The notes under the pieces are model-generated. The model was not told the DNA's origin and made no database searches. It was given only the letters and a program-made list of their open reading frames with translations. A stretch of DNA of 46,248 nt from a virus: positions 1 to 46,248 of IMG/VR virus record IMGVR_UViG_3300025913_000061. The stretch is one strand, 5' to 3'. This document shows, one piece after another, positions 1-46,248 of the stretch. How positions within the stretch are numbered: the first letter of the stretch is position 1; the number at the start of each line of letters is the position of its first letter. Position numbers and translations under genes: made by a program.

Positions 1-1
1 C

Positions 2-127
2 GAACAACGCCGCACCGAGATACTGCGCATCCGGCTCACCGAAGCCGAAGCGCAAGCCGTCGAAGCCAGAGGCGGCGCCGAGTGGGCGCGTGCTGTTCTC
101 GTCAGAGCCGCGAAGCGCAAACCCTAG
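2..127 (+). CDS. C-terminal part of a small GRPP-type putative DNA-binding protein (5' partial)
   Basis: The second forward frame is open from the window edge to a TAG at 125-127 and encodes 41 residues, beginning EQRRTEILRIRLTEAE and ending AAKRKP. This is the C-terminal pattern of very small mobile-element proteins that start M-x-R-x-GRPP-x-P and then carry a short beta strand (TEILRIRL) and one helix, probably ribbon-helix-helix-like DNA binders. The window ends with a matching N-terminus, MPRTGRPPLP, at 46219. Joined directly the two pieces are out of frame by two bases, so a short stretch is missing if they are one gene. The gene points against the HNH gene at 166-525 and converges with it. 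That the two ends belong together is inference. Confidence 0.6.
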   Translation, partial: EQRRTEILRIRLTEAEAQAVEARGGAEWARAVLVRAAKRKP

Positions 128-138
128 CCCGCGGGTTT
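119..138. terminator. Weak hairpin between convergent genes
   Basis: AAACCC and GGGTTT pair around an 8-base loop that contains the stop codon of the rightward gene ending at 127. The hairpin lies between that gene and the leftward HNH gene ending at 166. It is short and has no strong T-run, so a terminator role is only a suggestion. Confidence 0.25.
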
Positions 139-165
139 GGTTGGTTCGGGCACCATCAGCAGCCA

Positions 166-525
166 TCACGACACCAACTTCCGCTCACGTGCCTGCTCAT
201 TTGTGACTGCGACGTGGCACGAATGACAAAGCGTTTCGAGGCCGTCAAGGTGATGCCAGCAGCCGCTCCCATATCCAGCGCCATTGCGCGGAACGATATG
301 GTTAACCTCGTGGCCTGGGTTGCCGCAGCGGACGCACTTTCCGCCGTCACGCCTCATCGCTGCCCAGCGCGCCTGGTTCCAGTAGTGATTCTCCGCAATG
401 CTGGCCGAACACGTCTTAGAGCACCAGCGGGTCTGCCGTCCCGTCAGCGGAGTACCACAACGGTCACAGACACCGGCATCGTCGGAGAACGGGTAGAGCG
501 TGCAGCCGTCGGTGTAAGCACTCAT
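166..525 (-). CDS. HNH endonuclease with N-terminal zinc ribbon
   Basis: A 119-residue protein with two modules. Residues 20-39 form a zinc ribbon (C20, C23, C35, C39; CDRCGTPLTGRQTRWCSKTC). Residues 60-105 are an HNH nuclease with CxxC at 64-67, the EVNH segment at 73-76, HH at 91-92 and LETLCHSCH at 97-105. HNH proteins near the ends of cohesive-end phage genomes often assist terminase cutting; otherwise they act as homing nucleases. The start at 525 is chosen for its AAGGAG ribosome binding site; an upstream GTG at 567 overlaps the stop of the helicase gene in the usual coupled way and would add 14 residues. It is the last gene of the early operon before the left edge. Its zinc ribbon nearly repeats that of the protein at 15285-15572. 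Confidence 0.85.
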   Translation of the reverse strand: MSAYTDGCTLYPFSDDAGVCDRCGTPLTGRQTRWCSKTCSASIAENHYWNQARWAAMRRDGGKCVRCGNPGHEVNHIVPRNGAGYGSGCWHHLDGLETLCHSCHVAVTNEQARERKLVS

Positions 526-563
526 GTCGGCTCCTTGGGGGTTGTACGGCTGACAAACAAAAC

Positions 564-1817
564 TCACGACGCCTTCCTTCGCGGGTTCTTTTCTTTCGGC
601 AACTCAGGCAGTTCGCACGGCATCCACGGCCACTCATGGTCACGTGACTCCACCCCGTAACGCAGACCTTCAGGCCAATGACGAGGGTCACGATCACCCC
701 GGCCGGCCCGCTCCACTGACACCAGCTTCGGATGGTCGGGAACCGGGCGAAGGGCGCGGATGAACTCGGGCCATGCCCGCCACAACTGCGAACCCTTCGG
801 CCGCAGATCCCGCTCCAGTGCTCCGGTCATACCGTGCCCCGCATGGGTTTCGGTGATCAGCGCCGCACCCGCCCGAAGCCGGGCCGCATCCAGTGCTGCC
901 GCAACCTTCCTGGCGTCCTGCTCAGAGTTCAAATCCGCCACATGCAGCCGGTACAACGGGCCGATGCACAAAACCTCGGGAGCATCCACCTGAGCCCTGC
1001 GGAGAAGCCACGACGCATCCTTCGTGCGGGTCAAGTCCATCCCGCCGGGACGCAGCTGCACCCGAAGGCGGCGTTCGGTGGGACGACCAGCAGCCTCAGC
1101 CTTCCGCAGCAACGGCATCAGATGACGGCGGGACTGCAACTCCGAGTTTTCGCAGTCGATCATCAGCACCTGGCGAGGCTGAACATGCGCCCCCGTGAAC
1201 GGATCCAACCCGGCCGCAGCACATACCGCCAACTGACGTACCAGGACCGACTTGCCGCCACCTTCCGGTGCGGTGATCAGCAGCCGGTCGGTGCGCTCGA
1301 GGACGTTCGGGAAAATCCAGTCGTACTCCGCGGACGTCCCTTCCAAATCCTCGGCAGCAGGGGACGGTTCCGAATCCGACCCCATGTCATCCACCGCAGC
1401 TTGAAGCTGGGCGGTGACTTCCAATGCCAGTTCGGTGACGTCACGGGTTTCGGCGTACTGCGTCAACGTCAGCCCCGCTGAGTGGAGCTTGCGACGGCGG
1501 ACGGCCTGGACTACCGCGTCGGCGTAGAACGCGACGGAGGCTGGCTCCCAGGCGGCACGAACAAGCCCGTGGATCGTCTGCCCAATGTCCGTGACCGGGA
1601 TCGGCTTCGTTTCCATCGCTTCGGCGAGGAACGTTTGCGGGTCGACGTGTTTGCCTTCGGCGACCATCCGCCACAACAAGCCGGCCAGCGGGGCGCGGAC
1701 GTCGGTGAAGTCCTCTGGCCGTAGCCGTTCCATGATTCGCGGGGCAAGTTCGGAACGGGCGATGAGGGAACCGAGGACGGCACGTTCGGCATCGACGGGA
1801 TGCAGGTTGTCGCTCAT
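564..1817 (-). CDS. RecA-fold replicative helicase, DnaB/RepA-like
   Basis: A 417-residue protein. Residues 1-110 resemble the DnaB N-terminal helical domain (HPVDAERAVLGSLI). Residues 165-400 are a RecA-like ATPase core with Walker A APEGGGKS (183-190), Walker B VLMID (217-221) and a sensor-like strand LITETHAGHG (320-329). The core resembles RepA/AAA_25 helicases more than full DnaB, and the chain is somewhat shorter than DnaB. Its likely role is unwinding at the phage origin. The start overlaps the stop of the upstream replication initiator gene by one base (TGATG), so the pair looks translationally coupled: initiator first, helicase second. The arginine- and lysine-rich tail is unremarkable. 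Confidence 0.85.
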   Translation of the reverse strand: MSDNLHPVDAERAVLGSLIARSELAPRIMERLRPEDFTDVRAPLAGLLWRMVAEGKHVDPQTFLAEAMETKPIPVTDIGQTIHGLVRAAWEPASVAFYADAVVQAVRRRKLHSAGLTLTQYAETRDVTELALEVTAQLQAAVDDMGSDSEPSPAAEDLEGTSAEYDWIFPNVLERTDRLLITAPEGGGKSVLVRQLAVCAAAGLDPFTGAHVQPRQVLMIDCENSELQSRRHLMPLLRKAEAAGRPTERRLRVQLRPGGMDLTRTKDASWLLRRAQVDAPEVLCIGPLYRLHVADLNSEQDARKVAAALDAARLRAGAALITETHAGHGMTGALERDLRPKGSQLWRAWPEFIRALRPVPDHPKLVSVERAGRGDRDPRHWPEGLRYGVESRDHEWPWMPCELPELPKEKNPRRKAS

Positions 1818-2554
1818 CAGCCGAACATCTTGTCCATGTCGGAACGGCGAATGCGCTGCCCGCTGTATTCGGGAAGTTCGGCGGACTTGGCATTCCGCAT
1901 CCAGTTCTTCCAAGTGGCGAGCCAGTTGACCTTCTTCTCGCCCTTAGCGCGAGCCCAGTCGAGCATCTTTTCAAGCTCTAAGGACGGATCGAGATCGGGA
2001 CGATTGTCTGCCGCCCACAACTTCATCTCGTCGGTTAGCGGCATGAAATCTGGTGGGTCCGTTGCGCGCTTGCGCGTACTAGAAGGGTTCGGGTCGGGTC
2101 GGGTCGGGTCGGTACGGGCGGACTCCACCTGGACTCCCAAGTGTGTCCGTTCGGACTCCGCCTGGACTCCGCCTGGACTCCGCCTGGACTCCGAAGTGCG
2201 ACCTTTACGCTTCCGCTCGGCATCCGCTCGGCGCTTCTGCTCAACCTCCTGCTTGGAAGGGTTGAACTCCAAAAAGTTGTGAATCAGCCACCCGTCCGAG
2301 ATGTCCCAGCAGTGAAGGCTGGGACAGTTGTGGCCGGGAAGATGCCAGCGACCCGACTCCACCAACTCTGTGGCGACGTGCTCTACTTTTCGCAGTTCGG
2401 TGATGTCTTTGATGTCTGCCGGACTGATGTGGCCGTTCGTTAAGTACTCGCAACCCCAACAGATTGCAGAAACATGGAGCCGGAAAGCGGCATCGCTCAG
2501 CCGACGAACCTTGCGATGGGTCGGGAACCGTTCATCGAATCTTGCCCACGGCAT
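1817..2554 (-). CDS. Replication initiator / origin-binding protein
   Basis: A 245-residue protein. The N-terminus (WARFDERFPTHRKV, then LRKVEHVATELVESGRW) is the winged-helix opening common in actinophage and Gram-positive phage replication initiators. The C-terminal 80 residues, including the segment with LATWKNWMRNA, resemble the DnaD/helicase-loading tail of such proteins. The middle (about residues 110-160) is low-complexity, rich in R, S, E and P. It is encoded by the iteron array at 2120-2196 and the GGGTC run at 2086-2115, so the linker seems shaped by DNA-level demands. The order initiator-then-helicase matches lambda O-P type replication modules with the origin inside the initiator gene. 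Function is from family resemblance and context. Confidence 0.75.
   Translation of the reverse strand: MPWARFDERFPTHRKVRRLSDAAFRLHVSAICWGCEYLTNGHISPADIKDITELRKVEHVATELVESGRWHLPGHNCPSLHCWDISDGWLIHNFLEFNPSKQEVEQKRRADAERKRKGRTSESRRSPGGVQAESERTHLGVQVESARTDPTRPDPNPSSTRKRATDPPDFMPLTDEMKLWAADNRPDLDPSLELEKMLDWARAKGEKKVNWLATWKNWMRNAKSAELPEYSGQRIRRSDMDKMFG
2086..2115. repeat. GGGTC tandem repeat with G-quadruplex motif
   Basis: Six 5-bp units (GGTTC, four GGGTC, GGTAC) lie inside the initiator gene. Four GGG runs at 2091, 2096, 2101 and 2106 are separated by exactly two bases, a textbook short-loop G-quadruplex motif on the + strand, which is the template strand for this gene. It adjoins the iteron array and may help melt or pause at the origin; that role is inference. 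Confidence 0.8.
2120..2196. other. Iteron array, candidate replication origin
   Basis: Six copies of the core GGACTCC lie in two clusters. The first is GGACTCCACCT (2120-2130) followed by GGACTCCCAAG (2131-2141). The second is three perfect GGACTCCGCCT units (2153-2163, 2164-2174, 2175-2185) followed by GGACTCCGAAG (2186-2196). Each cluster ends in a variant unit of the form GGACTCC(C/G)AAGTG. The 11-bp period matches one helical turn and is not a multiple of three, so the repetition is kept at DNA rather than protein level. This is typical of initiator-binding iterons, as in lambda ori within gene O. Confidence 0.7.
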
Positions 2555-2742
2555 CAGCGACGCACCGCCGCGTCCATCTCAGCGATCTGCTGCCAGTCGG
2601 CGCCTTGCATCGCAGCTATCACGAGGTCGCACAGATGCTGCGAAGGCAGACGGTGGCCGAGTAGTGACCGGGCAATCAAAGCGCGGTCTGCGTACGGCGT
2701 GGGGGTGCCAGAAGGCTCAGCTTCGGCATGTTCTAATGTCAC
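2554..2742 (-). CDS. Small early protein of unknown function
   Basis: A 62-residue acidic-to-neutral protein with no motif I recognise; the C-terminal part (LCDLVIAAMQGADWQQIAEMDAAVRR) looks helical. It starts with a GTG whose G is the last base of the upstream TAG stop, and ends where the initiator gene begins, so it sits tightly within the leftward early operon between the nuclease block and the replication genes. Confidence 0.6.
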   Translation of the reverse strand: MTLEHAEAEPSGTPTPYADRALIARSLLGHRLPSQHLCDLVIAAMQGADWQQIAEMDAAVRR

Positions 2743-3029
2743 TAGTGCTCCGCTCGGTGCAGTCGAGTTGGGGCAGGGCCGGGAGTGTTGTCAGCACTCT
2801 CGGCCCGCTTTTTCGTTCCAACTCGATTGTCCCTCATTTGCAAGGTATTCGTGTATGGCGCGCCGCGATTTGCAGCTCGGCGGTACAGAGAAAGCAACAC
2901 ACCCTCATTCCAGGGACGAGACGGAACCCATGCGGTACTCCGGTCGTAAGCGTCACGGGCCTTTTCGTTGTCGTGTGCGTACTGCGCCCAGAGCGTCCGC
3001 CACCGTGAAGGGCAGTAGTCGTCGATCAT
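2742..3029 (-). CDS. Hypothetical early protein carrying an antisense terminator sequence
   Basis: A 95-residue basic protein, rich in R and W in its first half (MIDDYCPSRWRTLWAQY), with no family I recognise. It overlaps the VRR-NUC gene by four bases (ATGA). The last 25 residues are encoded across a strong hairpin (2776-2806) whose T-run reads rightward, opposite to this gene. The C-terminal residues may therefore be dictated by the terminator rather than by protein function. The N-terminal part is most likely genuine because of the coupled start. Confidence 0.6.
   Translation of the reverse strand: MIDDYCPSRWRTLWAQYAHDNEKARDAYDRSTAWVPSRPWNEGVLLSLYRRAANRGAPYTNTLQMRDNRVGTKKRAESADNTPGPAPTRLHRAEH
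2776..2813 (+). terminator. Rho-independent terminator facing rightward, inside a leftward gene
   Basis: The arms GGGCCGGGAGTG (2776-2787) and CACTCTCGGCCC (2795-2806) pair over 12 positions with one mismatch around a 7-base loop, followed by GC and TTTTT (2809-2813) on the + strand. On the leftward transcript no U-run follows, so the early operon should read through. It would stop rightward antisense transcription, for example from the promoter at 46184 if the genome is circular. Confidence 0.75.
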
Positions 3030-3322
3030 GCGACTGCCCGCTTACGTGAAAGCTCCTGAACGATCCGACCGTTCCGCAGGTCATCTTCCCGCCAGACCGA
3101 AGCGTCCTGCCCAGCCCACAACAGAGCGTCCAACCACTGCTTCTGCGCCGTCGTCAACTTCCCAGAGTTGGTCTTCACTTCCCTAAAAAGCACCCGATCC
3201 CGTACGAGCACGAGATCCGGCCACCCAGGTTCGGAGAACTGAGAGATGGTCGCGTGAAAGAACTTCCACTGGTACAGCTTGGCGAGCTGGATGATCTGCC
3301 CTTGAAGTTCGCGCTCGTTCAT
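3026..3322 (-). CDS. VRR-NUC domain nuclease
   Basis: A 98-residue protein matching a stand-alone VRR-NUC fold over nearly its whole length. It shows NERELQGQIIQLAKLYQW at the N-terminus, PGWPDLVLVR (32-41) carrying the catalytic aspartate D36, then FREVKTNSGKLTTAQ (46-60) with E48, K50 and Q60. Phage VRR-NUC proteins are PD-(D/E)XK enzymes that cleave branched or flap DNA during replication and recombination. The start at 3322 overlaps the upstream stop by four bases (ATGA). It lies between the methyltransferase genes and the replication genes. Confidence 0.9.
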   Translation of the reverse strand: MNERELQGQIIQLAKLYQWKFFHATISQFSEPGWPDLVLVRDRVLFREVKTNSGKLTTAQKQWLDALLWAGQDASVWREDDLRNGRIVQELSRKRAVA

Positions 3323-3609
3323 GTCAGGTCTGCTTCGATGAGTCGTACAGCCTGACGAATCCGACACCTACGGTCAGCCGGCGAAACAGCGTTGGTGAGG
3401 ATGTCGTGGACTTCGGCTAGACGAGACTCCAAAGCGGCAGCCCAGGCACGGGCATGGTCGAGGCGGTCCCTTGCCTCATCGCGTTCAATGCTTCGGCGCA
3501 GAACGGCGCTGGCGAGAATCGCAGTAGCGCGCTGTGCGCGACTCAGTGAATCAGTCCCTTCGTCGGCTTCGACGGTGGGCTCGGGCCAGTTGTCCCAAGG
3601 CTCGGTCAT
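3319..3609 (-). CDS. Hypothetical coiled-coil early protein
   Basis: A 96-residue protein with an acidic N-terminus (MTEPWDNWPEPTVEADEGTD) followed by a long charged helix, about residues 22-90, likely a coiled coil. No known family. It is coupled at both ends: its start overlaps the C5 methyltransferase stop by four bases and its stop overlaps the VRR-NUC start. Confidence 0.65.
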   Translation of the reverse strand: MTEPWDNWPEPTVEADEGTDSLSRAQRATAILASAVLRRSIERDEARDRLDHARAWAAALESRLAEVHDILTNAVSPADRRCRIRQAVRLIEADLT

Positions 3610-4472
3610 GCGGCACGCTCCTGGTCGAACTCAATGAGCAGCCGGCCCACATGCTCGGCAACCTGGGGGACAACGGCGTTGCCTAGGGCTTGGAGTCGAT
3701 CTCTAGCCACCCGGGGGGGAATCCCATCAGCCACTCGACCCACGTTGGGTTCAGCTGCCCAGTGTCCCCCGCTTGACCGACTGCGTCCGTAAGCTCGAAC
3801 GAGGCCTCGGCGTGCCTCAGCGTCGGCGAACACTTCATGTGTGCGGGACGCCGTCCGAGCCAAGCCGACGGCGTAGGCCACGTCGCCATCGCTACCGCTT
3901 CTTCCAGCCGGCTTTTGTACGGCGACCCGCCGTGCAGCCGGGCGCGCACCGTCGCAAGCTTCTCGGTCATTGAATCCGTGGCCCGCGGGGTAGGCCACTG
4001 CCCACCACCTGTCACGTCGGTGAGGGGCGCCGACGGCAGCAGCAGGAATGCAGTCCCACTGGACGTCATACCCGATCTCGGCCAGGTCTCCTGCAACGAC
4101 GTCAAGTCCTCGAACAAGGATGGCTGAGACGTTCTCCATGACGACGTAGCGAGGTCGTAGAACGCGAACGGTGTCGGCCATGTAAGACCAGAGACCGGAC
4201 CGCTCTCCACGAATCCCGACCCTTCGTCCCGCGTTGGAGATGTCTTGGCATGGGAAGCCGCCGCAGATGACGTCAACGGCAGGTCGGGGTTCGGACTGCC
4301 ACCATTCGACTGCGGTTCGCACGTCGTCATGCCTTGGGACCTCCGGCCAGTGTTTCGCCAGCACCCGCCGGCAGTACTCGTCGATCTCCACCTGACCGAC
4401 GACGGTCATTCCAGCGCGCTCGAGACCTAGTTCGAGCCCACCGATGCCCGAGAAGAGGCTGAGCACGTTCAC
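3606..4472 (-). CDS. DNA (cytosine-5) methyltransferase
   Basis: A 288-residue C5 methyltransferase, at the short end for the family. Motif I is LSLFSGIGGLELG (5-16), motif IV GGFPCQDIS with the catalytic cysteine C75, motif VI MENV (112-115), motif VIII APHRRDRWW (149-157), and motifs IX-X RLQALGNAVVPQVAEHVG near the C-terminus. The region 165-250 is the target-recognition part. I chose the GTG at 4472 because GGAG lies just upstream and it opens directly into motif I; an open extension upstream lacks support. It probably protects phage DNA from host restriction. A second, long reading frame overlaps it (3683-4330), and a strong hairpin lies just upstream (4499-4539). Confidence 0.9.
   Translation of the reverse strand: MNVLSLFSGIGGLELGLERAGMTVVGQVEIDEYCRRVLAKHWPEVPRHDDVRTAVEWWQSEPRPAVDVICGGFPCQDISNAGRRVGIRGERSGLWSYMADTVRVLRPRYVVMENVSAILVRGLDVVAGDLAEIGYDVQWDCIPAAAVGAPHRRDRWWAVAYPAGHGFNDREACDGARPAARRVAVQKPAGRSGSDGDVAYAVGLARTASRTHEVFADAEARRGLVRAYGRSRSSGGHWAAEPNVGRVADGIPPRVARDRLQALGNAVVPQVAEHVGRLLIEFDQERAA
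3683..4330 (-). CDS. Possible overlapping-frame protein inside the C5 methyltransferase gene
   Basis: A second frame on the same strand is open for 215 codons from an ATG at 4330. Its product has repeated WPTP words (three near-copies), a YDLATSSWRTSQ segment, TWPRSGMTSSGTAF, and ends LNPTWVEWLMGFPPGW. From memory, phage database entries with this same word pattern are common beside or over C5 methyltransferase genes. The words correspond base for base to conserved methyltransferase motifs read one frame off: SSWRTSQ covers motif VI, and WVEWLMGFP covers the VGRVADG segment. Either this is a real dual-coded protein or a frame kept open as a by-product of methyltransferase conservation. No clear ribosome binding site was found. 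Confidence 0.35.
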   Translation of the reverse strand: MTTCEPQSNGGSPNPDLPLTSSAAASHAKTSPTRDEGSGFVESGPVSGLTWPTPFAFYDLATSSWRTSQPSLFEDLTSLQETWPRSGMTSSGTAFLLLPSAPLTDVTGGGQWPTPRATDSMTEKLATVRARLHGGSPYKSRLEEAVAMATWPTPSAWLGRRPAHMKCSPTLRHAEASFELTDAVGQAGDTGQLNPTWVEWLMGFPPGWLEIDSKP

Positions 4473-4498
4473 CCGTTTCTCCGTTTCGTTGTATGTGA

Positions 4499-4539
4499 AC
4501 TGGTCCGGGCTGGGGGTCTGGGCACCAACCCGGACCAGT
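4499..4539. promoter_or_regulatory. 11-bp perfect inverted repeat between the two methyltransferase genes
   Basis: ACTGGTCCGGG (4499-4509) and CCCGGACCAGT (4529-4539) form a perfect 11-bp stem with a 19-base loop. It lies in the leftward leader of the C5 methyltransferase, 26 bases before its start, and directly after the amino-methyltransferase stop. No U-run follows, so it is not a standard terminator. It could attenuate, stabilise or mark a processing point, or be a site bound by one of the enzymes. Confidence 0.6.
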
Positions 4540-4543
4540 AGCC

Positions 4544-5236
4544 TCAAACGACGTCCGCGAAGTCCAGGAAGTCCAACACTCCCTGCGACAGACGTTCTGC
4601 CGCTAGTTCGCAATAGCGTTCGTTCAGCTCGATGCCGACCGCCTTACGTCCAAGGAACTTTGCGGCTGTCAATGTGGTTCCAGAGCCCGCGAAGGGGTCG
4701 AGGACGGAGAACCCTCGGCACTTCAGAATTAGTTGACTCATCAGGCCGCCTGGCTTCGGGCACGGATGAATCTGCGAGAGCCGCGACCCAGTTTCCAACC
4801 GAGCTTTGATAACCGAGGACCCGCCCAGCAGCCCCTTGTTGCCACCGTGCCAGTAGAGCCACGGCTCCCATTCCTCAAAGCCGATGATGCTGGACGCGCT
4901 GTTGCCTGGCTTGTACCAGCAGCCCACAGCAGCAGGCTTGCAAATGGAGTACCACATCGGAAGATTGCCGTGACCCGGGAAGACCACATGGCGCTGGCAA
5001 AGAGAACGACTAATGGAAAACCATTCCGCAGACCAGGCCGCGTAAGCGTCATCACTCCGTTGGTCGTCGAAGCCAGGCCCGTAGTCTTTGCCAACGTTGT
5101 ACGGCGGGTCGGTTATCACGATGTCAAAAGACTCCGCTAGCTGCGGCATGATCTTCCGACAATCGCCGTGGTACAGCGTTACGTGATCGTCCTCGTAGTA
5201 CGGTGCGGTTACTTCTTGAGCCATCTTTGTGTTCAT
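4544..5236 (-). CDS. Amino-type DNA methyltransferase (N6-adenine or N4-cytosine), beta class
   Basis: A 230-residue methyltransferase. The catalytic motif IV DPPY is at 43-46 and the AdoMet-binding motif I DPFAGSGTT at 180-188. This IV-TRD-I order defines the beta subgroup. DPPY favours N6-adenine methylation, but N4-cytosine is possible. The central segment (50-165) is the target-recognition region. The start at 5236 overlaps the upstream stop by four bases; an internal ATG at 5224 is an alternative. There is no restriction endonuclease gene next to it, so it is an orphan, most likely protecting phage DNA or altering its regulation. Confidence 0.9.
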   Translation of the reverse strand: MNTKMAQEVTAPYYEDDHVTLYHGDCRKIMPQLAESFDIVITDPPYNVGKDYGPGFDDQRSDDAYAAWSAEWFSISRSLCQRHVVFPGHGNLPMWYSICKPAAVGCWYKPGNSASSIIGFEEWEPWLYWHGGNKGLLGGSSVIKARLETGSRLSQIHPCPKPGGLMSQLILKCRGFSVLDPFAGSGTTLTAAKFLGRKAVGIELNERYCELAAERLSQGVLDFLDFADVV

Positions 5237-5457
5237 GTGACAACCTGCGAGTTGCGACCAAGAACGTCAGCGACGATGTACGCCTGATCCAGCTCGGACA
5301 CGTCCATCTCGTCGGCGTCGGTCCACAGGTAGATGTGGGGTGGCGTCAGCGTCTCGTCTTTAGCCATGTGCAGCCGAACGCTCAGCGAATGCCCGGCCTC
5401 GTCTTCGCATTGCAGCGACGAGTCGAAGTGAACGCTCTCGCAACGCTTCTCGCCCAT
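5233..5457 (-). CDS. Hypothetical early protein
   Basis: A 74-residue acidic protein with two cysteines (C6, C17) and the segment HIYLWTDADEMDVSELDQAY. No family recognised. It is joined by overlapping stop and start codons to its neighbours on both sides, directly upstream of the amino-methyltransferase. Confidence 0.65.
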   Translation of the reverse strand: MGEKRCESVHFDSSLQCEDEAGHSLSVRLHMAKDETLTPPHIYLWTDADEMDVSELDQAYIVADVLGRNSQVVT

Positions 5458-5747
5458 CAGTTCAGTCCCATCGTCTTCGCCGTCTCCGAACGCACACTCG
5501 GGTGTCCCAGAGCCTTGAAGAGAGCCATGCCTAGCTTTCGGTTGTTCTCCACTGCTGCGGCCAGACTGGAATGCGTCGCAGCCAACTCGTCCTTGAGGAA
5601 CCGGTTTTCGTCCAGCAGACGGCGGGCTTCCTTCGCCAGCCAGTCGTTATTCACCCTCAGATTGCAGTTGGCGCTGTGGAGGCGGGCGTTGTCAGCGCGG
5701 AGCTTGGACAGTTGGGCGTTGACGTAGCTGGTGAAGAAACCCATCAT
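5457..5747 (-). CDS. Hypothetical coiled-coil protein
   Basis: A 96-residue protein, almost entirely helical. A short hydrophobic start (MMGFFTSYVNAQ) is followed by heptad-like segments (SKLRADNARLHSANCNLRVN, LLDENRFLKDEL). It is probably a dimeric coiled coil, possibly membrane-tethered by its first residues. The start at 5747 overlaps the upstream TGA (ATGATG); a second ATG lies one codon later. Confidence 0.6.
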   Translation of the reverse strand: MMGFFTSYVNAQLSKLRADNARLHSANCNLRVNNDWLAKEARRLLDENRFLKDELAATHSSLAAAVENNRKLGMALFKALGHPSVRSETAKTMGLN

Positions 5748-6193
5748 GCGACGGCCTCCCAAAGCGTGCGGGCAACATGGCCCGTGCCCTTGTCTTCACG
5801 AGGGCGTGACGGTGCGTTCCAAGTCCCACGCGGAGGACGGTGGGCGACCACTTGCCAGCCAGCTGCACGCAGGCTCGACCCCGACTCGGCATGCTGGGTA
5901 TAGGTAATCAATCGCCTGTAACCGAGAGCCTTTGCTGCCCGCCAACACGCCCCGTACAGCATCGAGTTGACGTGGGGCGTGCCATCGGTGGCCGTGCGGA
6001 TGACTTCGAGGGTGCGGCCATCCATCAGATAGCGGGCAATGGGGTGAGAGACGATCGCAACGCCCACCAGCTTTTCGTCGTCAGCGACACCGACTGAGAA
6101 CCGGTGACCGTTCGGCGGCTGGTTATGCCTGTGCCATTGAGTCACGAACTCGCAAGCGTCGGCGAACGACACGGGCACCAGTTGGAGAGTCAT
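5744..6193 (-). CDS. XF1762-like protein (GNAT-like fold)
   Basis: A 149-residue protein matching the phage XF1762 family. Family words seen are FADACEFVTQWHRHN, GHRFSVGVADDEKLVGVAIV, LEVIRTATDG, NSMLYGACWRAAKALGYRRL and the ending GWQVVAHRPPRGTWNAPSR. The family is thought to have an acetyltransferase-like fold; its substrate is unknown. The start at 6193 overlaps the HNH stop by four bases. An in-frame upstream extension to 6229 lies inside the HNH gene and is unlikely. Confidence 0.8.
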   Translation of the reverse strand: MTLQLVPVSFADACEFVTQWHRHNQPPNGHRFSVGVADDEKLVGVAIVSHPIARYLMDGRTLEVIRTATDGTPHVNSMLYGACWRAAKALGYRRLITYTQHAESGSSLRAAGWQVVAHRPPRGTWNAPSRPREDKGTGHVARTLWEAVA

Positions 6194-6483
6194 GCGGCAC
6201 CCCCGAGGTCTTTCCTGAACGTGAGCCACCCGTCCTGACGGGCCTGCTCCGGATAGCGATGCGCTTCGTCATGACACTGAGCACAGATGGCGACGACGTT
6301 GGCAATGTCGGTAGGCGATCCACCCTGTCCGCGGCGGAGTAGCTCGTGCAGGTGCATCGGTGGGCGTTCCCCGCACCGCTGGCACAACGGGTACAGCTCG
6401 AACAGTTCGTCGCGCAGCTTCTTACGGAGCCGGTCGATACGGGCCTGCTTCGCCGACCTGGCACGCAGCGGGGTGCGCTTCAT
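6190..6483 (-). CDS. HNH endonuclease
   Basis: A 97-residue HNH protein. Zinc cysteines are C34-x2-C37 and C67-x2-C70. The nuclease core is LHELLRRGQGGSPTDIANVV followed by CAQCHDEAH, giving the H-N-H signature at H46, N62 and H71/H75. The N-terminus (MKRTPLRARSAKQ) is very basic. It could be a free-standing homing nuclease or a phage-encoded nicking enzyme. It is coupled to the Cas4-like gene upstream and the XF1762-like gene downstream by four-base overlaps, so it is a settled member of the operon rather than a fresh insertion. Confidence 0.85.
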   Translation of the reverse strand: MKRTPLRARSAKQARIDRLRKKLRDELFELYPLCQRCGERPPMHLHELLRRGQGGSPTDIANVVAICAQCHDEAHRYPEQARQDGWLTFRKDLGGAA

Positions 6484-7460
6484 TTGCGCACCTTCGCCAC
6501 GTTCAAACTAGGCGCTTTCCCTTTAGTCACAGTGCGACTCACCATCGGAACATGGCCGACGATGAACTTGACTGCATCCAGGTCGACTTCTTCTTCGTCC
6601 TCAAGGTGCCTGGTATCCCGAGACCAGGAGACTTGCCAGCCGCCCGTGACGATCGGCGCTGCACCTGTCAGCAGTTCGCGGTAGTACTCGCGGCGGGCCT
6701 TCGCCTCGTCCTCATCGCTTTTGGCGGCGATGTAACGCTGCGCCAGGTCGCTAAGGACCTCGTCCGTATCAGTGTCAGGCTCGCCCTCGCCGCGGCAAGT
6801 AGTCACGTAAGGGCAATAGGAATAGCAGAAGGTGGTGTTCGCATCGCGCAGTCCTTCGATGTCTGCCTCATTCACCGGGTCAGCAAGGTCGATAACCTCA
6901 TGAGCCCACTCGACGCCCTTGTCAGCCCACTCCCGCGAAAACGGTTCAGTGAACAACCGAGCACCTTTGAACCCGCCAGACCGCGGCAAGAACACAAGCT
7001 GAATCGACTCAACGTCATGACCTGCTTCGATGAGCGCAGCCGCTCCACCGTGAAGCTGGGCGCGTTTCTGGTCATGCCCGCGCAGGTTGTTGGTCATCAT
7101 CCGAACGGCCTTCACGCAAGCCCGCGCATCGTCTTTCGTCTTCCAGTCCCTCAGTAGCTTTTCGTTCGGGCTGTACTCGTCCACGGTGAACTTCACACCC
7201 CGATAAGCCAACTGCTGCTGGACGATCAGCTCGGGATGCCGGCGAAGCCGTGCCTCACCAATCCGGTGGTCGATCGCGGAACCAACGAACGCTTCCCACG
7301 ACAGACGCGGGTCACTTTGGGGGACACCGTTCAGCCGAAGGACATGTTCAGCCCTGCAACCAAATAGCCCCGATCCGCCGATCTCCACCTGCTGGGAACG
7401 AGGACGGTCTAGCTCGTCTGCGAGTAGGTCGGCGTACAGCTCGTCGAGGAAGTCGGTCAT
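6480..7460 (-). CDS. Cas4-like / RecB-family exonuclease with Fe-S cysteines
   Basis: A 326-residue nuclease of the PD-(D/E)XK class. The active-site strand is LRDWKTKDD (D105, K107). Four cysteines fit the Cas4/AddB iron-sulphur pattern: C35 near the N-terminus and C212, C216 and C222 near the C-terminus (FCYSYCPYVTTC), with Cx3C in place of the usual Cx2C. Such phage enzymes act as 5'-3' exonucleases that make single strands for the annealing protein encoded just upstream (7813-8589). Residues beyond about 280 form an acidic linker and a small C-terminal extension. There is no CRISPR array in the window, so a role in recombination is favoured over spacer acquisition. Confidence 0.85.
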   Translation of the reverse strand: MTDFLDELYADLLADELDRPRSQQVEIGGSGLFGCRAEHVLRLNGVPQSDPRLSWEAFVGSAIDHRIGEARLRRHPELIVQQQLAYRGVKFTVDEYSPNEKLLRDWKTKDDARACVKAVRMMTNNLRGHDQKRAQLHGGAAALIEAGHDVESIQLVFLPRSGGFKGARLFTEPFSREWADKGVEWAHEVIDLADPVNEADIEGLRDANTTFCYSYCPYVTTCRGEGEPDTDTDEVLSDLAQRYIAAKSDEDEAKARREYYRELLTGAAPIVTGGWQVSWSRDTRHLEDEEEVDLDAVKFIVGHVPMVSRTVTKGKAPSLNVAKVRK

Positions 7461-7816
7461 GACGCCATCCCCGAGTTGGCAAGGCCGATCTCAGCCTTCA
7501 ACGCCGAACCATACGAACGGCCAACGTCGATCCGCACCTTCAACGAGTCGATCAAAGCCCGCTGGCTGCGGACCTTCTGATCGGCAATCTCGGCGTCGAG
7601 CTTCTGCGTCTCGGTGGCGAGGATGGCTTCTTGCTTCTTGACGTCCATCGACCCGGCAGCGGACAGGAACGCCTTAGCGAAGGCGACCTCGAACCGTGAA
7701 CGGGCACGAACGGATTCCTCGTCAAGCGTGCGGAGATCCCTTACCGCACCGTCGAGTTGACGGGCGATGTGGGCCAGGTTCGCCGCCACGTCGGTGGCTG
7801 TCTGTGGAGTGGTCAT
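7457..7816 (-). CDS. Hypothetical helical protein of the recombination module
   Basis: A 119-residue helical protein. Residues 10-75 and 75-110 look like two long helices (SMDVKKQEAILATETQKLD, AEIADQKVRSQRALIDSLK). No catalytic motif. It lies between the Rad52-like and Cas4-like genes with four-base overlaps at both ends, so it is likely produced in step with them and may be a partner protein. Function not known. Confidence 0.65.
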   Translation of the reverse strand: MTTPQTATDVAANLAHIARQLDGAVRDLRTLDEESVRARSRFEVAFAKAFLSAAGSMDVKKQEAILATETQKLDAEIADQKVRSQRALIDSLKVRIDVGRSYGSALKAEIGLANSGMAS

Positions 7817-8589
7817 GACACCACCCCGTCACGGATCAGCTTCAGGTAGGCCGTCAGCTGCTCGGGCTTTGCCTTCGCAAACGCGGTGTTGTCGTTCTCC
7901 TTGGCGAAGTCAGTCTCAACATCCGCCGTAGACCACCCCTTTGCCTTGGCGACGTTCCATATCCCAGCGCGCAACGCGACGGTCGGGTCAATGGATTCAG
8001 CGTGGCCGTTCGAAGGCGCTTCGGGCTCCTCGGCCGGCTGTTCGTCGCCCATGTCGACCTGCTGAGGAACGTCCTTCTGCACATCCCCCTCAGCCTCACC
8101 GTCAGGCATCACAAGGGTTTTCATCACCAACGGCGTCAGCTGGCCCCGGTTGTACAACGACAAGCCGAACCCATCACCGAGGTTCGTGGCGCACCGCTTC
8201 AACGCATACGACACAGCGTTCTTCGCAGCAAAGTCATGGGCATCCCCATGAGTGGGAAGGTTCGGAGACGTTCCCGTCCCCACGTCCTCATAGGAGGCGA
8301 CGAACTCCCCCTGCGGGTCACGGATCGTCAACCGCAGCCGGCAAAGATAGGTCACGTCAGGAACGTCCCTGGCAGGCTTGCCGTTCTTCGCCGGAACAGC
8401 CTTTATCGTGTCCCGTACGCAAGACAGCTCGAGGATCTCCGTTGACCAGCCGCCGAAGCCGAACACCCGTGACAAGTGGGCGCGGATGTCTTGCTGGCTG
8501 ACGTGAGAGAGGCCGTCGCGGTCTTTGAGGACTCGTGATGCGCGGATGGGCTGCAGGAGTTGTTCGACCTGTGCACGGGTGAGGCTCAT
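7813..8589 (-). CDS. Rad52/22-like single-strand annealing protein
   Basis: A 258-residue protein of the phage Rad52-like annealing family. The signature stretches are SHVSQQDIRAHLSRVFGFGG, WSTEILEL, VASYEDVGTG, and DAHDFAAKNAVSYALKRCA followed by LGDGFGLSLYN. Residues 1-165 form the annealing domain; 165-205 is an acidic linker; the C-terminal 50 residues form a small helical domain (KGWSTADVETDFAKEN). It anneals single strands made by the Cas4-like exonuclease encoded two genes downstream. The start at 8589 has a GGAGG site and overlaps the stop of a tiny membrane ORF by four bases. Confidence 0.85.
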   Translation of the reverse strand: MSLTRAQVEQLLQPIRASRVLKDRDGLSHVSQQDIRAHLSRVFGFGGWSTEILELSCVRDTIKAVPAKNGKPARDVPDVTYLCRLRLTIRDPQGEFVASYEDVGTGTSPNLPTHGDAHDFAAKNAVSYALKRCATNLGDGFGLSLYNRGQLTPLVMKTLVMPDGEAEGDVQKDVPQQVDMGDEQPAEEPEAPSNGHAESIDPTVALRAGIWNVAKAKGWSTADVETDFAKENDNTAFAKAKPEQLTAYLKLIRDGVVS

Positions 8590-8666
8590 CGGTGGTTCCT
8601 CCAGTCGAGGACCAGAACACCCGTAATGCCGATGAGGGCGAAAATGCCCAGAACCGATGCCCACAT
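8586..8666 (-). CDS. 26-residue single-membrane-span peptide
   Basis: A very short ORF, MWASVLGIFALIGITGV..., ending in DWRNHR: one hydrophobic span and a short basic tail. It fills the gap between the gene ending at 8669 and the Rad52-like gene at 8589. Its stop overlaps the Rad52-like start (ATGA), and a GGTGG lies upstream. It may be a true small membrane peptide or a translational leader; the exact fit to the gap argues for translation. Confidence 0.45.
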   Translation of the reverse strand: MWASVLGIFALIGITGVLVLDWRNHR

Positions 8667-8668
8667 GG

Positions 8669-9133
8669 CTAAGCCACCACCTGGAGAAACTGGCGCGGCG
8701 CAGTGACGGCACGCATCGGCTCGTGATGCTCGGTGCAGTCGATCCAGAACGGCTCCCGCGAGTTGACCATGCTGAGATGCCAGCCGATCTCCAAGCAGCG
8801 GGCACAGGGACGCTTGCCGGACCGCAGGCTGTGCAGCGCCGCCAGGATCTCCCGCCACCAGGACTGCGCCGTCGCCTCATCCGACTCCCAGATCCACGAC
8901 CGGATGTAGTCCGGGAGGTTGGTCAGCAGGAAGTCCATCGACCGGTCATCGACCGAGTTGGACGGTTCGGCGCAGTGTGCGCGCAGGTTCGCCAGATCCA
9001 CTTCGGATTCGGTGAGTGCGCAGTCGAACAGGTTGTCGGCCAAGAACAGGCCGTGGGCGTCATCCCCTGCAATGCGGAGGAAGTCGGTGCGTGCCTGGCT
9101 GGCCCAGGAGCTTCCGTCGTGATTATCTGTCAT
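8669..9133 (-). CDS. Hypothetical early protein
   Basis: A 154-residue acidic protein with a small CARC motif (RPCARCLEIGWHL) and a later cysteine-histidine patch (IDCTEHHEPM), which together could bind zinc. No family recognised. A strong AAAGGAG site precedes the ATG at 9133. It is one of the few genes here with a spacer (43 bases) upstream, so it may begin a fresh translational unit. Confidence 0.7.
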   Translation of the reverse strand: MTDNHDGSSWASQARTDFLRIAGDDAHGLFLADNLFDCALTESEVDLANLRAHCAEPSNSVDDRSMDFLLTNLPDYIRSWIWESDEATAQSWWREILAALHSLRSGKRPCARCLEIGWHLSMVNSREPFWIDCTEHHEPMRAVTAPRQFLQVVA

Positions 9134-9176
9134 TGCTGCCCATCTCCTTTAGATGTGTTTGGGCGGTAGGCCGGCG

Positions 9177-9323
9177 TCAGGTGGATCTGGCGTCGGCCAC
9201 TTCATTGATCGGGTAAGCGCGGACAAGGCGGGCAGCTGCGGCGATGAAGCCGTAGAAGCTGAAGACGGCACCGACGCAGAACGCGAAGCCGTAGCAGGTC
9301 ATACGGATCAAGGCCGGCTTCAC
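9177..9323 (-). CDS. Small membrane protein
   Basis: A 48-residue protein starting at a GTG that overlaps the upstream TGA by four bases (GTGA). It has one hydrophobic span, about residues 9-31 (CYGFAFCVGAVFSFYGFIAA), then a short soluble tail. No family recognised. Confidence 0.55.
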   Translation of the reverse strand: MKPALIRMTCYGFAFCVGAVFSFYGFIAAAARLVRAYPINEVADARST

Positions 9324-9520
9324 AGCAGTGCCAGCATTTCGAGGAACGTGCGGCACTCGTCCGCATCCGTTGCGTGGATGGCGCACTGAAGTCGGGCCTT
9401 CTGCTCGTCTTCAGTGCTGTTCGGGTAGCTCACAAAGTCAGTGGCGATCTGGGGTCGAACACCCGCAGTCGGTTCCTTGACGGTGGTGTGGTCTAAGCGA
9501 AGGTGAACTTGGCGGCTCAT
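9320..9520 (-). CDS. Hypothetical small protein sharing its N-terminus with the upstream HNH protein
   Basis: A 66-residue protein beginning MSRQVHLRLD, nearly the same as the first ten residues of the HNH protein encoded directly upstream (MSRQLHVRLD). The rest (EDEQKARLQCAIHATDADECRTFLEMLALL) is helical with two cysteines. Start and stop overlap the neighbours by four bases. Function unknown. The shared N-terminus suggests the HNH gene captured, or was inserted after a duplication of, the start of this gene. Confidence 0.65.
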   Translation of the reverse strand: MSRQVHLRLDHTTVKEPTAGVRPQIATDFVSYPNSTEDEQKARLQCAIHATDADECRTFLEMLALL

Positions 9521-10038
9521 GCGGCGCTCGCTTTGCGCTGGGCATACAACTCACGCCGACGTTGGTTCTTGTGCTCTCGCCAACCGGGAGTTTGAGCCAT
9601 TCGACGCTTGCGTTCGCGGTCGGTGTTTCGTCGGCAAGTACGGCAGTTCCGGGTGTTGCCAATCCAAAGGATGTTTTCCTCGTCAAACGGATGCCCGCGA
9701 TGACAGTGAGTGGCCCGCGGAGTGACCTGCCATCTGCGTTGCACGTTCAACGTGTGCGTCACGGCCTCTAGGTGCGCTGGATTGACGCAGTTGCGGACGC
9801 GGCACAAGTGGTCGACGTCGAGACCGTCCGGGATGGGGCCGACAAAGGCGGCGTAGGAGACTCGGTGCGCCTGATAGCAACGTCGACCTATGCCGAACTT
9901 GCCGTAACCCTTCACGTTGACGCAGCCAGTCCAACGCCAACAGCCGTTGGCGTCCTCATCAACCTTCGCCCAGAACCGGTCTGGAAGCCGAGAGTCGCCG
10001 AGATCGACGTCCAAGCGGACGTGAAGCTGACGGCTCAT
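9517..10038 (-). CDS. HNH endonuclease (HNH_3-like)
   Basis: A 173-residue protein. Residues 19-95 carry the CWRWTGC and GYGKFGIGRRCYQAHRVSY segments followed by LDVDHLCRVRNCVNPAHLEAV (D76, H77, N86, H89). This is the HNH_3 arrangement common in phage homing endonucleases, with zinc cysteines C79 and C84. The C-terminal 80 residues (CHRGHPFDEENILW, CRTCRRNTDRERKRR) add a further zinc knuckle and a basic DNA-binding tail. The start at 10038 overlaps the upstream stop (ATGA); an in-frame GTG-type extension to 10053 is possible but unneeded. The first ten residues resemble those of the downstream gene. Confidence 0.85.
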   Translation of the reverse strand: MSRQLHVRLDVDLGDSRLPDRFWAKVDEDANGCWRWTGCVNVKGYGKFGIGRRCYQAHRVSYAAFVGPIPDGLDVDHLCRVRNCVNPAHLEAVTHTLNVQRRWQVTPRATHCHRGHPFDEENILWIGNTRNCRTCRRNTDRERKRRMAQTPGWREHKNQRRRELYAQRKASAA

Positions 10039-10253
10039 TGACGTTCCCGCCATTCACGGACGTGCGCAGCGTTCGCCTCGGTGCAGATCGGACAGCGGCA
10101 GCCGTAGTCCGAATAGCCCGTTAGGCCATGCTCGGACGGTTCGAGTTGTTTGCGGTTTTGTCGGGTCTCGGCGTTGTAAGCCCGATGGGCTTCGGTGCAG
10201 AGTTCGCACCGGCAGCCTTGGACATACTTCGAGTGGGTGCCGTGTTCAGTCAT
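10035..10253 (-). CDS. Tandem CRC-motif zinc-binding protein
   Basis: A 72-residue protein built of two similar halves. The first is HGTHSKYVQGCRCELCTEAH and the second HGLTGYSDYGCRCPICTEAN. Each has one histidine and three cysteines (CxCxxC), enough to hold a zinc ion. Comparable repeat proteins occur in actinophage early regions without known function. It follows the excisionase-like gene with a four-base overlap and precedes the HNH gene in the same way. Confidence 0.65.
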   Translation of the reverse strand: MTEHGTHSKYVQGCRCELCTEAHRAYNAETRQNRKQLEPSEHGLTGYSDYGCRCPICTEANAAHVREWRERQ

Positions 10254-10462
10254 GAGGCCCGCCTACGAACGGGACGAAGCCGGCCACCCTCAGCCAGGCT
10301 CTCCAAGTACTGGTCGAGCCAGTCGCGGCGGACGAGGCGGCGACGGCCAACCTTCGCGTTACGGATCTTCCCCGCGTTCAACATGCGGGCCGTTGTCAGC
10401 GGCGCCTTGCGGAGAATCTTGGCAACGTCGTCAGCGTCCAACCATTCGTAGTCGGCCATCAT
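10250..10462 (-). CDS. Excisionase-like helix-turn-helix protein
   Basis: A 70-residue protein with the MerR/excisionase winged-helix signature: WLDADDVAKILRKAPLTTAR, a turn, then GKIRNAKVGRRRLVRRDWLDQYL. The basic tail fits DNA binding. As the second gene of the early operon, next to the immunity switch and about 1.3 kb from the integrase, it is the natural candidate for the recombination directionality factor, though transcription regulators share this fold. It starts at the ATG at 10462, overlapping the upstream TGA by three bases (ATGA). Confidence 0.75.
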   Translation of the reverse strand: MMADYEWLDADDVAKILRKAPLTTARMLNAGKIRNAKVGRRRLVRRDWLDQYLESLAEGGRLRPVRRRAS

Positions 10463-10779
10463 GCGGCCCGCGTGTGCTTCGCAACAGGTTGTTCCGCAAC
10501 CCTGGACAACTCGACCACGAAAAGATCAGAGACGTCGACCGAGAGTGCCTTGCACAGCAGCGTGGCGGAGTCGTTCTTGACGCTGTTCTTCCGGCCTTTG
10601 ATCAGGTGGCTGATCATCGCGTGTGATGTCCAGCCGACCTCAGCGGCAATCTGCCGATGTGTCTTACCTGATAGGGCAACGCAACGTGCGAGCGGCTTGC
10701 GTTTCGCCTCCGGTAAGTACACCCAGATCACCCTTCGTTTTTCTCGCTGCGGTGTCGCCACGGTAGTCCCTTTCGCCAT
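10459..10779 (-). CDS. XRE-family regulator (Cro-like), first gene of the early operon
   Basis: A 106-residue helix-turn-helix protein. Residues 30-75 show the XRE pattern (GKTHRQIAAEVGWTSHAMISHLIKG) followed by KALSVDVSDLFVVE, the usual tail of lambda-type domains. It diverges from the repressor gene at 10982 and heads the leftward early operon, the classic place for a Cro-like repressor. I use the ATG at 10779; an upstream in-frame TTG at 10803 overlaps the proposed -10 box. The proposed promoter (-35 TTGACT 10826-10831, -10 CATCCT 10803-10808) contains the GGTAACC operator-like site. Confidence 0.8.
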   Translation of the reverse strand: MAKGTTVATPQREKRRVIWVYLPEAKRKPLARCVALSGKTHRQIAAEVGWTSHAMISHLIKGRKNSVKNDSATLLCKALSVDVSDLFVVELSRVAEQPVAKHTRAA

Positions 10780-10802
10780 CCGGTGTCCAGCCTTGTGGAA
10801 CA

Positions 10803-10831
10803 AGGATGCGCTCGCGGGTAACCAAAGTCAA
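10803..10831 (-). promoter_or_regulatory. Candidate leftward early promoter
   Basis: Reading leftward, TTGACT (10826-10831) and CATCCT (10803-10808) are separated by 17 bases. A GGTAACC element (10817-10823) lies in the spacer, where a bound repressor would block polymerase. It is placed just ahead of the Cro-like gene. The -10 match is modest. Confidence 0.5.
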
Positions 10832-10930
10832 TAGAAGCACACGCTTGTAGTTCCGCACTAAAGGCACACCCGCTGGTCAGCGGTACTGGACAGGGCGAAC
10901 CCGATTGGTAGACAGATGTTGGTAACCAAA
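10817..10930. promoter_or_regulatory. Operator-like sites between the divergent regulators
   Basis: GGTAACCAAA occurs twice in this 200-bp intergenic region, at 10817-10826 and 10921-10930. The second is extended to the odd-centred palindrome TTGGTAACCAA (10919-10929). A separate perfect palindrome CCGCTGGTCAGCGG lies between them at 10870-10883. The spacing and the position between a Cro-like and a repressor gene suggest a lambda-like switch with sites for one or both regulators. Confidence 0.55.
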
Positions 10931-10981
10931 CCGGACATCGGCGTGTCTAGGGGTATCCATGATCTTTGGCGTCAGGACGAC

Positions 10982-11371
10982 ATGACCAAACAGACTGATC
11001 CCGTGTCCCCACTGGCAGCCCTCATCCAGCGCGTCATCGACGACGAAGCCGCTCGCGGGAACGTGCTGAACTACTCCGACATAGCCCGCAGGGGCACCGA
11101 CTTGACCCGGGGCAACGTGTCCCGCTACGCCACCAAGAAACTCGACCAGATGCTCCCGCTGGAGAAGCGCAGGGGCCTGGCAATGGGCCTGCGTGTTCAC
11201 CCCGTCGTAGTCGACCGGGCCGTTGCCGACTCGCTGGATCTGTGGCTGGAGCTGTCCGGCGGCGACTACCGCACCGACCCTGAGCTGACCGCAGCAGACC
11301 GGGAACGAATCGATGCCTACATTCAGGCGATCAAGGACTCGAAAGGTCGGCGGCGATCCGGTGAAAAATGA
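10982..11371 (+). CDS. Immunity repressor, helix-turn-helix
   Basis: A 129-residue protein. The segment NVLNYSDIARRGTDLTRGNVSRYATKKLDQMLPLEKRRGLAMGL fits a DNA-binding helix-turn-helix of the kind seen in actinophage immunity repressors, followed by a helical C-terminal part (residues 70-125). It lies first in the rightward integration-immunity block and opposite the Cro-like gene, as a prophage repressor should. I use the ATG at 10982, preceded by AGGACG; an in-frame extension upstream runs through the operator region and is unlikely. No peptidase-like domain is present, so RecA-driven self-cleavage is not expected. Confidence 0.7.
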   Translation: MTKQTDPVSPLAALIQRVIDDEAARGNVLNYSDIARRGTDLTRGNVSRYATKKLDQMLPLEKRRGLAMGLRVHPVVVDRAVADSLDLWLELSGGDYRTDPELTAADRERIDAYIQAIKDSKGRRRSGEK

Positions 11372-11419
11372 CTGGCACTTCATGAGTTCAGACTCGCCCG
11401 GGCCCCTTGCGTTGCTCGT

Positions 11420-11485
11420 TGCGAGGCGCATTATGGCTTTCGGAACCGGTCTCCGGACTCTTGGATCGATTCCCCGCACAGGGTC
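11420..11485. other. Possible attP core region (tRNA-like words)
   Basis: The 130-bp gap between the repressor and the next gene contains CCGGACTCTTGGATCGATTC at 11453-11472 and CCCCGCAC after it. These words resemble the anticodon-loop and T-arm segments of tRNA genes, the usual attachment core of tyrosine integrases, but no complete tRNA can be folded. Location upstream of the integrase fits some actinophages. This is a guess to be tested against host tRNA genes. Confidence 0.2.
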
Positions 11486-11502
11486 AACTCGGGGAGCGAA
11501 CG

Positions 11503-11841
11503 ATGGATCTAAGGCTCAAAGCCGCGGCAATTTTGGGATGGGTCGCGGGGCTGGTCCTGACCTTCCTGATCGACGATCATCCTGCGCCGGCACTCACCGT
11601 TGGCTGCTTTATCGCAGCAGCCTGCTTCACTGTCTGCGTGTCAATGCGGACAGTGGCACGTCACACCCGCAGGGCGTTCTACCGGCAGTGCCGATGGGAC
11701 GACACCCCAGAGGCGACCGTTCTACAGTTGCTGAGGCGACCTGATGCCATCGATCGTCCAGCGCAACGGCCGCTGGCGAGCCGAAGTAGTCAGACGGCCA
11801 CGCCGATGGTCCCGCACGTTCAACACAAAGGCTTCAGCTAG
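11503..11841 (+). CDS. Small two-span membrane protein
   Basis: A 112-residue protein with two hydrophobic segments, about residues 5-24 (LKAAAILGWVAGLVLTFLI) and 29-47 (ALTVGCFIAAACFTVCVSM), then a basic cytoplasmic tail. A GGGGAG site precedes the ATG at 11503. The last 98 bases overlap the integrase start in another frame, so the extreme C-terminus may be little constrained. Membrane proteins between repressor and integrase are often lysogenic-conversion or superinfection-exclusion factors; no direct evidence here. Confidence 0.55.
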   Translation: MDLRLKAAAILGWVAGLVLTFLIDDHPAPALTVGCFIAAACFTVCVSMRTVARHTRRAFYRQCRWDDTPEATVLQLLRRPDAIDRPAQRPLASRSSQTATPMVPHVQHKGFS

Positions 11842-12793
11842 AACCTGGGCCCTCGACCTCGAGGACTTTCTCGACCGCGGGGGAGACCCCGACCGGCCTG
11901 ACAATCTGACAGTCGGGGAGTGGGAGAAGCGGTGGTGGTCGGCGAGGGTTGTCGAGAAGACGACACGGGTTGCGAACCGGTCCCGGTTGGACTGTCACGT
12001 CCTGCCCGCCTGGAAAGACGTTCCGCTCGAGCGGGTGACGCCGATGGGTGTGCAGGCATGGGTCCGGCAGTTGGAAGCAAAAGGACTCGCACCCGTCACT
12101 GTCGCGTCCTGCCATCAGTTGCTTTCGGGGATGATGTCAGCCGCGGTCCGTGAGGGCCTGCTCGGAGTCAATCCCTGTGCGGAGGTACGCCTCCCGGCCC
12201 TGGCCCCGTGCCGGGAGGTGTACCTCACTCACACCGAAGTCCAACAGCTGCTCGACCTTGCCGAAGAACCCCACCGGACGATCATCCTGACGTTAGTTCT
12301 GACCGGGCTGCGATGGGGTGAATTGTGCGGGCTACGAGTTTCCGAATTGGACCTGCTGCGGCGCCGGCTCGAGGTCGTTCGGACGATCACCCGGTTCGGG
12401 CCGAAGGAGTATCCCAAGGGCCGGGCGCGGCGGACGGTGCCGGTGCCGCTGGTTCTCGTCGAAGCGTTGGCGGCGCATCTCGTCGGCCATGACGGTGGGC
12501 TGGTGTTCCGGGTGAACTACATCAACTGGGGCGCCGACCATTTCCGGCCACTGACGGAGAAGCTCGAGAAGTCTCCGCGGGTCCACGATCTTCGCCACTC
12601 GTACGCGTCTCATCTGGTGCAGGCGGGGGTGCCGTTGGAGAAGGTGCAGCTGCTTCTCGGACACAAGTCGATCACGACCACGGCCCGCTACGGTCACTTC
12701 GCTCCCGATCATGCGTTGGACGCGGTTCGGGTCCTCGACGGGATTTGGCCGGGCGTACCACAGGCGTACGACACCGGTATTCGGGGGTCGTGA
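11744..12793 (+). CDS. int: Tyrosine integrase
   Basis: A 349-residue tyrosine recombinase of full length. Residues 1-45 form an arm-type binding domain (RWRAEVVRRPRRWSRTFNTK), 55-150 the core-binding SAM-like domain, and 160-340 the catalytic domain. Catalytic residues are visible: R190 (TGLRWGEL), the H281-x-x-R284 pair (HDLRHSYAS), H307 (GHKS) and nucleophile Y316 (TTARYGHF). It would recombine attP with a host site during lysogeny. It reads rightward together with the repressor; the excisionase-like gene is in the opposite, lytic operon. Its start overlaps the membrane-protein gene by 98 bases but opens at the expected family position. Confidence 0.95.
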   Translation: MPSIVQRNGRWRAEVVRRPRRWSRTFNTKASARTWALDLEDFLDRGGDPDRPDNLTVGEWEKRWWSARVVEKTTRVANRSRLDCHVLPAWKDVPLERVTPMGVQAWVRQLEAKGLAPVTVASCHQLLSGMMSAAVREGLLGVNPCAEVRLPALAPCREVYLTHTEVQQLLDLAEEPHRTIILTLVLTGLRWGELCGLRVSELDLLRRRLEVVRTITRFGPKEYPKGRARRTVPVPLVLVEALAAHLVGHDGGLVFRVNYINWGADHFRPLTEKLEKSPRVHDLRHSYASHLVQAGVPLEKVQLLLGHKSITTTARYGHFAPDHALDAVRVLDGIWPGVPQAYDTGIRGS

Positions 12794-12813
12794 GCAGTCC
12801 ATGAGTGGTCTCG

Positions 12814-12853
12814 AACGTGCAGGTCGGAGGATAACCGAGCCTGTGACCTGCAT
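12814..12853. repeat. Nested inverted repeat downstream of the integrase
   Basis: GCAGGTC and GACCTGC face each other across 19 bases, with an inner TCGG/CCGA pair, in the 203-bp gap between integrase and the next gene. It could end the repressor-integrase message or bind integrase or excisionase; no T-run follows. The rest of this gap shows no gene. Confidence 0.35.
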
Positions 12854-12996
12854 GCTTATTTGCTGTACGAGAGCAACACTTCGAGGCGTCTGACGTGTGG
12901 AAACAGTTTTCCGGGCGTACGGCAGTCGTGCAGCCGTTGATCTTGGACAGTCCGAACTACGACAAACCATTACATCCGGGGAACGAAGGTGCCACC

Positions 12997-13311
12997 ATGC
13001 CGAACATGCCGACTACTCCGCCGCCCGAGGGACCGCCGCCGGGGTGGGTTGACCCTCGATCCCCGTACGGGATGCCGCAAGGTGGCCCACCGCCGCAGGG
13101 GTTTCAGCAGCCCTATCAGCCGCCACCGGGCTATGTCGTTCCGCCCCAGTTCCGTCAGCAGGGCGACTGGTGGTACGACGGTCACAAATGGCGCCCACCG
13201 GTTGGCGCGCAGCCGACCCGATGGGAACTGATCGGCCAAGTTCCCGGGATGCTTATCAAGCTCACGTTCCTGTTGATCGCGTTGGGGATCATCATCGCCC
13301 TGCTGATCTAG
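12997..13311 (+). CDS. Proline-rich tail-anchored membrane protein
   Basis: A 104-residue protein. Residues 1-50 are rich in P, G and Q (PPPEGPPPGWVDPRSPYG), then comes a WWYDGHKWRPP segment of the short SHOCT/DUF2510-like type seen in actinobacterial proteins, and the C-terminus is a single hydrophobic span (LIKLTFLLIALGIIIALLI). This looks like a C-terminally anchored membrane protein expressed from the prophage region. An AAGGTG site precedes the ATG. Function unknown; lysogenic conversion is possible. Confidence 0.65.
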   Translation: MPNMPTTPPPEGPPPGWVDPRSPYGMPQGGPPPQGFQQPYQPPPGYVVPPQFRQQGDWWYDGHKWRPPVGAQPTRWELIGQVPGMLIKLTFLLIALGIIIALLI

Positions 13312-13355
13312 ACAACCCGCGATGGTCGGCGCACCCTCAGCATGAGGTGAGAACG

Positions 13356-13514
13356 ATGGGTTTCCTTCGAGACGTTCAGCGGGCAAGCCACCAGATTTCC
13401 AAGGCTGCCGGTGACGTGAATGCGGTAAACCGTGGGACGTACGGCAAACGTGTGGCGCGGCGCGAACTGACCAAGAACGTGTGGGGACCTTTTCTCCGCG
13501 GACTGTTCCGGTAA
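13356..13514 (+). CDS. Small basic protein
   Basis: A 52-residue, strongly basic protein (SKAAGDVNAVNRGTYGKRVA) with a clear GAGGTGAG ribosome binding site. Similar short proteins occur in actinobacterial genomes without known role. It is the last gene of the rightward lysogeny block and ends just before the bidirectional terminator. Confidence 0.65.
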   Translation: MGFLRDVQRASHQISKAAGDVNAVNRGTYGKRVARRELTKNVWGPFLRGLFR

Positions 13515-13523
13515 ATGCAAAAT

Positions 13524-13557
13524 CCCGCCCGCCCCAGCCGAAGCTGAGACGGGCGGG
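13524..13557. terminator. Bidirectional terminator between lysogeny and late operons
   Basis: CCCGCCCG (13524-13531) pairs with CGGGCGGG (13550-13557), with an inner CAGC/GCTG stem and a CGAA tetraloop. The leftward side continues into ATTTTGCATTT, a fair U-run, so it should stop the late operon; it also lies directly after the rightward gene ending at 13514. Confidence 0.85.
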
Positions 13558-13571
13558 GTGTGCTGGGGGAA

Positions 13572-13832
13572 CTAGGCAGCCGGCGGCTCGTCGCCCTTTG
13601 CGCGAGCAACCAGCGCATCGAGCGCCGAGAAGTCGAGCGGCTGACCGGCAGGCTGGTTCTTCAGGTTCGCAATCTCCGCCTCAATGGCGTCGAGGGAGCC
13701 GGACAGCGCCTGCTCGTCGGCCTCGAGGTGCTGCTGGTCGGACTGAACTTCGCTCATGGTGATCTCCAATCGGGTGAGTCGTGCATCTACTACTACGAGC
13801 CAGCGGAACAGGAACTGCACGAGCCGGTTCAT
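13572..13832 (-). CDS. Small coiled-coil protein, last gene of the late operon
   Basis: An 86-residue protein. A hydrophobic start (MNRLVQFLFRWLVVVDARL) is followed by a heptad-rich helix (SDQQHLEADEQALSGSLDAI). The start at 13832 overlaps the upstream stop (ATGA), while an internal ATG at 13757 has its own GGAG site and would give a 61-residue soluble form without the hydrophobic part. Two products from one gene are therefore possible, as in some holin/antiholin pairs. It belongs to the lysis cluster by position. Confidence 0.6.
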   Translation of the reverse strand: MNRLVQFLFRWLVVVDARLTRLEITMSEVQSDQQHLEADEQALSGSLDAIEAEIANLKNQPAGQPLDFSALDALVARAKGDEPPAA

Positions 13833-14392
13833 GAGCCGACAAGCCCTTGCAGCTTGACAAGCTCGGGGTCTTCAGGAGCCGGAGTAGGGACTTCTGAAGG
13901 CTCAGGAACAGTCGTGATGTTGCCGCCGGAAGCGGCCGCGTCATCCACCGGGACGGTCGGTTCGAGAAGCGTCTGAGTCGTCGTGGTTGTCGGCGGTTCG
14001 GAGGGCTGGACCGGGTTGCCGTGGACCACCGACATGATCCGATGCTCAGCATCTCCGATGGCCTGCTGAACTTGTGCAGCATGGGAAGCGAGCAGCCCAT
14101 ACAGCCCTGAGGGGTGGGTGATGGCTTCGCCGACAAACTGCCTCAGATAGTCGACGTCATCGGCTATCGGGCCGATCTGCCCTTCGCCTGCGGCGAGCGA
14201 CGCTTTGGTGGCCGGGGAAGTGACGAAGTTTCTGAGCACACCGAACAGCGCAGCAACCAGACCGCCTGTCGTGCCCTGTAGCGCCCCGTCAGCCTTCGTC
14301 CCGTACCGCAGGGAGAAGTACACGGCGATGCCTGCCACGATGCCTGCGATGATCGCCGGCTCATGGGAGAACGCCCACTTGACTGCCTTCAC
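13829..14392 (-). CDS. Holin-like membrane protein
   Basis: A 187-residue protein directly after the endolysin. It has a hydrophobic N-terminal span (residues 10-28, PAIIAGIVAGIAVYFSL) and a second weaker one at 42-58 (GGLVAALFGVLRNFV). A soluble helical region follows, then a low-complexity T/P/E-rich tail (PTTTTTQTLLEPTVPV). Phage holins are small membrane proteins that let the endolysin reach the wall; this one is longer than usual because of the tail. Position supports holin, sequence alone does not prove it. Confidence 0.6.
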   Translation of the reverse strand: MKAVKWAFSHEPAIIAGIVAGIAVYFSLRYGTKADGALQGTTGGLVAALFGVLRNFVTSPATKASLAAGEGQIGPIADDVDYLRQFVGEAITHPSGLYGLLASHAAQVQQAIGDAEHRIMSVVHGNPVQPSEPPTTTTTQTLLEPTVPVDDAAASGGNITTVPEPSEVPTPAPEDPELVKLQGLVGS

Positions 14393-15285
14393 GCTGCCGC
14401 CTTGGCGAACGCGGCCTTGATCGCTGTGTTGACGGTGGTCTCGAGAGCGGCCATGTCGATCTGTGCTGGGTTCGCTGCAGCCGCAGCAAGCATGTCGTGT
14501 AGATCCTGCAAACCGGGGTGACCATTCCCGCCCGAGATGACGATGTTCAGCGCGCCCACAACGGTTTTCAGCTGGTTCGTCAAACCCTGGATGGTGGACA
14601 GCATCGCCTGGTTGGTCGTCGCCCAGTTCTTCTGCCCACCCCCGGTGCCTTCGTTGAGAACGGACCTGACAGCATCCTGAAGGTCTTTGACCGTTGCCAT
14701 GTCAAACCAATCTGTCGAGCCGGGGAAAATCTTGGCGAGGTCCACGAGGCCGGGATCGCCGTGATCGTTCTGGGGTACCTGCGAGTGTCCGTAGTAGCCC
14801 GACTGGTTGGCCCAGATGTTCGGATCACGGGGTGAGCCCGGGCCATACGCCTGCGGGTAAGGCAGGGGGAGCCCCGCGGGGAAGACACGGGGGATGCCCC
14901 ACGAATCAGCCCAGGCAAGGATCTTGTCCCAACCGAGCATCGGTGAATCCATGAACGGACGTGAACCTTCAACGCCTGCACGGCCCACGGCTTCGACCTG
15001 AAGCACGACAGAGCCGTCTTTGTTGCCTGCAACCAAAGCGCCTTCGGCCCAGTCCGCACGGCCACACATCGCCATGTCGCCAGTCCACGGATCCCATACG
15101 ACGTGGGGATTGGCCCAGCCGTCGAGATAGTGGCACAGCTGGTCGACACATCCCGGGGCGGAGTCTGTCTCAGTGCTGTGCAGAATGAACTTGCGAGGTC
15201 CGCCGTTGAGGCTCCACCCGTAGGTTCCGGCCCAGCTCTGACGGACGCCGGGGATGTAGATGTCCGGTGGGACGGCTATCGCCAT
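14389..15285 (-). CDS. Endolysin, N-acetylmuramoyl-L-alanine amidase type
   Basis: A 298-residue lysin. Residues 15-185 match the amidase_2/PGRP-like zinc amidase pattern: the RKFILHSTET strand with H36, NPHVV with H61, and GHSQVPQNDHGDPG (H167, H175) as the C-terminal zinc ligand region. The last 100 residues are helical and alanine-rich, probably for wall attachment or oligomerisation. It would cut the bond between muramic acid and the peptide. No peptidase or glycosidase domain and no separate mycolate esterase were seen. The start overlaps the upstream stop (TGATG), and the holin-like gene follows with a four-base overlap. Confidence 0.85.
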   Translation of the reverse strand: MAIAVPPDIYIPGVRQSWAGTYGWSLNGGPRKFILHSTETDSAPGCVDQLCHYLDGWANPHVVWDPWTGDMAMCGRADWAEGALVAGNKDGSVVLQVEAVGRAGVEGSRPFMDSPMLGWDKILAWADSWGIPRVFPAGLPLPYPQAYGPGSPRDPNIWANQSGYYGHSQVPQNDHGDPGLVDLAKIFPGSTDWFDMATVKDLQDAVRSVLNEGTGGGQKNWATTNQAMLSTIQGLTNQLKTVVGALNIVISGGNGHPGLQDLHDMLAAAAANPAQIDMAALETTVNTAIKAAFAKAAA

Positions 15286-15572
15286 CAGGTGAGCCTTTCG
15301 AGGCGTCTAGGAAGCAGAGTCGTCAACCTGGGCCATGCCTTCTCCACCATCTCCACAGTCCAGTCCTGAGCACAGGACGGGTAGAGGGCTTTGACTTCGG
15401 CGATTTTCGCGTCGGTGAACTGTTCGACGCCGACTCTTCCGCGGGACCCTGCCCGGCCCCGTTGGCTGATGACAGCCCGACGGGCAGTGGAGTAGGCAGC
15501 ATCGGCACAGCGTTTGGAACACCAGCGTTGCTGCTTACCGGTCAGTGGTGTCCCGCAGCGCTCGCAGTTCAT
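15285..15572 (-). CDS. Zinc-ribbon protein
   Basis: A 95-residue protein whose first 21 residues (MNCERCGTPLTGKQQRWCSK, then RC) form a four-cysteine ribbon nearly identical to that in the HNH protein at the left end. The rest is basic and helical, with FTDAKIAEVKALYPSCAQDW, and has no nuclease motif. It sits between the coiled-coil membrane protein and the endolysin. It may be a DNA-binding regulator or a remnant of an HNH gene that lost its catalytic half. Confidence 0.65.
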   Translation of the reverse strand: MNCERCGTPLTGKQQRWCSKRCADAAYSTARRAVISQRGRAGSRGRVGVEQFTDAKIAEVKALYPSCAQDWTVEMVEKAWPRLTTLLPRRLERLT

Positions 15573-15916
15573 TTGGATTGGGACGCTAAGAAGATCAGCA
15601 CCGGGATCAGGGAGACCAGAAGGCCGAACAGGAACGCATACACCGCCTGGCGGGCAGAAACCCGGATCTGTGCGTCTTCGAGTTTTTCCACCCGCAGGTT
15701 CATCGCACTGTCGGCATGTTGCAGCGCGGCCCGTTGGGATGTCACGTAATCGTCGAACTTTTCGGCGGTGACGGACACCGCCTGGGCCTGCCTTATCCGT
15801 TCGGCTTCATGGTTGAGCGTGTCCAGCCGGCGGGAGTATTCGGCTGCCTGAAGTTTGAGTGCTTGCCGCATGCCGTCGACACGTTCCTCGAGGCGGGCGA
15901 TCCGGACGTCGGTCAT
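15569..15916 (-). CDS. Coiled-coil protein with C-terminal membrane anchor
   Basis: A 115-residue protein. Residues 3-85 form a long coiled coil (IARLEERVDGMRQALKLQAA and onward), and residues 92-111 are a membrane span (YAFLFGLLVSLIPVLIFLA). The topology resembles phage proteins annotated as holin accessory or spanin-like factors in lysis cassettes. The exact role is not visible. Confidence 0.65.
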   Translation of the reverse strand: MTDVRIARLEERVDGMRQALKLQAAEYSRRLDTLNHEAERIRQAQAVSVTAEKFDDYVTSQRAALQHADSAMNLRVEKLEDAQIRVSARQAVYAFLFGLLVSLIPVLIFLASQSK

Positions 15917-16227
15917 TTCGGCGGCGGGCAGATCGGGGACACGGCGACAGCTCTCGCGTTGCCCCGTAGGCCGTTTAGCGCGTCGACGATCGTGCGGCCC
16001 GTCACCGTCACCGGGCCGGTGGTACCCAGCTTCGTGATCTTGCCAAGGTTCCTGTCTTCACCGCGGAAGTAGGCGCACAGGGTGACGTTGTCCTGACGCA
16101 GCTTGTTCAGAACGTTCTTGGTGTCCTGTGCCGGAATGACGAGGGCGCGGTAGAAGGCAATGCAGGCAACGACGCCTACGAGCACCACAAGGATCCGGCC
16201 GGCGTGGCGGCGGACATGGTGTGTCAT
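15913..16227 (-). CDS. Membrane-anchored protein of the lysis region
   Basis: A 104-residue protein with a basic start (MTHHVRRHAGR) and one N-terminal span (ILVVLVGVVACIAFYRALVI). An extracytoplasmic domain of about 70 residues follows, with two cysteines (C51, C100) that could pair. This signal-anchor form suits a lysis accessory protein. It overlaps both neighbours by four bases. Confidence 0.6.
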   Translation of the reverse strand: MTHHVRRHAGRILVVLVGVVACIAFYRALVIPAQDTKNVLNKLRQDNVTLCAYFRGEDRNLGKITKLGTTGPVTVTGRTIVDALNGLRGNARAVAVSPICPPPK

Positions 16228-16550
16228 TGGCCGTTGAGACGGTGCGTCAGGATTGCCACGCGCTCCTCCAACCGCCGGGCATCCCCGGTCAGTGAGTCGA
16301 TCAGTTCGAGCGCCGTATGATGCTGGCGGCGTAGCTCTTCAAGGTCGGCCCGGGTTTTCCGGTGGTCCTCTTCGCACTGGTGAAGCTGACGGTCCTGCTG
16401 GTCGATGCGTTGCAGCAGGTCGTCCCGGAAACCCTGTTCCCGATCCACCGCAGAGGTCCGCCTAGTTTTCAAATAGCCGAGATAGGCGGCTATCAGGCCG
16501 AAGCCTCCGGTGCTGACGGCTGCGAACACGTCGCTGCTGCTCAATGCCAT
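16224..16550 (-). CDS. N-terminal membrane span with coiled coil
   Basis: A 108-residue protein with an N-terminal span (residues 8-26, AAVSTGGFGLIAAYLGYLK) and a long coiled coil (about 35-105, QRIDQQDRQLHQCEEDHRK and onward). It is the first of four small membrane or coiled-coil genes leading to the endolysin, and a candidate holin or holin partner. A possible 10-residue leader peptide overlaps its start. Confidence 0.6.
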   Translation of the reverse strand: MALSSSDVFAAVSTGGFGLIAAYLGYLKTRRTSAVDREQGFRDDLLQRIDQQDRQLHQCEEDHRKTRADLEELRRQHHTALELIDSLTGDARRLEERVAILTHRLNGQ

Positions 16551-16580
16551 CAGAACCGGGTCAGATCAAGGGTCTTCCAC
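16548..16580 (-). CDS. Possible 10-residue leader peptide
   Basis: ATG at 16580 with a GGGAG site opens an 11-codon frame, MWKTLDLTRF then TGA, and that stop overlaps the start of the next gene (TGATG). The surrounding 116-bp gap holds no other gene. It could couple translation into the lysis genes, but at this length chance cannot be excluded. Confidence 0.25.
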
Positions 16581-16666
16581 ATAGCTGGTGCTCCCGGAAG
16601 GGTCGGCGGCGCGTGGTCTGGACTGCCGATTCAGTTACAGGTAGATCAGGCGATAAGGCCGTTTAG

Positions 16667-19102
16667 TTACGGCAAAAGTCCGACGAAGAACCCGCCGCCG
16701 ACGCCCGTGGTCAAAGGCAGTGAAGATGGAAGGCTTGACTGCCCCGTCACAACACTGGCCCGCCTGTTGGTCAAGTTGAGCGCCATCGCCTGAGAGAGAG
16801 TCCCAGCACCGAAAAGCTGCGGGTAGGTGGTGATGGTGGTCGGTGGGAAGAACAGTCCGACGTAGAGAACTTCCCCGAACTTCCGGTTGATGATGCGAAC
16901 AGGAAGCGTGAAACTGGTCGGGCTTGTACCGACCCCGCCGTTGTGAAGCCAGTTGTCCACGGCGGTCCCCGAGTAACTCGCTATGTTCCCTTGGTCATCA
17001 ACCAATACGTTGCCGGCTGCGTCATATATCCCCACAGTCGCACCGGAACCCACCAGGACCTGATTGACGACGACTACAAGCCCGGAGAAGCTCAACGCCT
17101 GCAGTTGAACGGCACTCCACGTCAGCCACCCCGATGCAGTGCTCAACAACCCGGTGCTGAGATGAACCGGGTCATACGACGAGCCTGCCAGGTTGTGAAT
17201 TGCGTTCCATGTCGATTGGATCTGCTGCTGCTGAGTTACGGTCGTGTCAAGATCCTGCACGATGCCCAGCATCGTTTTCCCGACGCCTCGCGGATCGCGC
17301 CCCGGCAGCAGGCCGTCGACGTTCCAACTCTGTCCGGGTGTGGTGTTGCCTGAGTTGGTAAGGCCGAATGTTGTTGTCGTGGTAGTGGTGAGCGTTCCGT
17401 CCGAGACGGTCGCCACTGCGGTGTAGGACCCGGGAGTCACGTAGCTCCGGGTGGCCTGGATTCCGGATGTCATGGTGAACGTTTCGGTGAAGCCAATCGC
17501 CGCCGCAGTCACAACCACCGTGATGGTGATGGCGTTGCCGTCCGGGTCTGATGCGGTGATGTTGTAATCCACCGACAACGGGCTTGCCGTTTCGGGAACA
17601 GCCGTAAAGCTCGAAATCACCGGAGCGTGGTTCACCGCTCCCGGGTTCGACGTGGTGAACGTTGCGATAGAGCCAAATCCAGCCTTGCCGGTGACGTTGA
17701 ACGGCACCGGGTCAGCTGAATAGGTCGCACCGGGCGTGAGGTTCGGGATCGTCACCGAACGAGCACCCGCCGCCAATGGTGTGCTGGCATTTTGATTGAC
17801 GAGCACAGTGGTTGTTCCGTTGCCCAGGTACCAGTACCAGCCGGTCACGTTGTCCCCGACCGGAGGATTCGCCCACGTCATCGTTGCCGACTTGCCATCC
17901 GTCGACGATGAGACCGCCACTCCTGTCGCCGCTGATGGGAGCGCCTGAGTGGTGGCGGTACGGATCGCGTTGTTCCCCAGGTTCGCAATCATCGTTGCGA
18001 TACCGGCATGCTTCAGCGGATACGAATGCCCACCCGTATCAGCAGCAGCGAGCTTGTTGATGTTGTACTGGTAGTAGTTCGTGGCAAAGCCTTGCGCAGC
18101 GACCCAGATGCAGATGGCCTCATACCGAATGTCGGAGGCGTTCATCTGCACTCCGGCGTCGATCCACCAGTTCTGCGCGGTGGTCGAATCATCGGCAATA
18201 TTGTTGACCTCTGGCAGCATCAGCGGCTTGCCTTTGGTGCGGCAGAACGCCTCGGTGGCCTTCAGGAGGTTCGTCCACGAGGTGGTCGAGTTGTTGCCGT
18301 AGGGGTCTGACCCGATCACATCGACATACTGGTTGCCCGGGTAGTACGGGCCGGCGCGGTTGATGTCGAAGCCGTAGGAGGTGCAGCACCAGCAGTACCG
18401 CACCCTGGATGCGGGCTTGCTGTTGGCGGTCGCCCGAGCCTGTCCCCGGTTCCACATGTGGATCCAGGCGTTGATGTAGTCGGTCACCGTGTCAGTGCCG
18501 TACAGCTTGTTGTTCGCAGCACCGCGGTCAACCTCATGCTGAAGGATGAGGACCACGTACGGCTGGGTGATGCCTTGAGTGATTGATGCAGTAGGCGAAC
18601 CGGTGGCGGTGGCGTTCGCCGACATGACCGCAGCAGTGCCGGTTTGGCTGAGGATCGTTGTGCTGGCAGGGATTCCGGTGCCGGTGATCCCTGCTCCGAC
18701 ATCGGCCTGGGTGAACGTTCCGGTGAGATTCGGCGAGGTGTTGGTGGTGCCGACCGAACGCGAAAGCGCAGTGACGTTCGAGTCGAAGTTCAGGGCATAG
18801 ATCCGGTCGAACATCGCGTCGATGTCGGTGTCGTAGGCGCCGGCGGCCATCTGCTTGAACGTGAACCCGGATGTCACTGCCGTGAGGTTGGAGACGGACA
18901 CGATGAGCAGATGGCCGGAGTTGAAGTAGTTGACGTCGGCGGTGCCGATGGGCTGGGTGAACCAACGGTAGAACTGGCGCACCGGGGTCATGCGGGTGCC
19001 GAACCCGTTCGTGCCACCCTCTTCGTAGGTGGTGGGGGTGACGCCGCCGTAGAGACCAGCTTGGGCTTGGCCGTCGGTGCCTACCAGAACCGTCTGCGAC
19101 AT
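16667..19102 (-). CDS. Tail protein with GH26-like glycosidase domain
   Basis: An 811-residue tail-tip protein. Residues 1-380 resemble a glycoside hydrolase family 26-like barrel. VVLILQHEVDRG carries the likely acid/base E190, YVDVIGSDPYGNN is the family-like aspartate strand, and GKPLMLPEVNN the likely nucleophile E298. Residues 112-175 (GTFTQADVGAGITGTGIPAS and onward) are a small beta module that interrupts the barrel. Residues 385-485 look like fibronectin type III, 495-590 like an Ig/PKD domain (ASDPDGNAITITV), and the C-terminal 200 residues a beta-rich fibre part. It probably recognises or degrades a host surface glycan. The substrate is unknown and the fold assignment rests on motif spacing only. 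Confidence 0.6.
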   Translation of the reverse strand: MSQTVLVGTDGQAQAGLYGGVTPTTYEEGGTNGFGTRMTPVRQFYRWFTQPIGTADVNYFNSGHLLIVSVSNLTAVTSGFTFKQMAAGAYDTDIDAMFDRIYALNFDSNVTALSRSVGTTNTSPNLTGTFTQADVGAGITGTGIPASTTILSQTGTAAVMSANATATGSPTASITQGITQPYVVLILQHEVDRGAANNKLYGTDTVTDYINAWIHMWNRGQARATANSKPASRVRYCWCCTSYGFDINRAGPYYPGNQYVDVIGSDPYGNNSTTSWTNLLKATEAFCRTKGKPLMLPEVNNIADDSTTAQNWWIDAGVQMNASDIRYEAICIWVAAQGFATNYYQYNINKLAAADTGGHSYPLKHAGIATMIANLGNNAIRTATTQALPSAATGVAVSSSTDGKSATMTWANPPVGDNVTGWYWYLGNGTTTVLVNQNASTPLAAGARSVTIPNLTPGATYSADPVPFNVTGKAGFGSIATFTTSNPGAVNHAPVISSFTAVPETASPLSVDYNITASDPDGNAITITVVVTAAAIGFTETFTMTSGIQATRSYVTPGSYTAVATVSDGTLTTTTTTTFGLTNSGNTTPGQSWNVDGLLPGRDPRGVGKTMLGIVQDLDTTVTQQQQIQSTWNAIHNLAGSSYDPVHLSTGLLSTASGWLTWSAVQLQALSFSGLVVVVNQVLVGSGATVGIYDAAGNVLVDDQGNIASYSGTAVDNWLHNGGVGTSPTSFTLPVRIINRKFGEVLYVGLFFPPTTITTYPQLFGAGTLSQAMALNLTNRRASVVTGQSSLPSSLPLTTGVGGGFFVGLLP

Positions 19103-19138
19103 CGACTATCCGCCTTAACGGTAAGAGAAGTGAGGGGT

Positions 19139-19516
19139 CTAGAAGTTGACGTAGGCCGACGGGTCGAACCCGCCGCCAGTGCCCGTCGACGTCGTGCGAA
19201 TGTCCGTCGGGTTGGGGTTGGTGCGCACCGTGTACCGCACCCCGTCAACCAAAATGTCGTAGTCGTTGTGCTCGGCGAAAAAGATCAGGTTCCCGGTCGC
19301 ATCCAGGCCGGCCGTGTTTGCCGTAACCCCAGTAGCCACAGGGTTGTTGATGACCGTCGACGTTCGGTTCTCATCCGAGTACAGCGTTGCCCGGGTCGTC
19401 GTCCCCACCGCATACACGTAGACCGTCGTCGGTGTTGGGAGGTCTTTGGTGGCCGGGTTCCACTTGCGTAGATCCTGCGGGCCGAACTTTGCCGCATGCG
19501 GGTAAGGGGTCGTCAT
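19139..19516 (-). CDS. Short tail protein
   Basis: A 125-residue beta-rich protein beginning MTTPYPHAAKFGPQDLRKW, with VYVYAVGTTTRATLYSDENR and NLIFFAEHNDYDILVDGVRY. This is a pattern of short phage tail or baseplate proteins with a fibre-attachment role. It lies between the C1q-like fibre gene and the glycosidase gene. The ATG at 19516 overlaps the upstream stop by four bases. Confidence 0.6.
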   Translation of the reverse strand: MTTPYPHAAKFGPQDLRKWNPATKDLPTPTTVYVYAVGTTTRATLYSDENRTSTVINNPVATGVTANTAGLDATGNLIFFAEHNDYDILVDGVRYTVRTNPNPTDIRTTSTGTGGGFDPSAYVNF

Positions 19517-20073
19517 TGCATCCGCTCCTGGACGATCGTCAGACGGCAGCCGGCCACACTGATGTCGGTGTTCAAAGACCCGCCGGAGTATTGGACGAGG
19601 TTGAGCTGCACGTAGTCCCCGGCATTGAGGAAAAAACGGTCCGCCCCGGACAGGAACGTCTGATGCGCCCCTGCTGCGCTGGCGATGGATTCGCCGTACT
19701 GGGTGGATCCTCCGGTGATGGACATCCACGCCCGCCGGTCCCCGGTGGCGTTGGAGACGAAGCCTGCCGAATAGGTGGCTGAGAACCAGCCCGACTTTCC
19801 GGTGGGGCAGGTCCATCTCGACGTGTTGGACGTCGTCGAGTGCCCGTTGTTGGTATCGATGTCTTCGGCGTCGAACAGCACTGCGGCAGAAGCGCCGGAG
19901 GTCAATGCTTGGGCGACGGTTTGCCGGATGACCGCATAGGGTCTTTCGTCGTCCCCGGTAAGCGGTGTGCCTGTCAGGTAGCCGAGTTGGCGGACTACCT
20001 GATCGGCCCAGGAGACGGCGATGACGGTTCCGGCGACGGGAAGAGTCTGGGCGTAGGGACCGGTCGTTGACAA
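19513..20073 (-). CDS. Tail fibre-like protein with C1q/TNF-like head
   Basis: A 186-residue protein. The N-terminal 65 residues are helical (VSWADQVVRQLGYLTGTPLT). Residues 70-180 show the beta-sandwich pattern of C1q/TNF-like heads found on phage receptor-binding proteins (DTNNGHSTTSNTSRWTCPTG, then GWFSATYSAGF, ending NAGDYVQLNLVQYSGGSL). It probably forms trimers and binds the host. Confidence 0.65.
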   Translation of the reverse strand: MSTTGPYAQTLPVAGTVIAVSWADQVVRQLGYLTGTPLTGDDERPYAVIRQTVAQALTSGASAAVLFDAEDIDTNNGHSTTSNTSRWTCPTGKSGWFSATYSAGFVSNATGDRRAWMSITGGSTQYGESIASAAGAHQTFLSGADRFFLNAGDYVQLNLVQYSGGSLNTDISVAGCRLTIVQERMQ

Positions 20074-20095
20074 CGAGTCCCCTTAAGTTGGAAGG

Positions 20096-22150
20096 CTAGA
20101 AAGCCCAGACGGCAGTGCCCCACGTACTGCTCGGGTCATCCCAAATGCCGTACTGGTCGAACACTGGCGACAGCTGAACAGAGATGTCCCACTGACGTGA
20201 CGGGCCGTCGATCGTCATTGACAGCTGCTCGACGAAGCCGTCCATCGACACGGTGGGCGCGCCTTTGGGACGGACCCGGATCCCTACCCGGTCATGCAAA
20301 TCCAGGCCCAGTAGGGCAGGCCATTCGTTGACCCGGACCTGCCCGTCGATGCCGCCCGCGTTCACCGTCAGCTGCTCGACCCGTAGGGACGGTTGGCGTT
20401 CCCGGGAGAGGATGAAGTCGGCGGCTTGCTGCGCCTGATCGTCCGTGTCCAAGTTCATCGTCAGCTGTTTGGACGAGACGAACATCTCCGTGATCGACAA
20501 AGGGTCCGTCGACTCGGCGGTCAGACCTGAGGCACGGGTGACCTGAACGTCGTTGGCGACCAGCGTCGGGTCGAAGTCGAACGCCTGCTGGGGAAGGTTG
20601 AACGGGATCTCCCCCGTCTGATCCCCGAACACCAGTGATGCAGACGTTTTCAGTAGTCGGTCATCCCTCGACCGGAAATCCACCAGCCCGTCAGCGGTGA
20701 CAGTGAGGGTACCGAGTTCGGTATCGGCCACATCCTGCACGGCAGATAGGAGGGGCACTCCGGCCAAACCCGAAGCAGGTCCCATGGTGGAGCGGCCCTG
20801 CTGTAGTTGGCGTAGGCCGGAAAGCCAGCCGCCGTAGGCAAGAATGCGGTCCGCTCGCCAGCCGGATGGTTCCCCGGGGAATCCGAGGCCGGCAAAGTAG
20901 TGCCCTTGGATTCTGCCGATGGACAGCGCACCCTGGTAGACAGCGACGTGTCCAAGAGTGCCGATAAGCGGGGCGCCGTCTTGTACCGGACTGTTCGGGA
21001 GCGTCTGGGCGTTGACCGCAACCCCGCCGACCTGAGCGAACTCCGACACCGTGGCAGACGACGAGACCGAGAACGTAGAGGACAGCATCAGGTTGCCGTC
21101 AATGTAAATGTTGGCGGTGGCGGTGACGAAAGCCCCTGTGGTTACAGGAGACTGGTAGGTGACCGCCACATGGTGCAGGTTGCCGTCAGCGAGGTTAAAG
21201 TTGAACGTCGTGTCGAGATAGGTCAACCCGTCGGGTGGGACGATCCGCACCGACGAAGCTCCTGCGGCCGTCGAATGGTAGACCGAGATTTTCCCTGGCG
21301 GGTCGGTGCCGATCGGACCGGTCAGTGGGGTGAAGTGCTGTGAGTCGACAGCCTGAAAGATGACCCCGCGCTGAGAGGGGGTTTTGGGGATCTGGCACCA
21401 GAACTCGACAGTCCAGCCGGTCCACGTCAGCGACAGGCGGGGCAGGGTGAGCACGAACCCGTCTTCGACTCCGACCCCGGCGTTGTTGTTCGTTCCGGTG
21501 AACCCCAACCCGGTTTGTGATGCCCCGCCGGCCACGTCGAGGGTTTGCCCGAACGAATAGGTTCCCGGTGTTGCCGTGTTGACCGACTTGGTGTGGACGA
21601 TCTGCGCAGGTGAAAAGTCTTGTGATGACTGGTTTCCCGCGGTCGTCCCTTCGCTTTCACTCAGCGGGTAGTAGACCAAAGGTCCGTCGGACAGGATTTC
21701 CGCGGCGTAAGCCGAGTCGAGGTTGATGCGGTTCAGGATCGCCAGCGCGTCGACGCATTGGATCTGCGCATATCCGAGGGTGGGGTCGGTCCAGGCTTGT
21801 GGCCACCGTTCGACATATCCCTGCCACAGCGGATAGTCGACCCCGGCCCAGGTGGCAACGATCCGGATCGGCCGGTACGGCAGCAGCAGCCCGTAGTAGG
21901 GCCCTGCAGTGTTGTTGGGGTTGAACGCCCCGTCAGCGTTTCTCAGCGTCAGGCTGGCGGTGCCTGCCTGATACAGCCCGAGTTCGTCGGTTCTTCCTGA
22001 CCGTTCGAACTGGATGTTCAGGACCCGGTTCGCCAGTGTCGTCCATACCGGGGACAAAGCACCAGGCGAGTTGGGGTTGGTGGCGAACGCGACCTGAACA
22101 GTGACGGACGGTCTGCTCGAGGATGCGCCGAGACCGACCCCGATAGGCAT
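20096..22150 (-). CDS. Minor tail protein with concanavalin A/LamG-like domain
   Basis: A 684-residue protein directly after the tape measure. The N-terminal 140 residues (VQVAFATNPNSPGALSPVWT, LRNADGAFNPNN) and the C-terminal 250 residues resemble actinophage minor tail proteins that build the tail tip. Between them, about residues 150-395, is a LamG/concanavalin A-like jelly roll: GPLVYYPLSESEGTTAGNQS at its start, WTGWTVEFWCQIP in the core, NLHHVAVTYQSPV and IYIDGNLMLSS on later strands. The lectin-like insertion suggests glycan binding, working with the GH26-like enzyme encoded nearby. Start and tape-measure stop overlap. Confidence 0.7.
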   Translation of the reverse strand: MPIGVGLGASSSRPSVTVQVAFATNPNSPGALSPVWTTLANRVLNIQFERSGRTDELGLYQAGTASLTLRNADGAFNPNNTAGPYYGLLLPYRPIRIVATWAGVDYPLWQGYVERWPQAWTDPTLGYAQIQCVDALAILNRINLDSAYAAEILSDGPLVYYPLSESEGTTAGNQSSQDFSPAQIVHTKSVNTATPGTYSFGQTLDVAGGASQTGLGFTGTNNNAGVGVEDGFVLTLPRLSLTWTGWTVEFWCQIPKTPSQRGVIFQAVDSQHFTPLTGPIGTDPPGKISVYHSTAAGASSVRIVPPDGLTYLDTTFNFNLADGNLHHVAVTYQSPVTTGAFVTATANIYIDGNLMLSSTFSVSSSATVSEFAQVGGVAVNAQTLPNSPVQDGAPLIGTLGHVAVYQGALSIGRIQGHYFAGLGFPGEPSGWRADRILAYGGWLSGLRQLQQGRSTMGPASGLAGVPLLSAVQDVADTELGTLTVTADGLVDFRSRDDRLLKTSASLVFGDQTGEIPFNLPQQAFDFDPTLVANDVQVTRASGLTAESTDPLSITEMFVSSKQLTMNLDTDDQAQQAADFILSRERQPSLRVEQLTVNAGGIDGQVRVNEWPALLGLDLHDRVGIRVRPKGAPTVSMDGFVEQLSMTIDGPSRQWDISVQLSPVFDQYGIWDDPSSTWGTAVWAF

Positions 22151-25100
22151 TAGGCGTTCCTGAGTCTGGTCGCTCCGTTGGACAAGTTTCGGGTTTCCGT
22201 AGCCAGCTGATGCTTGGAAGTGTTGCGGGCGATTTCCTTACCGTCGAGCACGGAAACGACGGTGACATGGAACCCTCCACCGGAAGTGGTGGGAGCGCCG
22301 GCCAGCGACAGGTACGACAAGTCCCGTGACGGCTTACCGAACCGCAGGCTTCCCGCTTCCGGTCCCGCATACCTTCTGCGCAACGCAGTCAGGAGCGAGG
22401 CTTCTTGTGCTGCGTCGGATGAGGTCAGGTGAGCGAACTGGGCCAGTTCGTTGTACAGCGACCCGGCAGCCTTCCGCTGTGTGGCGCTTCCACTGTGAGC
22501 CTGCGAAAGCAGGGCGGCTTTGTGGAGGTTGAAGTATGCCCCGACGGCATGGGCGACAGCTGCAGCGTTCTCGGCTGCCAGCTGCAGACCGGGGACGTTC
22601 GCAGCAGTGGCTTTGGAGAAGTTCGCCCGGTTGTAGCCCAGGATCGCGTTCTGGGCATGGGTGTAGTTCCCGAGGATCGACAGGTCTTGCAGCAACCCTG
22701 ACGCGCCAGAGTTGGAAAGCGCCGCCTGCCGGGCGTCGAGCGCGCCAAAGTAGGCCGCGACCTTCTTGTGGCTGGCGATGTACTTGAGCGCCTTTTCCTC
22801 CGGAGTTACCACCCCACCGGATGCGTAACGCTTGGCGTTCAGCGCATCGAAGAACCCGACGCCGTACTGCTTCACCGCAGCAGCACGGATCACGTACTCA
22901 CCGTTGGAAACACGGGCGAGTATGGAGTCCGAGGTCCCGGAGCCGGGGCCGCGCAACAAACCACCAGCGGCCCTGTTCTTGACGCCGCTGGTATCGACGC
23001 CGAAAGCCGACCCCGCCAGCTGGTTCGCAGGGGTCGGGTTGGCGATGAACGTTTCGATCGGCACACGGATAACCGGAGGGATTTGCGCCAACGACTGCAA
23101 GAAGGTGTTCACCTGGTTCAGTGCATCGAGATAGCCTGTTAGGCCGACGTTGGTGCTCTTCTCCGGCGGGATCCCGTCGAGGCTGTTGATGAGCGCGTCG
23201 ACCTGGCTCTTGTGCAGGCCGGTCTTGATCGCAGCCGCCTCGATCTGAGGAATCGCAAGCCGCAGCGCAGCCGTGTAGTCCGACTGCTTGCCGGTGGTGT
23301 TGGCGTACGCCTGGGCGGCTTCCTGCGCCTGCACGATCAGTTTGGTAAGGCCGTTACGGTTTGACTGCGACCCGACGGTGTTCAGATCCAACTCACGGGT
23401 GTTGGACTGGAGCAGGTTGGTGGCATTGCCGAGACTGTTCTGGAACGTCTGAATGGCGGCAACGTCATGAATGGACCCGAAGAAGCTTTTCGCATGGTCC
23501 TGCGCTTGCTTGAACGCCGTCGCAGCCTCATCCAGCGATCCGCGGACAAAGACCAGGCCGTCTTTAGTGCCGGAGAAGTTTGCCCCTACCGACTCGGCCG
23601 TGAGCGGCTTCCCGCCGCCGATACCGAGCGCCGAGAGACCCTTCTGCGCCAGCTTGACACCGGGGACGTCACCGAGCGCCTTGCCAAAATGCCCATGCGC
23701 CAGGTCACCGAGGGACTTGTTGAGTCCGAACGTCAAACCCTTAGCAAGATCGGTGCCCAGTTCTTTGCTGAGCGCATCACCAATGTGGCCATGCTGAAGG
23801 TCCTTGATGATCCCCGGGACGGCCTTCGCCGCGTTGACGGCGACGACGGTCAGGGCAACTGGAATGGCGATCCGGCCCAGTGCCGACTTTTCCAGCCCGG
23901 ACGCGAGTGCCCGCCCCACACCACCACCGGCAGCGGGGAGCAGGAACCGTCCCGCCGTCCCCACGCCGGCTGCGGCGCTCGCAGCAGGAAGTGCAGACCC
24001 TGCAGCCAGTCCCGCCCCTCCGGCTAGTCCGGCAGTACCCGCACGGGTCTCCGCAGTGGCTAGCGCGGTCGTGGAAGCCGCCGCAGCTCTAGCAGCAGTA
24101 CTGACACCCAGAAGGCGGGCGGCGAGGGTTGACAGCCCGACAACCAGGTTGCCGATCTTGATGGCTACCCACGCCCCGGCCATGACCTCGAGGCCGGTCA
24201 CAATGTCCTTCAACACCGCCGGGTGCTTGGACAGGGCTTTGAACAGTCCTTCAACCTTCGGGATCAGATCGTTGCCGAGTTGGATCCCTACCCGTTCGGC
24301 CTGCTGCTTGAACTGGTCGAACTGGACGTTGAAGTTCTTCTGGGTGATCGCCCAGCCCTGGACGTCTTTCCCGCCAGTGTTGAACGAGTCGGCGATTCGC
24401 TTCACCCGGTCGTTGGTCTTGTCGGCGTTCTGCCCGGTCGCAGCCAGAGCCGTCGACAGGCCCTCCTGCCCACCCACCAGCAGCCGCAAAGCAGCCAGAT
24501 ACGTCTGGGCTTGCGGACCGCCGGCACGGATCACCGACTGGAAGCCTTTGGCCTTGTTCTCGGTGACGACGAACTGCTGCGCCAAAGCGGCCTGGTTCGC
24601 CGGAAGCGCCTTCAGCCCCTGCCGGTACTCGTTAAGAGTGATCGACCCGTCGGCATAGGCTTTGGCGACCTTCTGCGCGGCGGGGGGAAGGTTCGCCAGT
24701 TCGATCCCGGCATCTTTCGCGGCAAGCTGAGACTGGTTGAACGTGTTCAGCAGCAGGGTGCCGGACGGGCCCATTTTCTTCAGGACCGTGTCAGACAGCA
24801 GGTTCAGCGAACCAACCAGCCCGCGGCCACCGGCACCGTCACCAAGCCGCTTTTCGAAATCGACAACGTCAATACCGAGCTGGCCGAACTCTTGAATCTG
24901 TGGGCCTTTGACGTTCGACAGGTTGCCGATCGTCGACCCGATGTTCTGACCGGCCTGCTGTGCTCCCAACTGCTGGGTGAGGGACGAGTACACACCCAAA
25001 GCGTCGGGGAGGCTGATCTTCGCCGCTGCCGCACGGGACAGAAACGATCCGAGTCCGGATGCGTAGTCCTGGAAGGTGGCGTGGGCTTCACCGGCACCGG

Positions 25101-25956
25101 TCTTCAACGCGTTGGTGACCCGTACCGCGTCGTTGCCGGTCAGGTTGTAGGCGCTAAGCGCCCGGGTCAAACCGGAGGTGACGGTGGTGAGGTCGGCGCC
25201 TTCTTCACGGGCAGCTTCGGAAGCAGCGTTCGCGACCTTCAACGCATCAGCGCCGCGAAACCCCGCCTTCTCCGCGTCGTAAACGGATTCGGTGACCTTC
25301 TGCCACGCCGTACCGGTTGCCGAAGCGATGTCGAGAATGCCGGTACGGATCGTGCCCAGATTCTTCGGCAGTTCCCCTGCAGCAGTAACGAGGACGTTGG
25401 TTTGCTGCTGGAAGTCCCCGGCTAGCTTGATGGACGCAATGCCGATACCGGCGAGGGCTACGGTGGCGATTTTGCCGGTCTTGTTCGCAGCAGCCCCGAC
25501 GGAAGCCCATGCAGCGCTCGACTTGGCCGCAGCGGCCGTCTGAACCCCGGCGGCGGCTTTCTGCGCATCGGCTTGGGCAACAGCAGCCCGCTGAGTGGCG
25601 ACCAGGGCGGTCCGTTGTGCTTCGAGGGCGGTGGCCTGACGACGTGAAGCGGCAGCCGCAGCATCAGCGGCTTCGCTTTCGGAAATCTCACCCTTGGCAA
25701 GACGGGAAGCAGCGGCGGCGGCGTCGTTTTGTGCTTTCGCCATAAGGCTTGCGGCTTCGGCGGCACGGCGGGTGGCGACAGCGGCGCGGTTCGCGGCAGC
25801 CTCAGCCTGAATGCCTGCTTTTTGCGCAGCGATCCCAGCCTTTTCGGTCTGGACCTGCCACTCCTTCGTAACACCGTTAGCCTTTGCGAGACCCTCGACA
25901 AAGGGCCCCACGTCACTTCGAAAGACGGCTACGGCGGGGGGGAAGACCTCAGCCAC
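22150..25956 (-). CDS. Tape measure protein
   Basis: A 1268-residue protein, the longest in the window. The N-terminal 150 residues are an alanine-rich coiled coil (AANRAAVATRRAAEAASLMA and similar). A TP901-like tape-measure core with IRTGILDIASATGTAWQKV and TTVTSGLTRALSAYNLTGND follows at about 200-480. Hydrophobic segments around 600-760 may cross the host membrane, and the C-terminus is helical. It sets tail length; by the usual rule of about 1.5 angstrom per residue this implies a tail near 190 nm. No peptidase motif was recognised. Confidence 0.95.
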   Translation of the reverse strand: MAEVFPPAVAVFRSDVGPFVEGLAKANGVTKEWQVQTEKAGIAAQKAGIQAEAAANRAAVATRRAAEAASLMAKAQNDAAAAASRLAKGEISESEAADAAAAASRRQATALEAQRTALVATQRAAVAQADAQKAAAGVQTAAAAKSSAAWASVGAAANKTGKIATVALAGIGIASIKLAGDFQQQTNVLVTAAGELPKNLGTIRTGILDIASATGTAWQKVTESVYDAEKAGFRGADALKVANAASEAAREEGADLTTVTSGLTRALSAYNLTGNDAVRVTNALKTGAGEAHATFQDYASGLGSFLSRAAAAKISLPDALGVYSSLTQQLGAQQAGQNIGSTIGNLSNVKGPQIQEFGQLGIDVVDFEKRLGDGAGGRGLVGSLNLLSDTVLKKMGPSGTLLLNTFNQSQLAAKDAGIELANLPPAAQKVAKAYADGSITLNEYRQGLKALPANQAALAQQFVVTENKAKGFQSVIRAGGPQAQTYLAALRLLVGGQEGLSTALAATGQNADKTNDRVKRIADSFNTGGKDVQGWAITQKNFNVQFDQFKQQAERVGIQLGNDLIPKVEGLFKALSKHPAVLKDIVTGLEVMAGAWVAIKIGNLVVGLSTLAARLLGVSTAARAAAASTTALATAETRAGTAGLAGGAGLAAGSALPAASAAAGVGTAGRFLLPAAGGGVGRALASGLEKSALGRIAIPVALTVVAVNAAKAVPGIIKDLQHGHIGDALSKELGTDLAKGLTFGLNKSLGDLAHGHFGKALGDVPGVKLAQKGLSALGIGGGKPLTAESVGANFSGTKDGLVFVRGSLDEAATAFKQAQDHAKSFFGSIHDVAAIQTFQNSLGNATNLLQSNTRELDLNTVGSQSNRNGLTKLIVQAQEAAQAYANTTGKQSDYTAALRLAIPQIEAAAIKTGLHKSQVDALINSLDGIPPEKSTNVGLTGYLDALNQVNTFLQSLAQIPPVIRVPIETFIANPTPANQLAGSAFGVDTSGVKNRAAGGLLRGPGSGTSDSILARVSNGEYVIRAAAVKQYGVGFFDALNAKRYASGGVVTPEEKALKYIASHKKVAAYFGALDARQAALSNSGASGLLQDLSILGNYTHAQNAILGYNRANFSKATAANVPGLQLAAENAAAVAHAVGAYFNLHKAALLSQAHSGSATQRKAAGSLYNELAQFAHLTSSDAAQEASLLTALRRRYAGPEAGSLRFGKPSRDLSYLSLAGAPTTSGGGFHVTVVSVLDGKEIARNTSKHQLATETRNLSNGATRLRNA

Positions 25957-25984
25957 GATGCTTCTCCCATCGTGACGTTTGGAG

Positions 25985-25990
25985 GACTAT
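25985..25990 (+). promoter_or_regulatory. -10-like box of a moron gene
   Basis: GACTAT lies six bases before the ATG at 25997, the same geometry as at other small rightward genes here. No convincing -35 box is visible 17 bases further upstream. It implies a leaderless message if real. Confidence 0.35.
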
Positions 25991-25996
25991 GAAGGT

Positions 25997-26170
25997 ATGG
26001 ACATGGCCCCAGAGATCCTGCGAAACCTGCTCACCGAATGGCTCCGATGGTGGGCCAGCGACGACTCGGCGCCTGTAGAGATGCCCGACGACCTTCATGT
26101 GCGAACGGCTTTAGCGCTCGGATGGACTGAAGCCACCGTTAAGGACTGGCTGTCCGTCGTCCGCAACTAG
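25997..26170 (+). CDS. Small moron gene opposing the late operon
   Basis: A 57-residue acidic protein (MDMAPEILRNLLTEWLRWWA, then TALALGWTEATVKDWLSVVRN). It resembles a small helical protein with a helix-turn-helix-like second half. It reads rightward between the tape measure and the gene ending at 26174, both of which read leftward, and fits exactly into that gap. This is the arrangement of a moron, an independently expressed added gene. Start choice is uncertain: ATG at 25997 (six bases after GACTAT), ATG at 26003, or a TTG at 25979. Confidence 0.5.
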   Translation: MDMAPEILRNLLTEWLRWWASDDSAPVEMPDDLHVRTALALGWTEATVKDWLSVVRN

Positions 26171-26173
26171 CGC

Positions 26174-26593
26174 TCAGACACCGAGACCCCTCCGCCATGC
26201 TGCGATCACAACCGCAGCCACCTCGCCCGAATCCTCAGCCTTCTGAGCCCCGGGACGGGTGTACGGATAGGCCGGCATGCGAGTGGTTCCGCCCTCGACG
26301 AACCCGCCATAGGAAGCGGACGGGCCGATCTCCACCGAGGCAGCGAACCCCTCATCCCGTACCGGAGAAGTCGTCACAGACCTTCGAAGGTTGCCGGTCA
26401 CGTTCTGCGGAGGACCCCCAGGCGTTGCACCCGTTTTCGTGTTCTTCGGATGCCCGCCCTTGATCTCCTCTTTGATGAACCGCTCATAAACCAGCCCGGC
26501 GTGTTCGGCAGCCTGATGGTTCGCCAAAGCCACCCTTGCGGGAAGCTCATGCAGCACCCGGAGCAGTCCGGAGACGTTAACCTCTACGCCCAC
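26174..26593 (-). CDS. HK97 gp10-like tail/head-tail joining protein
   Basis: A 139-residue protein with the HK97-gp10/minor tail pattern: VSGLLRVLHELPARVALANH at the start, GNLRRSVTTSPVRDEG in the middle, and the conserved ending SYGGFVEGGTTRMPAYPY followed by RPGAQKA. Such proteins normally sit among the head-tail connector genes, before the major tail gene; here the gene is between the tail chaperones and the tape measure. The GTG at 26593 has a GGAGGG site and overlaps the preceding chaperone frame by 17 bases. Confidence 0.75.
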   Translation of the reverse strand: MGVEVNVSGLLRVLHELPARVALANHQAAEHAGLVYERFIKEEIKGGHPKNTKTGATPGGPPQNVTGNLRRSVTTSPVRDEGFAASVEIGPSASYGGFVEGGTTRMPAYPYTRPGAQKAEDSGEVAAVVIAAWRRGLGV

Positions 26594-26906
26594 GGTTAGC
26601 CCTCCACTGCTCGTATTGGGCCTGCGACTGGGCTTCATGTTCGAGGTTGTGCTTCACCTGCTCCTGAAGGGCGATAACCTTCTGCAGGTTTTCGGCTCGT
26701 TCCGCCGGCCAGTCGTCAACCGGGCCAGGAAAGGGTGGGACGCCGTGGTCGAGCCAAAACTTGTCATCCAAAGCCTGCTCGAGCCATTCGGGGAACGGCT
26801 GTTTGCGTTCCTCCGGTGACAGAGAGCCCTCGAAGGCCCGTTTCAGCCGTCCGAGGGCATCTGAGGGTCCTTCTGCGGCGGCTTCAGATGCGTCTGCATG
26901 TATCCC
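26577..26906 (-). CDS. Second part of the tail assembly chaperone, expressed by -1 frameshift
   Basis: This frame is open from 26906 (just after an in-frame TGA) to a TAA at 26577. It encodes ...LSPEERKQPFPEWLEQALDD and an ending rich in Q and E (VKHNLEHEAQSQAQYEQW). It has no ATG or GTG in its first half and no ribosome binding site, and it lies immediately after the first chaperone gene in the -1 frame. This is the standard G/GT layout of long-tailed phages upstream of the tape measure. The slip must occur in the shared window 26843-26906. No perfect slippery heptamer is present; GGACCCT is the best candidate. Confidence 0.7.
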   Translation of the reverse strand, partial: GIHADASEAAAEGPSDALGRLKRAFEGSLSPEERKQPFPEWLEQALDDKFWLDHGVPPFPGPVDDWPAERAENLQKVIALQEQVKHNLEHEAQSQAQYEQWRANRGRRG

Positions 26907-27241
26907 TCACGCAGCTCCCCGTCGACGAACCGGCCGTTGATGGCGTCTTCGAGTTCGGACCAGGTTTCCCATGGGATCCGGTCGGCGAACTCTTCCATCT
27001 GCTTGACGTTCCCCGACTGGGGTCGGGGAAGCTGCTCGCCTGTGCTGGTGCGGATGTCCCAGTTGGTCAGACAGTTGGACAGGATGGAGATGGTTTGTGC
27101 TTCGGTTTTCTCCACGTCGCCGATGGCGTCGAACGAGAGCCGGATCCGGTGGATTTCCTTGCGGGTGATCTCCGCCCGGTCTTTGAGTTCGATCCACTGC
27201 TTCGTGCCGTCAGCGGTTTCGGGTAGGTCGTAGCGTGCCAC
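26843..27241 (-). CDS. Tail assembly chaperone, first frame
   Basis: A 132-residue protein (ETADGTKQWIELKDRAEITR, LPRPQSGNVKQMEEFADRI) with the size, charge and position of the G-type tail assembly chaperone between the major tail gene and the tape measure. It starts at a GTG with GGAG upstream. Ribosomes that shift to the -1 frame before the stop would make the longer GT-type fusion. Confidence 0.75.
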   Translation of the reverse strand: MARYDLPETADGTKQWIELKDRAEITRKEIHRIRLSFDAIGDVEKTEAQTISILSNCLTNWDIRTSTGEQLPRPQSGNVKQMEEFADRIPWETWSELEDAINGRFVDGELREGYMQTHLKPPQKDPQMPSDG

Positions 27242-27256
27242 TGCTGCTCCAAGGGA

Positions 27257-27296
27257 CTGCGGTCAGCCCCAGCCCCTTGAATGAGGCTGACCGCAG
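27257..27296. promoter_or_regulatory. 12-bp perfect hairpin after the major tail gene
   Basis: CTGCGGTCAGCC (27257-27268) and GGCTGACCGCAG (27285-27296) form a perfect 12-bp stem with a 16-base loop in the 88-bp gap between the major tail gene and the chaperones. There is no U-run after it on the leftward strand. It may protect the 3' end of the abundant tail message or act as an attenuator lowering chaperone expression. Confidence 0.6.
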
Positions 27297-27329
27297 GTTT
27301 GTAAGGGGCTTCAAGGGGCGCAGGGAGGT

Positions 27330-28502
27330 CTACTGGTAGCTACCGGAAGGCAAAGCGTTCTGCAGGGTCACCTTCACTGGGGACAGGCCACCGGAGGCGC
27401 CGACGTCCGTGCTGTTGGCGTTCGCCTCGAAGGTGATGTCGACCATCATCTGATCGTTGTTCATCGACTTGGCGCCGACGGTGTACGTGACACTGTTCAT
27501 GTGGATCTTGAACTGTTCGAGGGCTGCGCCGGCACCGCGGGTGTAGTTGAAGTCGAGCGAAACGTTCGTGCCGTTCAGGTAGTTCAGTAGCTGCGACTCG
27601 TCTTCGTAGATGAGGGTGAGCTTCCCGGTCACGTCGACCGGCCCGACGAAGATGGAATAGGGCTGCGGGTTGCCGTCAACGGTCTGGTCAATCGTCCCGG
27701 TGCGTTTGAAGTCGACCGTTGCGGACTGGACGGTGGGGACGAACGTGCCCGCAATGGTCGTCTGGCCGAGGAAACCGGGGACGGCCTGCAGCGTCGAGAA
27801 TGACGTGGTGGGCTGACCGACAGTCCCCGACGGGAAGCCGATGAACGATCCGGACCAGGTGAGCAGCTGGGAGGCGTCGATGGTGAACGACAGGTCGGTG
27901 CACAGCATCGACGGATAGGCCCGTGCCTGTACCGGGTCGCTGTCGGTAAGGGTGAAGCTGCGCGGCTGGGCGTTGCCCGAGTTCAGTGGGGCGATGACAT
28001 GCTGGAACGGTGCCGATGCGCCTGTGGTGACGACGTCGCCGAGCATGTTGCCGAGCAGATAGCCGATGGTGTCGCAGTACACGTTCCCACCGGAGGCGTA
28101 AGCCCCGTCGACTGCTCCTGCGACATGCCCGTACCGGACGACCGCAGAGCCGCGGTAGTTGGTGTCCGCGAGGTAGTTGATGTTGTCGGATGGGGTGAAC
28201 GTCGACACCGGAATGAAGTTCGTCGGCGCGTCGAGGGCGGCGGAGATGGTGACGAGACACCCGGCAGGATGGGCGTTCGTCAGGGCGCCGACGGTGAGTG
28301 TGTTACCACCCGTGAACGCGGAGACGGTTTTGGTTTCCGTCAGGCTGCCGTCGTAGATGGTGACCGACCCGGAGGCGACGAACGTCCCGACGATGCCCGT
28401 GAGGACGAGGGACGTGCCGGATGCGGAGACGGCAGTGGACAGTGTGCCTTTGGCGACATCCTTGGCGATGCCAAAAGTGCGCCGTTCAGCCAACACAGGC
28501 AT
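27330..28502 (-). CDS. Major tail (tube) protein
   Basis: A 390-residue beta-rich protein starting MPVLAERRTFGIAKDVAKGT. It contains FIPVSTFTPSDNINYLADTN and NYTRGAGAALEQFKIHMNSV, and its size and position directly before the chaperone pair and tape measure fit the major tail protein of a siphovirus. The first 90 residues (GTLSTAVSASGTSLVLTGIV) look like an extra Ig-like or beta module placed before the tube fold. Its leader shares a 13-bp element with the capsid gene leader. Confidence 0.8.
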   Translation of the reverse strand: MPVLAERRTFGIAKDVAKGTLSTAVSASGTSLVLTGIVGTFVASGSVTIYDGSLTETKTVSAFTGGNTLTVGALTNAHPAGCLVTISAALDAPTNFIPVSTFTPSDNINYLADTNYRGSAVVRYGHVAGAVDGAYASGGNVYCDTIGYLLGNMLGDVVTTGASAPFQHVIAPLNSGNAQPRSFTLTDSDPVQARAYPSMLCTDLSFTIDASQLLTWSGSFIGFPSGTVGQPTTSFSTLQAVPGFLGQTTIAGTFVPTVQSATVDFKRTGTIDQTVDGNPQPYSIFVGPVDVTGKLTLIYEDESQLLNYLNGTNVSLDFNYTRGAGAALEQFKIHMNSVTYTVGAKSMNNDQMMVDITFEANANSTDVGASGGLSPVKVTLQNALPSGSYQ

Positions 28503-28533
28503 GGCGATATTCCTTTGCTTTGCGAGGATTCAG

Positions 28534-28546
28534 CGCCGGGGCCGCG
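28534..28546 (-). promoter_or_regulatory. Shared 13-bp element in the major tail gene leader
   Basis: CGCCGGGGCCGCG occurs here, 32 bases upstream of the major tail start, and again at 34724-34736 upstream of the major capsid start. It can form a short GC hairpin in the leftward transcript. Its presence ahead of the two most heavily expressed virion genes suggests a role in message stability or translation. Confidence 0.4.
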
Positions 28547-28562
28547 CCTGGGATTGGCCGGA

Positions 28563-28799
28563 CTAGGAAGCGGGTTCTGCGGGGGCTTGCGGTGGGGTGA
28601 TGACAACAGGCTGGGCGTTGTCGGGGACGGCGGCTTCTTCGGCGACCGGGGACGCCTTCTTCGCTGTGGTTTCAGTCCACGACCAGGTGGCACCATCACC
28701 GGGCTGCTCGTCGGCGGTCACCACATCACCGTCTTTGAGGTGCCCGAAGGCGGGGAAAAGCCGTTCCGGCTCCGACAGCTTGATCTTGTAGTTGGGCAT
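28563..28799 (-). CDS. Small acidic tail-region protein
   Basis: A 78-residue protein, MPNYKIKLSEPERLFPAFGH then DGDVVTADEQ, with a low-complexity A/P/E tail. The ATG at 28799 has an AGGAG site. It lies just before the major tail gene. Small proteins of this form in other phages may help tail assembly; no direct evidence. Confidence 0.6.
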   Translation of the reverse strand: MPNYKIKLSEPERLFPAFGHLKDGDVVTADEQPGDGATWSWTETTAKKASPVAEEAAVPDNAQPVVITPPQAPAEPAS

Positions 28800-28807
28800 G
28801 AAGGCTC

Positions 28808-29284
28808 CTAGCCGGAAATGGAGGACTGAACAGCCGGATACGTGATGTCGATCTGCAGAGGCACTGCATTGCGGATGGCTTGCTCGATGTCGCCGTACTG
28901 AACGGAGACCGAGGCATTGCCAGTGCCGGTGAGGGATTCGCCGACGGAGAAGAAGTAGCCGTGGGTCTTGTCCAGCGTCGTCCCGCGGATCCTCGTCAAG
29001 AGCGCTGCAACGAGGGTGTCCGCAGCGGCCTGTAAGTCGGCGACGTTCGCATCCGCTGCAACCAAAGGCCATTTGATCCGCAGCTGGAAGTAGTGGGTGA
29101 GTCGTTTGAGTTGGTTGGCTTCCCGGGACTCGTCGATCCGGGTTCGGAACAGCCAGCAGACTCTCGCATCGCCGGGAGGGTTGAGCCGGACATACGGCAA
29201 AACCCCTGCAGGCGCAAGCAGGTTCGCCACGGTGGTGTCGGCGTTGAGCCAGTTCGCTTCAGCCTGAATGGCGGGATCTACCAC
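28808..29284 (-). CDS. Tail terminator-like / tail completion protein
   Basis: A 158-residue protein (ANWLNADTTVANLLAPAGVL, HYFQLRIKWPLVAADANVAD, LQAAADTLVAALLTRIRGTT). The position just before the major tail gene and the helix-strand pattern fit the tail terminator (gpU-like) family, which caps the tail tube. The GTG start overlaps the previous gene by seven bases. Assignment is from context. Confidence 0.5.
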   Translation of the reverse strand: MVDPAIQAEANWLNADTTVANLLAPAGVLPYVRLNPPGDARVCWLFRTRIDESREANQLKRLTHYFQLRIKWPLVAADANVADLQAAADTLVAALLTRIRGTTLDKTHGYFFSVGESLTGTGNASVSVQYGDIEQAIRNAVPLQIDITYPAVQSSISG

Positions 29285-30030
29285 ACCGTGCTCGTCGTCG
29301 TGTAGTCCAGCAGTGTGATGTCAGGAAACGAGAACTGCGGCGAGGGCGGGACGCCTTCGGGGAACACCTGCCCGGAGTCGTTGACTTCGGAGACGGCCAG
29401 CGTCAACCGTGCGAGGGCGTTCTGGTAGCGGGTTGCCAGCAGGTTCGCCAGAACATCGGACTGGTCGGAGAACGACAGCTCGATCAGCGCGGCGGTGCCG
29501 AGGATCGCCACCAGTTTCGCGTCGGCATACAGCACCGGGGGAACGGGGCCGGCGGCTGCGGCGATCTCCCCCACAATGTCGTCGACGAGTACTGAAACTT
29601 GTGTGGCGGTGGGACTCGACGTGGTGGAGAACTTCCCGGTGGGCAGTCCGGTCGCATCCACGGTCAGATGTGCGAGCAACCCGGCCACATCGTCTGTGGT
29701 GGGAGTCCATGCGGTGGAATCCCCGACGGCTTGAGCTTCGAAGCTGAAATCGTCCGACGCATTCGGGACGGTTGCCACTCCGGTGCCGCGGAACAGCCCG
29801 GTGACCGTGGGCAGATAGTCGTAGTGGAAGTTACCGGTCGAGTCGGTGACGATCGACCCACCGAGAACAGCGGTGGAGCTTGTGCCGTCCGGGGCGTTGA
29901 AGGTGAACGTCAATGTGGCCGGGGTGACCAAAGTCCCAGTCGCATCCTTGCAGACGGCTGAGACACGGATGGCTTGACCGGAGTCGGAAACACCTGGCGT
30001 GACAGTGATTGTCAGAGTGCCGTAGCTCAT
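29278..30030 (-). CDS. Head-tail connector-like protein with N-terminal Ig-like domain
   Basis: A 250-residue protein in two parts. Residues 1-100 are an Ig-like beta domain (TLTFTFNAPDGTSS, TGNFHYDYLPTVTGLFRGTG). Residues 135-235 are helical with ADAKLVAILGTAALIELSFS and QSDVLANLLATRYQNALARL, resembling gp6-like head-tail connectors that dock on the portal. If so, the Ig domain is an unusual addition. It overlaps both neighbours by a few bases. Confidence 0.5.
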   Translation of the reverse strand: MSYGTLTITVTPGVSDSGQAIRVSAVCKDATGTLVTPATLTFTFNAPDGTSSTAVLGGSIVTDSTGNFHYDYLPTVTGLFRGTGVATVPNASDDFSFEAQAVGDSTAWTPTTDDVAGLLAHLTVDATGLPTGKFSTTSSPTATQVSVLVDDIVGEIAAAAGPVPPVLYADAKLVAILGTAALIELSFSDQSDVLANLLATRYQNALARLTLAVSEVNDSGQVFPEGVPPSPQFSFPDITLLDYTTTSTVW

Positions 30031-30374
30031 GCGTTGTCCACATCAGCGGTGATGATGACTGTCAGATAGCCCGGGTCGGGGAACGTTTCCTTATGGGTGG
30101 ACGGGAACGTCACTTCCCACTCGGCCAGATATGACCCTGCGGCTGCTGTGTCGGTGGAAGTCGGCTGGTACTGCACAGTTCCGTTGGTCGGGGTGCCGAC
30201 GATGGTGGCGCTTCCACCCAACGCTGTGCCGCCGACGGTGACCGCCATGATGAACTTGACCGTCGCACCGGTTAGATCCACTGCAGCGCCTGTGGAGTCC
30301 TCGAGGATGCATTGAATGACGGGGGCGGTGTCGTGCCTTTTCCAGTAAAAGGTCTGATTTACCGGGGTGGTCAT
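30027..30374 (-). CDS. Ig-like structural protein (BppU-like)
   Basis: A 115-residue protein with the pattern of N-terminal BppU/Ig-like domains: FYWKRHDTAPVIQCILEDST, AAVDLTGATVKFIM, then GSYLAEWEVTFPSTHKETFP and LTVIITADV. These small beta sandwiches are common as accessory capsid or baseplate proteins. Position between connector and spike-like genes suggests a surface decoration role. Confidence 0.6.
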   Translation of the reverse strand: MTTPVNQTFYWKRHDTAPVIQCILEDSTGAAVDLTGATVKFIMAVTVGGTALGGSATIVGTPTNGTVQYQPTSTDTAAAGSYLAEWEVTFPSTHKETFPDPGYLTVIITADVDNA

Positions 30375-31108
30375 TGCACGACCGCCTTCCCCGAACCGTC
30401 AGAAGTGATGGAAACAGCGGTCTGTCCGTTGCTGTTCAGCGTCGCCGAAGTCGACCCGTTGGAGATGGTCACGACCGCCCGTGAGCCGGAGGGAACGACG
30501 ACGACCGAAGTACCCGATGTCCCGAGGGCGGCAGAGGCTCCGGTCCAGGCGAGGACTGCTTTGTTCGACCCGTTGGTGACGAACAGCGCCTGATTGCGGC
30601 CATATGGAGTTCGGGGGTCGGGAACGAACCGGGCTGCTGTACCGGAGAAGGTGATCTGGCCGGCGGCAACGATCGGAATGGTGGCCGTGCCGGTGAACGT
30701 GATCTGCCCGGCAGCGGTGATGACCGCCTTGGGGGTGATAAGGCCGGTGAAGCTGATCGCACCTGCGGCAGTGGCCCGGGTGGTGGCAGTTGGGGTACCA
30801 GTGAAGACGATCCCACCGACGGCGACCGGGCCGAGGCTCGCCGAGCCGGAGAAGACAATCGCACCCGCAGCAGAAGCGGTGGCCTTCCCGGTTGCCGTAC
30901 CGGAGAAGGTGAGTGCGCCAGTGGCGGACGTTGGCGCGGTGGCGGTTGGGGTACTGCCGAACGTCAGGGATCCGGCGCCAGTGATGACTGCTTTGGCTGT
31001 TGCAGTACCGGAGAAGGTCAGCCCGCCAGCAGCGGTGGGAGTGACAGTCTGCGGTGGTACTGCGTGCCTATTACTTGGTACAGGAAAGCCTCTACCGAAC
31101 CGTGCCAC
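30371..31108 (-). CDS. Repeat-rich spike-like structural protein
   Basis: A 245-residue protein. Residues 30-160 consist of about eight units of 16-18 residues, each of the form (L/I)xFxGTxTxxxxxxxAGx, for example LTFSGTATGKATASAAGA and ISFTGLITPKAVITAAGQ. This regular strand spacing suggests a beta-spiral or beta-helix shaft. The C-terminal 85 residues form a separate domain (QALFVTNGSNKAVLAWTGAS, SNGQTAVSITSDGSG). It is probably a fibre or head spike. The repeats are diverged at DNA level, so copy number should be stable. Confidence 0.6.
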   Translation of the reverse strand: MARFGRGFPVPSNRHAVPPQTVTPTAAGGLTFSGTATAKAVITGAGSLTFGSTPTATAPTSATGALTFSGTATGKATASAAGAIVFSGSASLGPVAVGGIVFTGTPTATTRATAAGAISFTGLITPKAVITAAGQITFTGTATIPIVAAGQITFSGTAARFVPDPRTPYGRNQALFVTNGSNKAVLAWTGASAALGTSGTSVVVVPSGSRAVVTISNGSTSATLNSNGQTAVSITSDGSGKAVVQ

Positions 31109-31109
31109 G

Positions 31110-31805
31110 TCAGATCACCGCAGCCCGATTGACCGCCTGAAACACCCTCAGCGGCTCAGCTGGAGCCGTGTTCAGCACAATGGTAAATGCGATCTTGTTG
31201 GCAGTAGCCGTGCCCATCGTGGACGTGTGACCGCCGGCTGAACTGACGATGCCGTTGGAGTCGAACAGGGCGAGGTCGATTGCACCCGCACCGGAACCGA
31301 AGACCTGCTGGCGTGACGTAAGACCACCAGGGGTCGTATACGAGGCGTTGGTCGACGACTTCGAGCAGAACCCTTCCAGCACCCATGACGCGGGCACAGG
31401 GCTCACCGAAGGAGTAGTGGCAGACGTAGTGCTCGAGGTGGTGAACGTGGCGTACAGCGGTGACGAGTTGGCGAGGGCCCCACTGAGCGCCACACCTGAG
31501 TAGGTGAAAGCGATCGCTGCGATCTTTTCCTGCGATCCAACGTTGACGGTGACGTTCGCGCCCGACTCCGAACCGTCCGTAGAGACGGCGGTGTAGAAGG
31601 CGAGTTGAACCTGGGCTGCAACAAGTCCGTCAGTTCCCTGATGGGTCCACGTTCCAGCACCGGAAATGGTGACGCCGGCGGTGGTCTGGAATCCGACGAG
31701 GAGCCCGATCAGGTCCCCGGCAACAACCGTCGGTAGCGCAAAGGACTGTGAGGCTAGCGGGTTGCCTTGGGCTGATGTGGCGTTACGGAAGCCGACGGCA
31801 GCCAC
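31110..31805 (-). CDS. Structural beta-rich protein
   Basis: A 231-residue protein of the jelly-roll type seen as phage surface proteins: MAAVGFRNATSAQGNPLASQ, then VVAGDLIGLLVGFQTTAGVT, KIAAIAFTYSGVALSG and KIAFTIVLNTAPAEPL. Comparable proteins occur beside repeat-rich fibres on actinophage heads. One base separates it from the next gene. Precise role unknown. Confidence 0.55.
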   Translation of the reverse strand: MAAVGFRNATSAQGNPLASQSFALPTVVAGDLIGLLVGFQTTAGVTISGAGTWTHQGTDGLVAAQVQLAFYTAVSTDGSESGANVTVNVGSQEKIAAIAFTYSGVALSGALANSSPLYATFTTSSTTSATTPSVSPVPASWVLEGFCSKSSTNASYTTPGGLTSRQQVFGSGAGAIDLALFDSNGIVSSAGGHTSTMGTATANKIAFTIVLNTAPAEPLRVFQAVNRAAVI

Positions 31806-31806
31806 A

Positions 31807-32301
31807 TCACTCTTCCCATGCGATCCATGTGTAGGCGTTTACCGCGACCGCAGCCGTCACCCGCACCCGCAGGAACTTCGACACCGGGACGACAGGTTCG
31901 CGGCCTAGCGGGAACTGGCACATGTAACCCGAGGCGGGAGAAACCAGCTGCAGGTCCAGCATTCTCGTCGCCGTGATCGTGCCCTCGGCGGTCGCGGTAT
32001 AACCCGACGCCGTGGTTCCAAGCGTCATCAGCGAACCAGCATCGTTGGGCTGGTTCCATGACACGATGTCACCCGACGCATAAGCAGTAACGGTCGCGGC
32101 AACGTCCGTCTGCACCAGCTCAACCTTGATCGGAACACCGGAAGTGCCGTCGAACGAAATCCCCCACTGGACGACTTTGAGGTCTTCGGTGGAGGGGGTG
32201 GCGATCTGCAGCAAGGTTTTGATCGCTGTGCCGGTCGTGACCGATGCAGGCGCCGCAGTGGTGACTTTCGGGCCGTTGTAACCCCAATAGGCTTTAGTCA
32301 C
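31807..32301 (-). CDS. Structural protein
   Basis: A 164-residue beta-rich protein (MTKAYWGYNGPKVTTAAPAS, EDLKVVQWGISFDGTSGVPI, KFLRVRVTAAVAVNAYTWIA). It looks like a small virion surface protein of the kind that accompanies tail or head fibres. It starts at a GTG that overlaps the upstream stop by eight bases. Confidence 0.55.
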   Translation of the reverse strand: MTKAYWGYNGPKVTTAAPASVTTGTAIKTLLQIATPSTEDLKVVQWGISFDGTSGVPIKVELVQTDVAATVTAYASGDIVSWNQPNDAGSLMTLGTTASGYTATAEGTITATRMLDLQLVSPASGYMCQFPLGREPVVPVSKFLRVRVTAAVAVNAYTWIAWEE

Positions 32302-32506
32302 CGGCCACCGTCCCGAAAGGTGCGGTCAGTTCGGACGGTTCGGTGATCCCTCGTCCGATCCGCTGTGCGATAACCCCTTGCGCCTCGGGGGCGTACGAAT
32401 CGCCGTTGAGGGTGAACCATCCGTCGGGATGCGACCCGAGGTCGGTGCAGTCCACGACAGTCCCGGTGATGGGGCAGGTGTACCGGTAGAGCACCTGTAC
32501 CGGCAT
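32294..32506 (-). CDS. Small protein of the structural cluster
   Basis: A 70-residue protein with CPITGTVVDCTDLGSHPDGW; the two cysteines flank a turn. The HPDGW word recurs in the protein encoded at 32886-33230. No known family. Joined by TGATG to the gene upstream. Confidence 0.6.
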   Translation of the reverse strand: MPVQVLYRYTCPITGTVVDCTDLGSHPDGWFTLNGDSYAPEAQGVIAQRIGRGITEPSELTAPFGTVAGD

Positions 32507-32886
32507 CAGGACGCCGAGAACGAGAAGGCGGCGACAGCAAACGAGATCGTCACTGCGGTAACCGATGAGGCGAGCGGGGCACCCAAGTTGTATGTACCGG
32601 CCGCATAGGTGGCCGACGTGAACGTCCCCACATGGGTCACCGCAACAGTGCCACCAGTGGTAAAGGTCATCGTGCCCGTGTTGGACGTCGTTCCCGACGA
32701 GGGTGTGCCGGCGGAGAACTGGATCCGGGCATACGAACCGGAGTTAGCGTTCTCTGATGCTCCTGTCGTGCCAGGGTCAGCAACATGCAGCGTGCCCCAA
32801 TTCGACGTCGCCGAAATCGTCGGGGCAGATGCGGCGAACACCCCTGCAAGGGCGTTGTTTTCGGCGGTGGTGGATGCGCGGGCCAT
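32506..32886 (-). CDS. Phage tail/capsid fibre-like protein
   Basis: A 126-residue beta-rich protein starting MARASTTAENNALAGVFAAS, with SYARIQFSAGTPSSGTTSNT and VTAVTISFAVAAFSFSAS. Proteins with this start are frequent among actinophage and prophage structural genes and have been called tail fibre proteins without firm evidence. Start overlaps the upstream stop by one base. Confidence 0.55.
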   Translation of the reverse strand: MARASTTAENNALAGVFAASAPTISATSNWGTLHVADPGTTGASENANSGSYARIQFSAGTPSSGTTSNTGTMTFTTGGTVAVTHVGTFTSATYAAGTYNLGAPLASSVTAVTISFAVAAFSFSAS

Positions 32887-33230
32887 CAGCGGGTCACACC
32901 CTTCGCCGCCATCTTCTCGTGCAGCGCCGCATGCTCAGCCCGATGGTCGGCGATCATCTGCTCACGAACCGCCGCATGAATCGGATCGGCCGGGTCGTAC
33001 TGAGCAGGGTCGTCCAACGCCTCACAGGCAAGGTCCACCGGATGGGTACGCCGGACATAATGCTCAACCTCGATGGCGTTCGCCACATGGTGGAGAATGT
33101 CGGGCGTCTCATGCGAATCGTGCTCGAAATACAGCACTTCCGGGGTGACGTCGACCCATCCGTCAGGATGCTCCGGAACCTGGATCCGGCCTGACATGTT
33201 GACGCCAGTGATGAGGGCATGGCGTGGCAT
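32886..33230 (-). CDS. Hypothetical late protein
   Basis: A 114-residue acidic protein (SGRIQVPEHPDGWVDVTPEV) with many histidines in the C-terminal half (ILHHVANAIEVEHYVRRTHP, DHRAEHAALHEK). Possible metal binding. Start overlaps the previous stop (TGATG). Confidence 0.6.
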   Translation of the reverse strand: MPRHALITGVNMSGRIQVPEHPDGWVDVTPEVLYFEHDSHETPDILHHVANAIEVEHYVRRTHPVDLACEALDDPAQYDPADPIHAAVREQMIADHRAEHAALHEKMAAKGVTR

Positions 33231-33412
33231 CAGTTGTCCTCCCACTGAATCAACGTGTCGCCCAACATCCCCGCATGAACATGGTCATCGGGGAGATGAG
33301 CAACCCGCATACAGGCGATTTCAAGGTCACCGTCGGGATGGGTCGCAGTGCAGCCTTCCGTCCCGTTCCGGACGGCTTGCTGCTCGCCATTCACCTTGTC
33401 GGCAAGCGACAT
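33230..33412 (-). CDS. Hypothetical small late protein
   Basis: A 60-residue protein (KVNGEQQAVRNGTEGCTATH, LEIACMRVAHLPDDHVHAGM) with two cysteines and four histidines. AAGGACG lies ahead of its ATG. It is the first gene after the terminator at 33435-33473, so its expression relies on read-through or another promoter. Confidence 0.55.
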   Translation of the reverse strand: MSLADKVNGEQQAVRNGTEGCTATHPDGDLEIACMRVAHLPDDHVHAGMLGDTLIQWEDN

Positions 33413-33430
33413 TTCGCGTCCTTCGGGTAG

Positions 33431-33473
33431 AAAAGTGGTGCGGCCCGGTCCCTTAAGATGCGGGCCGCACCAC
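33431..33473 (-). terminator. Terminator behind the capsid gene block
   Basis: GTGGTGCGGCCCG (33435-33447) and CGGGCCGCACCAC (33461-33473) form a perfect 13-bp stem with a 13-base loop, followed leftward by UUUUCU. It sits three bases after the stop of the gene at 33476. It probably lets only part of late transcription continue into the tail genes, raising capsid message relative to the rest. Confidence 0.85.
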
Positions 33474-33475
33474 GA

Positions 33476-33754
33476 CTACTTCTTCTCGTCCGGCTGGGTC
33501 TGCGCATCCATCAGCTGGGCGGCAGCCTGCTCACGGGTCTCCGGGTCAGCCGGGGTAATCCCGACCTGTCCGAGAGTCACCCAGTCCGGTTCCGCCTTGT
33601 CCTCGAAAACACCGGCCTTCGTCTTGTGCTCGAGCTGACCGTCGGCGAGGTTGTCCGGAACCTCATCACCCTCAACGAACGGAACGAGGCTGCCGTCCTT
33701 GAGGATCCACGTCCCGCCGCCGCGGGTGACCGTCTTCTTCCTGCTATCCACCAT
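33476..33754 (-). CDS. Small protein following the capsid gene
   Basis: A 92-residue acidic protein (TVTRGGGTWILKDGSLVPFV, GDEVPDNLADGQLE, then an A/Q/D-rich tail). The N-terminal strand pattern resembles small head-completion or Rho-N-like fragments found after capsid genes, but the match is not firm. It ends just before a strong terminator. Confidence 0.6.
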   Translation of the reverse strand: MVDSRKKTVTRGGGTWILKDGSLVPFVEGDEVPDNLADGQLEHKTKAGVFEDKAEPDWVTLGQVGITPADPETREQAAAQLMDAQTQPDEKK

Positions 33755-33765
33755 GTCAATACCTC

Positions 33766-34647
33766 TCAGGTGCCGGTGATCGAAACAGCGGCACCCGGCT
33801 CCTGGATGAACGGAACCGAAGACCGCAGAACGCGGACCCGCCACGACTCGGTGTCGAAGTCCCAGTTCGAACCGGTCTGGAATGCACGCTCGTCGGCGAT
33901 CCCGCCGAGCATCGACCGGTCCATGACGAGCGGAGCGGCCGGGGCGTTCGGGGACACCATGATGTCCAGTCCTGCCAGGCGTCCCAGCTGCCCCGAATAG
34001 ATCGGGTTGGACGTGTCTTCACGGGCCATCGCCGTCTGCACACCCTTATCGGCGAGGAGCACCGCATACTTGGTGTGGGTCATGACGATGGTGTCCGGCT
34101 CGTAGCCCTGCTTGAGACCACGGATCGTCGCCACCGAAGATGCGAGGTCGAGCAGCACGTTCGACGAGGCGCCCCCCCACGTTGCCGCCGCAGCCTGCGT
34201 CTGGGTGACAGCCGCCGTGATGGCCGGCATGACCACCGAACCGTCCCACCAGTTCACCAGACTGTTGGTGAGCTTCAGCAGCGCCCGCTGGACCGGGTTC
34301 CACCGCATCCGCTGAATCGACTCGAGGGTGATCTTCGAGTCGAGACCCCACTTCTTGACCGTCGCCAACGTGGCCGTACCGGTCGGGGTGGTTGCCAGTG
34401 GGAACTCGGCACCGGGGTTGATCGCCTCGAGGCCGGACCGGTTGGAGAAGATCGACTCACCGGTCTCGTACAGCACCGCCCCACCACTGGTCGGTACACG
34501 GCTGGTGAGCAGCACGTCGCCGATGAACTGCTGCTGCGCAAGGGTGCGCAGTGTCCGTTCGATGTAGGTGGGGGCGTTCAGGAATCGGGAAATCGTCTCG
34601 ACATCACCGGATAGTGACGCGAACCCCGGGGGAAACTGGCCTGGCAT
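33766..34647 (-). CDS. Major capsid protein
   Basis: A 293-residue protein with an HK97-fold-like layout. Residues 15-50 form the N-arm (VETISRFLNAPTYIERTLRT), 80-125 an E-loop-like region (INPGAEFPLATTPTGTATLA), then a long spine helix region (WNPVQRALLKLTNSLVNWWD), and a P-domain/A-domain with TIVMTHTKYAVLLADKGVQT and LAGLDIMVSPNAP. No long N-terminal delta domain is present, in line with a separate scaffold from the nested start in the protease gene. A strong AGGAGG site precedes the ATG. Confidence 0.85.
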   Translation of the reverse strand: MPGQFPPGFASLSGDVETISRFLNAPTYIERTLRTLAQQQFIGDVLLTSRVPTSGGAVLYETGESIFSNRSGLEAINPGAEFPLATTPTGTATLATVKKWGLDSKITLESIQRMRWNPVQRALLKLTNSLVNWWDGSVVMPAITAAVTQTQAAAATWGGASSNVLLDLASSVATIRGLKQGYEPDTIVMTHTKYAVLLADKGVQTAMAREDTSNPIYSGQLGRLAGLDIMVSPNAPAAPLVMDRSMLGGIADERAFQTGSNWDFDTESWRVRVLRSSVPFIQEPGAAVSITGT

Positions 34648-34720
34648 CTTGTTTGCCTCCTAATGGCATGCCAAGGGACCGACCGGGATTCGACCGGGCC
34701 GGTTAATGGACAAAAGTTTT

Positions 34721-34739
34721 GGTCGCCGGGGCCGCGACC
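34721..34739 (-). promoter_or_regulatory. Hairpin with shared 13-bp element in the capsid gene leader
   Basis: GGTCGC (34721-34726) pairs with GCGACC (34734-34739) around a 7-base loop. The hairpin contains CGCCGGGGCCGCG, identical over 13 bp to the element before the major tail gene, and is followed leftward by AAAACTTTTG. It may be a weak terminator after the decoration gene, a leader stabiliser, or both. Confidence 0.45.
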
Positions 34740-34745
34740 GGTGAA

Positions 34746-35126
34746 CTACTGGAGCTTGAGCAGAACGCGAGCCGTAGCAGGCGAAGTCGCCGCAGTGACA
34801 GCCACGCCGATGTCCTGAACGAACGTGCCGGCGCCGATGGGGGCGACACCACCCGTGGTGGAGGACGTCACATGGTCACCGATCGCCACGTTGGCAGTGG
34901 TGACGAGATCGCAGGCACCGGTACGGGTGACGGCGACCAGAGCACCGGATGCCGCGTCGTGCAACGCGATCCCGACAACCTTGGACGACACACCGGACGT
35001 GGCGACGACGGTCGGCGGGGTGGTGGCACCGGTCGTGACTTCCACGACGTTGCCGCCAACGATCGCACCACCAGCGGTGAAGGTGAGCCTGTCGGCATCC
35101 TCATATGCGGGAAGAAAATCGGCCAT
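34746..35126 (-). CDS. Head decoration protein (DUF2190-like)
   Basis: A 126-residue alanine/valine/threonine-rich protein, MADFLPAYEDADRLTFTAGG then AIVGGNVVEVTTGATTPPTV and VVGIALHDAASGALVAVTRT. This is the DUF2190/capsid decoration type encoded between protease and major capsid genes in many phages with Mu-like head modules. It would trimerise on the capsid surface. Confidence 0.75.
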   Translation of the reverse strand: MADFLPAYEDADRLTFTAGGAIVGGNVVEVTTGATTPPTVVATSGVSSKVVGIALHDAASGALVAVTRTGACDLVTTANVAIGDHVTSSTTGGVAPIGAGTFVQDIGVAVTAATSPATARVLLKLQ

Positions 35127-35131
35127 TTCTC

Positions 35132-35671
35132 TCAGCCCTTCAGGTCAGGGTCGGGGAAGGCCAGTTCGAACTCGTCGATGGTGCCTTCGGGGTTGTCGGC
35201 GTGACCGACTGCGGTCACGGGCACCTCGGAACCGCGCTTGCGGGCAAGCACAATGTCCTTGGTGGTCTTGGGGTCCGCGTCGTACAGCAGCGCGAACTTG
35301 TCCTTGTCGGCGGGCTTCATCCGTCCGGCGGCAACAGCGTCGGCGAGGAACTTGTCCTTCTCTTCCGAGACCTGCTTCTCCTCAAGCGACTGGACCTTGG
35401 CGGCAAGGCCGTCATGGCTGGACTTGAGCTCCTTGAAGACTGGATGCTCGGAAATGTCGGGGAGTTCGACCTTGGTCTCCTCGACCCTCTTGACCGACTC
35501 GGTGACCTGAGTGCCGTCCATCTGTGCCACGGCGGTCGCCTTGTCTTCCTTGGGCTCGTCGACGGGCGGGATGAGGCCCAGCGCGGCGAGCTTGGACTGC
35601 ACTGCGAGAGGCGGAGCATCAGGCCCGAGGCCGACTGCCTCTCGCAGCTGTTCGGGAGTGAGTTCCGGCAT
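35132..35671 (-). CDS. Nested scaffold protein from an internal start
   Basis: An in-frame ATG at 35671 (residue 185 of the protease gene) is preceded by a near-perfect GAAGGAG site at good spacing. It would give a 179-residue acidic, helical protein (MPELTPEQLREAVGLGPDAP, HPVFKELKSSHDGLAAKVQS), typical of scaffolds. Mu I/Z and lambda C/Nu3 use the same nested design. The strength of the internal site supports its use here. Confidence 0.7.
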   Translation of the reverse strand: MPELTPEQLREAVGLGPDAPPLAVQSKLAALGLIPPVDEPKEDKATAVAQMDGTQVTESVKRVEETKVELPDISEHPVFKELKSSHDGLAAKVQSLEEKQVSEEKDKFLADAVAAGRMKPADKDKFALLYDADPKTTKDIVLARKRGSEVPVTAVGHADNPEGTIDEFELAFPDPDLKG

Positions 35672-36223
35672 GCCGGCTCCTTCGGGATTGATGGTTACCG
35701 CTGCGGATGCAGCGACAGGGGCGTCTTGGGGGGCGGTCACGACAGGGATCCCGAAACCGGAAGCCTGCTGGGAGTTCGCGGCGGCGACGGCGTACATCTT
35801 GGCGACGTCAGCCAACGATTCGATGGCGGGCGGCTCAACCCCCAACAGGGCGAGGGCGGTGAGCCGAAACGAGTAGGCCCTACCGGATGCGGCGATGTCT
35901 TTCCGCAGCCCTTCAACTGACCTCGAGGGGTAAGCGGAGTGCATGACGTCGACGAGCCATTTCGGCATGTCCGTCAGATCACCGATCAACCGGGTGCCGT
36001 CGTCGGATGCGCGAAGGTTGCGAATGGTGCCGACTGCGGGCTGTCCGTCGAACCTCGGGTCGGTGTGACCGAGTTTGATGACGGGGGCGCGCCAGTCGGG
36101 CTCTTGGGATGCTGCTACGGCGTCGGTGATGTCTTGGGGTGTGCAGTCCCAGGTTCCGGTCATGCAGTCGTGGGTGCCGACGGCTGCGAGTTCGACGCCT
36201 TCCACTGTTGCCAGTTCAGTCAT
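35132..36223 (-). CDS. Mu I-like prohead protease fused to scaffold
   Basis: A 363-residue protein. Residues 1-145 match the Mu gpI-type protease: DITDAVAASQEPDWRAPVIK, then LGHTDPRFDGQPAVGTIRNL with H53, and SAYPSRSVEG with serines S100/S102. The rest (from about 185) is an acidic, coiled-coil scaffold. The start at 36223 overlaps the upstream gene by eight bases; the open extension upstream lies in that gene. A strong internal start at 35671 would yield the scaffold alone. The protease likely removes the scaffold during head maturation. Confidence 0.8.
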   Translation of the reverse strand: MTELATVEGVELAAVGTHDCMTGTWDCTPQDITDAVAASQEPDWRAPVIKLGHTDPRFDGQPAVGTIRNLRASDDGTRLIGDLTDMPKWLVDVMHSAYPSRSVEGLRKDIAASGRAYSFRLTALALLGVEPPAIESLADVAKMYAVAAANSQQASGFGIPVVTAPQDAPVAASAAVTINPEGAGMPELTPEQLREAVGLGPDAPPLAVQSKLAALGLIPPVDEPKEDKATAVAQMDGTQVTESVKRVEETKVELPDISEHPVFKELKSSHDGLAAKVQSLEEKQVSEEKDKFLADAVAAGRMKPADKDKFALLYDADPKTTKDIVLARKRGSEVPVTAVGHADNPEGTIDEFELAFPDPDLKG

Positions 36224-36446
36224 GCCGCACCTCGGACACGAGCACTTCCTGAACAGCCGTGATGTCTGCCGGGACGTCCGCGTTGACGACGGCATCGAGA
36301 ACGACCGTGCAAGTGGTCAGTTCGTTGGCGACCACGGACAGGTGGATCTCTTTGCAGATCAGCGGTTTGCCGTCGAGCAGGACCCTTGTTTGGTAGCCCA
36401 CCGGATCTTCAGACTCGTTGATGATTTCAATGCGGTGGAAGGTCAT
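36216..36446 (-). CDS. Hypothetical late protein
   Basis: A 76-residue protein with a regular strand pattern (TFHRIEIINESEDPVGYQTR, LICKEIHLSVVANELTTCTV), probably a small beta barrel. GGAGG lies before the ATG. It sits between portal and protease genes, where many actinophages encode a small unknown protein. Confidence 0.65.
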   Translation of the reverse strand: MTFHRIEIINESEDPVGYQTRVLLDGKPLICKEIHLSVVANELTTCTVVLDAVVNADVPADITAVQEVLVSEVRHD

Positions 36447-36468
36447 GGCGTGACCTCCGAACTAGTGG

Positions 36469-36474
36469 GATAGT
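36469..36474 (+). promoter_or_regulatory. -10-like box of a moron gene
   Basis: GATAGT lies six bases before the ATG at 36481, with no ribosome binding site in between. No good -35 box is seen. The geometry matches the other probably leaderless rightward genes. Confidence 0.4.
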
Positions 36475-36480
36475 GAGCGG

Positions 36481-36735
36481 ATGGGATCGCAAAGGCTTAG
36501 GCCAGAGTTGTGGCCGCAAGAGCCGCCGCAATCGCTTGAGTTCTGCCATTCGCCCGGAGCACACTTGGCTGACCGTGGTGCGTGGCAGTGGCGGATAGAT
36601 CTCGACACGGGAAAGCCGTTCGGCAGGTGCGTTCACTGCTTCAAGGAGCAGCGGCCACAACTCGATCGGGCCAAGCACGAGCGCGAGCAGCGTCGTCGGC
36701 ACTTACGCGATCCGCGACTGAACGGCCTTAGCTGA
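36481..36735 (+). CDS. Small zinc-knuckle moron gene opposing the late operon
   Basis: An 84-residue basic protein reading rightward in the 281-bp gap between two leftward late genes, overlapping the portal stop by eight bases. It contains CHSPGAHLADRGAWQWRIDL and GRCVHCFKEQ; C22, H28 and the CVHC pair could bind zinc. The C-terminus is strongly basic (REQRRRHLRDPRLNGL). The opposite frame (36427-36702) is also open, but has no ribosome binding site and less protein-like composition. Direction and placement suggest a moron, possibly a regulatory or host-interacting factor. Confidence 0.6.
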   Translation: MGSQRLRPELWPQEPPQSLEFCHSPGAHLADRGAWQWRIDLDTGKPFGRCVHCFKEQRPQLDRAKHEREQRRRHLRDPRLNGLS

Positions 36736-38827
36736 CCGGGGCGATAGCGCAGCGGCACATCGCATGTAACGGCGGAACTGGAGCCGAACCCAAGCTGTAC
36801 GGACCGCCCGCCTCCGCATCGCTGCACGGCTCATCCACCCGTGAGTCCTCAGCGGTCAGGAACTCGACCTGCTGCACACCCGCAGACTGGTAGCGGTCCA
36901 TCGCACCCTGAGACAGCGACCAGGACATCGCATCATCCAAGAAGAACTCGGCGTCGATCGTGTCTTCCAACTCGGCTTCGATGACGTCCAGCAGATCCGC
37001 CCGGTCAAGGGTTTCTGCCTCATCCAGCGCATCCGACAAAGCCTGCGCCACACGACGTGAAGTCGCACCCAGAGCGTCGTTCCACCATCCGGCAACCGCC
37101 GACTGCGCGTCATACGGCGGAAGTGGTGTCAAACCTTGTTCTCTGGTGGCGTTCATGAACAGTTGGGCTTGCACATCACCCTGAGCATGCCCGGCGAGGA
37201 TGCCGGCGTGAACGATCGAATCCACCCGCTGCCCGACCGCCGCACCTTGCAAAGCACTGAGCTGTTGGACGATGATCGGGGCGTACAGCGGGGCTTGTGA
37301 CGTGTCAGCTGCGGCCATCACACCCGTTGCCTGCTGAACAACCGGCCCCATGTCGGCATGTCTCACCAGAGAAACCCACGCCGGTTTCAGCAGTCCTTTG
37401 TGGACCGCTTCAACATGGGTACGGGCTCGGTCAGCCTCCGCAAGAGCATCCGTCTTGCTCGACGCTTTGGCTTTCACTCGACGGTCACGGGCACGAGCCG
37501 TCACAGGCAGCGTAGGCAACGCGAACGCGCTTTCAGGTTTCTGCACAGGACGACCCGGACCCGTCACCGAGGGAAGGCGGTAACGCTGCCGCAGATAGGA
37601 TTCGGTGCCCTCATCGTTCGTCAACAGTCCTGCCGACGCGAGAGCCACCAGACTGTCCGGCGGAAGATCAGTTTCCAGATCAACTTCGTCGCACACCAGC
37701 AGCGGACATTGGACGTCTTCGCCATAGTTCCACGACACGAGCTGTTCAACCACATCAGCGTTGCCGGTGTCGGCCATGTCCTGGGTGACCGCATCCAAAG
37801 CGAGCTTGAAGAAGTCGATGAACGAATCACCCAAAGCACGGGAGCCGGTTTTGGTGGTTCCGAGGTTGAGGAACTGGGTCAGCATGACCCGGGCCATGCC
37901 TTCGTTGTACATGTTGATGGAGGCGATGATGTCGGGCAGTTGTCCGGATACTCCGTCGATGTGCAGCTTCGACCCGGCCGGTAAAGAGCCGCCTGCTGCT
38001 TCGCCGGCCCGCAACGACTCGGCCAGGTTCTTGCCGGGTGTCAGGTCTTGAACTCCGGGGGCGTTCTCCACCCACGGGATACCCATCCCGTTCCGCTCAT
38101 CCTTGAACGCATTCACCTTCAGCGCACGGTTCTTCAACTGCCACATGCCGAAGCAGTTCCGCAGAATGCTGTTGCCCTGCCAGGCCGCACCCTCAAGCTC
38201 GTTCACATACCAGACGAGCCGGTCGGCGGCGATCTTCACCATGCCGGTGTCTTTGTCCAACGACGGCGTGATGGCCGAAGCAATCTGCCCGTTGGCGCCA
38301 GGGAGGATCGTCGGATACTGGTAGACCGCTCTTAACTGACCTGAGCGGTCCGTTTCGATCCGGCCGATCGTGACAGGCATCCGCGGGGACAGCCGGTTCA
38401 GATGCGCCAGTCCGTCACCGCGGTTCGTGTCGCAGACGATCTCGAACGGCATATGCCCATAGGGCAGGTGCAGCAGGGCTTCGCGGAGATGCTTCTTCCA
38501 CGAGAACGTGTCTTTGCGGCGCTTCTGGTTCGGTGAGTCGGGTTGGCCTTTGATCGGCAGGTTCAGATCACTTGCGATGAACTGGACGATCTGCGGGTCG
38601 GCACCGTTCGGGTCAATCCACCAGCGGGCCTGCCGGATGGGCAGGGTGATGGCGTTGAGGATGGCTTTGATCTGATCGTCCCCGCGGCGCATCCGGTCGA
38701 ACACCTGAATGGACAGCGGGTAGATGAGGTCCGCGACGTGCTCTGCCGGGTCGACAGGCCATCCACTGAGGGAGCCTTGGTTGGTGGCGTAGCCCTGTTC
38801 GGTCGTCAAGCTGTTGAGGGAAACCAT
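36728..38827 (-). CDS. Portal protein (Mu gp29/DUF935-like) fused to a MuF-like head protein
   Basis: A 699-residue protein. Residues 1-450 match the Mu gp29-type portal: IYPLSIQVFDRMRRGDDQIK, ILNAITLPIRQARWWIDPNG, KDTFSWKKHLREALLHLPYG, RLVWYVNELEGAAWQGNSIL. Residues 490-699 are a MuF-like minor head domain ending VEFLTAEDSRVDEPCSDAEA and PLHAMCRCAIAPV, the usual C-terminal signature with its paired cysteines. In Mu these are two genes (29 and 30); here they are one polypeptide. The ATG at 38827, three bases after a GTG, has GGGAG upstream. Confidence 0.9.
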   Translation of the reverse strand: MVSLNSLTTEQGYATNQGSLSGWPVDPAEHVADLIYPLSIQVFDRMRRGDDQIKAILNAITLPIRQARWWIDPNGADPQIVQFIASDLNLPIKGQPDSPNQKRRKDTFSWKKHLREALLHLPYGHMPFEIVCDTNRGDGLAHLNRLSPRMPVTIGRIETDRSGQLRAVYQYPTILPGANGQIASAITPSLDKDTGMVKIAADRLVWYVNELEGAAWQGNSILRNCFGMWQLKNRALKVNAFKDERNGMGIPWVENAPGVQDLTPGKNLAESLRAGEAAGGSLPAGSKLHIDGVSGQLPDIIASINMYNEGMARVMLTQFLNLGTTKTGSRALGDSFIDFFKLALDAVTQDMADTGNADVVEQLVSWNYGEDVQCPLLVCDEVDLETDLPPDSLVALASAGLLTNDEGTESYLRQRYRLPSVTGPGRPVQKPESAFALPTLPVTARARDRRVKAKASSKTDALAEADRARTHVEAVHKGLLKPAWVSLVRHADMGPVVQQATGVMAAADTSQAPLYAPIIVQQLSALQGAAVGQRVDSIVHAGILAGHAQGDVQAQLFMNATREQGLTPLPPYDAQSAVAGWWNDALGATSRRVAQALSDALDEAETLDRADLLDVIEAELEDTIDAEFFLDDAMSWSLSQGAMDRYQSAGVQQVEFLTAEDSRVDEPCSDAEAGGPYSLGSAPVPPLHAMCRCAIAPVS

Positions 38828-38903
38828 CACGTCTCCCTGTCACTGTCTGTTATCGAAGTCTGGTCTCAGCCCCGCGCCTGGTCGACACCTTGCTAACCGT
38901 CAG

Positions 38904-40400
38904 TCACCAATCCGCCGAGAGCACGGGGCGAGAATCTGACGCTCGGGCCATCGGATCGGTGTCGTAACGGTCCTTCGGGCCGGACCAGGACTCCACGTCG
39001 ATCTTCGAAGGTGTCCCGCCGATCCCCGCCACCAGATACCTGAGCGCATCCGGGATGTGGTCGTCAGCCTGCGTATCCGCGTCTTCCACGTTCCCCAACG
39101 TCCGATACGGCAACGCAGGGACAGTGCGGATCACCTCGGCGCAGTTGCGCATCACATGCAGCTTGGGGCACATCTTCCAGCCCAGTTCGGCATGCATCCG
39201 GCAGGCGGGACCGTCGGCCAGCCAATGATGCAAAGTTTGCCAGCCTGATACCCGGTCGTTCGGCGCATCCACTGTCGACAGTCCGGCTTGGGTCCACGCC
39301 TCGGCAACAGAAGTACCTGCACCGTTGCGTTGTTTGGTGGCAGGGTCACGGAACCGGATAATGTTCCACTCCGAGCGGCCTTCACGACCAATGACTTCCT
39401 GCGCCTGCCGTTCCGCCGTCAGCTGTTTTTCGGACAGGTCGCGGTACACCCACAGCCGGCGGTCCTCATCCAACGCCGCCCACACCACAGCGAACGGGGC
39501 GGTGAAACCCCAGTCCATCCCCGCGTACTTCTGCCAGATGTCGGGAGGGTCGAACGGTTCTACCGTGTGCCGGTCGTAGCGCCATTCGGCGAAGACCTGG
39601 CCTTGGAAGACGGTCCAGTCGCCATCGAGGAAAGCTCTGCGAAGATGTTCAGGCAGTCCGGCGAGGGACTTGATGTACTCCTCACCCAGCTGAGGAGTAT
39701 CAGACGCTCGGGCTTGGATAAACCTACGGGATCTTCCCGAGCTGTCGATGATGACTTTGCGGCCGTAGTCGGTTGCTTCCACATAATCGACGAGGACTCT
39801 TGAGTGGCCGATGTTCCCCGGGTTCGTCGCACTACGAATACCGAGACAGGGGACGCCGGCCACACCTGAGCGAACCCGGGTGTACAGCATGTCGATCACA
39901 TCAGGCGGGATGGTGGTGCGTTCGTCGATCAGCAGCAGGTTGATTTCCGCTGACTGGTAGGCGGTCGCCTCCTCAAGGTTCTTCGCATGAGCGAAGGTGA
40001 GGATGGAGCCGTTGGCGAAGGTGAGCTCATGAGCCTGCCGGTTGTAGGTGGCACCAAGAGTTCTGCCGTACCGCCAACGTCCCAACATTCTCAGAACCGA
40101 ATGCTCGAGTTCGGGGAAACTGCGCCGGAACCAGAACGCCTGCAACCCTGGATACTGCACACAGGCCCTCAGCCCGTACATCAGCAACGACGTGGACTTG
40201 GATCCACCGGCCGCGCCGCCGTACAGGATGTCCTGCTCGTCAGCTTCGAGGAACGCCGTCTGCGGGCCAGGATTGGGAACGAACCCCAACGTGGTGAACG
40301 GGTCAACTGCTTTCAACTGCAGGTTGCGCTGCTGCTTGTCACGAAGCTGAAGAAGCTTGACCCGCTTCAGCTCGGCGAACGAGGTCGGCGTGTTCGGCAT
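38904..40400 (-). CDS. terL: Terminase large subunit
   Basis: A 498-residue terminase. Residues 40-230 form the packaging ATPase with Walker A YGGAAGGSKS (60-69) and Walker B INLLLIDE (153-160). The nuclease domain begins near 290 (AGMDWGFTAPFAVVW, with D296 of the RNase H-like centre) and has a further acidic segment later (DADTQADDHIPDALRYLVAG). It cuts and packages the DNA concatemer with the small subunit encoded upstream, whose gene it overlaps by 62 bases. The start at 40400 has GAGG close upstream and AGGAG further away. Confidence 0.95.
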   Translation of the reverse strand: MPNTPTSFAELKRVKLLQLRDKQQRNLQLKAVDPFTTLGFVPNPGPQTAFLEADEQDILYGGAAGGSKSTSLLMYGLRACVQYPGLQAFWFRRSFPELEHSVLRMLGRWRYGRTLGATYNRQAHELTFANGSILTFAHAKNLEEATAYQSAEINLLLIDERTTIPPDVIDMLYTRVRSGVAGVPCLGIRSATNPGNIGHSRVLVDYVEATDYGRKVIIDSSGRSRRFIQARASDTPQLGEEYIKSLAGLPEHLRRAFLDGDWTVFQGQVFAEWRYDRHTVEPFDPPDIWQKYAGMDWGFTAPFAVVWAALDEDRRLWVYRDLSEKQLTAERQAQEVIGREGRSEWNIIRFRDPATKQRNGAGTSVAEAWTQAGLSTVDAPNDRVSGWQTLHHWLADGPACRMHAELGWKMCPKLHVMRNCAEVIRTVPALPYRTLGNVEDADTQADDHIPDALRYLVAGIGGTPSKIDVESWSGPKDRYDTDPMARASDSRPVLSADW

Positions 40401-40839
40401 CGAGCCTCGCCAACTCCTGGTCTATTGCGTCGATCGTCAGCACCTCATGCCGGACAGGTGCATCCAGGCCGAGGAGCTTCGCACGGCGTTCCATGATTTT
40501 CAGGATCCGGTCCATTGCCATCAACGATGGGGCGTCATCGAGGATGGGTACGTCGTCCATCGTGATGAGCCGGCCGGCACTGTGGGCGTAGTGCGGACGT
40601 TCCATGATCTGCCAGGCAACGTCGAGGAGCCGGTTCATCCGTTCGACTTCGAGTGCCCGGAGTTCGTCGCCGGCTTCCTGCACCACTGCGACCAGGGCAC
40701 GCTGCACGGCTTTGCGGGCCGCTGAACGGTCGCCATAGCCCATTTCGTTGGCGATCTGGTCATACGTCTTACCCTCGGCGCGCAGCTTGGCTGCTTGGGC
40801 GTCACGCTCTGCCGCGGGGTAGGTCCGTTCGGGTTTCAT
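40339..40839 (-). CDS. terS: Terminase small subunit
   Basis: A 166-residue protein. Residues 5-50 form a helix-turn-helix (AERDAQAAKLRAEGKTYDQI, GYGDRSAARKAVQRALVAVV) and the remainder is helical with an acidic C-terminus. The gene directly precedes terL. It would bind the packaging site and hand it to the large subunit. The start overlaps the upstream zinc-protein gene by four bases. Confidence 0.8.
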   Translation of the reverse strand: MKPERTYPAAERDAQAAKLRAEGKTYDQIANEMGYGDRSAARKAVQRALVAVVQEAGDELRALEVERMNRLLDVAWQIMERPHYAHSAGRLITMDDVPILDDAPSLMAMDRILKIMERRAKLLGLDAPVRHEVLTIDAIDQELARLDAEHADLVRRAEAGQASSAS

Positions 40840-41015
40840 TGTGTCCCGACCTTTACGTGTCCCTGGTCGTGGATAAGCCTGCTGGCCTCGAGGGCGCAGC
40901 TTGGGCAGCGGATGTTGTACGAGACGATCGGCGCATCACCCAACGACACCGGGCAGGAAGCCGACCAACTGGCCTGATGTCCGTTGGGGCAAGGGGCTTC
41001 GAAGGCGACGTGCAT
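40836..41015 (-). CDS. Small zinc-ribbon protein
   Basis: A 59-residue protein with CPNGHQASWSASC and IRCPSCALEASRLIHDQGHV, a four-cysteine zinc ribbon. ATG at 41015 overlaps the upstream stop by one base; the open frame upstream is not protein-like. It is just ahead of the terminase genes. Role unknown. Confidence 0.65.
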   Translation of the reverse strand: MHVAFEAPCPNGHQASWSASCPVSLGDAPIVSYNIRCPSCALEASRLIHDQGHVKVGTQ

Positions 41016-41167
41016 CAGACCCTGCTGCGTCCACCTATGAGGACGGCGAGCAGGGCGAACACTGCAACGATGGCGAGGATGATCCCGACGATGTGCAGGA
41101 CTCCGGCTGTCAGGAAGACAAGAAGCAAGCCGACGGCTAAGAGGACCAGTGCACCGGCCAGTGTCAT
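41015..41167 (-). CDS. Small two-span membrane protein
   Basis: A 50-residue protein, almost entirely hydrophobic (LVLLAVGLLLVFLTAGVLHI then VGIILAIVAVFALLAVLIGG), ending RSRV. AGGAGA precedes the ATG at 41167, within the end of the upstream gene. It belongs to a pair of membrane genes opening the late operon; a holin role is possible but they are far from the endolysin. Confidence 0.65.
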   Translation of the reverse strand: MTLAGALVLLAVGLLLVFLTAGVLHIVGIILAIVAVFALLAVLIGGRSRV

Positions 41168-41175
41168 CGGATCTC

Positions 41176-41340
41176 CTAGAAGTGGATCGAGTGACTCTTG
41201 GCGCCCCATTGGATGATGTCGCCGACAACGAACAGGGCGAGACCCCAGGAGACGAGCCGGCCGAAATACGGTGGGACCAAACCTGCAACCAGGAACAGGG
41301 CAGCAGCGGCTATCCAGAGGCAGAGGGCTACGACATTCAC
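41176..41340 (-). CDS. Small two-span membrane protein, first gene of the late operon
   Basis: A 54-residue protein starting at a GTG (41340) with a clear AGGAG site. Two hydrophobic spans, LCLWIAAAALFLVAGLV and RLVSWGLALFVVGDIIQW, are separated by PPYFG. Its stop carries the ribosome site of the next membrane gene (TTCTAGGAGATCCG), so the two are coupled. It lies just downstream of the operator-bearing region at 41378-41412; TTGACC on the leftward strand there could be a late -35 box, but no good -10 box is seen. Confidence 0.6.
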   Translation of the reverse strand: MNVVALCLWIAAAALFLVAGLVPPYFGRLVSWGLALFVVGDIIQWGAKSHSIHF

Positions 41341-41383
41341 GGCTGCTCCTAGAAAGAATCTTGAAGCTCTTCGGTCAAACGTA

Positions 41384-41412
41384 TTGCGTTAGGTGGTCTG
41401 ACGTAATACGTT
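41384..41412 (+). promoter_or_regulatory. Autoregulated promoter of the ribbon-helix-helix operon
   Basis: TTGCGT (41384-41389), a 17-bp spacer and TACGTT (41407-41412), then six bases to the ATG at 41419, which predicts a leaderless message. Each box lies inside one of two inverted operator copies, so a bound dimer pair would cover the whole promoter. Confidence 0.65.
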
Positions 41413-41418
41413 AGTCCC

Positions 41419-41607
41419 ATGAACACACGCGGCGCACTCTCAAGAGCAGTCCTGGCCCATCGTGACCGCCGTTCTGCGGAGAGCATGGTCTTGCACGCGG
41501 CCCGCCGGATCAGTGGCGACCGTTGCCTAAACGACCCGATCAAGGCGCTTGACATTCTCGGCGCGGAGGGCGTGACTTGGCACGACGTCCTAACCATCAA
41601 CTCCTGA
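41419..41607 (+). CDS. Small protein, first gene of the ribbon-helix-helix operon
   Basis: A 62-residue basic-then-acidic protein (ALSRAVLAHRDRRSAESMVL, LNDPIKALDILGAEGVTWHD). No family recognised. It is followed with a one-base overlap (TGATG) by a ribbon-helix-helix gene. Two coupled small genes with an autoregulating second product resemble toxin-antitoxin operons, but no toxin motif is visible. The leftward open frame 41349-41600 over the same DNA has no ribosome site and covers the operators, so I reject it. Confidence 0.6.
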   Translation: MNTRGALSRAVLAHRDRRSAESMVLHAARRISGDRCLNDPIKALDILGAEGVTWHDVLTINS

Positions 41608-41822
41608 TGGCTAACGTATTGCGTGTGCCGCGACCGAAAGGCTCAGGACGCCCCAACCAGGCCCGCAAGCTCATCAGCCTGTACGTGTCCGAAGCCGGCC
41701 TGCAAGCTGTCGACAAGGTCGCTGAGCAGTACCAATGCACCCGCAGCGACGTTATCCGCCTCGCGTTGAAGCACGGACTAGACCAAGCCGAAGCCGAACT
41801 GAAACGTATTGCGTCGTCCTAG
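41607..41822 (+). CDS. Ribbon-helix-helix transcriptional regulator
   Basis: A 71-residue CopG/Arc-type protein: basic arm VLRVPRPKGSGRPNQARK, beta strand KLISLYVSEAG, helices LQAVDKVAEQYQCTRSDVIR and LALKHGLDQAEAELKRI. It should bind DNA as a dimer through the KLISLYV strand. The ATG at 41607 overlaps the previous stop by one base. Two operator-like repeats lie in its own coding sequence and two in its promoter. Lying between the late operon start and the right-hand genes, it may control both its own operon and the divergent late genes. Confidence 0.75.
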   Translation: MANVLRVPRPKGSGRPNQARKLISLYVSEAGLQAVDKVAEQYQCTRSDVIRLALKHGLDQAEAELKRIASS

Positions 41823-41856
41823 CTTGTGGAGTAGGACAGGTGAGAGAATGACAGCT

Positions 41857-42033
41857 ATGAAGTGCGCTAATGACCACTGCGACCAGGCTGCTGTTGTTGC
41901 AGCTCACGGCCGCGATGGTCATACGCTTCTGTTCCGAACAGACCATCTGACGAAGCCGTTCGGCAAAGACGCCCGGTGTGCCGACTGCGCCGTTCACGAA
42001 CTACTGTCGATGCTCGTTTCTGCCCGTCGTTAG
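41857..42033 (+). CDS. Small zinc-binding protein
   Basis: A 58-residue protein (MKCANDHCDQAAVVAAHGRD, then RCADCAVHELLSMLV) with CxxxxC and CxxC pairs that fit one zinc site. Two starts compete. ATG at 41857 lies seven bases after GAGAAT (a -10-like box, leaderless). ATG at 41848 has an AGGTGAG ribosome site and could use TTGCGT (41809-41814) and TAGGAC (41832-41837) as promoter boxes, tying it to the fourth operator copy. Confidence 0.6.
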   Translation: MKCANDHCDQAAVVAAHGRDGHTLLFRTDHLTKPFGKDARCADCAVHELLSMLVSARR

Positions 42034-42100
42034 CTGTTTCCGCCACCAGCGTCGCTTAACCGGACGAACAGACTTCCGCGCCGTCATGTGCAGTTAGACG

Positions 42101-42129
42101 TCGACATAACCCGCCTGACCTGCGAGAAT
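42101..42129 (+). promoter_or_regulatory. Promoter of the 42137 gene, probably leaderless
   Basis: TCGACA (42101-42106), a 17-bp spacer and GAGAAT (42124-42129); the ATG follows seven bases later with no ribosome site. The same -35 box and spacing recur before the next gene. Confidence 0.65.
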
Positions 42130-42136
42130 TGGTGCC

Positions 42137-42460
42137 ATGGACTTCGATCACGAAGCGATTCGCACCATCGACGTTGTTTGCCGCGATGAAGCCGGCCGGC
42201 CGTTGATGGCGTATCAGCTGCGCGTGGACCCCGAGGTCTACCGTGGCGCCGTGACCTGCGAAGTCCTTCAACCGCAGGAGCCGATTGACTACGACTCGCG
42301 CCGTGTCTATCTGCCGCCGTCACGATCGTTCAAGATCACTGCACCGCTGGGCGAGGGTAGCGAAGTCCGCGTCGGCGCTGCTATCGAGAACACCGTGCTT
42401 TGCCGCTGGGACGCCGAGGTCGAGCAGTACGTCCCTGTTATGGCTGCCGTTTCCCGCTAG
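42137..42460 (+). CDS. Hypothetical protein with its own leaderless promoter
   Basis: A 107-residue mostly beta-strand protein (DFDHEAIRTIDVVCRDEAGR, MAYQLRVDPEVYRGAVTCEV, SFKITAPLGEGSEVRVGAAI). No family recognised. It is transcribed alone, against the direction of the operon to its right. This suggests expression under different conditions from the lytic genes, perhaps in the lysogen. Confidence 0.65.
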   Translation: MDFDHEAIRTIDVVCRDEAGRPLMAYQLRVDPEVYRGAVTCEVLQPQEPIDYDSRRVYLPPSRSFKITAPLGEGSEVRVGAAIENTVLCRWDAEVEQYVPVMAAVSR

Positions 42461-42483
42461 CTTGTCTCTGCTGGTTTGAACCG

Positions 42484-42512
42484 TCGACATGCGGCCTGTG
42501 ACGTGGGAAAAT
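42484..42512 (+). promoter_or_regulatory. Promoter of the 42518 gene, probably leaderless
   Basis: TCGACA (42484-42489), a 17-bp spacer and GAAAAT (42507-42512), with the ATG five bases later. The -35 box and spacing are identical to those of the preceding gene, so the two share a promoter type. Confidence 0.65.
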
Positions 42513-42517
42513 CAGGT

Positions 42518-42712
42518 ATGAACATGGCGCGGTGCGAGGTCTGCGGCCACCAAGGTTGCCCTGGAGATCCCGTTATCCAGCGGTCTGACCATGTGGCCCC
42601 GGATCATCTTGTCTGCCGCGACGACTGGGCCTGCTTCAAGCGCTTTTCGGCGCTACCACAACTCTGGAGGAAGCGCGGGCCCCTATCGGCCCTTGCAAGT
42701 AGCCGCCGATAG
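42518..42712 (+). CDS. Small zinc-knuckle protein
   Basis: A 64-residue protein (MNMARCEVCGHQGCPGDPVI, then LVCRDDWACFKRFSALPQLW). Cysteines C6, C9, C14, C33 and C39 can form one or two zinc sites. An internal ATG at 42524 is an alternative start. Flanked by 17-bp direct repeats. Function unknown. Confidence 0.6.
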   Translation: MNMARCEVCGHQGCPGDPVIQRSDHVAPDHLVCRDDWACFKRFSALPQLWRKRGPLSALASSRR

Positions 42713-42789
42713 ACAAGGATCGAAACGCCGACCAGCACCAGTGTCTGAAGCAGCAACCGAATAGCAGGGACCCGCGCAGCTCTATTTTC

Positions 42790-43014
42790 TCACTTCACAG
42801 TCGGTTTGTCTGCTGGTTTGAACCGTTTGTCATCCCGTGGCGTAGGAATGTGCCGGCGACGGGAACGTTCAGCCAAAATGGCTGTCACCCGAGCCAGTTC
42901 CTCGACGAAGCCGGCCAGCTTGCCCTCTTCGATGCAGAACAGGCACCAGGCGTCTTCTCCGCGCATGACGACCATGTGAGGGGTTCCGCAGCAGATACAC
43001 CGGAGCTGATGCAT
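42790..43014 (-). CDS. Zinc-ribbon protein, last gene of the right-hand operon
   Basis: A 74-residue protein with LRCICCGTPHMVV and WCLFCIEEGK, a CxCC...CxxC zinc ribbon, then a helical basic tail (RVTAILAERSRRRHIPTPRD). Coupled to the gene upstream (TGATG). It converges with the rightward gene ending at 42712; the 77-bp gap between them shows no clear terminator. Confidence 0.65.
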   Translation of the reverse strand: MHQLRCICCGTPHMVVMRGEDAWCLFCIEEGKLAGFVEELARVTAILAERSRRRHIPTPRDDKRFKPADKPTVK

Positions 43015-43172
43015 CAGCGTTTGACCAGCTTACGGGCCGGTTTCTTCGGCTGCTTCAGCAACCATTCCCGATGATGATCAAGGTAATGGTCGGTTGCACA
43101 GCCGCCGGGTTCGATTTCCTGCCAGCCGTAGCAGATGGGACACCACTCGGCGTTCGGCTTCGGCTCAGTCAT
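43014..43172 (-). CDS. Small zinc-binding protein
   Basis: A 52-residue protein (EPKPNAEWCPICYGWQEIEP, then GGCATDHYLDHHREWLL). CPIC plus a later cysteine and histidines fit a zinc site. ATG at 43172 overlaps the upstream stop by four bases. Confidence 0.6.
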   Translation of the reverse strand: MTEPKPNAEWCPICYGWQEIEPGGCATDHYLDHHREWLLKQPKKPARKLVKR

Positions 43173-43348
43173 GCTGCACGCTTCGCAATAGCGGCTTTGA
43201 CGTGAGACCAGGCGTACAGCCGGCGTGCTCCCACCGTGTCCTCGACGGGCCATTCTTGCTTAACTGCCCAGCGTGCGAGGGTGCTGTACGGAATCTTGCA
43301 CCCTGCGGCGACGGCTCGGAGGTCGACAAGCGTCTGCTCAGCGGCCAT
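43169..43348 (-). CDS. Small helix-turn-helix DNA-binding protein
   Basis: A 59-residue winged-helix protein: EQTLVDLRAVAAGCKIPYST then LARWAVKQEWPVEDTVGARR, ending LYAWSHVKAAIAKRA. The pattern is MerR/excisionase-like. The ATG at 43348 has AAAGG upstream; a GTG at 43369 would add seven residues. A 90-bp gap with an AATCAGA/TCAGATT element precedes it, so it may have its own promoter. It may regulate this operon, or be a second candidate excisionase. Confidence 0.7.
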   Translation of the reverse strand: MAAEQTLVDLRAVAAGCKIPYSTLARWAVKQEWPVEDTVGARRLYAWSHVKAAIAKRAA

Positions 43349-43438
43349 CGCGGACCGCCTTTCGGGCACACTCCACTAATCAGAAGTCAGATTCTCATGA
43401 TCAGGACCGAATTACAAGCGTGGGATTCGATGGGTGTG

Positions 43439-44113
43439 TCACGCCGCCTCTGTGACCCTGATCCCGTACTTCACCCAGCCGGTCGACGGGACCATGTGGT
43501 TGCACTCGTTGCAGATGAGGTCCGCCGCAACGTCGAAGTTCGGATCGGACGGCGTGAGCCTTGCGTACATCGTCCCGGGACAGGGCGTGCCGTCGACCTC
43601 ATCGACCTCGAGGCAGCGGCCCACCGGAAACTGTCTGTTGCCTGACGGGTGCAGCAAAGACCACGCCCGACGCCCCAGAGCCAAAATCTCGCCCGCATAG
43701 TCGTCAGCCCAACTCCTTGTGACGGACCATTCGTGGTGAAGCCTGAGGAAGCCGCACAGCCCTGGCAACGGGTCGTTCTCCTGGACTCTGACCGAGACTT
43801 TCCGTTCCTCGGCCACCAACAGCGTCCAGGACGAGAGGACCGTGTGGAGTTCCTGGCGATGCTCCGTGATGCGGGCATCAATAGGTAGCGGCTTCTCTCG
43901 GTCGCCGGAGATGGGCGCGCCGGCCTTCCGGCTCAACGTCTGGTCGTATGCCGCGGTATCGGCTTCGGCATCGAAGGTGGAGAGCTGGGTGAGCACGTCC
44001 AGGCACTTCTTTTGATGACCCAGGCAAATGGGTGAGCCAGGCGCGGCTACGGATGCGCGGTCAGGATGGCCCGGGTGATCTAGGACGCAGGCCCGTTTCT
44101 CGTCGTCAGCCAT
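43439..44113 (-). CDS. Hypothetical zinc-finger protein
   Basis: A 224-residue protein. The N-terminal 30 residues hold CVLDHPGHPDRASVAAPGSP and ICLGHQKKC. The middle is helical, and the C-terminus has RCLEVDEVDGTPCPGTMYAR and DLICNECNHMVPSTGWVKYG, a four-cysteine ribbon. Similar proteins paired with a small helix-turn-helix gene, as here, are frequent in actinophage genomes but uncharacterised. The ATG at 44113 overlaps the previous gene by eight bases. Confidence 0.7.
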   Translation of the reverse strand: MADDEKRACVLDHPGHPDRASVAAPGSPICLGHQKKCLDVLTQLSTFDAEADTAAYDQTLSRKAGAPISGDREKPLPIDARITEHRQELHTVLSSWTLLVAEERKVSVRVQENDPLPGLCGFLRLHHEWSVTRSWADDYAGEILALGRRAWSLLHPSGNRQFPVGRCLEVDEVDGTPCPGTMYARLTPSDPNFDVAADLICNECNHMVPSTGWVKYGIRVTEAA

Positions 44114-44438
44114 TCTGCGGCTCCTCTGGGGATAGCTGAGAAACGGGTTCGCGCAGCGCAAAAATGGTGTGCAGAGCAACCCCAAGCCCGTAATCCGTAG
44201 GGTCGGTGACGGACCTGGCGTCACGCTCGCGTTGAATAGCTTGCGCGGCGTCGCTCAGTGCTTCGCTGCGGGCAGCAGCCAACGCCGACTCAACCAGCGG
44301 CCAGATGGCTTCCCAAATCGCTACGTTGTCGGTGGTAGTGAACTGGTGCTCGACGGGTCGGTTCCCATCTCGGCGCGACAACTCGACAACCAGGGCGTGC
44401 GCCAAGTCCTTTTCGAGTTGTTCGCGTACGTCGCTCAC
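44106..44438 (-). CDS. Hypothetical protein
   Basis: A 110-residue helical protein (SDVREQLEKDLAHALVVELS, AIWEAIWPLVESALAAARSE). No family recognised. Overlaps its neighbours by a few bases within the right-hand operon. Confidence 0.65.
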   Translation of the reverse strand: MSDVREQLEKDLAHALVVELSRRDGNRPVEHQFTTTDNVAIWEAIWPLVESALAAARSEALSDAAQAIQRERDARSVTDPTDYGLGVALHTIFALREPVSQLSPEEPQNG

Positions 44439-44680
44439 CCGTCGCTCCCATCGGGGTTTTGGCAGGTCAGGACGTATCCGCGGGCTTGAATGGCCTCAAT
44501 CGCTACGGCGAGAAGCAGCTCCCTGCGTGCCTCAAAGCCCCGGTCGAGGTAGGACGTTAGATCCACGCCGCTCATCGCGTCACAGGCAAGCCAGATGGTC
44601 TCGCGGTCCAAGCCGGTACGACGCACCGCTTCGTCGATGACGGTCTCGGTCCGGCCTTGTTCATGTCCCGTGGTGCTCAT
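44435..44680 (-). CDS. Hypothetical protein
   Basis: An 81-residue acidic helical protein (TETVIDEAVRRTGLDRETIW, RRELLLAVAIEAIQARGYVL). No family recognised; four-base overlaps at both ends. Confidence 0.65.
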   Translation of the reverse strand: MSTTGHEQGRTETVIDEAVRRTGLDRETIWLACDAMSGVDLTSYLDRGFEARRELLLAVAIEAIQARGYVLTCQNPDGSDG

Positions 44681-45117
44681 TCGTCGCTCCCCGCCATCCC
44701 ACGAGCCACCTGAGATGCGTCTTTCTTCGTGAGCGCGAACACGTCACGGCATTCACGGCTCGTCCACTGGTCCGGCATCGCGGCAATCGCCGTGGAGATG
44801 CGTTCTGCCATCTGTTTTTCGGCAGCAGCAACAGTTGCCAAAACGATCGGTTCCAGGTCGCCTGCTACGGATACGGCGGTCGCCGCCGAACGCTCAGCTA
44901 GTCCAGCTTCGTAACCCTCTTGACGGGCGTCCTCACGTATCGCTTCGATCTGCTCGGTGATGTCATGCTTGCCGCCGTTAGCCGAGCGAACTGTCTGCGG
45001 GTGATCGACCATCGTCGTGTACGACGTCACTGCGTACCAGCGGTTAGTCAGGCCACCCCGGCGGATGAGAATCGGCTTCCGCCGTTTGCAGAAATAGTCA
45101 TCGCAGCAATCGCTCAT
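44677..45117 (-). CDS. Hypothetical protein
   Basis: A 146-residue protein. The first 40 residues include a cysteine cluster (SDCCDDYFCKRRKPILIRRG); the rest is helical (ITEQIEAIREDARQEGYEAG, AAEKQMAERISTAIAA). No family recognised. Confidence 0.65.
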   Translation of the reverse strand: MSDCCDDYFCKRRKPILIRRGGLTNRWYAVTSYTTMVDHPQTVRSANGGKHDITEQIEAIREDARQEGYEAGLAERSAATAVSVAGDLEPIVLATVAAAEKQMAERISTAIAAMPDQWTSRECRDVFALTKKDASQVARGMAGSDE

Positions 45118-45422
45118 CTGCCGCCCTCCGCTTCGTTGCCTCCGTTAAGGGCCTGCCACGTAGGACACGGCCAAGTACGCCAATAACCAGCTCCAGGGTC
45201 CGAGCACGCACGGCAATGCGCTGGCTCACCCACGGGCATGTGTAGTTCTCGTGCTTTGTCGATGGTGTCGAGGTCTTCCAGCAGAGCAGCGCAAACACCG
45301 GGCACACCAGAAAGAACTACGGCAACGTCGTGGCTGGAGATCACCCCACGACTACGATCCGCGATGACCTTTTCGGCGAGTTTTTGGATGGCCTGCACAC
45401 GACCCCGCGTCAGATCAGACAT
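45114..45422 (-). CDS. Hypothetical protein with CxxC pair
   Basis: A 102-residue protein: an N-terminal helical half (GRVQAIQKLAEKVIADRSRG) and a C-terminal segment GEPAHCRACSDPGAGYWRTW then PCPTWQALN, whose three cysteines and histidine could bind zinc. Tightly packed between its neighbours. Confidence 0.65.
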   Translation of the reverse strand: MSDLTRGRVQAIQKLAEKVIADRSRGVISSHDVAVVLSGVPGVCAALLEDLDTIDKARELHMPVGEPAHCRACSDPGAGYWRTWPCPTWQALNGGNEAEGGR

Positions 45423-45636
45423 CGGGCACCGGGTGAATGTGATCGGCTACCAGCGCGATACCGCGAGGGTCATCACCGATCGAGCTAGAAACATAGAACG
45501 CCAAGTGATGGGCACACGTCGGGATCGGACTTCCAGCCGTCGCCACATCGAACTCGGCCAGGTTCACGCAACGGTCACCCGATGGCAACTGGTGGGTGCA
45601 GCGATGATCGGTAACGCCCACGGTTGGGTCAGCCAC
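45415..45636 (-). CDS. Hypothetical Cys/His protein
   Basis: A 73-residue protein from a GTG at 45636, overlapping the upstream gene by eight bases. DHRCTHQLPSGDRCVNLAEF and IPTCAHHLAFYVSSS give a C-C-C-H arrangement typical of short zinc fingers that mark transferred host-like proteins. ATG alternatives upstream lie inside the neighbouring gene and are not convincing. Confidence 0.6.
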   Translation of the reverse strand: MADPTVGVTDHRCTHQLPSGDRCVNLAEFDVATAGSPIPTCAHHLAFYVSSSIGDDPRGIALVADHIHPVPDV

Positions 45637-45979
45637 GGAAGTCCTCCGTCCGGTTGGCGGGACCGAACCAGGGTTTGTCGTGCGATTCGAACTGCTCCCA
45701 GCGGTCCCACTCGATTTGCGTGGCGGGACGCGGACGCCAATCGCCCCAGTCAGGGTCAACATGGGGGTCGTCAACACGCTCAGGTTCGACCGCTGTGTAG
45801 AACTTGTCGAGCGCAGCAACTGATTTGGTCGACTCGACACCGGTTGCTATGCGCATTGTGCGAACGCTGCCGGCTGCGAGCCACTCGGGAGGGTCGATCA
45901 CCCGGTAAGCACTATGCGTGGCGTTGTGCACCAGAACCGTCCCCACCGGATACACGGTGTATGCGATCATCCTTCTCAC
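45629..45979 (-). CDS. Hypothetical protein
   Basis: A 116-residue protein with an N-terminal strand-rich part (IAYTVYPVGTVLVHNATHSA) and a C-terminal part rich in W, D and P (DPHVDPDWGDWRPRPATQIE). No family recognised. ATG overlaps the upstream stop by four bases. Confidence 0.65.
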   Translation of the reverse strand: MRRMIAYTVYPVGTVLVHNATHSAYRVIDPPEWLAAGSVRTMRIATGVESTKSVAALDKFYTAVEPERVDDPHVDPDWGDWRPRPATQIEWDRWEQFESHDKPWFGPANRTEDFRG

Positions 45980-46143
45980 GATGCGCTCCTGATGATCTCG
46001 CCTTTGCGGTTGACGATCTGGACGCTGATGATGAGCGGGCTGGCAGCGAACTTGAGGTAGGACTCGGCGTGGGCGAGGGTGCGGCAGCCGTTGTTGCTGT
46101 CGACGCGGCCGTTTGCGTAGGTGACGATTGCGGTGAAGTTCAT
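45976..46143 (-). CDS. Small protein, first gene of the right-hand operon
   Basis: A 55-residue protein, MNFTAIVTYANGRVDSNNGC then SPLIISVQIVNRKGEIIRSA, probably an alpha/beta fold of the small phage type. I choose the ATG at 46143, directly after the candidate leftward promoter; an in-frame ATG at 46191 lies upstream of that promoter. It opens the operon that ends at 42790. Confidence 0.65.
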   Translation of the reverse strand: MNFTAIVTYANGRVDSNNGCRTLAHAESYLKFAASPLIISVQIVNRKGEIIRSAS

Positions 46144-46149
46144 GTCTTT

Positions 46150-46178
46150 ATTGTGGCCCCTAAAGTCTGTCGCGTCAA
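46150..46178 (-). promoter_or_regulatory. Leftward promoter of the right-hand operon, possibly leaderless
   Basis: Reading leftward: TTGACG (46173-46178), 17 bp, CACAAT (46150-46155), then six bases to the ATG at 46143. The -35 box is strong, the -10 box fair. It stands back to back with the rightward promoter at 46184-46212. Confidence 0.55.
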
Positions 46179-46183
46179 CCCTC

Positions 46184-46212
46184 TTACACAAGCTTTCTGT
46201 GGCCGCTATAGT
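46184..46212 (+). promoter_or_regulatory. Rightward leaderless promoter at the right end
   Basis: TTACAC (46184-46189), 17 bp, TATAGT (46207-46212), then six bases to the ATG at 46219. With transcription starting about seven bases after the -10 box, the message would begin at the ATG. This is the best promoter match in the window. Confidence 0.75.
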
Positions 46213-46218
46213 GGGGTA

Positions 46219-46248
46219 ATGCCCCGCACCGGACGCCCACCGCTCCCA
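46219..46248 (+). CDS. N-terminal part of a small GRPP-type putative DNA-binding protein (3' partial)
   Basis: Ten codons, MPRTGRPPLP, run to the window edge. The M-P-R-T-GRPP start is typical of short mobile-element proteins followed by TEILRIRL-like strands, exactly what enters at base 2 of the window. No ribosome site; the promoter at 46184-46212 predicts a leaderless message. If the edges are cohesive ends, the gene is cut by the packaging site and is whole only in the circular form in the cell. Confidence 0.55.
   Translation, partial: MPRTGRPPLP

What the first reader, a model, noticed from the sequence alone, without database searches (positions are those of the whole stretch)
42101..42520. 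Twin leaderless promoters TCGACA-N17-GARAAT
Two consecutive small genes have the identical -35 box, spacing of 17 and near-identical -10 boxes, with ATG 5-7 bases later and no ribosome site. Adding 41419, 46219 and possibly 41857, 36481, 25997 and 46143 gives a class of single-gene leaderless units separate from the operons, a likely prophage-expressed regulon.
Basis: partly seen in the sequence, partly recalled or inferred. Interest (0 to 1): 0.6.

Follow-up and report, generated by a model that had tools for sequence, protein, structure and literature searches.

The report
Leaderless promoters on small phage genes
Two small genes in this uncultivated temperate actinobacterial phage really do sit directly behind near-identical host-type promoters with no room for a ribosome site, but this is the ordinary actinobacterial 'leaderless' arrangement already described in related phages, and a shared prophage regulon is not shown.

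Summary
The twin promoters are real. TCGACA-N17-GAGAAT-N7-ATG(42137) and TCGACA-N17-GAAAAT-N5-ATG(42518) are exact, with 0 matches in 100 shuffles. In the whole 46-kb record only six distinct sigma-70-like sites pass a 9/12 cut-off; four lie 5-7 nt upstream of a gene's ATG: 42137, 42518, 46219(+) and 46143(-). Leaderless SigA-type transcription is the best reading.

The wider class is only partly supported. 41419 is a good candidate but heads an operon and lies inside a probable operator of a ribbon-helix-helix regulator. 41857 and 25997 have Shine-Dalgarno-like sequence; 36481 is weak; 46143 appears to head a leftward operon. No common regulator site links the set, so 'regulon' is unsupported.

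The phage encodes an integrase, but lysogenic expression is untested. Related and annotated actinophages show the same box-to-start spacing. In seven annotated phages TANNNT at 5-8 nt precedes 16/64 against-flow genes versus 1/417 with-flow; four further phages replicated this only weakly (3/48 versus 3/204, p=0.085). Corndog and Adephagia are published precedents. Verdict: new member of a known kind, low interest.

The parts
42101..42129 (+). Promoter P1: TCGACA-N17-GAGAAT, TG one base before the -10, 7 nt before ATG 42137
42137..42460 (+). Small orphan gene (107 aa), against the leftward operons; no relatives found
   Evidence: coding-like codon-position G+C, coding score; no relatives, no family
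42484..42512 (+). Promoter P2: TCGACA-N17-GAAAAT, TG one base before the -10, 5 nt before ATG 42518
42518..42712 (+). Small orphan gene (64 aa), Cys-rich (CxxC) protein; a second ATG at 42524 is an alternative start
41384..41412 (+). Probable promoter TTGCGT-N17-TACGTT, 6 nt before ATG 41419, inside inverted repeat 41378-41412
41378..41412 (.). Inverted repeat AACGTATTGCGT ... ACGTAATACGTT over the 41419 promoter, probable RHH operator (inferred); AACGTATTGCGT again at 41613-41624 and 41803-41814
41419..41607 (+). First gene (62 aa) of an operon whose stop overlaps the start of the RHH gene
41607..41822 (+). Ribbon-helix-helix (CopG/Arc-like) regulator, 71 aa
   Evidence: PHROG 876 E 5.5e-5, PHROG 7325 E 2.3e-4; Pfam RHH_1 below cut-off
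46183..46212 (+). Promoter CTTACA-N18-TATAGT (or TACACA-N16), 6 nt before ATG 46219
46150..46178 (-). Divergent promoter TTGACG-N17-CACAAT, 6 nt before ATG 46143 (-), at the head of a run of leftward genes
36481..36735 (+). Single against-flow small gene (84 aa) between portal and the next structural gene; GATAGT 6 nt before the ATG, no clear -35

Best explanation
42101-42129 and 42484-42512 are two host-type (SigA/sigma-70-like) promoters, each with TG one base before the -10. They drive two small accessory (moron-like) genes that run against the leftward phage operons, near the terminase genes. Because the -10 ends 5-7 nt before the ATG, transcription should start at or within a base or two of the ATG, and the mRNAs are translated as leaderless messages, as is routine in actinobacteria. 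Shown: the hexamers, spacing, position, absence of a ribosome site and coding signature. Inferred: SigA use, the start at the ATG, and expression independent of the lytic operons and so probably on in lysogeny. Not shown: any common regulation of the set.
For: Exact twin motif. Only 6 distinct sigma-70-like sites in 46 kb, 4 of them 5-7 nt before an ATG. No SD above background; coding-like codon-position G+C. Same box-to-ATG distance (6-7 nt) in related IMG/VR phages and in annotated Vendetta, Giles, Abba and Redi. TANNNT at 5-8 nt in 16/64 against-flow versus 1/417 with-flow genes of seven annotated phages. Closest annotated phages infect actinobacteria, where about a quarter of transcripts are leaderless (PMC6448022). 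Published actinophage precedents.
Against: The -10 boxes are GANNAT, not the preferred TANNNT, so the promoters may be weak. ATG 42524 with a weak AGG upstream is an alternative start for the second gene. The against-flow enrichment replicated only weakly in four more phages (3/48 versus 3/204, p=0.085). No relatives of the two proteins exist to test conservation of the promoters. No transcript data.
Confidence: 0.8

Rival explanations
1. The motifs are chance hexamer matches upstream of ORFs that are transcribed from further upstream and translated with weak or no Shine-Dalgarno help.
For: The hexamers are imperfect (9 of 12 each) and the pair was picked by eye; 42518 could be reached by read-through from 42137, as no convincing terminator was found between them.
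Against: Position statistics and the same distance peak in independent phages.
Confidence: 0.1
2. One reading: the twin together with 41419, 46219, 41857, 36481, 25997 and 46143 forms one prophage-expressed regulon under a common control.
For: Several are small against-flow genes with a box at leaderless distance; Adephagia gene 90 (leaderless, lysogenically expressed) and CarolAnn genes 36 and 39 are precedents for lysogenic expression.
Against: No shared regulator site: the RHH repeat is confined to 41378-41814. 41848/41857 and 25997 have SD-like sequence. 46143 appears to head a leftward operon. 41419 is in an operon with the RHH gene.
Confidence: 0.08
3. P2 is a duplicated promoter module: its upstream half is an 18-bp exact copy of sequence at 42809-42826, so the 42518 unit arrived by recombination at a short repeat and the promoter similarity to P1 reflects common descent.
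For: TCTGCTGGTTTGAACCGT is exact at 42467 and 42809; the P2-R local alignment scores 48 against a shuffle maximum of 33.
Against: P1-P2 similarity outside the hexamers is not above the best unrelated matches in the record. This concerns origin, and is compatible with the main explanation.
Confidence: 0.3

Closest known systems
Leaderless SigA promoters of Cluster O mycobacteriophages (Corndog PL1, PR2, PL2), PMC4351075
   Same: [quoted passage not shown] a divergent pair, and one driving a single gene against the structural operon
   Different: Different phage group and sequence; Corndog's are single promoters, here two neighbouring genes share an identical -35 and spacing
Adephagia gene 90 promoter P90, PMC11373665
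   Same: Single small gene with predicted leaderless transcript; experimentally shown to be expressed in the lysogen
   Different: HicB-like antitoxin, with the flow of the early operon; the genes here have no known family and no expression data
Actinobacterial leaderless transcripts (M. smegmatis, PMC6448022)
   Same: ANNNT -10 box a few bases before the start codon and no leader; about 24% of M. smegmatis transcripts
   Different: The -10 here is GANNAT (the weaker VANNNT class) with TG upstream
Prophage morons (accessory genes with their own promoter; e.g. ST64B STMMW_20121, PMC7067206)
   Same: Small gene, own promoter, antisense to the lytic genes
   Different: No measured lysogenic expression here, and no terminator found after the twin genes
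Cluster K SAS/ESAS, PMC11373665
   Same: Repeated promoter or start-region sequence before several small genes of one phage
   Different: SAS is a 13-bp start-codon-proximal element and ESAS an inverted-repeat promoter with leader; these sequences are not seen here

Membership tests
Leaderless SigA-type promoter (actinobacterial) | ANNNT -10 box with its end about 5-8 nt before the start codon | tested here: met
   GAGAAT 7 nt and GAAAAT 5 nt before ATG
Leaderless SigA-type promoter (actinobacterial) | preferred TANNNT -10 | tested here: not met
   both are GANNAT, the weaker VANNNT class of PMC6448022; not a strict requirement
Leaderless SigA-type promoter (actinobacterial) | no Shine-Dalgarno above background | tested here: met
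   -3.7 and -4.2 versus random median -3.1 and leftward-gene median -6.75
Leaderless SigA-type promoter (actinobacterial) | 5' end of the transcript at the start codon | not testable with these tools
   no RNA data for an uncultivated phage
Moron (prophage accessory gene) | own promoter and orientation against the lytic operon | tested here: met
   for 42137 and 42518
Moron (prophage accessory gene) | own terminator | tested here: not met
   no + strand terminator-like site at the ends of 42137 or 42518; the scan finds no more sites than shuffles
Moron (prophage accessory gene) | expression in lysogeny | not testable with these tools
   no RNA data
Single prophage regulon | shared regulator site at all members | tested here: not met
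   AACGTATTGCGT only at 41378-41814; TGGTAACCAA only at 10816-10929

The most novel reading that the evidence does not exclude
Across actinobacterial temperate phages, a leaderless host-type promoter 6-8 nt before the start codon marks genes that escape the lytic programme, so lysogeny-side accessory genes could be recognised from sequence alone while lytic genes use leadered, SD-bearing messages. The twin here would be two orphan examples.
Probability: 0.25. Interest if true: 0.5.

Novelty: new member of a known kind. Interest (0 to 1): 0.2.

Why it matters
If leaderless promoters do mark genes that stay on in the prophage, small unknown genes of uncultivated phages could be sorted into likely lysogeny-expressed and lytic sets without RNA data, which would help pick candidates for phage-defence and host-modifying genes. 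The finding itself is a clean but ordinary example.

Tried and rejected
Relatives of the 42137 and 42518 proteins: none for either in IMG/VR, and none for 42137 in the phage collection or the related records. Host prophages through terminase and integrase in genome contigs: none. Extended twin motif before ATG in IMG/VR: one hit, L063, antisense to a long ORF that looks like a tape measure gene, in a record with no terminase relative; judged chance. P1 and P2 as duplicated copies: the local score of 33 is reached by 1 of 2000 shuffles, but unrelated parts of the record score 35-38, so duplication is not established. AlphaFold of the 42137 protein: pLDDT 54, not usable. Family and defence libraries: no hits for 42137, 42518 or 41848. 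Idea that against-flow genes always carry leaderless boxes: BritBrat 17 and Kita 16, single against-flow genes before the tape measure gene, do not.

Full report
What the record is. The window is a complete virus record of 46,248 bases from IMG/VR. It has 62% G+C, a large block of leftward genes and a tyrosine integrase. Its closest annotated phages by portal (43% identity) and helicase (35%) infect Gordonia, Mycobacterium and Arthrobacter; terminase relatives in IMG/VR are 31-62% identical. The integrase lies inside the record with phage genes on both sides. A gene starting at 46219 (MPRTGRPPLP...) is cut by the record end, and window 2-127 reads EQRRTEILRIRLTEAEAQAVEARGGAEWARAVLVRAAKRKP*. 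That looks like the rest of a short DNA-binding protein (weak NikA-like match, E 0.01), so the record is probably a nearly closed phage genome and not an integrated prophage. The phage is temperate by gene content; lysogeny is not shown.

Observation. Both motifs are exact: TCGACA-N17-GAGAAT-N7-ATG at 42137 and TCGACA-N17-GAAAAT-N5-ATG at 42518. Because that pattern was written from the pair, I used a fixed consensus instead. In the whole record, both strands, six distinct sites pass 9 of 12. Four lie 5-7 nt upstream of an ATG opening an ORF: 42137, 42518, 46219(+) and 46143(-). Markov-simulated sequence gives 0.54 such hits on average and at most 3. At 8 of 12 there are 40 sites, four at this distance from the 75 gene starts used and one elsewhere in the 80 nt upstream. 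Neither twin gene has a ribosome site above background, and both have the codon-position G+C of real genes.

The other sites. 46219 and 46143 form a divergent leaderless pair; 46143 is the first of a run of leftward genes, so it is not a single-gene unit. 41419 has TTGCGT-N17-TACGTT-N6-ATG lying in the inverted repeat 41378-41412. The 12-mer AACGTATTGCGT recurs exactly at 41613 and 41803, in two different reading frames of the ribbon-helix-helix gene 41607-41822; about 0.006 exact matches would be expected in the record by chance. I infer an autoregulated operon. 41857 is not a leaderless start, because the in-frame ATG 41848 has a strong Shine-Dalgarno match. 25997 has GGAGG upstream. 36481 has a -10 at the right place but no clear -35.

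How general it is. In about 700 kb of related IMG/VR sequence the same scan finds 34 sites, and counts of ATG-started ORFs by distance from the site peak at 6 and 7 nt; three of the listed cases are the same gene in near-identical records. In six annotated Gordonia, Mycobacterium and Arthrobacter phages, 15 sites give five starts at 6-7 nt, all on the strand opposite to the main operons: Vendetta 3 and a nearby unannotated ORF, Giles 4, Abba 67, and an ORF start near Redi 34. Using only TANNNT at 5-8 nt in seven annotated phages, 16 of 64 against-flow genes have it and 1 of 417 with-flow genes, p=2.5e-14, with all against-flow distances 6-8. I then fixed that statistic and tested four more phages: 3 of 48 versus 3 of 204, p=0.085, same direction but weak, and the with-flow hits show that the box is not confined to against-flow genes. 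The first seven were chosen partly for known lysogeny data, genes within a phage are not independent, and some phages are related, so the first p-value overstates the case.

Link to lysogeny. Published work gives precedents. In Corndog, divergent promoters PL1/PR2 and the against-flow PL2 are predicted leaderless (PMC4351075). In Adephagia, gene 90 has a predicted leaderless promoter and is lysogenically expressed (PMC11373665). CarolAnn 38-39 and, at lower level, 34-36 are lysogen-expressed (PMC6426606); 39 and 36 carry TACGCT and TAAAGT at 8 and 6 nt, while 38, 35 and 34 have no TANNNT there. About a quarter of M. smegmatis transcripts are leaderless, and VANNNT promoters are weaker than TANNNT ones (PMC6448022). 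Expression of the twin genes in a lysogen is therefore plausible but inferred.

Regulon. The sites share nothing beyond sigma-70-like hexamers. The RHH repeat, exact or with one mismatch, is confined to 41378-41814, and TGGTAACCAA, a likely operator of the immunity region, to 10816-10929. I find no basis for one regulon.

Verdict.

Noticed in passing
41378-41814: AACGTATTGCGT occurs three times exactly plus one inverted near-copy, over the 41419 promoter and twice inside the RHH gene in different frames: probable operator array of the RHH regulator.
   Followed up: partly
42467-42484 and 42809-42826: 18-nt exact direct repeat TCTGCTGGTTTGAACCGT flanks the 42518 unit; the second copy lies in the 3' end of a leftward gene. 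Possibly a recombination scar of the insertion.
   Followed up: partly
46219-46248 and 2-127: An RHH/NikA-like protein appears to be split over the two ends of the record, suggesting a nearly closed genome with a very small gap.
   Followed up: partly
25997-26170 and 36481-36735: Two small + strand genes inserted singly in the leftward structural block, without family matches.
   Followed up: partly
10816-10929: TGGTAACCAA palindrome and a one-mismatch copy between an HTH gene (10459-10740, -) and gene 10982 (+): probable operators of the immunity switch.
   Followed up: no
L064-L076 (annotated actinophages): TANNNT 6-8 nt before the start codon is strongly enriched at against-flow genes in seven phages but only weakly in four more; worth a full survey.
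   Followed up: partly
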